Shown here: one piece after another, positions 1 to 64,000 of the stretch | Layout: every line of letters starts with the position of its first letter | Position numbering within the stretch: the first letter of the stretch is position 1 | Origin: Pseudomonadota bacterium | GTDB taxonomy: Bacteria > Pseudomonadota > Gammaproteobacteria > Burkholderiales > JAKAFK01 | Assembly: GCA_021788645.1 (NCBI GenBank) | Contig: JAJYKK010000003.1 | Location: 1-64,000, forward strand | DNA length: 64,000 nucleotides | Reading direction: 5' to 3' | Notes under the pieces: model-generated | The model's input: only the letters and a program-made list of their open reading frames with translations | The model's database searches: none | What the model was told of the DNA's origin: nothing | Program-made: the position numbers and the translations under genes

Positions 1-358
1 CGTCGTCCAGAAGTCGCTTGAGGCCCTTCTTGGGGTAGTTCATGCCCGAACCCAGGTCGGCGATGACCTCGAACGTCCAGCCCTGCCGGGCGCAGTAGCG
101 TTCGAGCACCTGCTTCTGCCGTTCCAGGTCATCCTTTTGGTCATGGCTGGAGACGCGAGCATAGGCGACGGTGCGAAGCGCGGCCTCCGGCGCGCGAAAT
201 TGCTCAGGCCGCAACCGTGCCAAGTCGTAGCGCCGACGCCCGCCGGGCGTGCGCTCGTCGGGAATACGTTTGCCTTCGCGCTCCCAGCGCCGCAGCGTTT
301 GTGCGGCGACGCCAAGGAACTCGGCGGCTTCGTGAATGCTGACCACCTTGCGAGACAT
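1..358 (-). CDS. IS607-family serine recombinase/resolvase (MerR-type HTH plus resolvase domain), truncated by window edge
   Basis: Reverse-strand translation from ATG at 358: MSRKVVSIHEAAEFLGVAAQTLRRWEREGKRIPDERTPGGRRRYDLARLRPEQF...RTVAYARVSSHDQKDDLERQKQVLERYCARQGWTFEVIADLGSGMNYPKKGLKRLLDD; typical IS607 TnpA N-terminus. Absent from the ORF track because it runs off the window. Confidence 0.9.
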   Translation of the reverse strand, partial: MSRKVVSIHEAAEFLGVAAQTLRRWEREGKRIPDERTPGGRRRYDLARLRPEQFRAPEAALRTVAYARVSSHDQKDDLERQKQVLERYCARQGWTFEVIADLGSGMNYPKKGLKRLLDD

Positions 359-384
359 GCTGAAAATATACAACAATGCGCAAA

Positions 385-639
385 AGGGCGCGATCCCGAT
401 CCTGTCGAGGGCCGTCAGATCGCCGTGGAAATAGGCGCGCACCTCGTGGACGCCGTCAGCGGTGCCGCGGCTTTCCACCACCGTGTAGCCATTGGCGCCT
501 GGGCCCGCAGCACCCGGTGCAGGCAGTGCGCCCTGTCGGTGAACGCGAGGACGCGAACCCGCCCCTCGGCATCCGAAAGCATCAGGATGCCGCCAATGGA
601 CGTCGACACGCGGTGCATCTGGAGGGACGCTTTGGTCAT
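385..639 (-). pseudogene. Remnant of methylated-DNA--protein-cysteine methyltransferase (ogt-like), frameshifted and truncated
   Basis: Frame 1 MTKASLQMHRVSTSIGGILMLSDAEGRVRVLAFTD..., then continuity in another frame as ANGYTVVESRGTADGVHEVRAYFHGDLTALDRIGIA, resembling the N-terminal Ogt domain ('..YF.GDLTALD.I..'). The catalytic PCHRV domain is missing; similarity ends just upstream of the IS607 recombinase. Confidence 0.65.
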
Positions 640-1045
640 GAGGTTTCGCCTTGGCCGTGTTTAGGCAAGGGTAACGCAGTTTCGGCGCGGAAGCTGGCCG
701 GAAACGGACCTCGGCCTGAGCGGCTCGCCGAGAACCCCATCGCGGCGCGAGGGACCCACGGCAATGACCTGCGACAGACGTCGCGGGCGTTAGGGTGAGG
801 CGCCGGCATGGTTGCCTCTCGCCACCTGGCCAACGGCAGGCGCAGTCACCACCGCCCTTGGCGAGCGGGCTTGCGCGCCAAGCCGTGCGGCGATTTGCAG
901 TACAGCCTCGCGGTGGCTGTGAAGAGCTTCAGAGGGCTTGATGGATTGGCTTAGTCAATCACGCAATTTGATTTCACTATAAGGCAACGCAGGGCTGAAA
1001 TCAACGACGCAATGTGGTGCTATTTGCGGGTGATGTGGGGTTAAA

Positions 1046-1116
1046 CACCTATTGCAAACAGGATGCGGTGCGTCTGCGCCACTGAAATCGGCGTGACGCC
1101 TAGGTGCCGTCGAAAC
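1046..1116 (-). pseudogene. Downstream fragment of interrupted Ada-type gene (AraC HTH continuation)
   Basis: Reverse strand reads RRHLGVTPISVAQTHRILFAIGV*, which continues HFRRLFRR from the fragment at 4011-4383 in frame if the ISL3 element and one TSD copy are removed. Confidence 0.7.
1109..1116. repeat. Left target-site duplication GTCGAAAC of ISL3-like element
   Basis: GTCGAAAC directly precedes the left IR and recurs exactly at 4011-4018 after the right IR. Confidence 0.9.
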
Positions 1117-1146
1117 GGGTATCCGGATTTGGCTGTGTTTGAAGGC

Positions 1147-2568
1147 TCACAGCCGTCCGGATTCCAGTAGCTCGATCAATGTGTTTATGTCGGCCCCGTA
1201 GTTCTTCGGTGGCCCTGGCGGTTCGTGTGGGTGCTCGACCTTCGGCGTGCTCTTCCTTGGAGTCAGAACCGCCTTTCCGAAGTGCCCAGGCGGCAGACCA
1301 TAGCCTATCGCATCGTCCGGTACGCCGAAGCCCATGACTTCTTCCGCCACGGCCAATTCAGGTTCGCGCCGCCGCTCGAATTTCGGACGACTAAGCTTGT
1401 GCTTGTGCGTGCCCTCGGTAAACAGAATCTTGGCTCGCAGTGCCTCGAAGCTGTAGCCGCGCCCCGGCCGGTTCATCACGCGGATCAAGCTGTTCAGGCT
1501 TTCGGTGTAGGCGTTGGTGACGGGATGCTCGAAGTAGTTGAGGATGAACGGCTGCCAGTTCGTGAAGGCCCGGATCAGGTCGTGGAAGGCATCCCGCATC
1601 TCGGGCACCACGGCCTTGTTCCACACCTCGTAGGCCGCTATAGCGGCTTCGGGGCTACCTGACCCTTCATAGATGGCGTAGAAGCCTTCCTTGAGCCTGT
1701 ACGCAGCTCCCAGCTCGGGATAGTTCTTCGTCCAGCCGTCCAGCAGCAGTGCTTCCTTGTCGTTCAGGTCGCTCTCGCGTTTGAGCAGCACGAATCTGTC
1801 GTGCATCAGGCCCCGGCGCTGCTTGGGAGTCAGGTGCTCCCGGAGGCTCTTCCTGACCTTCTCCACGGCGTCATTCGCCATACGCACGACGTGGAACTTG
1901 TCGATGACGATCCGGGCGTCTGGCAGCACCGCCGCGACGGCATCGCGGTACGGCGTCCACATGTCCATCGCCACGTACTGCACCTCCGACTTCCCTTGCA
2001 AGTTGTAGAGGTAGTTCACCACCGTCTTCTTGTCCCGGTTCGGTAGCATGTCGATGATGGTGTTGTTGCGGATGTTGCTGATGACGCAGCGAGGCTTGAT
2101 GAGGTGGATTTCGTCAATACCCATCCACTTCGGTGTCTCAAAGCGGAATTCGCCTTCCAGCTCGTTGATGTAGTCGCGAAAGATGTTGCGGATGGTCTTC
2201 TCGTCCAGGCCGGTGTCGTCAGCGATGCTGGCAAACGTCCGCTTCAAGCTCTGCTGGCCGATCCACTTCACCAGCCGCTCGGTCATCTCGCGCTTGGCGT
2301 TGACGGCGGGCAGCGCCTCCATGAAGGTCTTGCCGCAGGACTGGCACCGCCAGCGGCGCGTGTCCACGTGCATCGCAAGGCGCTTGCCGTGGGTCGGCAG
2401 GTCGCGGATAACCTGCTCATTACGACCGTGGCCGATCAGGCGATCAGAGCCGCAGGCCGTGCAGCCGCCGGGAGGATTCGAGACTTCGGCGTAGACGTGA
2501 TAGTCGTGATCGGCTTCCTCGACCCGCTGCACCTTGAAGTCGGGGAGGTTCAGGATGTTCGCGGGCAT
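1147..2568 (-). CDS. ISL3-family transposase
   Basis: 473 aa; N-terminal zinc-finger pattern CTACGSDRLIGHGR...RRWRCQSCGKTF, then WMGIDEIHL, MDMWTPYRDAV and IDKFHVVRMAN typical of ISL3 DDE transposases. Confidence 0.92.
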   Translation of the reverse strand: MPANILNLPDFKVQRVEEADHDYHVYAEVSNPPGGCTACGSDRLIGHGRNEQVIRDLPTHGKRLAMHVDTRRWRCQSCGKTFMEALPAVNAKREMTERLVKWIGQQSLKRTFASIADDTGLDEKTIRNIFRDYINELEGEFRFETPKWMGIDEIHLIKPRCVISNIRNNTIIDMLPNRDKKTVVNYLYNLQGKSEVQYVAMDMWTPYRDAVAAVLPDARIVIDKFHVVRMANDAVEKVRKSLREHLTPKQRRGLMHDRFVLLKRESDLNDKEALLLDGWTKNYPELGAAYRLKEGFYAIYEGSGSPEAAIAAYEVWNKAVVPEMRDAFHDLIRAFTNWQPFILNYFEHPVTNAYTESLNSLIRVMNRPGRGYSFEALRAKILFTEGTHKHKLSRPKFERRREPELAVAEEVMGFGVPDDAIGYGLPPGHFGKAVLTPRKSTPKVEHPHEPPGPPKNYGADINTLIELLESGRL

Positions 2569-2571
2569 GGG

Positions 2572-2931
2572 TCAATGCGCCGCCAGCAACGGTTGTTTCG
2601 TGTGAAGTGGTGAGTGTTTGGCGAGCGCCACCCAGCTATCTTTGGCGGCTGCAAGTTCAGTTTCCCAACGTGCAAGGTCTTCGACGGATACGGCTGCCGA
2701 CCCAGCGCACAGCTTCCGGCTGACGCTATCGCGCTTCACCTGGGCGCTTTCCAGTCGGAATAGGGCCTCCTTCATCTCCGCGCGCTCAAGCAGACGGCCA
2801 TAGGCGGCGGCTTCAAACTGTGACGCCTTCGAGGCAGGCGACTGGATCGGCTGAGGTTGCCGCCGGGTGCGTGGTTTCCTGACAGTGATAGCAGTCGATT
2901 GGTCGTCGGGGCTTTCTGCGATGACGGACAT
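2572..2931 (-). CDS. Hypothetical passenger protein in ISL3 element
   Basis: ORF from internal Met (MSVIAESPDDQSTAITVRKPRTRRQ...) ending 3 nt before the transposase start; co-directional in a tight cluster. Confidence 0.55.
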   Translation of the reverse strand: MSVIAESPDDQSTAITVRKPRTRRQPQPIQSPASKASQFEAAAYGRLLERAEMKEALFRLESAQVKRDSVSRKLCAGSAAVSVEDLARWETELAAAKDSWVALAKHSPLHTKQPLLAAH

Positions 2932-2935
2932 GGTT

Positions 2936-3208
2936 TCAATGGCTCCTGTCACGGCGCCACGAGACACTGAAAGTCAGGTCGGTCAGCGCATACACGACGG
3001 GTTCAATGCTGCCCCTGTGCTGGCTGTTCGTCTGCGTGAGTTCGTCCGCGCATTCATAACAAGCGATGCTGCCCGCTTTGCCCATGAGCTCGTGCCACTC
3101 GGCCACCTCATCCAAGGCAACGGCCAGAAAGCCGACTTGCCACTCGGACAGGCCGGTGTCACTGGGCAAGAACGAAGCCGCCTGTTCGGCGGTGTATCCG
3201 GTTTTCAT
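2936..3208 (-). CDS. Hypothetical passenger protein, start overlaps hepT stop
   Basis: 90 aa MKTGYTAEQAASFLPSDTGLSEWQVGFLAVALDEVAEWHELMGKAG...; 4-bp overlap with the upstream ORF. Confidence 0.6.
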   Translation of the reverse strand: MKTGYTAEQAASFLPSDTGLSEWQVGFLAVALDEVAEWHELMGKAGSIACYECADELTQTNSQHRGSIEPVVYALTDLTFSVSWRRDRSH

Positions 3209-3594
3209 GGTTCCATTCCTTCGTGATCGGAGTTACGGGAGAGCGCCGCGCTCACCGCGGTGATTTGCGCGTGTAGGTCTGGCAGGTTGCTCTGAATCGT
3301 CTTCCAGACGATTTCCAAGTCCACCTTGAAGTAGCCGTGTGCAAGTGCGTTGCGCATGTCATTGGCGAGCGCCAAGGGAAGCTCCGGGTGCGCTGCGGCG
3401 AACTCCGGGTGGACACGCTCGATATTGCGACTGGCTTCGCCGATCACTTCCAGGTTGCGAATCACGGCGTCCTGCACGATCTTGCTGGACAAGAAGCCAA
3501 CTTCGTCAACATCGGCCACGTAGGCGTGGATGCGCTCGATGGCTTCAAGGATGTGCCCCAGGTAGTCGGGCAGTCGCTGAGGATCGCGGCTCAT
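3205..3594 (-). CDS. HepT-like toxin (DUF86 family)
   Basis: 129 aa; RNALAHGYF matches the Rx4-6H type motif; paired with an adjacent minimal nucleotidyltransferase. Confidence 0.85.
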   Translation of the reverse strand: MSRDPQRLPDYLGHILEAIERIHAYVADVDEVGFLSSKIVQDAVIRNLEVIGEASRNIERVHPEFAAAHPELPLALANDMRNALAHGYFKVDLEIVWKTIQSNLPDLHAQITAVSAALSRNSDHEGMEP

Positions 3595-3881
3595 ACGGGA
3601 CTGGCCTCCGCGAGCACGGCGGCACGGAACTTGTCTGGTAATCCGTTGGGCGTCAGCACGTCCACCGGCACGCCGAGCAACTTGCGCAGTTCCACACGGA
3701 TCGCGCTGATGTCGAACAGGGTCGTTTCCGGCGTCGGGTCGATGAGGATGTCGAGATCGCTGCTGTCGGTGTCCTGGCCGTGCAGTACGGAGCCGAAGAC
3801 CCGAGCATTGCGGGCGCGGTGAGACTCGACCACGTGCCGGATCGCGGCACGGTTCGAAGCCAAGGCTTCAGAGGGCTTCAC
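3591..3881 (-). CDS. MntA-like antitoxin, minimal nucleotidyltransferase
   Basis: GSVLHGQDTDSSDLDILID (GSx10DxD motif); likely GTG start at 3881 (ORF track extends to 3941). Confidence 0.82.
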   Translation of the reverse strand: MKPSEALASNRAAIRHVVESHRARNARVFGSVLHGQDTDSSDLDILIDPTPETTLFDISAIRVELRKLLGVPVDVLTPNGLPDKFRAAVLAEASPV

Positions 3882-3898
3882 GTCTTCTTCTCCCACAA

Positions 3899-3951
3899 CA
3901 AAATCCGGTTTAATGATAGAGCAACGGCGCACGGAAGGCAAAATCCGGTTT
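3899..3951. repeat. Two 13-bp direct repeats CAAAATCCGGTTT upstream of the antitoxin
   Basis: CAAAATCCGGTTT at 3899-3911 and 3939-3951, 40 bp start to start. Confidence 0.8.
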
Positions 3952-4010
3952 TACGCCAAGATGACAAAGGCTGTATCAGAGACCGGAAACACACTCAAAT
4001 CCGGATACCC

Positions 4011-4018
4011 GTCGAAAC
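4011..4018. repeat. Right target-site duplication GTCGAAAC
   Basis: Exact match to 1109-1116. Confidence 0.9.
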
Positions 4019-4383
4019 AGGCGCCGAAAGTGCCGTGCCGTGACCCCCAGATGGGCGGCCAGCCCATCGATCGCGGCATTATTCAACACCCCTTCGGAAA
4101 TCCGACAGGGGGCCCGGGATACCCTCGTCGCCGTACCCCGCCAGCCGGCAATGCCTGGACTTAGGTCCGGCCGGCAGCGCAGGCAGGGTCTGAAGCCGTG
4201 CTGCCGGGCTGCAGCAGCACTGGGCAGAAAGGTGCAAGTCTTGAACTGCGGCGGCCCCGCGGGACAGATCAGGCGACAGTAAATACCCGTGGAGAGAACG
4301 CCGACATAAAAGACCCCATCGAACCGGGCATCACGCGCTTGAAACGCCCGATAGCAGGCTGCGGGGTCGAGATTCTTATCCAT
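4011..4383 (-). pseudogene. N-terminal fragment of Ada-type regulator / AlkA-Ada fusion, interrupted by ISL3 element
   Basis: MDKNLDPAACYRAFQARDARFDGVFYVGVLSTGIYCRLICPAGPPQFKTCTFLPSAAAARQHGFRPCLRCRPDLSPG...: Ada metal-binding domain with its Cys residues, then AraC HTH HLGVTARHFRRLFRR, ending exactly at the TSD. Confidence 0.85.
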
Positions 4384-4956
4384 GGCACGGACTATAGGAG
4401 ACATCGATATTCACCGCTGGCCATTTTCGAACATGATCGGCGCCGGCTCAAGGTCCGCTATTAACGCGTTGCTTGGGGCGGCGTCCCGCGAAGAAAATAT
4501 ACCCTCGGCCACGAACGGGACGCGGATCGGCCAGTTCACCCGCACCAACGCGATGCCGGGTTTCAGCAACAGATAGATCCAGTCGCTCCGCCGCACGACC
4601 GTGCTTCGCCGAAGAGCCGAGGGCTTGCGCTTGCAGCAGCAGAAACCTGAGCCAGCGAAAGGATGCGGGCCGCGGCCAGATCGCGCCTGGCCCCTGGGGG
4701 CACGGGCTTCCATGCCTCGCCCAAGCGCTTGCCACGGTGTAGCGCGCCTCGCCGGTCAGCGATGCAGCCGAGCACGCTGGCGCTGACCATGGCCTGAACA
4801 AGATCGCGAAAACGGAGCGGAGCCTCTCGGCGCGCAGGTCGGTCAGGCGGCTGACCCGCCCGCACCTGCGGGCGTCGGGATGGACGCCGAGCATTCGCTT
4901 CGGCCGCGGGTCAAGCGCCATTCGCTCCTGCCGGGGGATCCGGCGCTTCGGGTGGG

Positions 4957-6663
4957 TCACGACAGGTCGTCGACCCGCCGCCTTGCCTCGCGAGGATCGC
5001 CTCGCGCGCCCGGATCGCGGCCGCGTGTTCCCGCCAGCGCTTCATGCAAGGTCGCATAGATGTTGGCTTTCCCGATCACCGCGGTGACGCCGTGACGATC
5101 CATGTCCGCGCGCAGATACCGGTTCGCGCGGGCGAAGATGATCTCGATGCCGCGCCCGGCCAAGTCCTGGCACAAGGCATTGACGGAGCGGCCCGCCGAG
5201 TAGTCGAGATCAGTGATCGCGGAGGCGTCGATGATGAACCGGTGAACAGGGTCGGGGGCGGTGTCGATCAATCGCCGCACCTCGTCGACGAACTGGTGCT
5301 CGTTCGCATAGAACAGGTCGGCGCCGAAGCGGTAGATGATCAGGCCGGGTGCCGTCTCCAGCCCGGCCTGCGAGGGACGAGGCTCCCACCGCCCGTCGTC
5401 GTTCGGGGCCAGCACCATCGTATGCGGCCGATAGCTGTGCCGCACGTGCCGCAGCAACGAGAGCCCCATCGCGACCAAGATCCCGTTTTCCACCCCGGCG
5501 ATCACGACGCTAACGGCCGTCGCCAAAGCCAGCGCAAATTCGCCCGGGCTCTCCCGGCGGATCTCGTTCAGCTGGCCCACGGCGACGAGCCCGACCGCAA
5601 TGGTAAACACGATGGCCGCCAACACGCAGCGGGGCAGGTACTGCAGCCAATGGCCCAAAAACAGCAGGACCACCACCACGATGGCGGCCAGCGTGAGCTG
5701 CGCAAGCTGGCTGCGGGCACCGGCCTGATCGGCCATTGCCGTCTGCGTCGGGCTGCCATTGACCACGAAGGCGCCGCTGATCGCCGCGGCGGCGTTTGCC
5801 ACGGCGAGCCCCAGCAGGTCGGCATCCTCGTCGACGCGATCACCATGGCGCTCGGCGAACGCCCGGCTCGTCGCCGCGCTCTGTGCGATCACGACGACGA
5901 AGCAGGAGGCGGCCACCTGCATAAGGTCGAGCACCTGGGGCCAGTGAATGGCAAACAGGTGGAGGCGGGGAAGGCCCGCATGCAAGGGCCCTATGAGGGC
6001 TACGCCACGGCCTGCGAAATTCCATATGACGCTCGATCCCACGCCCATGACCACGGCTGCAAGCGCTAGCGGCCATTTGGGCTGGTAGCGCTTGAACAGC
6101 AGAATTGTCGCGACGACGAGTGCGGAGATGGCGAGCGTCGGCCAGTGGGTGCTCGACAGATGGGTGGCGACTTGGGCGATCTGCCGCAGCGTGAGGCGGG
6201 AGGCGACCGGAATCCCGAGCATGTCCCCGAGCATCGCGACGCCGACCTGCACGCCGACGCCGGTGAGAAAGCCGACCAGCACCGTGCGCGAGAGGAAGTC
6301 GGCAAGGAAGCCAAGACGAAAGATTCTTGCAATCAACAGCATCAGGGCCGTGAGCAAGGCGGTCATGCCTGCGAGCGCGATGTACTGCGCACTCGAGGGG
6401 ACCGCCATCATCGAGAGCTTGCTCGCGAAGATGGTCGCGGTGGCCGAGTCGGCGGCGACGACAAGATTCGGCGATGCGCCGAACAGTGCAAACGCGACGA
6501 TCGGCAGAAGGCCGGTATAGAGTCCCGCCACCGGCGGCATGCCGGCGATGCGGGCGTAGCCGAGGAGCTGCGGGATGTCCATCGAGGCAAAGGCAACGCC
6601 CGCCACTGCATCGCGCAAGGCCGCGGCCCGATTGGTGGGCATTAGACGCGTGAACAACCCCAT
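4957..6663 (-). CDS. SulP-family anion transporter with STAS domain
   Basis: MGLFTRLMPTNRAAALRDAVAGVAFASMDIPQLLGYARIAGMPPVAGLYTGLLP...; multi-TM region then STAS (FIIDASAITDLDYSAG). Start chosen at the internal Met (track start 6834). Confidence 0.85.
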   Translation of the reverse strand: MGLFTRLMPTNRAAALRDAVAGVAFASMDIPQLLGYARIAGMPPVAGLYTGLLPIVAFALFGASPNLVVAADSATATIFASKLSMMAVPSSAQYIALAGMTALLTALMLLIARIFRLGFLADFLSRTVLVGFLTGVGVQVGVAMLGDMLGIPVASRLTLRQIAQVATHLSSTHWPTLAISALVVATILLFKRYQPKWPLALAAVVMGVGSSVIWNFAGRGVALIGPLHAGLPRLHLFAIHWPQVLDLMQVAASCFVVVIAQSAATSRAFAERHGDRVDEDADLLGLAVANAAAAISGAFVVNGSPTQTAMADQAGARSQLAQLTLAAIVVVVLLFLGHWLQYLPRCVLAAIVFTIAVGLVAVGQLNEIRRESPGEFALALATAVSVVIAGVENGILVAMGLSLLRHVRHSYRPHTMVLAPNDDGRWEPRPSQAGLETAPGLIIYRFGADLFYANEHQFVDEVRRLIDTAPDPVHRFIIDASAITDLDYSAGRSVNALCQDLAGRGIEIIFARANRYLRADMDRHGVTAVIGKANIYATLHEALAGTRGRDPGARGDPREARRRVDDLS

Positions 6664-7663
6664 GGCCGTGAGAACTCCCCCATGATTCCGGAAAACGACG
6701 TCGTGCCCGCGGCAACGGCCCAGATGTGCCGGAGGACATGCCCATCGGCACATCGCGCCGGGGAAAAGTCTCGGTACTATACCGCGGCGGCGCGGCTTGG
6801 GGCGAGTCCTCGCGTGGGAATCCCTGGTGCCCAAAGCGCCGAGACCGTCGTGCGCGGTAGTCCACCTTTCGCTTCGGCGCCAGACCCGATGATTGGCGCT
6901 CTTGCCCTTGATGGAGGCGATGGCCCGTCAATGTCCATCTCGCGGAAGGATGGCCACGTGGCCGTTGCAGGCCCATGACGCACACTCCGGCCATTCATGC
7001 TTGTCCAGCCTATGCGGCGGGCGGCTCGCCATGGCCCTCAGCCGGTTGTGCCGCACGCGCGGGCCCGGAAATTTGCGATGGGCGCCGCTTCCAATAGCCT
7101 GGACCACAGCCCATCGACAGCAGCACGGCCGATGAGGGAGCAGGCGGATGGCCTCGAACGTCCGGGTCGCCAGAGTCCGTGAGTGCGGGCGGCGCCAATG
7201 GGCCCATGCCCAATCATGCGCGTCAGCCTTGATACCGGAGTAACGCGAGGGCAGCCCGGCGTGGGCATCCAGCGTAATGGGTTGTTCTCGCCGCACCCTT
7301 TTGGACACGCGCCGATCATGACGCCACGGTTTCCGGTCGTGACCGGAACGGCGGATCCCGGCGCCGTCAGGCGTTCGTCGGCTGCATGTCGCTGCAACAT
7401 GTCCCGTGTTGGCTGCGGGCCATTCACCCGTTGGGTAACCAGACGTCTGGGGTCAGTATCGGGCGAGGGCCTGCGGTTCGGTGGATGGAGGGCGCAGGAG
7501 GCGTCAGAACGGTGGCGCGTCGGGTCGGTATTCGTTTCAAGCAGATGCGCACTTCGCGGCGGATACCCAGGAGACCCCCGGTCCGGCCGCCTTCGGCGGA
7601 TCGAAGAGTGCTCCCTTAGTGGACCATCTTCACCTGTTCCGACCCCCTGCACCCGAGAACCGC

Positions 7664-10174
<2,511 letters not shown>

Positions 10175-10226
10175 TTAATCTCCGTAGGCTGTCGCTGCAG
10201 CCTCAAAGGAGGATGCGCGAAAGGGA

Positions 10227-10242
10227 TGTTCCACGTGGAACA
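10227..10242. promoter_or_regulatory. parS-like centromere site TGTTCCACGTGGAACA
   Basis: Perfect 16-bp palindrome between gyrB and dnaN, parS-like. Confidence 0.85.
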
Positions 10243-11352
10243 TCAAATGCGCATGGGCATGACCACATATTTGAAATTGGGCTCATCGGCCAGCGTGATG
10301 AGGGCGCTGGCGCCGGCGTCGCCGAAAGCGCACTGCACCTCGGTGGCCGACAGGTTGGTCAGCACGTCGAGGAGATAGGTCACGTTGAAACCGATGTCCA
10401 GGGAGTCCCCTTGATAGTCCACCTCCAGTTCCTCCTGCGCCTCTTCCTGCTCGCTGTTGGTGGAAATCACGCGCAGCGAGCCGTCGGTCAGGACCAGGCG
10501 CACCCCCCTCAGCTTCTCGTTCGACAGGATCGCGGCACGTTGCAGCGCATGCAGCAAGGTCTCCCGCGAGACGACGATGTGCTTGTCCAAGGCGGTCGGA
10601 ATCACGCGCGTGTAGTCCGGGAACTTGCCATCGATGACCTTGCTCACCAGTTCCGTGTGGCCGAACGTCAGTTTGACCTGGGAGGCCCCGATCTCGAGGC
10701 TCACCGGATCCTCGCTGTCGGCCAGCAGCTTGTAGACTTCGAGGACCGTCTTGCGCGGCAGGATCACCTCGTGCGGCACCACGTCTTGCCCCGAAACCGG
10801 GACGCCGGCAAAGCTCAAGCGATGGCCGTCGGTGGCCACCACGTGCAAGGCTTGCGGACTGGCCACGAGCAGCGCGCCATTGAGGTAATAGCGGATATCC
10901 TGCTGGGCCATGGCATATTGTACCAGACCGAGGGCCCGTTTCAGCTCGCGCTCCGTGAGCCGGAGCGTCGCGATCGGCTCGCTCAAGGGCGCGAGCCGCG
11001 GGAAATGGTCGGCCGGCAGCGTCTGCAGGCTGAAGCGGCTTCGCCCGGCGCGCACCGTAACTTTGGAATCCACGGCCTCGAGCACGACCGGCGTGTCCTC
11101 CGGCAAGGAGCGGCAGATGTCCTGCAGCTTCTTGGCCGACACGGTGATGGAAAAGTCCGCACGCCCGGCATCGGCCGGCGCGCTGACGGTGATCTGGATC
11201 TCCAGGTCGGTGGCGATGAAATCCAGCCGGTCGGACACCCGTGCGATCAGGACATTGGATAGAATCGGGAGGGTGTGACGGCGCTCGACAATGCCCACGG
11301 CCGCCTGCAGTGGACGCAGCAGCGCATCGCGGGTCGTTTCCAATAGAATCAT
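10243..11352 (-). CDS. dnaN: DNA polymerase III subunit beta
   Basis: MILLETTRDALLRPLQAAVGIVERRHTLPILSNVLI... ending KYVVMPMRI. Confidence 0.98.
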   Translation of the reverse strand: MILLETTRDALLRPLQAAVGIVERRHTLPILSNVLIARVSDRLDFIATDLEIQITVSAPADAGRADFSITVSAKKLQDICRSLPEDTPVVLEAVDSKVTVRAGRSRFSLQTLPADHFPRLAPLSEPIATLRLTERELKRALGLVQYAMAQQDIRYYLNGALLVASPQALHVVATDGHRLSFAGVPVSGQDVVPHEVILPRKTVLEVYKLLADSEDPVSLEIGASQVKLTFGHTELVSKVIDGKFPDYTRVIPTALDKHIVVSRETLLHALQRAAILSNEKLRGVRLVLTDGSLRVISTNSEQEEAQEELEVDYQGDSLDIGFNVTYLLDVLTNLSATEVQCAFGDAGASALITLADEPNFKYVVMPMRI

Positions 11353-11540
11353 TGTTTTCTACCTAGAGATCGATAATAAGGCGCAGGGGATAAGTGTATA
11401 GCAAAAATTTCTCGTTGTTAATCAATGTAGAAGCTTTGTTCCTCGGGGTGCCCTGATCCGGTATGGCCTGTGGACGGATTGTGGATCGTTTTCGACGCCC
11501 CGCCGATCGGGGCAGTTATCCCCATTGTGTCTACAGGTAT
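11353..11540. other. Candidate oriC / DnaA-box-containing dnaA-dnaN intergenic region
   Basis: TTATCCCCA at 11516-11524, reverse-oriented TTATCCCCT at 11385-11393, CGATCCACA (reverse) at 11480-11488, plus AT-rich tract tgtatagcaaaaatttctcgttgttaatcaatgtag. Confidence 0.55.
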
Positions 11541-12863
11541 TCAACTGGTGAGCACTTGCAACAGCAGGGCGAAATCCTTGGCGGTGCTCGGATCGTCCTT
11601 CTTGAGTTCGGCTATCTTGCGGCAGGCATGCAAGACCGTCGTGTGGTCGCGGCCGCCGAAGGCATCGCCGATGTCGGGAAGGCTGTGCTGCGTGAGTTCC
11701 TTGGCGAGCGCCATGGCCATCTGGCGCGGGCGGGCGATGTTGCGCGAGCGCTTCTTGGAATACATCTCGGCGACCTTGATCTTGTAGTAGTCGGCCACCG
11801 TCTTCTGGATATTCTCGATCGAGATCAGCCGCTTTTGCACGGCCAGAAGGTCCTTGAGCGCCTCCTTGGTCAGTTCCAGGGAAATCGGCTGTCCATTGAA
11901 GCGGGCATAGGCGATGACCCTCTTCATGGCGCCTTCCAGTTCCCGGACGTTCGAGCGGACCTGCTTGGCGATGAAGAAGGCGACGTTCTCGTCAAGCTTC
12001 ACCTTCTCCGCGCACGCCTTCTTCAGCAGGATGGCGACGCGCATTTCCAGTTCCGGCGGTTCGATGGCGACGGTCAGCCCCCACCCGAAGCGGGAAATGA
12101 GACGGTCTTCCATGCCCGCGATCTCCTTGGGATAGGTATCGCAGGTGATGACGACTTGCTTCTTGGTCTCGATCAGCGCGTTGAAGGCGTAGAAGAACTC
12201 CTCTTGCGTGCGGCTCTTCCCGCTGAAGAACTGGATGTCGTCGATGAGGAGCAGATCCAGCGAATGGTAGTAGCGCTTGAACTCGTCGAAGGCCTTGTGC
12301 TGGTAGGCGCGCACGACATCCGACACGTAGCGTTCGGCGTGAATGTAGCTGATGCGCGCGTGGTGCTGCTGCTCCTTGACGAAGTTGCCGATGGCCTGGA
12401 TCAGGTGGGTCTTTCCGAGACCCACGCCGCCGTAGACGAACAGCGGATTGTAGGCGGTGCCCAGATGCTCGCCGATCTGCAAGGCGGCAGCGCGCGCCAA
12501 CTGGTTGGCGCGGCCGGTGACGAAGCTGTCGAAGGTGAAAGCCGGATTCAGCCGCGTGTGGTCGGCGGCTGGGGCCGCCGGTGCGACGCTGGGCTGCGGC
12601 CGCGGCGGCTGGGCGAGGGGCGGCTGGCCGTCGCCCAGCACGAGGGAGATCGGCACGGGCCGCGCGAAATACTCCTCGGCGAGGCGCTGAATCTGCGGAA
12701 AGAACTTGTCCTTGACCCACTGCATCACGAAACGGTTGGGCGCCGTCACCTCGACCGATCCGTCGGCCACCTTGACCGTCAGCGGCTTGATCCAGGTGTT
12801 GAACTGCTGCGAGGTGAGCTCCTTCTGCAGTCGCGCCGCGCAGGATGGCCAAAAGTTTTCCAT
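11541..12863 (-). CDS. dnaA: Chromosomal replication initiator DnaA
   Basis: [28 protein letters not shown]...[22 protein letters not shown]...[15 protein letters not shown]. Start placed at MENFW. Confidence 0.98.
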
Positions 12864-12931
12864 AGGACGAGCGGGGGCTTCGCTGGCGTAGGTGTGGGTG
12901 GGGAGGGAACGTCGGGCCATTTTACTGCAAG

Positions 12932-12940
12932 TTATCCCCA
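12932..12940 (+). promoter_or_regulatory. DnaA-box-like site TTATCCCCA upstream of dnaA
   Basis: 8/9 match to TTATCCACA. Confidence 0.5.
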
Positions 12941-12960
12941 GGGGGGCAAATAATTGGGAC

Positions 12961-12990
12961 TTGACACAGAAGGCCAAAAACCGGTGTAAT
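12961..12990 (+). promoter_or_regulatory. Sigma70-type promoter of rpmH operon
   Basis: TTGACA (12961-12966), 18-nt spacer, TGTAAT (12985-12990). Confidence 0.7.
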
Positions 12991-13020
12991 TTCACATTTT
13001 TAAGACGCGGGAAGTGGATC

Positions 13021-13155
13021 ATGAAACGAACCTATCAACCCTCCGTCGTGCGGCGGCGCCGGACCCATGGATTCCTCACGCGCATGAAGACGCGCGGAGG
13101 TCAGGCCGTCATCCGGGCGCGGCGCGCGAAGGGGCGGACGCGGCTCGGCGTCTAG
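13021..13155 (+). CDS. rpmH: Ribosomal protein bL34
   Basis: [44 protein letters not shown]. Confidence 0.98.
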
Positions 13156-13164
13156 GTCGCCGGG

Positions 13165-13542
13165 GTGCGGGAAGCCCAGGGGAAAGGCCTGCCCAAGGGC
13201 GCGAGAGTGCGCAAAACGGATGAGTTCTCATCCGTTTTTGCTTTCCGGTGCCGCACGAAGGGCGCCTTCTTCCAGGTCTTCGCCAAGCCCAACGGGGGAC
13301 AGGGTCCCCGCCTCGGGCTGGTGGTGAGCCGGCGGGTCGAGCGGCGGGCGGTACGGCGCAATCGGATGAAGCGGGTGTTGCGCGAGGCGTTCCGGAAGGC
13401 CCGCCCGACGCTGCCCAGCCTCGACTGGGTGGTTCGCGTGCATACCGGCTTCGTCGACGTCGACTCGGATCGGGTGGCAGGGGAACTGATGCGCCAATTC
13501 GGTGTTCTTACGCGAAAATGTCACGCTGGCTTGTCATCCTGA
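13165..13542 (+). CDS. rnpA: Ribonuclease P protein component
   Basis: ...[25 protein letters not shown]...[22 protein letters not shown].... Confidence 0.95.
13213..13240 (+). terminator. Attenuator-like hairpin inside 5' part of rnpA
   Basis: AAAACGGATGAG-TT-CTCATCCGTTTT perfect 12-bp stem, followed by T and GCTTT. Confidence 0.55.
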
Positions 13543-13727
13543 TCCGCGGCTACCAATGGTGCATCAGCCCGCTGCTGGGTCCGCGGTGCCGCTATACCCC
13601 GAGCTGCTCCGAGTATACCTGCCAGGCACTCGAGAAATACGGGCTCATCAAAGGCCTGGGCTTGGGCCTGCGGCGGATCGCCCGTTGCCATCCCTGGCAT
13701 CCCGGGGGGTATGATCCGCTCCCCTGA
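13518..13727 (+). CDS. yidD: Membrane protein insertion efficiency factor YidD
   Basis: [69 protein letters not shown]. Confidence 0.95.
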
Positions 13728-13747
13728 AAGCTCTTTTTGGCAAGAAC

Positions 13748-15379
13748 ATGGATATCCAACGCATCATCGTCTTCATCGTCTTTTCCATGTCGATCGTCCT
13801 GCTGTGGGATGCTTGGCAGAAGGAACACGAAACGCCCGCCCCGCCGGTCGCGGTGCACGCGACCTCGGCGGTGCCGAGTGCCGTGCCCGCGCTCCCGCAA
13901 CCCGCGGTGCCTGGCGCGCCTGCCGCCACCCCGCTGCCCGCCCATGTCCCGGTCGTCCACGTGCGCACCGACCTGTTCTCGGCGGACATCAGCACGCTCG
14001 GGGGGGACATCGATCACTTGGCCTTGCTGCGCTTCAACGCCCCGGGAAAGCGGGCGCAACCGCTCGTCCTGCTCGACCCCCGGCCGTCCGATCTCTATAT
14101 GACGCAATCGGGGTTCGTCGATAGCGGCTTGCCGGACCACAAGATGCTCTACGCCGCGCCGCGCACGAACTACGTGCTGGGGGCAGGGCAGAAGCATCTC
14201 GCGCTCAGCTTCGACTGGGCGGCCAACGGCCTGCAGGTGACCAAGACGTACACCTTTACGCGCGGCAGCTATGTGGTGGGACTCACGTACACCGTGAAGA
14301 ACGCGACGCAGCGCGTCGTCCGACCGGTGGCCTATTTCCAGTTTCTGCGCAACGGTGCCCCGCCGGCCGGCAATCCGCGCTTCGTCAAGACCTTCACCGG
14401 TCCGGCCTATTACACGGCGAAGGGGAAGTTTCAGACCGTCGATTTCAGCGACATTGCGAAGGGAGACCTCACCCTCCCCGGGTCCGTGGACAACGGGTGG
14501 ATCGCCATGCTGCAGCACTATTTCCTCGGCGCCTGGCTGCCCGAGGGGACGGTCGCCCGTCAGTTCTATATGCGGCAGGTCGGGCCGGACCGCTATACCG
14601 CCGGGGTCATGGTGCCGGCGGGACAGCTCGCGCCCGGCGCCACGCTCGCCCTGCCGATGCGGCTCTACCTGGGCCCGGAAGATCCCGTCCGGCTGGGGGC
14701 GCTCGCGCCCGGGCTCAACCTCACCGTCAATTACGGCTGGCTCACGGTCATCGCCTCGCCGCTCTTCTGGGTGCTCGCCTTCATCCAGAAGGGCGTGGGC
14801 AACTGGGGTCTGGCGATCATTCTGCTGACGGTGCTCATCAAGCTGGTCTTCTTCCCGCTGTCGGCCAAGAGCTATCGCTCGATGGCGCAGATGCGGGTGC
14901 TCGCCCCCAAGATGCAGCGCATCAAGGAACAATACGGCGAGGATCGCGAGCGCCTCCATCAGGCGATGATGGAGCTTTACAAGACGGAGAAGGTCAATCC
15001 CCTCGGCGGCTGCCTGCCGGTCGTCGTGCAAATCCCGGTGTTCATCACCCTCTACCGCGTGCTGTTGTCGTCGGTGGACCTTCGCCAGGCGCCCTTCGTG
15101 CTGTGGATCCACGACCTGTCGGTACCCGATCCGTACTACGTGCTGCCGATCGTCCTGGGCCTGGTCATGCTCCTGCAGACGAGGCTCAACCCGACACCGC
15201 CCGATCCCATGCAGGCCAAGGTCATGATGATCATGCCGCTCGCCTTCGGGATATTCTTCCTGTTCCTCCCGTCGGGGCTGGTGCTCTATTACCTGGTGAA
15301 CAACCTGCTGTCGATCGGCCAGCAGTGGTACATCACCCGCTCGCTCGAGCGGCATAAGTCGGGGCATGGCGAACGCTGA
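13748..15379 (+). CDS. yidC: Membrane protein insertase YidC
   Basis: MDIQRIIVFIVFSMSIVLLWDAWQKE..., C-terminal QIPVFITLYRVLL...VNNLLSIGQQW. Confidence 0.97.
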   Translation: MDIQRIIVFIVFSMSIVLLWDAWQKEHETPAPPVAVHATSAVPSAVPALPQPAVPGAPAATPLPAHVPVVHVRTDLFSADISTLGGDIDHLALLRFNAPGKRAQPLVLLDPRPSDLYMTQSGFVDSGLPDHKMLYAAPRTNYVLGAGQKHLALSFDWAANGLQVTKTYTFTRGSYVVGLTYTVKNATQRVVRPVAYFQFLRNGAPPAGNPRFVKTFTGPAYYTAKGKFQTVDFSDIAKGDLTLPGSVDNGWIAMLQHYFLGAWLPEGTVARQFYMRQVGPDRYTAGVMVPAGQLAPGATLALPMRLYLGPEDPVRLGALAPGLNLTVNYGWLTVIASPLFWVLAFIQKGVGNWGLAIILLTVLIKLVFFPLSAKSYRSMAQMRVLAPKMQRIKEQYGEDRERLHQAMMELYKTEKVNPLGGCLPVVVQIPVFITLYRVLLSSVDLRQAPFVLWIHDLSVPDPYYVLPIVLGLVMLLQTRLNPTPPDPMQAKVMMIMPLAFGIFFLFLPSGLVLYYLVNNLLSIGQQWYITRSLERHKSGHGER

Positions 15380-16706
15380 CACCATCGCGGCGACGGCGAC
15401 GGCCCCCGGCCGCGGGGGCATCGGGGTGCTGCGGGTCTCCGGCCCGCGGGTCCCGGACATCGCCGAGGCGATGCTGGGGGCCTGCCCCCGGCCCCGCCAC
15501 GCGACGCTGGGCGATTTCAGGGATGCCGGCGGCAGCCTGATCGATCAGGGCCTCGCGCTCTACTTCCCCGCCCCCCACTCCTATACCGGCGAGGACGTCC
15601 TGGAATTGCAGGGGCACGGCGGCATGGCCGTGCAACGCCTGCTGCTGGCCCGGGTGTTGGCGCTCGGCGCCAGGCTCGCGGAGCCGGGCGAGTTCACGAA
15701 ACGCGCCTACCTCGCGGGCAAGCTCGACCTCGCGCAGGCCGAGGCGGTGGCCGACCTCATCGATGCCGCCTCCGCCCAAGCGGCGCGCAGCGCCGCCCGG
15801 TCGCTGGAAGGCGAGTTCTCGCGCACGGTGGACGCCTTGGTCGCCGGCCTCATCGACGCGCGCATGTACCTGGAGGCCACCCTGGATTTTCCGGAGGAGG
15901 ATCTGGACGGGCACGCCGCCACCCGCACGCGCGCCGACGTCGCTGCCCTCCTTGGCCGGGTGCGGGAAGTCGAGCGCGCGGCCGCCGCCGGGCGCCTGCT
16001 GCGCGAGGGGCTGCGCGTCGTGCTGGCGGGACAGCCCAACGTCGGCAAGTCGAGCCTGCTCAACCGGCTGGCGGGCGACGAGGTGGCAATCGTCACCGCG
16101 GTGCCGGGCACCACCCGCGACCCGATCCGCGAGACCCTTTCCCTCGAGGGGGTGCCGCTCCATGTCACGGACACGGCCGGCCTGCGCGAGACGGAAGATG
16201 CCGTCGAACGGATCGGCGTCGAGAAGGCGTGGGACGCGCTCGCCAAGGCCGATGCCGTGCTGCTCGTGCTGGACGCCCGCGAAGGGTGTGGGGCGGCCGA
16301 CCGCGCCGTCTTGGCGCGGGTGCCGGCCGGGGTGCCAATCCTGGAGATCCACAACAAGATCGACCTGGCGGGCCCCTCCACCCGGGTGCCGGCGGAAGAG
16401 GGCGCGCCCGCGGTGTTCGTCTCGGCGCTGACCGGCGAGGGCATGGACGACCTCAAGCGCGCGGTTCTCGCCTTGGCGGGCGGGGCGCCGGGGGCGGAGG
16501 GCGTCTTCATGGCCCGCGAGCGGCATGTGCGGGCGCTCGCGCTCGCCCGCGAGCGCCTCGAGGCCGCGGGCGAACCCGGGCTCGGCCCGGAGCTGGTCGC
16601 CGAGGAGCTGCGTCTCGCGCAAGAGGCGCTCAATGCCATCACCGGGGCCTTCGGCGCGGACGACCTGCTGGGCGAGATCTTCTCCCGCTTCTGCATCGGG
16701 AAGTAA
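15366..16706 (+). CDS. mnmE: tRNA modification GTPase MnmE
   Basis: DTIAATATAPGRGGIGVLRVSG..., GQPNVGKSSLLN, C-terminal IFSRFCIGK. Confidence 0.97.
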   Translation: MANADTIAATATAPGRGGIGVLRVSGPRVPDIAEAMLGACPRPRHATLGDFRDAGGSLIDQGLALYFPAPHSYTGEDVLELQGHGGMAVQRLLLARVLALGARLAEPGEFTKRAYLAGKLDLAQAEAVADLIDAASAQAARSAARSLEGEFSRTVDALVAGLIDARMYLEATLDFPEEDLDGHAATRTRADVAALLGRVREVERAAAAGRLLREGLRVVLAGQPNVGKSSLLNRLAGDEVAIVTAVPGTTRDPIRETLSLEGVPLHVTDTAGLRETEDAVERIGVEKAWDALAKADAVLLVLDAREGCGAADRAVLARVPAGVPILEIHNKIDLAGPSTRVPAEEGAPAVFVSALTGEGMDDLKRAVLALAGGAPGAEGVFMARERHVRALALARERLEAAGEPGLGPELVAEELRLAQEALNAITGAFGADDLLGEIFSRFCIGK

Positions 16707-16751
16707 GGCGCGCCTGGAGGCCTTCGGGCAGGGACCGTGGTGGGCGGGTGA

Positions 16752-16767
16752 TGTTTCACGTGAAACA
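16752..16767. promoter_or_regulatory. parS site TGTTTCACGTGAAACA
   Basis: Exact match to the canonical parS palindrome, between mnmE and mnmG. Confidence 0.95.
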
Positions 16768-16826
16768 TCGGCTGCTATTTTGCCGCGGGCAAGCATATAA
16801 TCCCCCTTCTTCATGAGCGCGCAATC

Positions 16827-18743
16827 ATGACCCTATCGCCAGAATTTGATGTCATTGTGGTCGGCGGCGGCCATGCCGGCACCGAGGCGGCCCTGGCGGC
16901 CGCCCGCATGGGCGCGCGCACGCTGCTCGTCACGCAGAGCATCGAGACGCTCGGCCAGATGTCCTGCAATCCCTCCATTGGAGGCATCGGCAAGGGCCAC
17001 CTGGTCAAGGAGATCGATGCGCTGGGCGGTGCGATGGCGCAAGCCGCCGACGAGGCGGGGATCCAGTTTCGCATCCTCAACGCGAGCAAGGGTCCGGCGG
17101 TGCGCGCCACCCGCGCCCAGGCCGACCGGGTGCTCTATCGCCAGGCGATCCGCACGCGCCTCGAATCGCAGCCCAACCTGTGCCTGTTTCAGCAGGCGGT
17201 CGAAGACCTGCGCGTGGAGGGAGACGCGGTGCGCGGGATCGTCACGCAGATTGGCCTGACCTTCACCGCCCGTTCGGTCGTCCTTACGGCCGGCACCTTC
17301 CTCGCAGGCCTCATCCATGTCGGGCAATCCCACTATGCCGCCGGCAGGGCCGGTGACCCGCCCGCCGCCGCGCTGGCGGCCCGCCTGCGCGAACTTGCGC
17401 TGCCGGCCGGCCGGCTCAAGACCGGCACGCCCCCGCGCCTGGACGGGAGAAGCCTCGACTACGGCGTGATGGAGCGCCAGCCCGGGGACGACCCGGTGCC
17501 GGTCTTCTCGTTCCTGGGAACGGCCGCCCAGCACCCCGCCCAGCTCCCGTGCTGGGCGACGCGCACCGTGGCGGCCACCCACGACATCATCCGCGGCGGA
17601 CTGTCCCGCTCGCCGCTCTATACGGGCGTCATCGAGGGCGTGGGCCCGCGCTACTGTCCCTCGATCGAGGACAAGGTGGTGCGCTTTGCGGCCAAGGACA
17701 GCCATCCCATCTTCGTCGAGCCGGAAGGCCTAGGCACCCACGAGGTCTATCCCAACGGCATCTCGACGAGCCTGCCCTACGATGTCCAGCTTGCCCTGGT
17801 GCATTCCATTCCGGGCTTCGAGCGTGCCCACATCACGCGCCCGGGGTACGCCATCGAGTACGACTATTTCGACCCGCGGGGCCTCACGCGCTCGCTGGAG
17901 ACGCGCGCGGTGTCGGGCCTGTTCTTCGCCGGGCAGATCAACGGGACCACCGGGTACGAGGAGGCCGCCGCCCAGGGGCTGCTTGCCGGCACCAATGCCG
18001 CCTTGCACGCGCAAGGCCGGGAGCCGTGGTGCCCCCGGCGCGAGGAGGCCTACCTCGGCGTGATGGTGGACGATCTGGTGACGCGCGGGGTCACCGAGCC
18101 CTATCGCATGTTCACCAGCCGTGCGGAGTACCGGCTGCGGCTGCGCGAGGACAATGCCGATTTGCGGCTTACCGAGAGCGGCCGTCGGCTGGGACTCGTC
18201 GGCGACGAGCGCTGGGCGCGCTTTGACGCCAAGCGCGAGGCGATCGCCCGCGAAATCGAGCGCCTCAAGTCCACCTGGGTCCATCCCCAAACGGTGGCGC
18301 CGGAGGCCGCGCAGACCCTGCTGGGGCGCGCGCTCGAGCGCGAATACGCGCTCTACGACCTGCTGCGCCGACCGGAAGTGAGCATCCGGCAACTCGCCGC
18401 GACCGTCGATCCCGGGGGAGCGCAGGTGCCTCCGGAGGTGGCCGAACAGGTGGAGATCCAGGCCAAGTACCAGGGCTATATCGAGCGCCAGGAGGCCGAG
18501 GTCGAGCGCCTGCGCGCCCAGGAGGACCTGCGCCTGCCCGCCGATCTGGACTACGCGGCGCTGACGGGCCTTTCCATCGAAGTGCGCCAGAAGCTGGCGC
18601 GCCATCGCCCGGAGACTCTCGGGCAGGCCGCGCGCATTTCCGGCGTCACCCCCGCCGCGCTCTCGGTCCTGCTGGTCCATCTGCGGCGCGCCGCGGGGGT
18701 GACCCCGGCGGTGCGCGCCCCTCGCCAGGGCCTCGCCACATGA
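16827..18743 (+). CDS. mnmG: tRNA uridine-5-carboxymethylaminomethyl synthesis enzyme MnmG
   Basis: [28 protein letters not shown]...[22 protein letters not shown]. Confidence 0.98.
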
Positions 18744-19369
18744 GCTTGGCGGACGAACTGGCGCAGGGCCTCGCCGCGCTCGGCCTGGCCGTGCCCCCGG
18801 AGGCGGGCGGCCGGCTGCTGCGCTATGTCGACCTGCTCGAGAAATGGAACCGCGTCTACAACCTGACCGCGATTCGCGACCCGCGCAGGATGCTGCCCTA
18901 TCATATTCTGGATAGCCTGGCGGTGGCGCCCTACGTGACCGGCGCAAGCCTGCTCGACGTCGGGGCGGGCGCGGGGCTGCCGGGGATCCCGCTCGCGATC
19001 GCGCGCCCGGACCTTTGCGTCACGCTGCTGGACAGCAGCCACAAGAAGACCGCCTTCTTGCAGCAGGCGGTCATCGAGCTGGCGCTCGCCCGCGTCGATG
19101 TGGTGTGCTCGCGCGTGGAGGAGTGGGCCGGGGGCCCTTACGATTGCCTCATCTCCCGCGCCTTCTCGGACCTCGCGGAGGGGGTGCGGCTCGCGCGCCA
19201 CCTGCTGGCGCCGGGAGGCCGCCTGCTGGCCATGAAGGGGGTCTATCCGTACGAGGAGCTTGCCCAGCTCCCGGCCGATGTGGTGCCCGTCGACGTCCGG
19301 GCACTGACCGTGCCGGGCCTCGAGGGCAGCCGACATGTGGTCATCATGCAGGTGAAGTCCGATGCCTAA
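18740..19369 (+). CDS. rsmG: 16S rRNA m7G527 methyltransferase RsmG
   Basis: [28 protein letters not shown]...[17 protein letters not shown]. Confidence 0.97.
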
Positions 19370-20141
19370 GATACTCGCGGTCACCAACCAGAAGGGGGGG
19401 GTGGGCAAGACCACCACCACCGTCAACCTCGCCGCGAGCCTCGCCGTGCGGGGCCGCCGGGTCCTGCTGATCGACCTCGACCCGCAGGCCAATGCCACCA
19501 TGGGCGCCGGGGTGGACAAGCGCGCCGTGCGCGAGACCGTCTATGACGTGCTCCTAGGGCGCGCGCCCCTGGACCGGGTCGAGCAGCGCTCGCCCAGCGG
19601 CGGCTTCGCGGTGATCCCCGCCAACCGCGAGCTGGCCGGCGCCGAGGTGGAGCTCGTGGACGAAGCGCACCGCGAGGCGAGGCTCAAGCAGGCCCTGGCG
19701 GCGGTGGACGGGCGGTTCGACTACGTGCTGATCGACTGCCCGCCGGCCCTCAACCTGCTGACGGTGAACGCGCTGTGCGCCGCGCGCGCCGTGATGATCC
19801 CGATGCAGTGCGAGTATTATGCGCTCGAGGGCTTGAGCGACCTGGTGCAGACGATCAAGAAGGTGCGCGCCCACCTCAATCCGACCCTGGAGATCGAGGG
19901 CTTGCTCCTCACCATGTTCGATCCGCGCAACATGCTGGGCGCGCAGGTTTCCGAGCAGCTGAAGCGCCACTTCGGCGAGAAGGTCTACCGGACCGTCATC
20001 CCGCGCAACATCCGGCTGGCCGAGGCCCCGAGCTACGGCATGCCCGCGCTCTACCACGACAAGCAGTCGAAAGGGGCGGCGGCCTATCTCGCGCTGGCGG
20101 ACGAGATCCTGGCGCGCAGCGGCCCGGAGGCGGCCCCGTGA
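19362..20141 (+). CDS. parA: Chromosome partitioning protein ParA/Soj
   Basis: [28 protein letters not shown]... Confidence 0.96.
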   Translation: MPKILAVTNQKGGVGKTTTTVNLAASLAVRGRRVLLIDLDPQANATMGAGVDKRAVRETVYDVLLGRAPLDRVEQRSPSGGFAVIPANRELAGAEVELVDEAHREARLKQALAAVDGRFDYVLIDCPPALNLLTVNALCAARAVMIPMQCEYYALEGLSDLVQTIKKVRAHLNPTLEIEGLLLTMFDPRNMLGAQVSEQLKRHFGEKVYRTVIPRNIRLAEAPSYGMPALYHDKQSKGAAAYLALADEILARSGPEAAP

Positions 20142-20178
20142 GGCCCAGGACATTCCCAAGGCAACGAGAGAACAGGCG

Positions 20179-21015
20179 ATGGCAAAGGTGAAAGGATTGG
20201 GGCGCGGGCTCGATGCCCTGCTCGCCGGCGACGAGGCCGCCACGGACAGCGAACTGCGGGCGGTCAGCGTCGCCTGGCTGCAGCCCGGGAAATACCAGCC
20301 GCGCACCCGCATGGACGAGGAATCCCTCCACCAGCTGGCCGACTCCATCAAGGCGCAGGGGATCATGCAGCCGATCCTCGTGCGCCCGCTGGCGCAGGGA
20401 CGCTACGAGATCATCGCCGGCGAGCGGCGCTGGCGCGCGGCGCGCCTGGCGGGCCTCATGGAGGTGCCGGTGCTGGTGCGGGAGGTGCCCGACGAAGCGG
20501 CGCTGGCGATGTCCCTCATCGAAAACATCCAGCGCGAAGACCTGAATCCCCTCGAGGAAGCGGTGGGCATCCAACGGCTCATCGACGAGTTCCGCATGAC
20601 CCACCAAAGCGCCTCCGAAGCGCTGGGGCGCTCCCGGGCGACGGTGAGCAACCTGTTGCGCCTGCTCAACCTCTCGCCCCCGGTGCAGGAGCTTTTGATG
20701 GCCTCCCAGCTCGACATGGGGCATGCGCGCGCGCTCCTCGCGCTGGCCGGTCCCGCGCAGCTCGAGGCGGCGCGGCGCGTCGTGCGCGAGCAGTGGTCCG
20801 TGCGGGAGACCGAGCGCTTCGTCGCGCGCCTGCAAACGCCCGCGCCGCCACCGAAGGCGCCGGACCGCGACGTGGCTCGCCTGGAAGAGGAACTGTCGGA
20901 GCGGGTTGGCGCGAAGGTGAGCATCCGCTCGGGCCGCGGCGGCCGGGGACGACTCACCATCCATTACGGCGACTTGGACGCCCTGGAGCGGCTCATCGCC
21001 AAGCTGACGGGCTGA
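20179..21015 (+). CDS. parB: Chromosome partitioning protein ParB
   Basis: KGLGRGLDALLAGDE...IMQPILVRPL...YEIIAGERRWRAARLAG...LIENIQREDLNPLEEA. Confidence 0.96.
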   Translation: MAKVKGLGRGLDALLAGDEAATDSELRAVSVAWLQPGKYQPRTRMDEESLHQLADSIKAQGIMQPILVRPLAQGRYEIIAGERRWRAARLAGLMEVPVLVREVPDEAALAMSLIENIQREDLNPLEEAVGIQRLIDEFRMTHQSASEALGRSRATVSNLLRLLNLSPPVQELLMASQLDMGHARALLALAGPAQLEAARRVVREQWSVRETERFVARLQTPAPPPKAPDRDVARLEEELSERVGAKVSIRSGRGGRGRLTIHYGDLDALERLIAKLTG

Positions 21016-21386
21016 ACGCCACGCCACCGCCGCCCGGCGAGCCTTGTCTCGCCTTTCCCATTCGCCTCGCCGGATCGCGCGCGGCTTTCCCGAGTCTCGG
21101 AATCCGGAACGCATTTCCCCCAGAAATGCAGCGCAACGCATTGAAACAACGCGACATTTATTCTGGCACACATCCTGCTAATGGATAGCAGCGATTTCCG
21201 CGCGACGCGTCGGGGCCGGGCACCATGACCGCCGACCGGTCGGCGCTGCGCATGAGGCCGCGCGCGGCGCCCCCGCGGCGGAGCGGCCCCTTTCGCGGAG
21301 GGGGGTGGCGCGGATCTCCTTTCGCCTGCGCCGCCGGTTGCCTATGGTTAGGTGGCGTCCCGCGCGGCCGGGGACCATTTAATTAT

Positions 21387-21417
21387 TTGATCACTCAATC
21401 AGGGAATCTGATACAAT
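21387..21417 (+). promoter_or_regulatory. Possible promoter upstream of F-ATPase operon
   Basis: TTGATC - 19 nt - TACAAT in a locally AT-rich stretch. Confidence 0.35.
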
Positions 21418-21485
21418 ATGCCCCGCTTTGATGGCCGCCGCCGCAAAGCACATTGATGGATATCATGCGATCACCCTACAATTAA

Positions 21486-21836
21486 ATGCTCTTCCTTGCT
21501 GCCGCCCTGGGGGCCTCTTCGCTCCCCGCCTCCCCGACCACCGCCGCCGCTCTCACCCGGACGGCTTGGGGCAGCGCCTATGGCCTGGGCTGCGCCGGGA
21601 TCAATGCAGGGCTCCTCATGCTGCGGGCGCGGTCGGGCCCGAAGGGCCCGGCGCGCGACGCGCGGGCGCATCTGCGCTTTTTCTATCGCGCCGCCATCGA
21701 GCGCCTGGTGATCGTCGCCGCGGCGCTGGCCGCCGGGATGGGAGCCCTCGGGCTGCCGGCCCTGCCGCTCGTCGGCGGATTCGCGGCGGGCCAAATCGCG
21801 CTCGTGCTGTCACAACTTATGCGTGGGATCCGGTAA
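21486..21836 (+). CDS. atpI: ATP synthase subunit I-like protein
   Basis: 116-aa membrane protein immediately upstream of atpB; weak sequence signature, positional support. Confidence 0.65.
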   Translation: MLFLAAALGASSLPASPTTAAALTRTAWGSAYGLGCAGINAGLLMLRARSGPKGPARDARAHLRFFYRAAIERLVIVAAALAAGMGALGLPALPLVGGFAAGQIALVLSQLMRGIR

Positions 21837-22661
<825 letters not shown>

Positions 22662-22701
22662 GCGCACCGTGTCGCCATCGAGTTTAATCATCCTTAAATG
22701 A

Positions 22702-22956
<255 letters not shown>

Positions 22957-22987
22957 GGCGGTCATCCGGTAACCCAAAGGTGCGTCA

Positions 22988-23458
22988 ATGGACATCAACG
23001 CCACCCTCATCGGTCAGACGATCATGTTCATCCTGTTCGTCTGGTTTTGCATGCGCTTCATCTGGCCTCCCATCACCCAGTCCTTGGAGGCGCGGCGCCA
23101 GCAGATCGCCGACGGCCTGGCGCAGGCCGAACGCGGGAAGCACGACCTGGAGCTCGCCGCCAAGCGCGCCGGCCAGGTGCTGACGGACGCGCGCCAGCAG
23201 GCCGCCGAGATTCTCGCGCAGGCCGAGCGGCGGGCGACCCAACTCATCGAGGAAGCCAAAGGCAACGCCCGCGAGGAAGGCGAGCGGGTGCTCGCGGCCT
23301 CCCGCGCCGAACTCGAGCAGCAGATCTATCGCGCCAAGGAGGACCTGCGCCAGCACGTGGCGGAACTCGCGGTCAGCGGCGCGGAGAAAATCCTCCGCCG
23401 CGAGATCGACGCCCGCGCGCATGCCGATCTGCTCGGCACTATCCAGGACCAGCTCTAG
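22988..23458 (+). CDS. atpF: F0F1 ATP synthase subunit b
   Basis: [29 protein letters not shown]... Confidence 0.96.
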
Positions 23459-23466
23459 AGCCCGCC

Positions 23467-24003
23467 ATGGCAGAACCCGCAACCCTTGCAAGGCCCTATG
23501 CCGAGGCCGTCTATCGGCTGGCCACCGAGTCCGGCACCCTCGCCCAGTGGTCCGCCATGCTCGCGTTCCTGGCGACCGTCGTCGCCGATGAGCGCGTGCG
23601 CGACCTCATCGAGAATCCGCACCTCGATCCCGAGCGCCGCCAGGCCTTCATCGGCGCCCTCGGCGAGAAGGCCCTGGACGCCCACGGCCGGGAGCTGGTG
23701 CGGGTGCTCTTCGAAAACGGCCGCCTCTGGCTCGCGCCCGCCATCCTCGTCGCCTTCGAGGCGCTCAAGGCCGAGGCGGCGGGCAGCCTCGAGGCGAACA
23801 TCGCCTCGGCGTTCCCCTTGAGCGACGCCCAGCTGGCGATGCTCGCGGGCTCGATGGCGCGGCGCTTCGGCCGCCGCATCGAGCCGAAGGTCGAAGTGGA
23901 TCCCGAATTGATCGGCGGCGTGACCATCACGGTGGGCGATCAGATCTTCGACGCCTCGGTGCGCGGCAAACTCAAGGCCATGGCGTTTGCCCTCAAACGT
24001 TAG
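23467..24003 (+). CDS. atpH: F0F1 ATP synthase subunit delta
   Basis: [19 protein letters not shown]...[28 protein letters not shown]. Confidence 0.96.
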
Positions 24004-24011
24004 GAGCAATC

Positions 24012-25553
24012 ATGCAGCTAAACCCTTCTGAAATCAGCGATCTGATCCGCGATCGCATCGCCGGACTGGCCGCGGCCACCGAACTGCGCACGCAAGGGAC
24101 CGTCATCGCGGTCACCGACGGCATCGTCCGCATCCACGGCTTGAGCGACGTCATGCAAGGCGAGATGCTGGAATTCCCGGGCGACACCTTCGGGCTCGCC
24201 CTCAATCTGGAGCGCGACTCCGTCGGCGCCGTCGTCCTGGGCGACTACGAACACCTCAAGGAAGGCGACACGGTCACCTGTACCGGGCGCATTCTCGAGG
24301 TGCCCGTCGGCGAGGCCCTGGTCGGGCGCGTGGTCAACGCGCTGGGCCAGGCGATCGACGGGAAGGGGCCGATCGAGGCCCCCCAGACCTCGCCCATCGA
24401 AAAAATCGCGCCCGGCGTGATCGACCGGCAGTCGGTGAGCGAGCCCATCCAGACCGGCATCAAGGCGGTCGACGCCATGGTGCCGATCGGCCGCGGGCAG
24501 CGCGAACTCATCATCGGCGACCGCCAGACCGGCAAGACCGCGGTGGCGATCGACACCATCATCAGCCAGAAGGGGCGCGGGGTCTGGTGCATCTACGTGG
24601 CGATCGGCCAGAAGACGTCGAGCATCGCCAACGTCGTGCGCAAGCTCGAGGAGCATGGCGCGATGGCACACACCATCGTGGTGGCGGCCGGCGCCGCCGA
24701 CTCGGCCGCCATGCAGTACATCGCCCCGTATGCCGGCTGCGCGATGGGCGAGTATTTCCGCGACCGCGGCCAGGACGCCCTCATCATTTACGACGACCTG
24801 ACCAAGCAGGCCTGGGCCTATCGCCAGATCTCGCTGCTCCTGCGGCGGCCGCCCGGCCGCGAGGCCTATCCGGGCGACGTATTCTACCTGCATTCGCGCC
24901 TGCTGGAGCGGGCGGCGCGGGTGAACGCGGCGTATGTCGAGCGGGTCACCGGAGGAGCCGTCAAGGGGCGGACCGGCTCGCTCACCGCGCTGCCGATCAT
25001 CGAGACCCAGGCGGGGGACGTGTCCGCGTTCGTGCCCACCAACGTGATCTCGATCACGGACGGGCAGATCTTCCTGGAGACGGATCTTTTCAACGCGGGC
25101 GTGCGCCCCGCGATCAACGCCGGCCTGTCGGTCTCGCGGGTGGGCGGCGCGGCCCAGACCAAGATCATCAAGAAGCTGGGCGGCGGGGTGCGACTCGCGC
25201 TCGCCCAGTACCGCGAGCTCGCCGCCTTCGCGCAGTTCGCCTCGGATCTGGACGAGTCCACCCGCAAGCAGCTCGAACGCGGCCGCATGGTCACCGAGCT
25301 CATGAAGCAGCCGCAATATACGCCGCTGCCGGTCTCGCAGATGGCCCTGACCCTGTTCGCGGTGAACAAGGGGTACCTCGACGATGTCGAGGTACCCCGC
25401 GGCCTCGCCTTCGAGGCGGCGCTGCGCGCGTACATGCGCGACCAGCATGCCGACATCATGGACACCCTTGAGGCCATGCTGGACCTCGACGCCGCCACCG
25501 AGCAGCGGCTGGCGGCCGCCATCGAAGCCTTCAAGGCGACCCAAGCGTACTGA
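24012..25553 (+). CDS. atpA: F0F1 ATP synthase subunit alpha
   Basis: [16 protein letters not shown]...[24 protein letters not shown]. Confidence 0.98.
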
Positions 25554-25568
25554 CCGCGGAGAGACGAC

Positions 25569-27855
<2,287 letters not shown>

Positions 27856-27913
27856 GCGCAAGGAGGAGGCGCACGGCGCGACCCTCCCGGGCTCGCCGCT
27901 TCGCGCACACGCT

Positions 27914-28339
27914 ATGGCAATGACGATACATGTGGATGTGGTGAGTGCCGAGGAGTCCCTGTTCTCGGGCGCGGCGGAATTCGTCGTGGTGCCGGGCGAG
28001 CGGGGGGAGCTCGGCATCTACCCGCGGCACGCGCCGCTGCTGGGCCGCATCCGGCCGGGATCGGTGCGCGTCAAGATCCCTTTCCAGGCGGAAGAAGAAC
28101 TCATCTACGTGTCGGGCGGCATGGTCGAAATTCAGCCCGCCGGCGTGACGATCCTGTCCGACACCGCGATTCGTGCGGCCGATCTCGACGAGCAGAAGGC
28201 GCTCGAGGCGCGCCACCGGGCGGAAGAGGCGATGAAGAACCGGGCGGCGGTGATGGATTTCGCCAAGGCCCAGGCGGAGCTCGCGCAAGCCATCGCCCAG
28301 CTGGCGGCCATCGAACGGCTGCGCAAGCATCGCCACTGA
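27914..28339 (+). CDS. atpC: F0F1 ATP synthase subunit epsilon
   Basis: [43 protein letters not shown]. Confidence 0.95.
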
Positions 28340-28346
28340 GCGCCCG

Positions 28347-28371
28347 CGGCGGCGCACCCGCCGTTTTTGTT
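28347..28371 (+). terminator. Intrinsic terminator after atpC
   Basis: CGGCGG-cgcac-CCGCCG stem followed by TTTTTGTTTT. Confidence 0.65.
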
Positions 28372-28431
28372 TTATACTGGCGGCAAAGCGCCCGCAAGGG
28401 CGCCAACGTCTGCCAAGGTGCGTCTCCACCC

Positions 28432-29802
28432 ATGAACCCCGCTGTCAACGTGCTGATCCTTGCGGCCGGCAAGGGCACCCGCATGCATTCGGAGCGGCCG
28501 AAGGTCCTCCACCGGCTCGCCGGGCGTCCGCTCCTCGCCCACGTGCTCGCCAGCGCACGCGCGCTCGCGCCGCGGCAAATCGCGGTGGTCTACGGCTATG
28601 GCGGGGAGGCCGTGCCTGCGGCGATCCCCGACCCCGACGTCGTCTGGGTGCGCCAGGCCCAGCAGCTCGGCACCGGCCATGCGGTGGCCAGCAGCCTGGG
28701 CGTGCTGTCGGACGCGCCGGTCACGCTCATCCTGTACGGGGACGTGCCGCTCATCCAGCCGCCCACGGCGACGATGCTCGCCGGCCTGGCCGCGGCCAAC
28801 CGCATCGCCCTCCTCACCGAGCAGCTTTCCGACCCCACCGGCTACGGGCGCATCGTGCGCGACGAAGCCGGCGCCATATCGCGCATCGTCGAGCACAAGG
28901 ACGCCACCCCCGACGAGCGCGCGATCCTTGAAGTGAACACCGGGCTCATGGCCCTGCCCACCGCCCGGCTGGCCGACTGGGTGGGTCGGCTTACGGCCGA
29001 CAACGCGCAAGGGGAATACTATCTGACCGACATCGTCGCGCTGGCGCTGGCGGACGGCGTGGACATCGTCAGCGGACGGGCGCAGGCCGCCTGGGAGACC
29101 CTCGGCGTCAACAGCCCCGCCCAGCTTGCCCAGCTCGAGCGAATCTACCAGCGGCGCCAGGCCGAGCGGCTCCTCGAGCACGGCGTCGCGCTCCTCGATC
29201 CCGACCGCCTCGACGTGCGCGGCGAGCTCACCTGCGGGCGCGACGTGACCATCGACGTGGGCTGCGTGTTCGAGGGCGAGGTGGCGCTGGGCGACAACAC
29301 CGTCGTCGGCGCCTATTCGGTCGTGCGCAACAGCCGCGTCGGCGCCGGTACCCGCATCGAACCCTTCAGCCATCTGGACGGGGCGAGCCTTGGCGAAGGC
29401 AACCGCATCGGCCCGTTCGCCCGCCTGCGCCCCGGCGCGGCCACCGGGGATGCGGTGCATGTGGGCAACTTCGTGGAGGTCAAGAACAGCCGCGTCGGCC
29501 AAGGGTCCAAGATCAACCACCTGAGCTATCTCGGCGATGCGGACGTGGGCGCCGGCGTCAATATCGGCGCCGGCACGATCACCTGCAACTACGACGGGGC
29601 CAGGAAGCATCGCACGGTCATCGGGGACGACGCGTTCATCGGCTCCAACACGCAGCTCGTGGCGCCCGTGACGGTCGGGGCGGGCGCGACCATCGGGGCG
29701 GGGTCGACCATCACCCGTGATGCGCCGGCCGGCGAGCTCACGCTCTCGCGCGCCCGCCAGACCACGATTTCCGGGTGGAAGCGCCCGCGCAAGGGGCCGT
29801 GA
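28432..29802 (+). CDS. glmU: Bifunctional UDP-GlcNAc pyrophosphorylase / GlcN-1-P acetyltransferase
   Basis: [30 protein letters not shown]-terminal left-handed beta-helix repeats. Confidence 0.97.
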
Positions 29803-29838
29803 GGCGGACCGCCGCGCGGAAAACTAGGGGGGTGGGAT

Positions 29839-31671
29839 ATGTGTGGCATCGTCGGGGCGGTAGCCCAGCGCAACGTGATACCGATTCTGCTGGAAGGGCT
29901 GCGGCGCCTGGAATATCGCGGCTACGACTCGGCCGGACTGGCGATCGTGCACGACGGGCTTTCCTGCGTGCGCAGCGTCGGGCGCGTGGCGGAGCTGGAA
30001 AACGAGGTCAAGCGGACGCAGGTCCACGGCCGGCTCGGCATCGCCCATACCCGCTGGGCCACCCACGGCGCGCCGACGCTGTCCAACGCGCATCCGCACG
30101 CCAGCCACGACACCGTGGCGGTCGTCCACAACGGCATCATCGAGAATCACGAGGCCTTGCGCAGCCGGCTCGAGGCGCGCGGCTACGTCTTCTCCTCGCA
30201 GACCGACACCGAAGTCATTGCCCATCTGATCCATTACCACTATCGCCACGGCGGCCTCGACCTTCTGGAGGCGACGGCGGCGGCGGTGGGCGAGCTCACC
30301 GGCGCCTATGCCATTGCGGTGGTGGCCGCCGATGCGCCCAACCGGCTGGTGGCCGCGCGCAAGGGCAGCCCGCTGGCGATCGGCATCGGCATCGAGGAGA
30401 ACTTCGTGGCCTCCGACGCGAGCGCGCTCGCGCCCGTCACCCAGCGGCTCATCTATCTGGAGGACGGGGATCTCGCCGACATCGGATTGCTGACGGTGGC
30501 CATCCGCGATGCGCGAGGCGTGCCGGTGGTGCGGCCCGAGCAGGTGAGCGAGGCGCCGCTCGAGGCGGCCGAGCTGGGCCCCTACCGCCACTTCATGCAG
30601 AAGGAGATCCACGAGCAGCCGCGCGCGCTGGCCGACACCTTGTCCGATGCGCTGGCCTTGGGCAGCCTTTCGCCGCAGCTCTTCGGGCCGCGCGGGGAAG
30701 CGGTGCTCGGCGGCATCAAGGCGGTCTACCTCATCGCCTGCGGCACGAGCTACCATGCCGCGATGCTCGCGCGCTACTGGATCGAAGCCCTGGCCGGGGT
30801 GCCGTGCAACGCCGAGGTGGCGAGCGAGTACCGCTACCGCGAGAGCGTGCCGAACCCGGACGCCTTGATCGTCACCATCTCCCAGTCCGGGGAAACCGCC
30901 GATACCCTGGCGGCGCTCGCGCATGCCAAGGCGCTCGGCCATCGCCACAGCCTGGCCATCTGCAACGTGCCCGAAAGCGCCCTGGTGCGCGGGTCGGAGC
31001 TGCGCTTCCTGACGCGGGCGGGACCCGAGATCGGCGTGGCCTCCACCAAGGCCTTCACGACCCAGCTGGCGGCCTTGTTCCTGCTCGCCTGCGTGCTGGC
31101 GAAGCTGCGCGGCCGCATGCCCGCGGCGCGCGAGGCCGAGATCCTGAAGGCCTTGCGGCATCTGCCCGCCGCCGTGGCCGAGACCTTGGCCCTGGAAGAC
31201 CAGGTGGCCCTCTGGGCCGAGCATTTCGCGCCCAAGCACCATGCCTTGTTCCTTGGGCGCGGGCAGCATTATCCGATCGCCCTGGAAGGCGCCCTCAAGC
31301 TCAAGGAGATTTCCTACATCCACGCCGAGGCCTATCCGGCGGGCGAGCTCAAGCACGGGCCGCTCGCCCTGGTGGACAGCGAAATGCCGGTGGTGGCGAT
31401 TGCGCCGAACGATCAGCTGGTGGAAAAGCTCAAATCCAACCTGCAGGAGGTGCGCGCGCGCGGGGGGCTCCTCTTCGTGTTCGCCGATCCCGGGGCGCGC
31501 ATCAAGGCGGCCGAAGGGGTCCGGACGATTTTCATGCCCCAGCATGACGGGCCGCTGAGCCCCATCCTGTACACCGTGCCCCTGCAGTTGCTCGCGTACC
31601 ACGCCGCGCTCCAGAAGGGCACCGACGTGGACAAGCCGCGCAATCTCGCCAAGTCCGTCACGGTCGAATAG
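29839..31671 (+). CDS. glmS: Glutamine--fructose-6-phosphate aminotransferase
   Basis: [34 protein letters not shown]-terminal NLAKSVTVE. Confidence 0.98.
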
Positions 31672-31673
31672 CC

Positions 31674-32435
31674 GTGCCGGTCGTCGCGGTGTTCAACCAA
31701 AAAGGGGGGGTCGGCAAGACCACGACCACCCTCAACCTATCGGCGGCGCTCGCCCGCGAAGGACTGCAGCCGATCGCCATCGATCTCGACCCGCAAAGCC
31801 ATCTTTCCTGGTCGCTCGGCTACCAGGGCGGTCAGGGGCGCCCCACGGTCTCGGCCTTTTTCCGCGAAGAGGCGACCTTGAGGGCTCTCGTGCAGGAGGT
31901 TCAGACCGGATTGCGGCTCATTCCGGCGAGCCTCGACCTTGCGAAAGTCGACGCCTTGTTCGGCAAGAGCGCCGCCGCGACCACGCGGCTGCGCGCCGGG
32001 ATCGTGGCGAGCTTCAGGGACGAGCCGGGGCCCATCCTGATCGACTGCTGCCCGATGCTCGGCGTGCTCTCGTTGAATGCCGTGCTGGCGGCCGACCATG
32101 TCCTCGTGCCGGTATCTGCCGATTTCCTGTCCATGCAGTCCGTCCACAAGCTGGATGCGGCCCTGCGCGTGCTGGAGAAGGCCCGCGGGCGGCCCATTCC
32201 GCGCAAGGTGGTGGTCACCCGCTTCGACGCGCGCCGCCGCCTGTCCCACGACATCTTCGCCCAGCTCAAGAGCTACTGCGGCGCCGACCTGTGCGAGACC
32301 CGCATCGGCGAGACGGTGGCGCTGGCGGAAAGCCCGGTGGCAGGCCAGGACGTGTTCGCGCACGATCCCGCATGCACCGGCGCCCGGGAGTATTGGGCGC
32401 TGATGGAAGAGCTCGCGCAATGCGGCTTCCTGTGA
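31674..32435 (+). CDS. Orphan ParA-family ATPase
   Basis: MPVVAVFNQKGGVGKTTTTLNLSAALAREG... deviant Walker A; no ParB-type partner beside it. Confidence 0.88.
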   Translation: MPVVAVFNQKGGVGKTTTTLNLSAALAREGLQPIAIDLDPQSHLSWSLGYQGGQGRPTVSAFFREEATLRALVQEVQTGLRLIPASLDLAKVDALFGKSAAATTRLRAGIVASFRDEPGPILIDCCPMLGVLSLNAVLAADHVLVPVSADFLSMQSVHKLDAALRVLEKARGRPIPRKVVVTRFDARRRLSHDIFAQLKSYCGADLCETRIGETVALAESPVAGQDVFAHDPACTGAREYWALMEELAQCGFL

Positions 32436-32691
32436 CCCGGGTCGGGCGCAAGGGGTAGACGCGGCCCGCTGCAGGCGCCGCGCAGCAGGCGCGCAACCCG
32501 CCCCGGCGCGTCTTCAGGCGCAGGCCCGCCAATCCTCTCCCGATGCACCGGCTCGCGCCACAGGCCCGCGTGGGACGCAACCCCCCCTCCCAAGAAACGC
32601 CTCGACTGTCGGTCGGTGCGGTTTTCCCGGCCAAGCCCCTGAACGGGAGGCGCCCGGGATCCTCCCCAGGCGCGCAGGCCTCCGGCGCCGG

Positions 32692-32714
32692 GTGAACTAT
32701 ATTTCCGTATGAAT
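32692..32714 (+). repeat. Copy 1 of repeated motif GTGA(A/G)CTATATTTCCGTATGAAT
   Basis: GTGAACTATATTTCCGTATGAAT; 22/23 identical to 35727-35749. Confidence 0.85.
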
Positions 32715-32812
32715 CATGAAGCAGGCGGACAGGCGCCGAGTGGGCTTGGGCGCGCGTGCCCAAGGATCGCAAGGTCGGTTGTCCCACCCTCAAGTGACGG
32801 CGGAGGAGCGAA

Positions 32813-35569
32813 ATGACGGGCCGCACGCGGTCGATCCGCGCGTACTTGGCGGCACTCGTGGTCGGCGCGATCCTGCCCTTCATTGCCGCGCATGCCCTCG
32901 TCGCCTATCGCCATGCAGTCGAAGAAAGGCAGAAGGCGAAGCAGGTCGTAACCTCGTTCGCCCATGTGGCGGCCGCCGACGCGATGCACTTCCTGTACGA
33001 TGCCCGCGTGACCCTTGAGCGCCTCGCCGCCCAGTCCGCGCTCCGCTCGCTCAATGCCGTCCAGTGCGATACCTATCTGCGCTTCTTTACCTGCGCCAAT
33101 CCAAATTTCTGTGCCATCAGCGTCGTTGCGCCACCCGGGAGGCTGATCTGTTCGCAGGCGCAGGAGCGTACCGTTCCCGTTGACGTGCTGGCCGACCGCC
33201 AATGGTTCGACGCCGTGATGGCGCACAACGCGTTCACCGTAAGCCGCCCCTTCGTGGACCCCAACAGCCGGCGTCCCGTAGAAGCCATCGGCTACCCCAT
33301 CCAGGGCGAGCGCGGCGCTCCGAAAGGCGCCATCGCGATAGCGGTGGATCTGCTTGACTACGATTCCATCCATTACCGGACGGGCCTGGAAGGGGCGAGG
33401 CTGCCGGCCGGCTCGGTGGTTACGATCGTCGATTCGCAGGGCACTGTGGTGGCGCGCTGGCCGGAGGCCGGCAGATGGATCGGGCGACACGAGGCGAACG
33501 CCGATATCGTACGGCATGTTCTCTCCAAGGCGAGCGGCACCACGTGGGCCCGTGGCGTGGACGGCCAGGAGAAGTTCTACAGCTTCCTGCCCCTCCCGGC
33601 GGCGAATGAACATCTGTACGTCGGCTTTCCGGCGGCGTTCTTCGCCCCCTCGCCGCTGCGCCTGGCGGTTCGCGATTCGGCCGCGGGGCTACTCCTCGCG
33701 GCCATCGCGGCATGGCTTGCTGCGCGGTCCCTCGGCGCATGGATTAGCCGGCCGGTACAGGCCTTGGCCGCCGCCACGCGCGAGGCGGCCCTCGGCAATC
33801 TCACGGTGCGCATTTCGGCGGCAGGCCCGGGCGAGATTCGGGAAGTGAGCGCGCGCTTCAACGAGATGGTCGCCGCGCGGGCCGAAGCCGAAGCGGCGCT
33901 CGCCGAGGAGAAAAACCTCATTCAGGTCACACTGGAATCGATCGGCGATGCCGTGCTGACCACCGATCCGGGCGGCAGGATCACCTACCTTAATCCCGGG
34001 GCCGAACAGCTGACCGGGTGGCGAGCGCCCCAAGCACGCGGGCAACCCCTCTACGAGGTGGTCCATCTTCTGGATGCGGTGACGCGCGAACCGCTGCGCA
34101 AGGCACTCCAGGATGCCCTCCGCGACGGCGCGCTCGTCAGCATCGCTGATCCGACCCTTCTCGTCAGGCGGGACGGGACGGAAACCGCCGTGGCTGACAG
34201 CGCCGCGCCAATCAACGACATCCAGGGCCGATTCCTCGGCATGGTGATCGTCTTCCGCGACGTGAGCAAGTCGCGGGAGCTGACCAAAAGGCTGTCCTGG
34301 CAAGCGACCCACGACGCGCTGACGACGCTCGTTAATCGAAGCGAGTTCGAGAACCGTACCCGGGCGCTTCTCGCCGACGTGAAACGCTCGGGACGCGAGG
34401 GCGCGCTGCTCTACCTGGATCTCGATCAATTCAAGGTCATCAACGACACTTGCGGACACGCGGCCGGCGATGCGCTGCTCAAGCAACTCGCAGGCTTGCT
34501 TCATGGGGGCGTCCGCGAAGGAGACACCTTGGCCCGCCTGGGGGGCGACGAATTCGGCGTCCTCGTGGAGAACTGTCCGCTCGGCCAGGCCCTTCGGATC
34601 GCGGACGCGCTGCGCGAGGCCGTCCAGGACTTCCGCTTCAGCTGGCAGGGCAAGCTGTTCGCCGTCGGCGTGAGTATCGGGATCGTGGGCATCGGCAGCA
34701 GCACCGAGAGCATAGGGACGCTATTGAGTGCGGCGGACGCAGCATGCTATGCGGCAAAGGAAAGGGGGCGCAATCGCATCCATCTGTTCGAGCCGAACGA
34801 TCTTGAGCTTTTCCGGCGATTGGGCGAGATGCACTGGGCGCAGCGCCTCTCCACGGCCTTCGAGGACGAACGTTTTCGACTCTATGGGCAGCCAATCGTG
34901 CCGCTCGCCGAAACCGCTGACGCCCCTGGCGCCTATAGCGAGGTATTGTTGCGCTTGCTGGACGAGGAAGGGGCCTTGGTGCTCCCCGACGTGTTTCTGC
35001 CCGCCGCAGAGCGCTATGGCTTGATGCCGACCCTCGATCGCTGGGTCATCCGCACGCTCTTCGGCTGGATTGCGCGGGCCCGCGACCGCGCGACCATCTA
35101 TTACGTCAACCTTTCCGGGCACGCCGTCAGCGACGAGCACTTCCTGGACTTCGTCATCGACCAGTTCACTCAGACGGGGCTCGACCCCCAGACCATCCGG
35201 TTCGAGATCACGGAGACCACCGCCGTGAGCAACCTGCTGCATGCGGGCCGGTTCATCACCGTCCTGAAGAACATGGGCTGTCAATTCGCGCTCGATGACT
35301 TCGGCAGCGGCGTGTCTTCCTTTGCCTACCTCAAGATGCTTGATGTTGACTACGTCAAGATCGCGGGCAACTTCGTGCGCGACATCGACACCGATCCCGT
35401 CAATCGCGCGATGGTCCAGGCGATCAACCACATCGGCCATCTGATGAATCTGAAGACCATCGCCGAATCGGTCGAAAACGATGCGGTGCTGGCTGAGCTG
35501 CGGAGAATGGGCGTGGACTATGTGCAAGGCTTCCGCCTCGCCGAACCCAAGGCGTTGGAAGACACCTAG
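32813..35569 (+). CDS. Membrane sensor GGDEF/EAL protein (Cache-like, HAMP, PAS, GGDEF, EAL-type)
   Basis: N-terminal TM plus periplasmic sensor, HAMP-like region, PAS (ESIGDAVLTTDPGGRITYLNPGAEQLTGW), LARLGGDEFGVLVE, and EAL-type domain (YSEVLLRL; IRFEITETTAV; LDDFGSGVSSFAYLK). Confidence 0.92.
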   Translation: MTGRTRSIRAYLAALVVGAILPFIAAHALVAYRHAVEERQKAKQVVTSFAHVAAADAMHFLYDARVTLERLAAQSALRSLNAVQCDTYLRFFTCANPNFCAISVVAPPGRLICSQAQERTVPVDVLADRQWFDAVMAHNAFTVSRPFVDPNSRRPVEAIGYPIQGERGAPKGAIAIAVDLLDYDSIHYRTGLEGARLPAGSVVTIVDSQGTVVARWPEAGRWIGRHEANADIVRHVLSKASGTTWARGVDGQEKFYSFLPLPAANEHLYVGFPAAFFAPSPLRLAVRDSAAGLLLAAIAAWLAARSLGAWISRPVQALAAATREAALGNLTVRISAAGPGEIREVSARFNEMVAARAEAEAALAEEKNLIQVTLESIGDAVLTTDPGGRITYLNPGAEQLTGWRAPQARGQPLYEVVHLLDAVTREPLRKALQDALRDGALVSIADPTLLVRRDGTETAVADSAAPINDIQGRFLGMVIVFRDVSKSRELTKRLSWQATHDALTTLVNRSEFENRTRALLADVKRSGREGALLYLDLDQFKVINDTCGHAAGDALLKQLAGLLHGGVREGDTLARLGGDEFGVLVENCPLGQALRIADALREAVQDFRFSWQGKLFAVGVSIGIVGIGSSTESIGTLLSAADAACYAAKERGRNRIHLFEPNDLELFRRLGEMHWAQRLSTAFEDERFRLYGQPIVPLAETADAPGAYSEVLLRLLDEEGALVLPDVFLPAAERYGLMPTLDRWVIRTLFGWIARARDRATIYYVNLSGHAVSDEHFLDFVIDQFTQTGLDPQTIRFEITETTAVSNLLHAGRFITVLKNMGCQFALDDFGSGVSSFAYLKMLDVDYVKIAGNFVRDIDTDPVNRAMVQAINHIGHLMNLKTIAESVENDAVLAELRRMGVDYVQGFRLAEPKALEDT

Positions 35570-35576
35570 CGGCACG

Positions 35577-35603
35577 AAAAAAACGCCCCGACGGATCGGG
35601 GCG
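35577..35603 (-). terminator. Intrinsic terminator oriented for leftward transcription
   Basis: On the minus strand: CGCCCCGA-tccg-TCGGGGCG followed by TTTTTTT; no leftward CDS immediately upstream. Confidence 0.65.
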
Positions 35604-35726
35604 AGGCGTTGAACAGAAACAAGCATCACACTTGCCGATTGATACTAGCATGCTAAGCGGCCTAGTACAAGCCGACTAATCGGTACCGGTGTTTCGGCCA
35701 GGCTCCCCGAACGCATGGGCCGATGC

Positions 35727-35749
35727 GTGAGCTATATTTCCGTATGAAT
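35727..35749 (+). repeat. Copy 2 of repeated motif GTGA(A/G)CTATATTTCCGTATGAAT
   Basis: GTGAGCTATATTTCCGTATGAAT, about 60 bp upstream of the N-ATPase operon. Confidence 0.85.
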
Positions 35750-35794
35750 ACCGACGAAATGGCGAGCAGTTGAGTGCTCCCGCCGAACCCATGA

Positions 35795-37592
<1,798 letters not shown>

Positions 37593-37596
<4 letters not shown>

Positions 37597-37862
37597 ATCC
37601 CGCCGATCGCCTCAAGGCTCGCCTGGAACGGCAGGTCCGCCGCCTGGAGCGCGCGCAGCGCGAACGGCGCTCGGTGCTGGCGCAGACCGCCTACTTGGGG
37701 ACTCTGGGGCTCGTGTTCATCCTGCCGGTGATCGCCGGCGCCTACCTCGGGCGCTGGCTGGACGGCCTGGCGGGGGACTACTCCGTGCGCTGGACCTTGA
37801 GCATGATCTTTCTCGGCATCGGCGTGGGCGCGGTCAATGTCTATCTGCTGATCAGGCGCTGA
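37593..37862 (+). CDS. atpQ: AtpQ/AtpI-like membrane protein of N-ATPase
   Basis: GTG start overlapping the atpC stop: VNPADRLKARLERQVRRLERAQRERRSVLAQTAYLGTLGLVFILPVIAGAYLGRWLDGLAG.... Confidence 0.7.
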
Positions 37863-37867
37863 CGGGC

Positions 37868-38569
37868 ATGCGCGCCCCCGGTTCCGTCCTTCCCTACGCC
37901 CAATGGCATCTCGGCCCCCTGACGGTGACCGGGACCGCGGTCACGAGCCTGGGCATCGTGTTGGCGCTGTCGGCCGTGAGCCGGCTCGCGACGCGCCGCC
38001 TCAAGCTTGAGCCCGGGAGCTGGCAGGTCGTGCTGGAAGGGGTGGTCTCGCTCATCGAGGAGACGATACGGGCGGTGCTGCCCGACCATGTGGGCGAGGT
38101 GATGCCCCTGGTCGCGAGCCTTTGGATCTACATCCTCGTCGCGAACCTCCTGGGCATCGTCCCGGGGCTGCACTCGCCGACCAGCGACCTCTCGCTGACG
38201 GCGGGGCTTGCGATGCTGGTGTTTCTGTCCGTCCACTGGTACGGGTTGCGCATCCAGGGGCTCAGGGGGTATCTGGGCCACTATCTCCGTCCGACGCCGC
38301 TGATGCTGCCGTTCCATGTCTTGAGCGAGCTGACCCGTACGCTGGCGCTGGCCGTTCGCCTGTTCGGGAACATCATGAGCCTGGAGATGACCGCGATGAT
38401 CGTGCTGCTCGTCGCCGGGTTCCTGGTGCCGGTGCCGGTGCTCATGCTCCATATCGTCGAAGCGGTCGTGCAGGCCTACATCTTCGGGATGCTTGCCTTG
38501 ATCTACATCGCGGGGGGCATCCAGTCGCAGGAACAGCGCGAGAACCCGCAAGAAAGGAGTCCTTCATGA
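37868..38569 (+). CDS. atpB: N-ATPase subunit a
   Basis: MRAPGSVLPYAQWHLGPL...LVANLLGIVPGLHSPTSDLS...LTRTLALAVRLFGNIMSLEM. Confidence 0.92.
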   Translation: MRAPGSVLPYAQWHLGPLTVTGTAVTSLGIVLALSAVSRLATRRLKLEPGSWQVVLEGVVSLIEETIRAVLPDHVGEVMPLVASLWIYILVANLLGIVPGLHSPTSDLSLTAGLAMLVFLSVHWYGLRIQGLRGYLGHYLRPTPLMLPFHVLSELTRTLALAVRLFGNIMSLEMTAMIVLLVAGFLVPVPVLMLHIVEAVVQAYIFGMLALIYIAGGIQSQEQRENPQERSPS

Positions 38570-38832
38570 ACAACATCAGTTGGCTGGTTGTCGTTTCCAC
38601 CGCAGCCGGCGTCCTGGCGATCGCGATCGGGGTCTTGGGTCCCGCCATCGCCATGGGCATGGCGATCTCCCAGGCGCTCGACGCCCTCGCGCGCCAGCCG
38701 GAGTCCGAAGGGGCGATCACCCGCACCCTGTTCATCGGGCTCGCGATGATCGAATCCCTGGCGATCTATGTGCTGGTGATCGTGCTCATCGTGCTCTTCC
38801 GCAATCCGCTTCTCGGGTATCTCCTCAAGTAA
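38566..38832 (+). CDS. atpE: N-ATPase subunit c (Glu-type)
   Basis: MNNISWLVVVSTAAGVLAIAIGVLGPAIAMGMAISQALDALARQPESEGAITRTLFIGLAMIESLAIYVLVIVLIVLF. Confidence 0.95.
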   Translation: MNNISWLVVVSTAAGVLAIAIGVLGPAIAMGMAISQALDALARQPESEGAITRTLFIGLAMIESLAIYVLVIVLIVLFRNPLLGYLLK

Positions 38833-38855
38833 GGACCTTCCAGAAAGAGAACGCC

Positions 38856-39596
38856 GTGCAAATCGACTGGACAAGCTTCCTCCTCGAGATCATCAATTTC
38901 TTGGTCCTGGTCTGGATCCTCAAGCGCTTCCTGTACCAGCCGGTCCTCGGCATCATCGCGGCCCGCAAGGCGATGGTCGAGAAGACCTTGTCGGACGCGC
39001 AGGCGGCGAGAAGCGAAGCCTCACAGCTCAAGCGCCAGTATGACGGCCGCCTCGCCGAGTGGGCGGCGGAAGCGGCCCGCGCGCGCGCGCAGCTTGCGGA
39101 CGAGATGGGGCACGAACGCGCGCGCCGCCTCGCCGAGCTGGACGCCGAGCTTGCCCGGGAGCGTGAACGCCACCGCGCGCTCGACGAGCGGCGCCAAGCG
39201 GCGGCGCAACGCGTGCTGGAGGAGGCGGCCGCCGCCCAGGGTGCGCAGTTTGCCGCGCGCCTGCTCGAGCGCCTGGCTTCGCCGAGCCTCGAGGTGGCCC
39301 TCGTGCGCCTCGCGCTCGAAGACTTGGCGCGGCTGCCGCAGCCGCAAGCGGATGCGCTTCGCGAAGCGCTCGCCCAAGCGGCCGAACCGCTGGTGGAGAG
39401 CGCCTTTCCCATGGCGGAAGACACGCGCGCGGGCATCGTCCGTGCGCTCGCCGGCCTCACGGCGCACGCCCCGGTTCCGCGCTTTGCCGTGGCGCCGGCG
39501 CTCACGTGCGGCGTGCGCATCCTGATCGGCGCCTATGTCCTTGAAGCCGACGTGCGCGATGAGCTCCGCTGGTTCGCCCGGGGAGCGTCCGAGTGA
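38856..39596 (+). CDS. atpF: N-ATPase subunit b, long form with possible delta-like C-terminus
   Basis: GTG start [38 protein letters not shown]; about 246 aa; no separate atpH in the operon. Confidence 0.9.
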
Positions 39597-41071
39597 GCCG
39601 CGGCGACGGCGGCACGGCAGGGCCGCTGGGGGCGCGCGCGGCGCGCCTTGCGCACTATCGCTTCGGCATGCGCCTCGGCGAAATCGGCCGGGTGTTGGCG
39701 GTGGGGGACGGCATCGCCTGGGTCGAGGGCTTGCCTTCGGCAACCATGGATGAGGTCCTCGAGTTCGAGGACGAAAGCCTTGGGCTCGTGTTCCATTTGG
39801 GCCATGACGCGCTGGGCACGATCCTTCTCAGGCAAGGGGGCGGCCTGACGGCGGGTGCCCGCGTGCGGCGGTCGGGACGGACCCTCGACCTTCCGGTGGG
39901 CGATGCGCTCGCCGGGCGCACCGTCGATCCCCTGGGGGCGCCGCTCGATGGGGGCGCCGTACCCGAGGGCGCGGCACGGCGGGCGCTGGACGGGCCATCG
40001 CCGCCGATCACGGCGCGCGACTTCGTCGACCGCCCGCTCTACACCGGCAACAAGATCATCGATACCCTGATTCCCATCGGGCGCGGCCAGCGCCAGCTCA
40101 TCATCGGCGACAACGGCCTGGGGAAGACGTCCTTGGCGGTGGATGCGATCATCAGCCAGAAAGGCAAGAACGTCTATTGCGTGTACGTCGCCATCGGGCA
40201 GAAGCGCTCGGAGGTGGTCAACGTGATCGAGACGCTGACGCAGGCCGGGGCCATGGCCTACACCACGCTGGTCGTGGCGGACGCCTCGGGTACGCCGGGG
40301 CTTCGGTACCTGGCGCCATTCGCCGGCTGCGCGCTGGCGGAGGCGGCCATGTGGGACGGGCACGACAGCCTGGTGGTGTACGACGACCTTTCCACCCACG
40401 CGCGCGCCTACCGCGAGCTCTCGCTCCTGCTGCGTCGTCCGCCGGGGCGCGAGGCCTATCCGGGGGACATCTTCTATCTGCATTCCCGCCTGCTGGAGCG
40501 CTCGACGCGGCTTGCCGCGCCCCTCGGCGGCGGCAGCATGACCGCGCTGCCGATCATCGAGACGGAACAAGGCGACATCGCAAGCTACATTCCGACGAAC
40601 CTGATCTCCATCACCGACGGGCAGATCTATCTGGAGCGGCGGTTGTTCGCCGCCGGCTTCCTGCCCGCCATCGACGTCACCCGCTCGGTATCGCGCATCG
40701 GCGGCAACGCCCAGCATCCCCGCATCAAGGAGGAGGCCGGGCGCATGAAGCTCGATTATCTCCAGTATCTGGAGCTGGAGGTGTTCACCCGCTTCGGGGC
40801 GCACCTCGAGGCGTCCATCGAGGCGAAAATCCAGCGCGGACGGCTGCTGCGGGAGTGCCTCAAGCAGGAGCGCCTCGCACCGCTCTCCGCCGAATTCGAG
40901 ATGGCCTGGCTGGTGGCGTTCAACGAGGGCCTCCTGGGCGGGCGCGATGCCCGGACGGTGGCGGCCCTTCTCGGCGCGCTGGATCGCCGCATCGCCGAGG
41001 CCGGCCTTCAGCTGACGGACGAACGCGCCCGGTGGGTCGCCGCGGTTGCGGATTTCCTGGCGGGCGCATGA
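39593..41071 (+). CDS. atpA: N-ATPase alpha subunit
   Basis: [46 protein letters not shown]. Confidence 0.96.
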
Positions 41072-41919
41072 GCAAGCGGCTGGAGATCGAGAGCCAACTC
41101 GCGGCCTTCGGGGAGATCGCCGACATCATGCGCGCGATGCGGAACCTCGCCCTGATGGAGACGCACAAGGTCGGCGCGGCACGGGCCGCGCAGCGCCGCA
41201 TGGCGCAGACGGTCGAGGCGGCGGCGGCCGATTTCCTGCGCTTCTACGGGAGCGGCGGCGGGGTGACGGACGCCGCGCGCGCAGTCTACCTCGTCGTGGG
41301 CAGCGAAAGGGGGTTCTGCGGGGACTTCAACGGGGCTCTCCTCGAGCGCCTCAGGATCGCCTGTCCCCCCGGCCAAGCGGCGGAGGTGGTCGCGGTAGGC
41401 TTCCGTCTGGGGATCCGCCTCGGCGACGACCCGCGGGTCGTCGCGCGTCTCGCCGGCCCGAGCGTGATGGAGGACGTCGGAGGTGTCCTGGCCGAGGTGA
41501 TGGAGGTCCTCGATCGCCTGGCGCGCGGGCTTGCGTCCATGGAAGCGCTCCGGCTCACCGTGATGCACCATGGCGACGACGGCGCCGTGCGCGCGTTCAT
41601 GCCCGCGCCCCTGCAGCGGCGCGTGCCCGCCCACGTGCCCTATGCCGGTCCGCCGATGCTCACGCTGTCGCCGGCGGCCTGCCTCAAGGGCTTGATGGAG
41701 CATGACCTGCTGGCGAGCCTGTACGACGTGTTCTATGCTTCGCTCATGGCGGAGAACCTCGAGCGCCTGCGCCATATGGACAACGCCATCCGGAACGTCG
41801 AGGCGCAGACCGCGGCGCTTGCCCTGCGCCGCAACAGCCTGCGCCAGGAGGAGATCACCGAGGAAATCGAAGTGATCATGCTGGGCCGCAAGCCGCAAAG
41901 GCTCCGGCCGGAACGCTGA
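41068..41919 (+). CDS. atpG: N-ATPase gamma subunit
   Basis: [42 protein letters not shown].... Confidence 0.9.
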
Positions 41920-41928
41920 GCGCGCGGC

Positions 41929-42570
41929 CTAGGCGTCCAGGTCCTTGCGCTTGACGAGACCGCGCTCCAGGGCAAGGGTGGCCACCTGAACGCGGTTGTC
42001 GAGGGACAGCTTGTCGAGGATGTTGCGCAGATGGTTGCGCACGGTGTTCTCCGACACCCCGAGGGCGTCGCCGATCCCACGGTTGCTCAGGCCCTTGGCG
42101 ACGTAGGTGACGATTTCCAGTTCCCGGTGGGTGAGTTTCGCAAAGATGTCCTGGGCCAGCTGCCCGCGCGCCATCTTCTGCATGACGTGGCTGGGATACA
42201 TGCTGGTCCCTTGGCAAACGGCCTGGATCGCCTGAAGGATCTGTTCCGGCTCGCTGGTCTTGAGCACGTAGCCGTCGACGCCCGATTCGATGGCGTCGCG
42301 AATCTCGTAGTCGGCATCCGCGATCGTGAGCATCACCACCCGAATGCCGTGCTGCTTGAGCTCGGGGACCAGGACAAGGCCGTCTTCCTCGCGCAGATTC
42401 CGGTCCAGCAGGGCGACCTCGGCGCGGTGCCCGTCGGCGAGCCAGGCGCGCACGCCGGCGACGTCGGCGAACTCCCCGATGACGCTGACTTCCTGCTGCC
42501 CGGACAGCAGGTGGATGAGTCCCTTGCGAAAGAGCGGATGGTCATCGATCAGAATTACCGAAATATGCAT
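41929..42570 (-). CDS. NarL/LuxR-family response regulator
   Basis: MHISVILIDDHPLFRKGLIHLLSG...LLDRNL...GYVLKTSEPEQI...LTHRELEIVTYVAKGLSNRGIGDALGVSENTVRNHLRNILDKL. Confidence 0.93.
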   Translation of the reverse strand: MHISVILIDDHPLFRKGLIHLLSGQQEVSVIGEFADVAGVRAWLADGHRAEVALLDRNLREEDGLVLVPELKQHGIRVVMLTIADADYEIRDAIESGVDGYVLKTSEPEQILQAIQAVCQGTSMYPSHVMQKMARGQLAQDIFAKLTHRELEIVTYVAKGLSNRGIGDALGVSENTVRNHLRNILDKLSLDNRVQVATLALERGLVKRKDLDA

Positions 42571-42607
42571 GCAAGACCTCGTGCCGGTGCGCGCGCTGAG
42601 CGAAACA

Positions 42608-43276
42608 TCAGGATTTGCGTCCTCGCGAGGCGTGCCGTGCGCGTTCGGCGCGCACCTTCTGGATGAGATAGTCCACCACCGGCAACAGCCGGTCCTCGCC
42701 CCCCGTGAGGGCGGGCGACGTCATGTACTCGCCGCCGACCACGATCGAGGGCACGCCGTCGATGCCATAGGCGCGCGTCATCTGTTCGGCCCGCAAGGTC
42801 TCGTTGGCGACCGCGAACGAACGGTAGGTGCTGGTGAACGTCGCGCGGTTCACGCCCTGGGCGGTAAACCAGTTCGCCAGCGCGTCGGGATCGGTGATGT
42901 TGAGGCCCTGGCGCTGCACCGCGTCGAACAGCCGTTCGTGATAGGCGTCGAGGATGCCCAGCGCCTTCATGGTATAGAAGACCTTGACCGCCGGCACCCA
43001 CGCCGGCGTCAGGGCGGCGGGCATGCGGCGAAACGCGACGTCGCGCGGCAGCGCCCTGACCCAGGGTTCGAGCAGCGGCTCCAGGTGATAGCAGTGCGGG
43101 CAACCGTACCAGAAGAGTTCCAGGACCTCAATCTTGTTGCCGGTATGGGTGGGCTGCGGCGGGGTCTCCGCCACGTACTCGATGCCCAGGGTGGGCGTCG
43201 CATGCGCGGCCTGGCCCAGGAATGCCGTGGACACGATAAGCGTGCAACCGATCAGGACTCGTCGCCAAATGTTCAA
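42608..43276 (-). CDS. dsbA: Thiol:disulfide interchange protein DsbA
   Basis: VLELFWYGCPHCYHLEPLLEPWV (CPHC motif), signal peptide. Confidence 0.93.
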   Translation of the reverse strand: MNIWRRVLIGCTLIVSTAFLGQAAHATPTLGIEYVAETPPQPTHTGNKIEVLELFWYGCPHCYHLEPLLEPWVRALPRDVAFRRMPAALTPAWVPAVKVFYTMKALGILDAYHERLFDAVQRQGLNITDPDALANWFTAQGVNRATFTSTYRSFAVANETLRAEQMTRAYGIDGVPSIVVGGEYMTSPALTGGEDRLLPVVDYLIQKVRAERARHASRGRKS

Positions 43277-43313
43277 TGCTCCCTCCTTGAGTAAAGGCCC
43301 TCGGCGGTCCTGG

Positions 43314-43949
43314 CTACTGGCCGCCGCCCCCGGTGCCCATGCGGACCACCGTGACCGGGATTCCGTTGTCGGTCAGGGAGCGCTTGGCGCGATCCAGGTC
43401 CGCTTGCGTATAGTAAGGCCCGAGCCGGACGCGATGCCATACCCCGGTGTCGGGCAGCTGCACGGTCTGCACGGCCGCCTCGATGCCGAGAAAGGCCAGC
43501 TTTGCCTTCATGCTGTCCGCTTCCGCCGATGTTCTGAAGGAGCCGACCTGCAGGTAATAATAGCGGTTTCCGGCGCTGGGCGCTTGCGTCGCGGCGGTGC
43601 CGGCGGGCGCCGCCGCGGCCGACGAGGCCGCCGGCGCCGCGGCGGGCGGGGTCGCCGGCCGGTTGCCGTTGCCCGGCAGGATGGTATAGAAATCGAAATT
43701 CGGCTTGGCGCTGCTCGGGGCGGGGGGCTGGGGGGCGCTGGCTTGCGCCGGGGGCTGCGCGGGCGCGGCGACGTTGGGCGCCGCGTCATGGGCGAAGCGG
43801 TTCACGAAAGGGCTCGGCATCCGATGGATGTAGACCACGACGGCCACCGAGATCCCCAGGCCGATCAGGATGCCGATGAAAATGCCCGTCAGCATCGGGT
43901 GGGTCCCGCGTTTGGCCGCCTTGGGCGGTGTCTTGTAGTCTCGGCTCAT
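43314..43949 (-). CDS. SPOR-domain protein (FtsN/DedD-like)
   Basis: MSRDYKTPPKAAKRGTHPMLTGIFIGILIGLGISVAVVVYIHR, Pro/Ala linker, YYLQVGSFRTSAEADSMKAKLAFLG. Confidence 0.9.
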   Translation of the reverse strand: MSRDYKTPPKAAKRGTHPMLTGIFIGILIGLGISVAVVVYIHRMPSPFVNRFAHDAAPNVAAPAQPPAQASAPQPPAPSSAKPNFDFYTILPGNGNRPATPPAAAPAASSAAAAPAGTAATQAPSAGNRYYYLQVGSFRTSAEADSMKAKLAFLGIEAAVQTVQLPDTGVWHRVRLGPYYTQADLDRAKRSLTDNGIPVTVVRMGTGGGGQ

Positions 43950-43960
43950 GGATGACAACT

Positions 43961-45703
43961 CTACATTTTTTGCGGCGCGCTCACGCCCAATAAGGATAAC
44001 CCGCTCGCCAACACCACGCGCACGGCCCCGATCAGCGCCAGGCGGGCGTGCCGGGTGGCCTCGTCGCTGACCAGGAACTGCTCCGCGTTGTAGTAGCTGT
44101 GAAACTCGGCGGCGAGCTCCTTCAGGTAATAGGCCACCAAGTGCGGCGCGAGTTCCTTGGCCGCCGATGCCACGGTTTCCGGGTATTGGGCCAGGCGCGC
44201 GCCCAGGGCACGCTCGTAGGGGCTTGCCAGGCGCTCGATCGGCGCATCGCCGAGGTCCTCGATGGCGCCGCCCCACTGTTCGAACACGCTGGCGATGCGG
44301 GCGTGTGCGTATTGGATGTAGTAGACCGGGTTCTCGTTGCTTTGCGACTTGGCGAGATCGAGGTCGAAATCGAGGTGCTGATCGCTTTTTCGCAGCACGT
44401 AGAAGAACCGGGCGGCATCGTTGCCGACTTCCGCCCGCAATTCGCGCAGGGTGACGAATTCGCCGCTACGCGTCGACATCGAGACCTTCTTGCCTTCCCG
44501 ATAGAGCACCGCGAACTGCACCAAGGCCACGGTGAGCTTGTCGGCATCGAGCCCGAGGGCCTGCAGCGCGCCGCGCACGCGCGGGATGTAGCCGTGATGA
44601 TCGGCACCCCAGATGTCGATGATGCGGTCGAAGCCGCGTTCATACTTGTTGAGATGGTAGGCGATGTCGGAGGCGAAGTAGGTGTATTGCCCGTTCTCGC
44701 GGCGCACCACCCGGTCCTTCTCGTCGCCGAAGGCGGTCGAGCGGAACCACTGGGCGCCGTCTTGAAGGTAAAGATGGCCATTCTGGCCGAGCAGGGCGAC
44801 GGCCCTCTCCACCAGCCGGCTGTCGAAGAGGGACTTCTCCGAGAACCACGCATCGAAGGTGACGCCGAATTGCGCCAAGTCGTCGCGCGCATCGCCGAGC
44901 TGCTCGGTGAGCGCAAAGTCGTGGAGGTACGCGTAGTCGGCGCCGAGCAGGGACTTGGCGGCGGCGATGAGATGGTCGAGATGGGCCTCCGGCTCGGTCG
45001 CGGCCGAGGGCGCGTCGGCCCACACCCGCGCGGGCTCGCGGACATAGCGCGTCCCGTGCGCCGCCTGGATCTGGCGCGCCATGGCGATCACGTACCCGCC
45101 CTGGTAGGCGTTGGCGGGGAAGGGAATGGCGAAGTCGTGCAGGGCGAGATAGCGCAGCCACGTGGACAGGGCCAGGATGTCCATCTGGCGGCCGGCGTCG
45201 TTGACGTAGAACTCCCGGGTGACCTCGAAGCCTGCCGCCGCCAGCACGTTGGCGAGGCTCGCGCCGAACGCGGCGCCGCGCCCGTGGCCCACATGCAGGG
45301 GGCCGGTGGGATTGGCGGAGACGAACTCCACCTGAACCTTCTGCCCGGCCCCGAGCGCACTGCGGCCGAACCGGCTGCCTAGCGAGAGCGCCTGGCGGAC
45401 GACTTCCATCACGGCATCCGGCCGGATGAAGAAATTGATGAAGCCCGGCCCGGCCAGCTCGACCCGCTCGAGGTAGGGCGAAGGCGCGAGCGCGGCCACG
45501 ATCGCTTCGGCGAGCTCGCGCGGGTTGCGGCCCAGCCCCTTGGCGAGCGGCAGCGCCACGCTGCTGGCGAAATCGCCGTGGGAGGCGAGCTTGGGCCGCT
45601 CGAGAGCGACGCCGACATCGCTCCCCGGCGCGACGCGCGAAAGCGCATCGGCGAGCAGTCGGGCCAGGTGGCCCTTGAGGTCGAAGCTGTGAGAAGAGGT
45701 CAT
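43961..45703 (-). CDS. argS: Arginyl-tRNA synthetase
   Basis: VEFVSANPTGPLHVGHGRGAAFGASLANVLAAAGFEVTREFYVNDAG. Confidence 0.97.
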   Translation of the reverse strand: MTSSHSFDLKGHLARLLADALSRVAPGSDVGVALERPKLASHGDFASSVALPLAKGLGRNPRELAEAIVAALAPSPYLERVELAGPGFINFFIRPDAVMEVVRQALSLGSRFGRSALGAGQKVQVEFVSANPTGPLHVGHGRGAAFGASLANVLAAAGFEVTREFYVNDAGRQMDILALSTWLRYLALHDFAIPFPANAYQGGYVIAMARQIQAAHGTRYVREPARVWADAPSAATEPEAHLDHLIAAAKSLLGADYAYLHDFALTEQLGDARDDLAQFGVTFDAWFSEKSLFDSRLVERAVALLGQNGHLYLQDGAQWFRSTAFGDEKDRVVRRENGQYTYFASDIAYHLNKYERGFDRIIDIWGADHHGYIPRVRGALQALGLDADKLTVALVQFAVLYREGKKVSMSTRSGEFVTLRELRAEVGNDAARFFYVLRKSDQHLDFDLDLAKSQSNENPVYYIQYAHARIASVFEQWGGAIEDLGDAPIERLASPYERALGARLAQYPETVASAAKELAPHLVAYYLKELAAEFHSYYNAEQFLVSDEATRHARLALIGAVRVVLASGLSLLGVSAPQKM

Positions 45704-45900
45704 GTCCGTGATCGCCAGAATTGCGTATTATAGCCGCACTCTGGGCCATTTTGTCAGGGCGGACAGGCGCCCGCGGGGGATCGGCCCGGGCCGCCTGCCG
45801 TGCGCAGAACGAACGTCGGTGCCGGATCAGGACGCATGATTCGTCCGCCTGTCCCGTCGATGGGAAGCGGACGGAGGCTGTTGCCGTGGGCCAGGGCCGC

Positions 45901-46905
45901 TCAACGCCTGGGCGGTTCCGGCGCCCCCTTCACCTGGAGCATGATCTTGCCGATGTGCTGGCTGGATTCCATCAAGTCGTGCGCCCGCTTCGCGTCCGTC
46001 AGAGGAAAGGTCGCGTGAATGACCGGCTTTACCTTGCCCGATTCGAGCAGCGGCCATACCTGCCTGCGCAGCGCCTCCGCGATCGCCGTCTTTTCCGCCA
46101 GGGGGCGTGGTCGCAGCGTCGACCCGGTGAAGGTCAGGCGTTTGACCATGATCGGTAGCGCATCCAGGGCGACCTTGCTGCCCTGCAAGAACGCGATTTG
46201 CACCAGACGCCCCTCCAGCGCGAGCGCCCCGAGGTTCTTTTCGATGTACGGTTCGCCGACGATGTCCAGGATCAGGTCCACGCCGTTGTCACCGGTGAGG
46301 TGTGCAATTTCCGTGGCAAAATCCTGCTCGCGATAATTGATCGCGGCATCCGCCCCAACCCCGAGACAGAACTGGGCCTTCGCCGCGCTGCCCACCGTAG
46401 TATAGACGGTGGCGCCGAATGCCTTGGCCAACTGGATGGCGGTCAGACCGATGCCGCTGGACCCGCCGTGGACCAGGAAACGTTCCCCCGCCTTCAGCCG
46501 GCCGCGGTCCAACACATTCGTCCAGACCGTGAAGAAGTTCTCCGGCAATGATGCCGCCTCTTCCAGCGTCAGGCCCTTTGGGATGGGCAGGCAATGTGCC
46601 GCCGGCACCGAACAGTATTCGGCATAGCCGCCGCCGGGAACCAGCGCGCACACCCAGTCATCGGTCTTCCATTGCGTGACATCGCCGGCGACGGCGCTCA
46701 CACGCCCCGCGACTTCCAGTCCGAGGATGGGCGATGCCCCGGGGGGTGGGGGATACGAGCCCGCCCGCTGCAAGAGATCAGGCCGGTTGACGCCGGCGTA
46801 GTGCACTTCGATCACGACCTCGCCGGCGTGCGGCTGCGGCACGGGCCCTTCGACGATCTTCATGACATCGCTTGGGCCCCCTGTTCCGTGGTCTATGTGG
46901 CGCAT
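45901..46905 (-). CDS. NAD(P)H quinone oxidoreductase, zinc-type MDR family (PIG3-like)
   Basis: MRHIDHGTGGPSDVMKIVEGPVPQPHAGEVVIEVHYAGVNRPDLLQRAGSYPPPPGAS... Confidence 0.9.
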   Translation of the reverse strand: MRHIDHGTGGPSDVMKIVEGPVPQPHAGEVVIEVHYAGVNRPDLLQRAGSYPPPPGASPILGLEVAGRVSAVAGDVTQWKTDDWVCALVPGGGYAEYCSVPAAHCLPIPKGLTLEEAASLPENFFTVWTNVLDRGRLKAGERFLVHGGSSGIGLTAIQLAKAFGATVYTTVGSAAKAQFCLGVGADAAINYREQDFATEIAHLTGDNGVDLILDIVGEPYIEKNLGALALEGRLVQIAFLQGSKVALDALPIMVKRLTFTGSTLRPRPLAEKTAIAEALRRQVWPLLESGKVKPVIHATFPLTDAKRAHDLMESSQHIGKIMLQVKGAPEPPRR

Positions 46906-47055
46906 TAAGCGGTACCCCCGGCTTTGCTGGGTCGAATTCAAATCGGCGGATCCATCCTGGTCTGGCGGCGGGCGAACCCCGCATTCTTGCCAGTATAGGC
47001 CGGCCAAGACGGTCCGCCTGTGCTGCCGCGCACGCCTTGCGGCGCCAGCGGCAGG

Positions 47056-48183
47056 CTAACGGTAGCCCCACAAGGCCTCGAAGTCGACCGTCACGGCGAG
47101 GTCGCGTGCGACCATCTCCTTGATCGCGAAGCGAGGATCGCGCGTGTCCCGGGTGACCGGAAAGGCCAGCACCGCCCCGCGGGGGCCGACGACGCTCTTG
47201 ACGACGGGGCAGGTCGCGGCGGCGTCCGCGCGGCGGCGGATGACCACGGCCACTTCGCCGTTTTGCAGCCGCACGAACGACCCCGGCGGGAAAACGCCCA
47301 GTTCCTTGATGAGGAGCTGGGCGAGGCCCGCGTCGATGCCGCATGCGCGCTGCAGGAAGATGTCGCGCAAGGCATTGCGCGCGAGCAGCGGCGCCCGGTA
47401 GGAACGGGGGGAAACCATGGCGCCGTATCGGTCGGCGAGCGCGACGATGCGCGCGGCAAGGTCGATTTCCGGACCCTTGAGCGCGGCGGGGTAGCCGCTG
47501 CCGTCCAGGCGCTCGTGATGTTGCGCGACGGCGGTGATCCAGGTTTCGTCGGCCACGCCCGCCCGCCGCAGGATGTCCGCGCCTTGCGCCGGATGCGCCG
47601 CCAGCGCCGCGCGCTGTTCCTCGCTCAGGGGGCCGCGCTGCTTCTGCAGCACTTCCTGCAGGCCCGCGAGGGCGATATTGGCCGTCAGCGCGCCCGCAAC
47701 GATGGCCCTGCGCGCCGCGGGGTCCAATTCCCTGCGCAGGGCGATCAGCTCGCTCAGGATCGATACCTGCAGGGGATGAAGGACCGTGTAGCGGTCCCCT
47801 TGGTCGAGATGCAAGGCGCCCAGCGCCGCGCACGGATCATGGGCGCATAGGGACTGGATCTCCTCGACGGCCGCCAGGACCTGGGCGGGGGCCTGCGGGT
47901 CGGCGTCGACCAACGCGCGCAGCGTCCCGCCCAGGCGCAGCTTGAATCGTTCGAGCAGGGCGAAGGGGGAGTCCTTCGCGCCTCCCCGCGCCGGGGGGTC
48001 TTGAACCCGCTCCCGCACGTCCCAGCGGAACAGGCCGCGCGCGATCAGCTGCTCGAGCTGCCAGGCGCTTTCGATGACGTGCCCCCTTCTCAGGAGCAGC
48101 ACCCCGGAACGGTCAAAGCAATCGAACGGCAAGGGCTCGCCGACCCGTACGCTCCCGGTCTCGACACGGTTCATGACGGTCAC
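47056..48183 (-). CDS. HD-GYP-domain protein with degenerate HD dyad
   Basis: AAHPAQGADILRRAGVADETWITAVAQHHERLDGSGYPAALKGPEIDLAARIVALADRYGAM; expected LLHDIGK position reads ALTANIA. Confidence 0.8.
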   Translation of the reverse strand: MTVMNRVETGSVRVGEPLPFDCFDRSGVLLLRRGHVIESAWQLEQLIARGLFRWDVRERVQDPPARGGAKDSPFALLERFKLRLGGTLRALVDADPQAPAQVLAAVEEIQSLCAHDPCAALGALHLDQGDRYTVLHPLQVSILSELIALRRELDPAARRAIVAGALTANIALAGLQEVLQKQRGPLSEEQRAALAAHPAQGADILRRAGVADETWITAVAQHHERLDGSGYPAALKGPEIDLAARIVALADRYGAMVSPRSYRAPLLARNALRDIFLQRACGIDAGLAQLLIKELGVFPPGSFVRLQNGEVAVVIRRRADAAATCPVVKSVVGPRGAVLAFPVTRDTRDPRFAIKEMVARDLAVTVDFEALWGYR

Positions 48184-48305
48184 CTCCTCCGTTGGCGCAA
48201 GCTATCTAATTATTTTTACGTGGCTTTTTACCCTCATACCATAACAAAACAGAAAAGGCAAGATATTCTGCGCGGAGGATGCCCTGGCGGATCGCCGCCC
48301 AGGCG

Positions 48306-50498
48306 TCAGAACTCGATCGGATCGACGTCCAGGTGCCAGCGCACGTTCCCGGCCGGCAGCGCGGCAAGGAGCGTGCCCCAGCGCGTGAGGAACAGCTGGA
48401 GCGCCCTGCGGGAGCGTGCCTGGACCAGGAGCTGCGCGCGGTCGCGGCCATTGATGCGGGTGAGCTGCGCGGGCACCGGATCGTACAGCGTGACCGGCGG
48501 GTCGCAGGCGCGGCCGGCCTCGGCACAGGCGGTCAGGAAGGCGAGCGCCTCCTGGATCCCGGGGGCCTCCGCGCGCACCATGGCCTGCGCGACGAAGGGG
48601 GGAAAGCCGAGCGCCTTGCGTTCGGCGAGCAGCGTCTGGGCAAAAGCGCCATAATCCTGGTGGGCGAGCGCGCGATAGACCGGATGGTCGGGGAAGGCGG
48701 TCTGGATGAGGACTTCTCCCGGGAGTTCGCCGCGCCCCGCCCGGCCCGCGACTTGCACGAGCTGGGCGAAGAGGCGCTCGGAGGCGCGGAAGTCCGCGCT
48801 GTACAGGGCGCTGTCGGCATTGAGCACGCCCACCAGGGTGAGCCTCGGGAAGTCGTGGCCCTTGACCAGCATCTGCGTTCCCACCAGGATGTCGACCGCT
48901 CCTGCGCGCACGCGCGCCGCCATGGCCTCGAACGTCTGGCGCCCCCGCGTGCTGTCGCGGTCGATCCGAAGAATGCGCGCGGCGGGGAAGTGCTGCCCCA
49001 GGTTTTCCTCGATCCGCTGCGTGCCGTGCCCGATCAGCTTGAGGTCGAGATTGCCGCATTGCGGGCAGGCGCCCGGCGGCTGCGCGCTCCAGCCGCAGTG
49101 GTGACAGCGCAGCCGCTTATCGCGCAAATGATAGACCAGCTTGGCGCCGCCGCAGCGCGGGCAGGCGGCGAGGTAGCCGCAGCCGGGACAATACAGCGCG
49201 GGGGCATAGCCGCGGCGATTGATGAACAGGAGGCTTTGTTCGCCGCGCGACAACCGCTGCCCGATCGCCGCCAGAAGCGGCGCGCTCAGCGCCTCGCGCG
49301 CGGACGGCGGGGGCAGAGTCTTCACGGCAGGCAGGCCTGCGCCCGGCACCGCGCGCACCGGAAGCCGCACCTTCCGGTAGCGGCCGGTGGCGGCATGATG
49401 GAAGGTCTCGAGCGAGGGCGTGGCGGAGCCCAGCACCACCGGGCATGAGCGCTCGCGGGCGCGCACCACCGCGAGGTCGCGTGCGCAATAGCGCAGCCCC
49501 TCCTGCTGCTTGTAGGAGGCATCATGCTCCTCGTCGACCACCACGAGCCTGAGCCGGGGCATGGGCGCAAAGACGGCGAGCCGCGTCCCGAGCACCAGCG
49601 AGGCCACGCCCTGGCCCGCCTGGGCCCAGGCGTCCGCCCGGGCCCGGCTGCTCATGCCGCTGTGCACGCTGCTCACGCGCACCCCGGGCAGCCGTTGCCG
49701 GAAGGTGTGCTCCAGCTGGGGCGTGAGGTTGATCTCGGGGACCAGCATGAGCACCTGGCCGCCGTCCGCGATGGCGCTCTGCGCGGCCCGCAAGTAGATT
49801 TCGGTCTTGCCGCTGCCGGTGATGCCATGGAGCAGCGTCACCTGAAACCCCTGCGACTGCTGCGCCTCGATGAGGGCCAGGGCTTCCGCCTGGCCGGCAT
49901 TGAGCGCAGGGGCGAGCACGGCGGGCGGCCCCGCCGCCGCCGTCGCCGAAGGCGCGCGCGGCTGCGCGGCGGCCCATCCGGAGGCGACGAACGCCGCGAG
50001 CACCCGCCGCTCATGGGCGCGGCCGGCGCCCGCGGGGACCACGGCCTCGCCCGCCTGCAGCCGGTCGAGGAGCCGCCGCCCGACCCGTGCCCGCGCGGGC
50101 AGCGCCGTGGCCGCGATCCGTCTTCCCATGTCGGTGATGCAGTAGGACAGGGGCGCAGGGTCGGCGTTGAGCTTCGGGCGGCGCAGCAGGGGGGGCAGGC
50201 ACAGCGCCAGCACCTGGCCGAGGGGGTGGTGGTAGTAGTCGCTGCAAAACCGCGCCAGCCGCAGGATGTCCGGCGGCAGCGGGTCTTCCTCGCGCACGAT
50301 GCGGGTGACGGACTTGAGCTTGTGGGCGGCGATGCCCGTCCGTTCGGACACGGCGAGGAGGATGCCGGTCCGCGGGCGCCCGTTGAACGGCACGATCACG
50401 CGGCGCCCGATGTCGGTGTGCGTCGCATCCAAGGCGACATAGTCGAACACGCTGTGGACGGGGACATCCAGCGCGACTTGCACGAAACGGCTGCCCAT
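48306..50498 (-). CDS. priA: Primosomal protein N' (replication restart helicase)
   Basis: LLHGITGSGKTEIYLRA...CPGCGYLAACPRCGG...CHHCGW...CPQCG. Confidence 0.97.
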   Translation of the reverse strand: MGSRFVQVALDVPVHSVFDYVALDATHTDIGRRVIVPFNGRPRTGILLAVSERTGIAAHKLKSVTRIVREEDPLPPDILRLARFCSDYYHHPLGQVLALCLPPLLRRPKLNADPAPLSYCITDMGRRIAATALPARARVGRRLLDRLQAGEAVVPAGAGRAHERRVLAAFVASGWAAAQPRAPSATAAAGPPAVLAPALNAGQAEALALIEAQQSQGFQVTLLHGITGSGKTEIYLRAAQSAIADGGQVLMLVPEINLTPQLEHTFRQRLPGVRVSSVHSGMSSRARADAWAQAGQGVASLVLGTRLAVFAPMPRLRLVVVDEEHDASYKQQEGLRYCARDLAVVRARERSCPVVLGSATPSLETFHHAATGRYRKVRLPVRAVPGAGLPAVKTLPPPSAREALSAPLLAAIGQRLSRGEQSLLFINRRGYAPALYCPGCGYLAACPRCGGAKLVYHLRDKRLRCHHCGWSAQPPGACPQCGNLDLKLIGHGTQRIEENLGQHFPAARILRIDRDSTRGRQTFEAMAARVRAGAVDILVGTQMLVKGHDFPRLTLVGVLNADSALYSADFRASERLFAQLVQVAGRAGRGELPGEVLIQTAFPDHPVYRALAHQDYGAFAQTLLAERKALGFPPFVAQAMVRAEAPGIQEALAFLTACAEAGRACDPPVTLYDPVPAQLTRINGRDRAQLLVQARSRRALQLFLTRWGTLLAALPAGNVRWHLDVDPIEF

Positions 50499-50517
50499 GG
50501 CCGGGGCGCGGGACCGC

Positions 50518-53003
<2,486 letters not shown>

Positions 53004-53023
53004 CTACCCCGGAGTGTTTCGGC

Positions 53024-56000
53024 TCAAAGTTGCAGCAGGCTGTTCAATTCGGCCGCCTTCGGCTTCACCAGCCAGAAACGGGAGGCGGACTCGCGGAAGG
53101 CGTCGAGCAGCGCGCGCCCGCGCGGGCTGCCGGTCAGGCCGACATGGCGCTCGATCTGGGCACGCAGGAATTCGCGGTATTGCGCCATGGGCTCCGGATC
53201 GATGCGGTGGATGTCGATGAGCTCGTTGTTGTAGCGGTTGGGGAAATCGCCCCCCTTGTCATAGACCAGGGCGAAGCCGCCGGTCATCCCGGCGCCGAAG
53301 TTGAGGCCGGTCTCGCCGAGCACGATCACGCAGCCCCCGGTCATGTATTCGCACCCGTGATCGCCGACGCCCTCCACGACCGCCATCGCGCCCGAGTTGC
53401 GGACCGCGAAGCGCTCGCCGGCGATCCCCGCGGCGTTGAGCCGCCCCCCGGTGGCCCCGTAGAGGCAGGTATTGCCCATGATGACGGCCTCATGGGGGAG
53501 GAAGCGCGCCTCCTGCGGCGGGAAGAGCACCAGCTGGCCGCCGGCCATGCCCTTGCCGACGTAGTCGTTGGCGTCGCCCTCGAGCACCAGGGTGAGGCCG
53601 GGCGCGTTCCACACGCCGAAGCTTTGCCCGGCGCTGCCGCGGCAGCGGAGGGTCAGGCAGTCCGCCGGCAAGCCGCCGGCGCCGTGCGTGCGCGCGATCT
53701 CTCCGGAGACCCGCGCGCCGATGGAGCGGTGGGTATTGCAAACGGCGTATTCGAGGGTGAGCGGGGTCTGCGCCTCGATCGCCGAGCGGGCGTCCGCCAG
53801 CATTTTCTCGGCGAGCTCGGCCTTGTCGAAGGAGGGGTTGGCGGCGCTCACGCAAAAGCGAGGTTCGTCCGCCGGGATGCCCCCTTCGCGGGTCAGTGCG
53901 GAAAGATCGAGCTTGGCCTGGCGCGCGGTCTCGCCCGGTATGCGCTCGAGCAGGTCGACGCGGCCGATCAGGTCGGCGAGCCGCGCCACGCCGAGGCGCG
54001 CCATCCACTCCCGCGTCTCCCGGGCCACGAACGTGAAATAGTTCATCACCATCTCGGGCAGCCCGACGAAATGCTGGGAACGCAGCCGCGCGTCCTGCGT
54101 GGCCACGCCGGTCGCGCAGTTGTTCAGGTGGCAGATGCGCAGGTACTTGCAGCCCAGCGCGATCATGGGCGCGGTGCCGAAGCCGAAGCTCTCGGCGCCG
54201 AGAATCGCCGCCTTGACGACGTCCAGGCCGGTCTTGAGGCCGCCGTCGGCCTGGACCCGCACGCGCCCGCGCAGCCCGTTGGCGCGCAAGACCTGCTGCG
54301 CCTCCGACAGCCCCAGCTCCCAGGGGGTGCCGGCATATTTGACGCTGGTCAGCGGGGAGGCGCCGGTGCCGCCGTCGTAGCCGGAAATCGTGATGAGATC
54401 GGCGTAGGCCTTGGCCACGCCCGCCGCGATCGTTCCGACGCCCGGCTCGGCGACGAGCTTGACCGACACGAGCGCGGTGGGATTGATCTGCTTGAGATCG
54501 AAGATGAGCTGCGCGAGATCCTCGATCGAGTAGATGTCGTGGTGGGGCGGCGGCGAGATGAGGCTGATGCCGGGCTTGGAGCAGCGCAGCCGGGCGATCA
54601 TCTCCGAGACCTTGTGGCCCGGCAGCTGCCCCCCCTCGCCGGGCTTGGCCCCTTGCGCCATCTTGATCTGGAGCACTTCGGCGTTGACCAGGTAGTGGGG
54701 CGTGACGCCGAAGCGCCCGGAGGCCACCTGCTTGATCTTGGACATCTTGACGGTGCCGTAGCGGGCCGGGTCTTCGCCGCCTTCGCCCGAGTTGGAGCGG
54801 CCGCCCAGCCGGTTCATGGCTTCTGCGAGGGCCTCGTGGGCCTCGGGGGACAGGGCGCCCAGGCTCATGCCCGCCGAATCGAAGCGCTTCAGGATGGCTT
54901 CCTCGGGTTCCACCTCGTCCAGCGGGATCGGCGCGAGACCCTCCTTGAGCCGCAGCAGGTCCCGCAGCATGGCCACCGGGCGGCCGTTCACGCGCTCGGC
55001 GAACGCCCGGTAGGCGCCATAGTCGCCGGTGCGCACCGCCTTCTGCAGCTCGACGACGACGTCCGGGTTGTAGGCATGGTATTCCTCGCCGAACACGAAC
55101 TTGAGCAGGCCGCCTTGGCCGACGGGCTTGAGGGGATTGAACGCCGCGCGCGCGAGGCGTCGCTGGTCGTCCTCGAAGTCCTTGAAATCCGCCCCCGCCA
55201 CGCGGGAGACCGTGCCGGTCAGGCACAAGGCGACGACGTCCGGGTGGATGCCGATGGCTTCGAAGAGCTGCGCGCCGCGGTAGCTGGCGATGCTCGAGAT
55301 GCCCATCTTGGACATGATCTTGAGCAGCCCCTTGTTGATGCCCTTGCGGTAGTTGCTCAGCGCCTTGGCGGGCGGAAGCTTGACCTCGCCGGCCCGCGCC
55401 AGTTCGAGCAGGGTCTGGTAGGCGAGATAGGGATAGACCGCCGTCGCGCCGTAGCCGATCAGCGTGGCGACCTGGTGCGGATCGCGCGCGGCGCCGGTTT
55501 CCACCACGATGTTGGCGTCGCAGCGCAGCCCGTGGGCGATGAGCGCGTGGTGGACGCAGCCGGTGGCAAACAGCGCGTGGATCGGCAATCGCGTGGGTGC
55601 GATCGCGCGGTCGGACAGCACCAGGATCACGTGGCCGTCGCGCACCGCGGCCACCGCCTCGCGCGCGAGCTGCTCCAGCGCCTCGCGCAAGGCGATCTTT
55701 TCCGGGTCGTAGGTGAGATCCAACGTGATCGCACGGTATTCCGGCTGCGCCAGGCGGGTGAGCCGGGCGAACTTGTCGTGGCTCAGGACGGGGGAGTTCA
55801 CCTCCAGGCGCCGGGCATGCTCGGGCGTCTCCTGGAAGAGGTTGCGTTCCGGGCCGAAGCAGGTGTTGAGCGACATCACGACCGCTTCGCGGATCGGGTC
55901 GATGGGGGGATTCGTCACCTGGGCGAACTGCTGGCGCAGGTAGTCGAAGGGCAGCCGCACCTTCTGGGAGAGCACCGCCATCGGGGTGTCATCGCCCATG

Positions 56001-57472
56001 GAGCCCACGGCTTCCTGCCCGTCTTCGGCCAGCACGCGCAGGATCTGGTCGCGCTCTTCGAAGGTCACGCCGAAGAGCTTCTGGTACGCCGCTCCGGTGT
56101 CGGCGTCCCAGGCGGGCAGATCGGCATCCTCCTCGAGCGAGGACGGCAGAATCTGGGCATTCTCCTTGAGCCAGGCGCGATATGGCTTGGCCTGGGCCAG
56201 CTCGCGGTCGATGTCTTGCGGGCTGAGGAGCTTCCCCGTATGGAGGTCGATGGCGATCATCTGGCCCGGCTTCACGCGCCCCTTCTCGACCACGTCGGCG
56301 GGCGCATAGTCCCACACCCCCACTTCCGAGGCGACGGTGAGGTGCCGGTCGCGCGTCACCACATAGCGCGCGGGGCGCAGCCCGTTGCGGTCGAGCAGGC
56401 ACACCCCGAAGCGGCCGTCGGTGAGCACCACGCCCGCGGGCCCGTCCCAGGGCTCCATGTGCATGGAGTTGTACTCGTAGAACGCCCTGAGGTCGGGATC
56501 CATGGTGCTCGCGTTCTGCCACGCCGGGGGAATCATGAGGCGCAGCGCCCGGAACAGACCGACCCCGCCCATCAGGAGGCCCTCCAGCATGTTGTCCATG
56601 CTGAGGGAATCGGAGCCCGTGGACGAGACGATCGGCCGCACGTCGTCCATGTTCGGGAGGTGGGCCGAGACGAACTTCCGCTCGCGGGCGCGCGACCAGT
56701 TGCGATTGCCCTGCAGCGTGTTGATCTCGCCGTTGTGCGCCAGATAGCGGAAGGGCTGGGCGAGCCGCCACTCGGGCCAGGTGTTGGTCGAGAAGCGCTG
56801 GTGATAAACGGCGAGGCTCGAGGCGAAGCGTTCGTCCTCGAGGTCGGGATAGAAGACCGGCAGGTTGGCCGGCATCACGAGGCCCTTGTAGGCGATCACC
56901 TGGGCGGAGAGCGTCGGGATGTAGAAGGCGGGATCGCGGGCGAGCTGCTTCTCGGCCTGCCGGCGCGCGATGTAGAGCTTGCGCTCGAAGGCGGCGGCGG
57001 ACAGCGGCTCGGGGCAATTGACGAAGATCTGTTCGATCACCGGCAGGTGGGCGCGCGCATAATCGCCGCATGCCGCCGGGTTGGTGGGCACCGGCCGGAA
57101 GCCCGCGAGCGGGAGTCCCTGGGCGGCGAGCGCCTCGCGCAGGCACGCGCGCGCGGCCTCCGCCTGGCCCGCGTCCGGGCTCAGAAAGACGAGTCCGGCG
57201 GCATATTCTGGGGCCAGGCTCAAGCCGTGCGCCCGGGCCGCCGCGCGCAGGAAGGCGTCGGGCTTCTTGAACAGGAGCCCGCAGCCGTCGCCGGATTTGC
57301 CGTCCGCGGCCACGGCGCCCCGGTGCGTGAGGCACGCGAGCGAGCGGATGGCGGTCTTCACCAGCCAATGGCTCGGCTGGTCGTCCATCTGGGCGATCAG
57401 CCCGAAGCCGCAACTGTCCTGTTCAAACTCGGGACGGTAAAGCGTGCCGTCCAACCCGTGCTGTCTGTCCAT
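53024..57472 (-). CDS. gltB: Glutamate synthase large subunit
   Basis: [51 protein letters not shown]...[60 protein letters not shown]. Confidence 0.98.
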
Positions 57473-57562
57473 CCCCGCAAGCCCGAAATCAAGTGAAAAG
57501 TATCTGATTCTACCTGCGCAGGCGGCGTGGGGCAATCCTGATGGGCGGGGGAGCGCTCGCCC

Positions 57563-58828
57563 TCAAGGGGCGAGCCAGGCGGCGGCCGCGAGGCCGGCGG
57601 CGGCGAGCAATGCCAGCGGGATCGCGGCGCGCAGGGCGGCCCGCGGTCCGGCGAAGGCCATCGCGTAGCCCGCCTTGATGAGGTTGTTGGAGGACGCGGC
57701 GATGAGCACCGCGGCGGCGGCCACCGCCGTGCCCACCCCGGCCACGCCGCCCTGTGCGAGACTCAGCACGAAGGGGTCGATGTCGGTGAGCCCGACGAGG
57801 CCCGCGAGCGCGAACAGGCCGTTGTGGCCGTAGGTGTGCTCGACCCAGGTCGAGACGATGGACACCAGCACGAAAAGCCCGGCGAATACGGCGGCGGCCC
57901 CGAGTTCCAGCGGATTCATGCGCTGCAGCGTGCCGTTCGCCTCGCGCACGGCACGCCGTCCCGCCCAGGCGGTCAAGGCGAAGCCGAAGAGGGCGAGCGC
58001 CAGGAGCGAGGGGGCCAGCACGAGGGCGAGGCGCGGGCTGAACACGGCGACCACGGCGAGGATGCGCAGGTTCATGAGGGCGGTGGCGAGCACGATCCCT
58101 GCCTGAAGGGCGGCGAGGTTCGCCGTGCCGGTCCGCGCGCGCTGGGCGAGCGAGATGGTGGTCGCGGTGGACGAATACAGTCCGCCCAGGCCCGCGGCCA
58201 GCAGCACGCCGCGCGTGGGGGAGATATAGCGGGTGGCGAGATAGCTGGCGTAGGAGAGGCCCGAGACCACCACCACGGCGAGCCAAAGCCGGTAGGGCGT
58301 GATCTGGGTGAACCCGGAGACCGGGTGGTCGGGCAGGAGCGGCAGGATGATCGCGGTGAGCACCAGGAATTTCGCGAGGGTGAGGATTTCCTCGCGGGGA
58401 ATCTTGCGCGCGGCGGCGTGCAGGGGCTCCTTGGCGCCCAGCAGGATGACGGCGCCCACGGTGATGGCGACGACCACCCAGTGGGGCTGGGTCAAGGTCG
58501 CCGGTCCCAGGAGGAAGGCGAGCGCGTTGGCGACCGGGCTCATGAGGCCCGGTCCGCGCCGGGACGGGTCGGCGCCGGGCCGCCACAGCCAGAAGTAGTA
58601 GGCGAAAAGCCAGGCGCCCAGCACCGCGAGGCCGGCGCTCAAGGCGAGCGCACGGGCGGGGTCCAGGGCGTAGAGGAGGGTGCCTGCGAGGGCGAGGAGC
58701 GGAAAGGTGCGGACGCCGCCCGGGGGCTTGACGGGATCGTCGGTATGGTATTCCTCGAACGCGAGGCCGAAGAAAAAGGACAGGGCGACGACGAGCCCCA
58801 GCTTCTCAGGCGAGATCACGAATGGCAT
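57563..58828 (-). CDS. MgtC/SapB-type membrane protein with DUF4010-like domain
   Basis: MPFVISPEKLGLVVALSFFFGLAFEEYHTDDPVKPPGGVRTFPLLALAGTLLYAL; multi-TM. Confidence 0.82.
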   Translation of the reverse strand: MPFVISPEKLGLVVALSFFFGLAFEEYHTDDPVKPPGGVRTFPLLALAGTLLYALDPARALALSAGLAVLGAWLFAYYFWLWRPGADPSRRGPGLMSPVANALAFLLGPATLTQPHWVVVAITVGAVILLGAKEPLHAAARKIPREEILTLAKFLVLTAIILPLLPDHPVSGFTQITPYRLWLAVVVVSGLSYASYLATRYISPTRGVLLAAGLGGLYSSTATTISLAQRARTGTANLAALQAGIVLATALMNLRILAVVAVFSPRLALVLAPSLLALALFGFALTAWAGRRAVREANGTLQRMNPLELGAAAVFAGLFVLVSIVSTWVEHTYGHNGLFALAGLVGLTDIDPFVLSLAQGGVAGVGTAVAAAAVLIAASSNNLIKAGYAMAFAGPRAALRAAIPLALLAAAGLAAAAWLAP

Positions 58829-58888
58829 CGGCGCCTCCGCGGCCGTTTTCTTTATTCTCGGCGCGCCCGCCGCCCGGGGCGGCGGGCG

Positions 58889-60022
58889 TCAGGACGCCTC
58901 GTTCATGTCGAACAGACGCCGGTGCTCCCGCATGGCGTAGCGGTCGGTCATGCCGGCAATGTAGTCGGCGATCGGGCGCAGCCCGCGGGCGTCCACCTTG
59001 GCCTGATAATCGGGCGGCAGCAGGCGGGGGTTGTCGCGGAACGCGTCGAACAGCTCGCGGATGATGCGCTGTGCCTTCGCGGTCATGCGGGTCACCCGGT
59101 AATGGCGGTAGAGCTGTTCGCGCAAGAAGGTCTTGAGCGTCTGCTGCTCCGCCTCGATCGCGGCGCTGAAGCCGATGAGCCGAGGCCCCTGGCGGACCTC
59201 GTCGGGGCTGCGCGGTGCGGCTGCCTGGATGCGGCCCCGGCTCTGCTCGATGAGGTCGCGCACCAGCGTGTCGATGATGCGGCGCACCGTCTCGTGCACC
59301 AGCCGCCGTCCGGCCAGCATCGGGTAGGCCTGGCGCACGGCCTGCAGGTGGCGCCCGAAGAGGGCGACCTCCGAGAGGCCTTCCAGGCGGATGAGGCCGG
59401 AGCGCAGCCCGTCGTCCACGTCATGGTTGTTGTAGGCGATCTCGTCGGCGAGGTTGGTCACCTGGGCCTCGAGACTCGGGCGCTCGTCGCGCAGGAAGCG
59501 GCTTCCGAGTTCGCCCAGGGCGTGGGCCTTGGCCTTCGAGCAGTGCTTGAGGATGCCCTCGCGGGTCTCGAAGGTGAGGTTCAGGCCGTCGAATTCGGCG
59601 TAGCGCTCCTCCAGCAGGTCGACGACGCGCAGGCTCTGGAGGTTGTGCTCGAAGCCCCCGTGCCCCTGCATGCAGGTGTTGAGGGCGTCCTGGCCGGCAT
59701 GGCCGAAGGGCGTGTGGCCCAGGTCGTGCGCGAGCGAGATGGCTTCCACCAGGTCCTCGTTGAGGGCAAGGCTCCGCGCGATCGAGCGGCCGATCTGGGC
59801 CACCTCCAGGCTGTGGGTCAGGCGCGTGCGGAAGAGATCGCCTTCGTGGTTGATGAAGACCTGCGTCTTGTACTCGAGGCGCCGGAAGGCGCTCGAGTGG
59901 ATGATTCGGTCCCGGTCGCGCTGGGCCTGCGTGCGGCCGGCCGGCAGCGGTTCGGCGATCGCGCGCCCGCGCGAGTTGGCCTCGCTCACCGCATAGCACG
60001 CCGGCGCGCTCACGCGCGGCAT
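58889..60022 (-). CDS. dgt: Deoxyguanosinetriphosphate triphosphohydrolase
   Basis: [48 protein letters not shown]...[18 protein letters not shown]. Confidence 0.95.
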
Positions 60023-61095
60023 CCTTCCGCCAGCGCCGCGCGCAATGCGGCCTCGGGCACCTCGGCGGTCAAGACCGCCTCACCCAGACGGCGCAGCAGC
60101 ACGAAGCGGATCCTCCCCCCTTCCACCTTCTTGTCGAGGCCCATGAGCGCGAGGTAGCGCTCGAAGCCGAGATCCGGCGCCCTGACCGGCAGGCGGGCGG
60201 CCGAGAGGATCGCCGCGACGCGGCTCACGTCCGCCGCGCCCAGCCAGCCCAGGTGCTGCGACAGGCGCGCGGCGAGCATCGTGCCGGCCGCGACCGCCTC
60301 GCCGTGCAGCCAGGTGCCATAGCCCATCCCCGCCTCGATGGCGTGCCCGAAGGTATGTCCCAGATTGAGGAGCGCGCGCGCGCCGCCCTCCCGCTCGTCG
60401 GCGGCCACCACCGCCGCCTTGTTCTCGCAGGAGCGGCGGATGGCGTACGCGAGCGCGGCATGGTCGCGGCCGACCAAGGCCGCCATGTGCTGCTCCAGCC
60501 AGTCGAGGAACGGCAGGTCGCGGATGAGGCCGTACTTGATCACCTCGGCGAGCCCGGCGGAGAGCTCCCGGTCGGGCAGGGTATCGAGGGTCGCGGGGTC
60601 GGCGATCACGGCGCGCGGCTGGTAGAAGGCGCCGATCATGTTCTTGCCGAGCGGGTGATTGATGCCGGTCTTGCCGCCGACCGACGAGTCGACCTGGGCG
60701 AGCAGCGTGGTGGGGATCTGGATGAAGGGTACGCCGCGCAGGTAGGTGGCCGCGGCGAAGCCCGCCAGGTCGCCGACCACGCCGCCCCCCAGGGCGATGA
60801 CCGTGGTCTTGCGCTCGCAGCGGTGCTCGAGGAGCGCGTCGAAGAGGGTGTTGAGCGTCTTCCACTCCTTGTAGACCTCTCCGTCGGGGATGACGATGGG
60901 CACCACCTCGACCCCTTGGGCCTGCAGGGCCTGGGTGAGGGCCTCGAGATACAAGGGGGCCACGGTGGTGTTGGTGACCACCGCCACGCGCGGCTGGGCC
61001 AGCCGGGGCACCAGCAAGGACGCCTCGCGCAGGCATCCGGCGCCGATGTAAATGGGATAGCTTCGGTCTTTCAGGTCGACGATCAGTGTGTCCAT
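60010..61095 (-). CDS. aroB: 3-dehydroquinate synthase
   Basis: [60 protein letters not shown]. Confidence 0.98.
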
Positions 61096-61162
61096 GCGGC
61101 TATGCTAGCAGGAAATGCGGAAGACGGGGCAGGCGCGGTCCAAGGCGGCGACGCGCTGAACG

Positions 61163-61699
61163 CTACGGCCGCGCGAGCTTCTGGGCGAGCTCCCGGGCCA
61201 GGGCGGGCACGTTGTGGCCGCGGGTGTCGAGCACCAGGTCGGCGACTTCCCGGTAGAGGCCGTCGCGCTGGGCGAGGAGTTCGGCCAGCCGCGCCCGCGG
61301 ATCGGCGGTGGCCAGCAGCGGCCGGTTGCGGTCGCGGTGCGTGCGCGCGAAGAGCTCGTCGAGCGGCGCGCACAGATAGACCACGGTGCCGTGGGCGCGC
61401 AGCAAAGCCCGGTTTTCCGGCAGGAGCACGGCGCCGCCGCCGGTCGCCAGCACGATATCCTGCTTCTGCGCCAGTTCCTGGATGACCGCCGCTTCGCGCG
61501 CCCGGAATCCGGCTTCGCCCTCGATCTCGAAGATGACCGGGATCTTGACGCCGGTGCGGTGCTCGATCTCGCGGTCGGCGTCATAGAACGTCTTGCCCAG
61601 CTGGCGGGAGAGCTCGCGCCCGAGGGTGGTCTTGCCGGCCCCCATGAGGCCCACCAGAAAGATGTTGCCGCGCACGGAGGGCAAATCGGTGTCTTCCAA
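61163..61699 (-). CDS. aroK: Shikimate kinase
   Basis: NIFLVGLMGAGKTTLGRELSRQLGKTFYDADREIEHRTGVKIPVIFEIEGEAGFRAREAAV. Confidence 0.97.
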   Translation of the reverse strand: MEDTDLPSVRGNIFLVGLMGAGKTTLGRELSRQLGKTFYDADREIEHRTGVKIPVIFEIEGEAGFRAREAAVIQELAQKQDIVLATGGGAVLLPENRALLRAHGTVVYLCAPLDELFARTHRDRNRPLLATADPRARLAELLAQRDGLYREVADLVLDTRGHNVPALARELAQKLARP

Positions 61700-61786
61700 G
61701 TTCTGGCACGCGCCGGTGCGGGCAGTGCCGATCCGCGATTATGCCACCCCGGGCGCCGCCGGCAAAGGGGCGCCCCGCCGGCGCCC

Positions 61787-63871
61787 CTATTGGATGTCGA
61801 GGCTGGACTTGAGGATCTTCGGCGTCACAAAGATCAGCAGTTCGCTCCGATTGTCCTGCACGTCGGTGTTCTTGAACAGGTTGCCGAGCACCGGGAGATC
61901 GCCCAGGACCGGCACCTTGTTGACCTGGTTGTTGGAGGTCTGCTCGTAGATGCCGCCCAGCACGGCGGTCTCCCCGTTGTTGACCAGGACCTGGGTCTGC
62001 ACCCGCTGCGTGTCGATGGACGGGACGCCGGCATAGATCTGCCCCACCTGATCCTTGCGCACGTCGAGGTCCATGAGGACCTTGTTGTCGGGCGTGATCT
62101 GCGGCGTGACCGCCAGCGACAGGACCGCATCCTTGAAGGAGACGGACGTCGCCCCGCTGCTGGTGGCCTGCTGGTAGGGGATTTCCGTGCCCTGCTCGAT
62201 GACCGCCTTCTGCTTGTCGGCGGTCAGCACGCGCGGACTGGAGATCACCTTGCCCCGCCCGTCGGCCTGCAGGGCGCTGAGCTCGAGGTTGAGCAGCCCG
62301 TTGCCGTTGATCCGCAGCAAGGTCAATGCGAGGCTTCCCACCGCGTTCGGGACCGGCAGGTTCACGTTCGCGTCGTTGGCGGAGATCGTGGTGGCGAGCG
62401 CCCCGCCGGCAAGGGACTGCGAGTCGGTGATGTTCGAGGCGAGGCCGGTCTGGACGGTGTTGGCGCGGCCCTGGTCCGCCACCCCCAGGCGCACGCCGAG
62501 CTGGCGGCTGAACTGGGTGTCGGCGATGACGATGCGCGAGGAGATCAGCACCTGCCGGACCGGGATGTCGATCTGGCTGATGAGGGCGCGCACCCGTTCC
62601 AGGTTCTCGGGGGTGTCCTGCACGAAGGCGGTGTTGGTCCGCGGATCGACCACCACGCTGCCGCGCTTCGAGAGGATGTTCTGCTTGCCGGTCAGGAGCT
62701 TCTGCACGTCCTGCGCACGGGCATAGCGCAGGTGGAAGACCTCCGTGCGCAACGGTTCGAGGTTCGCGATCTGATTCTTTGCCTCGAGGTCCAGCTTCTC
62801 GCGCGCGGCGATCTCGGCGCTCGGGGCGATCCAGATGACGTTGCCGTCGACCTCCTTGGACAGCCCCTTGGCCCGCAGGATGATCGCCAGCGCCTGGTCC
62901 CACGGCACGTCCTTGAGCAGGAGCGTGAGGTTGCCGTGCACGCTGTCGCTCACCACGATGTTCTGGCCGGTGAAATCGGCGATCACCTGCAAGGCGGCGC
63001 GCACGTCCACGTTCTGCAGGTTGAGGGAGAGCTTCTCGCCGGTGTAGTGGGGCTTCTCGGGCCGGGCGCTGGCCGAGGTGATGGGCTTGACCTGCAGCAC
63101 GAACTGCCGGTTGGTCTGATAGGCGGAATAGGTCCAGTTGCCCGTCGGGGTGACCACCATGTGCACGTTGCGCTCGCGCGCCACCGTGTCGATGGTCTTG
63201 ACCGGGGTGCCGAAGTCGGTGACGTCCAGGCGCCTTTGGAGGCGGGACGGCAAGGTGGTGTCGAGGAAGTCGACCACCAGGGATTTGCCCCGGGTGCGGA
63301 TGTCGATGCCGGTCGTGGTGTCGGCGAGGCTCACGACCACGCGTCCGGTGTCGTCGGCTCCGCGCCGGAAGTCCACGTTGCGGATGGCGTGGCCGGCGGG
63401 CTGCGGCGCGCCGGCGGCGAAATGGGTGGCGAGGTTGGTCGCCGCCGGCTGCGCGCCGACGGTCGCGAGGTCGACGATGAGCTCCTTGCCCTTGACGTGG
63501 GTCTGGTAGGTGCCGGCCTGGGTCATGTTGATGACGAGCCGCGTGCGCGTGCCCGCCTGGACCACGTCGACGCCGGAGACCATGCCGCCATGCATGGCGA
63601 TGGCATTGGCGCCCAGCCCGTTGGTGGTGTTCAGGAAGTCGATGGCGAGCCGCGGCGGGTTGTTGACGGCGAATGCCGGCGGGGTGAACGTGAGCGGGTC
63701 CTTGAGGCTGACCTGGATCTGCGTCCTGCCGTCCGACAAGGTGGCGTAGTCGACGCGCTGCACGCTGTTCGGGGTCGCGGCCCAGGCCGATCCCCAGGCG
63801 CCCACAAGGAGGCCGACGCATCCGGCCAGACGCCACGGCGCCATCCGTGTGAAGCAAGACACCATCGTCAT
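61787..63871 (-). CDS. pilQ: Type IV pilus secretin PilQ
   Basis: AMIN-like domains; VDVRAALQVIADFTGQNIVVSDSVHGNLTLLLKDVPWDQAL; secretin domain ending LLIFVTPKIL. Start placed at MTMVSC overlapping the pilP stop. Confidence 0.96.
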   Translation of the reverse strand: MTMVSCFTRMAPWRLAGCVGLLVGAWGSAWAATPNSVQRVDYATLSDGRTQIQVSLKDPLTFTPPAFAVNNPPRLAIDFLNTTNGLGANAIAMHGGMVSGVDVVQAGTRTRLVINMTQAGTYQTHVKGKELIVDLATVGAQPAATNLATHFAAGAPQPAGHAIRNVDFRRGADDTGRVVVSLADTTTGIDIRTRGKSLVVDFLDTTLPSRLQRRLDVTDFGTPVKTIDTVARERNVHMVVTPTGNWTYSAYQTNRQFVLQVKPITSASARPEKPHYTGEKLSLNLQNVDVRAALQVIADFTGQNIVVSDSVHGNLTLLLKDVPWDQALAIILRAKGLSKEVDGNVIWIAPSAEIAAREKLDLEAKNQIANLEPLRTEVFHLRYARAQDVQKLLTGKQNILSKRGSVVVDPRTNTAFVQDTPENLERVRALISQIDIPVRQVLISSRIVIADTQFSRQLGVRLGVADQGRANTVQTGLASNITDSQSLAGGALATTISANDANVNLPVPNAVGSLALTLLRINGNGLLNLELSALQADGRGKVISSPRVLTADKQKAVIEQGTEIPYQQATSSGATSVSFKDAVLSLAVTPQITPDNKVLMDLDVRKDQVGQIYAGVPSIDTQRVQTQVLVNNGETAVLGGIYEQTSNNQVNKVPVLGDLPVLGNLFKNTDVQDNRSELLIFVTPKILKSSLDIQ

Positions 63872-64000
63872 TTTTTTTGCTCCTGATTTTGCTCCAGCAG
63901 GAGCTTGTTCTCCCGCTGGGTCCACTGGCCCGTATCGTCCTGCACGATTTCCTTGAGATCGATCTCGGTCGGGGTCAGTCGCGTGACGGTGCCGAAGTTC
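63868..64000 (-). CDS. pilP: Type IV pilus assembly protein PilP, C-terminus (truncated by window)
   Basis: Reverse strand reads NFGTVTRLTPTEIDLKEIVQDDTGQWTQRENKLLLEQNQEQKK*; position upstream of pilQ. Confidence 0.8.
   Translation of the reverse strand, partial: NFGTVTRLTPTEIDLKEIVQDDTGQWTQRENKLLLEQNQEQKK

What the first reader, a model, noticed from the sequence alone, without database searches (positions are those of the whole stretch)
2572..3951. ISL3-like transposon carrying a MntA/HepT-type TA module plus two unknown genes
Between the IRs there is an apparent operon: MntA-like (GSx10DxD), HepT-like (RNALAHGYF), a 90-aa unknown, a ~120-aa unknown, then the transposase. The TA pair is a genuine passenger because it lies inside the TSD-bounded unit. 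A mobile TA could stabilise the element or have a defence-like role (inference).
Basis: partly seen in the sequence, partly recalled or inferred. Interest (0 to 1): 0.68.

Follow-up and report, generated by a model that had tools for sequence, protein, structure and literature searches.

The report
Jumping gene carrying a toxin–antitoxin pair
A small bacterial jumping gene carries a toxin and its antidote in the same gene string as its own transposase, and its relatives carry other toxin–antidote or DNA-cutting kits in that same slot, which suggests the element punishes cells that lose it.

Summary
Window 1117–4010 is a 2,894-bp ISL3-family transposon with matching ends and an exact 8-bp target duplication (GTCGAAAC), inserted in frame in an ada-like gene. 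One operon reads MntA antitoxin, HepT toxin, 90-aa orphan, 119-aa gene, transposase. Both TA signature motifs are intact and the TA pair is under purifying selection.

The five-gene arrangement is not conserved. The recurring unit is a left end, then a TA module at the promoter side, then variable small genes, then the transposase. I located both ends of 40 related elements. Of these, 26 have a target duplication with at most one mismatch, and about 22 of the 26 carry a TA or restriction-modification module. Types include HEPN/MNT families, Fic, DUF6036, VapD and DUF2442; AbiEii, zeta and one Wadjet-like cluster occur elsewhere in the lineage. On the transposase tree the modules swap often, while the left end stays the same: terminal repeat, two IR-like repeats at fixed offsets, one promoter between them.

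Best reading: a TA-addicted transposon in which one transposase-repressible promoter drives antitoxin, toxin and transposase. TA passengers are known in Tn3-family transposons; I found no report for ISL3. Toxicity and repression are untested.

The parts
1109..1116 (.). left target-site duplication GTCGAAAC
1117..1140 (+). terminal inverted repeat, transposase-side end
   Evidence: 26-nt inverted repeat, 92% complementary
1147..2568 (-). ISL3 transposase, 473 aa; D152, D223 and E356 are conserved in at least 99% of 79 relatives and fit a DDE triad
   Evidence: PF01610, PF13542, PF14690; NF033550 302.8 bits; conserved residues
2572..2931 (-). 119-aa gene of unknown function (ATG 2931); homologues sit on conjugative plasmids and in two single-gene mini-elements with ISL3-type ends
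2936..3208 (-). 90-aa orphan gene, ATGA overlap with hepT, good Shine-Dalgarno
   Evidence: no homologue in plasmids, in 149 other genomes of the order or in the fetched loci
3205..3594 (-). HepT, HEPN RNase toxin; motif RNALAHGY fits RX4HXY
   Evidence: PF01934 E=3.2e-26; R81, N82, H86, Y88 invariant in 12 homologues; dN/dS 0.09-0.18 against near relatives
3591..3881 (-). MntA, minimal nucleotidyltransferase antitoxin; motif fits GSX10DXD; 4-nt overlap with hepT
   Evidence: PF01909/PF18765; G30, S31, D42, D44, D74 invariant in 11 homologues; dN/dS 0.02-0.06; solved relative 1wot
3894..3909 (-). sub-terminal IR-like repeat 3 (ACCGGATTTTGTTGTG)
   Evidence: same place in most of 40 related elements
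3913..3941 (-). sigma-70-like promoter TTGCCT-17-TATCAT, the only one found in the scanned region
   Evidence: register conserved across 39 elements
3934..3949 (-). sub-terminal IR-like repeat 2 (ACCGGATTTTGCCTTC), shortened by 6 nt compared with the Aeromonas copy
3987..4010 (-). terminal inverted repeat, MntA-side end
4011..4018 (.). right target-site duplication GTCGAAAC

Best explanation
This is an autonomous ISL3-family transposon whose transposase shares one operon with a type VII (HEPN/MNT) toxin-antitoxin pair. Shown from sequence: the ends and target duplication; the single promoter in the left end, between two repeats that copy the terminal repeat; the gene order antitoxin, toxin, two small genes, transposase; 4-nt ATGA overlaps joining MntA to HepT and HepT to the next gene; intact catalytic motifs; and purifying selection on the TA pair. 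Inferred: transposase binds the sub-terminal repeats and represses the promoter, so TA and transposase are expressed together, strongly on entry into a new cell and weakly once established. HepT is an RNase and MntA disarms it by adenylylating the tyrosine of RX4HXY. Loss of the element leaves HepT unopposed and the cell stops growing. The TA pair thus serves the transposon as an addiction module ('take me or die'), and any TA or RM module can fill that role, which is why the slot is swapped so often.
For: Element structure. Family and motifs; motif meaning from PMC7641770. Purifying selection: dN/dS 0.02-0.06 for MntA and 0.09-0.18 for HepT against near relatives, similar to the transposase at 0.08-0.15. 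Recurrence: MntA-HepT or remnants in 7 elements with TSDs of at most one mismatch, and next to this transposase in 9 more loci. Slot swapping: 14 cargo classes need 30 changes on the transposase tree (shuffled mean 46, minimum 13), and starred branches alone force at least 6 for MntA-HepT. Slot content against outside flanks: 81 cargo ORFs hit mostly TA and RM families (Fic 10, NTP_transf 6, HepT 4, N6_Mtase 4, HEPN 3, VapD/Cas2-like 3), while 148 flank ORFs hit a wide spread of mostly ordinary families, with PIN 3 and Phd 2 among those listed. Independent NCBI annotation on closed plasmids: AbiEii, DUF6036, Fic and RM genes upstream of the transposase. Left end: IR-like cores at about +61 and +107 in nearly all 40 elements and a promoter register at +75, mean 6.4 of 12 matches against 3.25 over all offsets. 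Same element at two target sites in two genomes: L078 and L097.
Against: No toxicity, neutralisation, adenylylation, expression or repression data exist for this element. The scores of HepT (46.4) and MntA (32.5) fall below NCBIfam's equivalog cut-offs of 60, so this is a divergent branch. Some elements carry no recognised TA or RM module (L007, L032, L080, L086), and in L038, L043 and L050 the MntA or HepT reading frame is broken, so the module is dispensable for transposition over short times. Repeat 2 in this copy has lost 6 nt. L091 lacks the sub-terminal repeats. Azotobacter plasmids hold close HepT/MntA homologues with no ISL3 transposase in the annotated neighbourhood.
Confidence: 0.66

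Rival explanations
1. The TA pair and the other modules are defence cargo: they pay the host for carrying the transposon by stopping phages or competing plasmids.
For: MntA resembles PADLOC candidate family PDC-S09. Relatives carry RM systems (L069, L073), AbiEii-family toxins, and one carries Fic plus a Wadjet-like four-gene cluster.
Against: Most modules are minimal two-gene TA pairs rather than full defence systems. PDC-S09 is only a candidate. The constant position next to the transposase promoter is not needed for defence.
Confidence: 0.3
2. The module regulates transposition itself: HepT cleaves the operon mRNA or MntA/HepT limits transposase, to keep copy number low.
For: Same operon, coupled translation and shared promoter.
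Against: Module type changes freely (RNase, Fic, nucleotidyltransferase, RM) with the same left end and near-identical transposases, so a specific regulatory partnership is unlikely. Elements without a recognised module also have intact target duplications.
Confidence: 0.1
3. Neutral hitchhiking: the TA genes were caught by chance and are decaying.
For: Some copies have broken MntA or HepT frames (L038, L043, L050).
Against: Low dN/dS in this lineage, recurrence of the pair and strong enrichment of TA/RM in this slot compared with the flanks.
Confidence: 0.04

Closest known systems
TA-carrying Tn3-family transposons (Lima-Mendez et al. 2020, PMC7157771), in particular TnSod9 with HEPN-MNT
   Same: TA passengers of many types, acquired repeatedly and placed close to the transposition genes and their control region; proposed 'take me or die' role.
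   Different: Different transposase family (Tn3 TnpA, about 1000 aa, with resolvase and res site) against ISL3 (473 aa, no resolvase seen). Here TA and transposase are co-directional in one operon from one promoter in the terminal region. Cargo here also includes Fic, AbiEii, DUF6036, VapD and RM. HEPN-MNT was a single case there and is a common type here.
Type VII HepT/MntA toxin-antitoxin (PMC7641770)
   Same: MNT upstream of HEPN, motifs GSX10DXD and RX4HXY.
   Different: Scores below NCBIfam equivalog cut-offs; embedded in a transposon operon; activity untested.
ISL3-family elements with passenger genes, such as ISPpu12
   Same: Same transposase superfamily.
   Different: ISPpu12-family copies match this transposase only weakly (about 66% DNA identity over 12-13% of the element). 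That its passengers are not TA genes is from general knowledge, not checked here.
Aeromonas caviae plasmid pKAM345_1 element (L006, unnamed)
   Same: Transposase 95%, HepT 92%, MntA 97% identical, same ends, 8-bp duplication.
   Different: Middle genes completely different (five genes including a pRiA4b ORF-3 protein).

Membership tests
ISL3 family of insertion sequences | ISL3 transposase (DDE_Tnp_ISL3, HTH and zinc-ribbon domains) | tested here: met
ISL3 family of insertion sequences | related terminal inverted repeats beginning GG and an 8-bp target duplication | tested here: met
ISL3 family of insertion sequences | transposition demonstrated | not testable with these tools
   indirect only: same element at two sites in two genomes (L078, L097)
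Type VII HepT/MntA TA system | PF01934 toxin next to NTP_transf_2 (PF01909) antitoxin, antitoxin first | tested here: met
   overlap 3591-3594
Type VII HepT/MntA TA system | RX4HXY in toxin and GSX10DXD in antitoxin | tested here: met
   RNALAHGY; GSVLHGQDTDSSDLD
Type VII HepT/MntA TA system | NCBIfam equivalog scores HepT_toxin and MntA_antitoxin (cut-off 60) | tested here: not met
   46.4 and 32.5 bits; significant but below cut-off, so a divergent HEPN/MNT pair and not a certified equivalog
Type VII HepT/MntA TA system | toxicity, neutralisation, adenylylation | not testable with these tools
   needs bench work
TA-carrying Tn3-family transposon | Tn3 TnpA, resolvase, res site | tested here: not met
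   transposase is ISL3; no resolvase among the element's ORFs

The most novel reading that the evidence does not exclude
A whole ISL3 lineage is a general capture-and-spread platform for addiction and defence modules. A fixed left end (promoter between transposase-bound repeats) and a fixed coupling sequence at the 3' end of the toxin gene (around GGRATGGARCC-ATGA) let unrelated modules be exchanged while transposase autorepression controls toxin dose, enforcing establishment after transfer.
Probability: 0.35. Interest if true: 0.85.

Novelty: new variant of a known kind. Interest (0 to 1): 0.66.

Why it matters
TA passengers were described as a feature of Tn3-family transposons, where it is open whether the TA genes use their own promoter or that of the transposition genes (PMC7157771). 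In these ISL3 elements the layout suggests an answer: one promoter, in the transposon end, serves antitoxin, toxin and transposase. The window's element is under 3 kb, so the 'take me or die' idea becomes testable with small constructs. If the pattern holds, genes labelled hypothetical next to ISL3 transposases are a source of new TA pairs, such as the 75-aa partners of AbiEii-like proteins.

Tried and rejected
Conserved five-gene unit: rejected, because the 90-aa gene is an orphan and the 119-aa gene occurs elsewhere without MntA-HepT.
Copies in E. coli genomes: none at megablast sensitivity.
Chance association with TA-rich surroundings: rejected, because ORFs within 2.5 kb outside the ends show a mostly ordinary mix of families. 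Only 25 of 150 families were listed there, so single TA hits in flanks could be missed.
Solved-structure search for HepT: nothing at 1e-3.
Literature: full-text searches gave no ISL3-TA report. Most subscription journals are not held, and ISfinder and TnCentral could not be searched.

Full report
What is in the window. The unit from 1117 to 4010 is bounded by inverted repeats (GGGTATCCGGATTTG...) and by the exact 8-bp duplication GTCGAAAC. It lies in an ada-like gene with an Ada metal-binding domain. Joining the flanks without one duplication restores the reading frame across the site (…RHFRRLFRR|HLGVTPISVAQTHRILFAIGV*), so the insertion broke that frame; the gene ends early anyway. All five genes read on the minus strand: mntA (GTG 3881), hepT, a 90-aa gene, a 119-aa gene and the transposase. 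The mntA/hepT and hepT/90-aa junctions are 4-nt ATGA overlaps, and the other starts follow within a few bases of the preceding stop. The only sigma-70-like promoter found in the scanned region is TTGCCT-17-TATCAT at 3941–3913, just upstream of mntA.

The toxin and antitoxin. HepT matches PF01934 and MntA the nucleotidyltransferase domain families. Both signature motifs known from the Shewanella system (PMC7641770) are present, and their key residues do not vary in the homologues aligned. The pair evolves under purifying selection as strong as that on the transposase. NCBIfam's equivalog cut-offs are not reached, so I call it a divergent HEPN/MNT pair of the HepT/MntA kind. Activity is untested.

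Relatives. A scan of GTDB contigs with the transposase gave 80 loci; plasmid records gave more. In 40 loci (the window included) both ends could be placed. Twenty show perfect 8-bp duplications and 26 have at most one mismatch; the perfect ones are 82% A+T. L078 and L097 are the same 3,275-bp element at two different sites in two genomes. MntA-HepT lies between the left end and the transposase in the window, R. denitrificans (L005), A. caviae (L006), a second copy in the window's own genome (L010) and others. In L082, L083, L087 and L088 the hepT gene ends at the transposase start, giving a compact three-gene element. Between the window and A. caviae copies the TA pair and transposase are 92–97% identical but the middle genes are unrelated.

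The slot. The same place in other members holds other modules. Three HEPN/MNT types (PF01934, PF05168, PF20797), Fic, AbiEii-family nucleotidyltransferase with a 75-aa partner, DUF6036, DUF5397 with a VapD/Cas2-like protein, DUF433 with DUF5615, DUF4160/DUF2442, zeta toxin, a BsuBI/PstI-type RM pair and a cytosine methylase were seen. L035 is an 8.9-kb element with Fic plus a Wadjet-like set (SMC-like 1229 aa by position and size; MksE/JetB; a 414-aa gene; DUF7281 Toprim) and duplication CAAGTTTG/CAAGTTTT. NCBI's own annotation of closed plasmids shows the same: AbiEii in P. putida and X. citri, DUF6036 in X. citri pv. phaseoli, Fic in Thauera, and type ISP or N-6 methylase RM genes in Burkholderia, Pandoraea and Sulfuricystis. 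ORFs outside the ends show no such pattern. I assigned classes from Pfam matches and, for near relatives of a tested protein, by sequence likeness.

Swapping. On a transposase tree of 79 rows, the 14 cargo labels need 30 changes. The window's own well-supported 13-row group mixes MntA-HepT, MNT-HEPN, DUF5397/VapD and a methylase. The tree was built with the quick method, so individual branches are less certain than the overall mixing. Unrelated toxin genes share a similar 3' end, with a Shine-Dalgarno-like stretch overlapping the next start (GGRATGGARCCATGA in HepT, Fic and AbiEii-like genes). This may be a recombination joint or a convergent coupling signal; I cannot tell.

Control region. 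The first 140 bp of 40 elements share a layout whatever the cargo. The core of the terminal repeat recurs at about +61 and +107, and the repeat sequence changes in step with the terminal repeat between subgroups, as expected if the same transposase binds all three. The promoter register at +75 with 17-bp spacing scores far above other offsets. Repression by transposase is inferred from this geometry and not shown. In the window copy repeat 2 is 6 nt shorter.

The two small genes. The 90-aa gene has no relative in anything searched. The 119-aa gene has relatives on conjugative plasmids beside transfer genes, and two of them sit alone in about 430-bp mini-elements with ISL3-type ends and 8-bp duplications (L007 7702–8135, CTTTTAAT; L015 1119–1544, GTTTTTTA). 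It thus travels on ISL3-type ends independently of MntA-HepT. Function unknown; a passenger selected for plasmid life is my guess.

Interpretation. A slot filled by many unrelated modules that share only the property of punishing loss (TA, RM) is best explained by addiction, as proposed for Tn3-family transposons. Defence for the host is the main rival and is not exclusive. A transposition-regulator role is unlikely because module type does not track transposase. Limits: most relatives are metagenome assemblies, ORF calling was mine, the sample was drawn by transposase likeness, and the literature check covered open-access papers only.

Noticed in passing
window 793-1013 (-): Remnant of an older, related ISL3 element: part of a left end with promoter and the first ~28 codons of a MntA like that of L010, just outside the left duplication.
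   Followed up: partly
window 1-360 (-): ORF resembling an IS607-type serine recombinase with N-terminal MerR-like helix; a similar start lies beside the second ISL3 copy (L010 6777-7040). Identified by eye only.
   Followed up: no
window 3976-4404 (-): Ada-type metal-binding domain gene broken by the element and lacking its downstream part.
   Followed up: partly
L102/L035 (G274:C49:19994-28915): 8.9-kb ISL3 element carrying Fic plus a Wadjet-like four-gene cluster.
   Followed up: partly
L007 7702-8135 and L015 1119-1544: Single-gene mini-elements of about 430 bp with ISL3-type ends and 8-bp duplications, each holding a homologue of the window's 119-aa gene; the one in L007 is nested in a larger ISL3 element.
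   Followed up: yes
L064 2360-8384: Element with MntA-HepT and probably also a TumE/TumA pair (PF20126 and PF25212 each hit one cargo ORF; the assignment to L064 is by my reading of the sequence).
   Followed up: partly
L071 1972 and L074 6972: An extra perfect terminal-repeat copy about 20 bp before the transposase start, possibly a trace of a simple IS from which the cargo element grew.
   Followed up: no
L018 4702-5375: Distant MntA-HepT (42% identity) beside resolvase-like genes; more than 1,400 plasmid records, mostly Klebsiella and Enterobacter, hold a HepT match of this kind.
   Followed up: no
L009 and L020: Close HepT-MntA homologues (71%) on Azotobacter plasmids with no ISL3 transposase annotated nearby, next to a UvrD-helicase gene.
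   Followed up: no
L011 4623 (own genome C88): Isolated transposase-side end of another ISL3 element, apparently a decayed copy.
   Followed up: no
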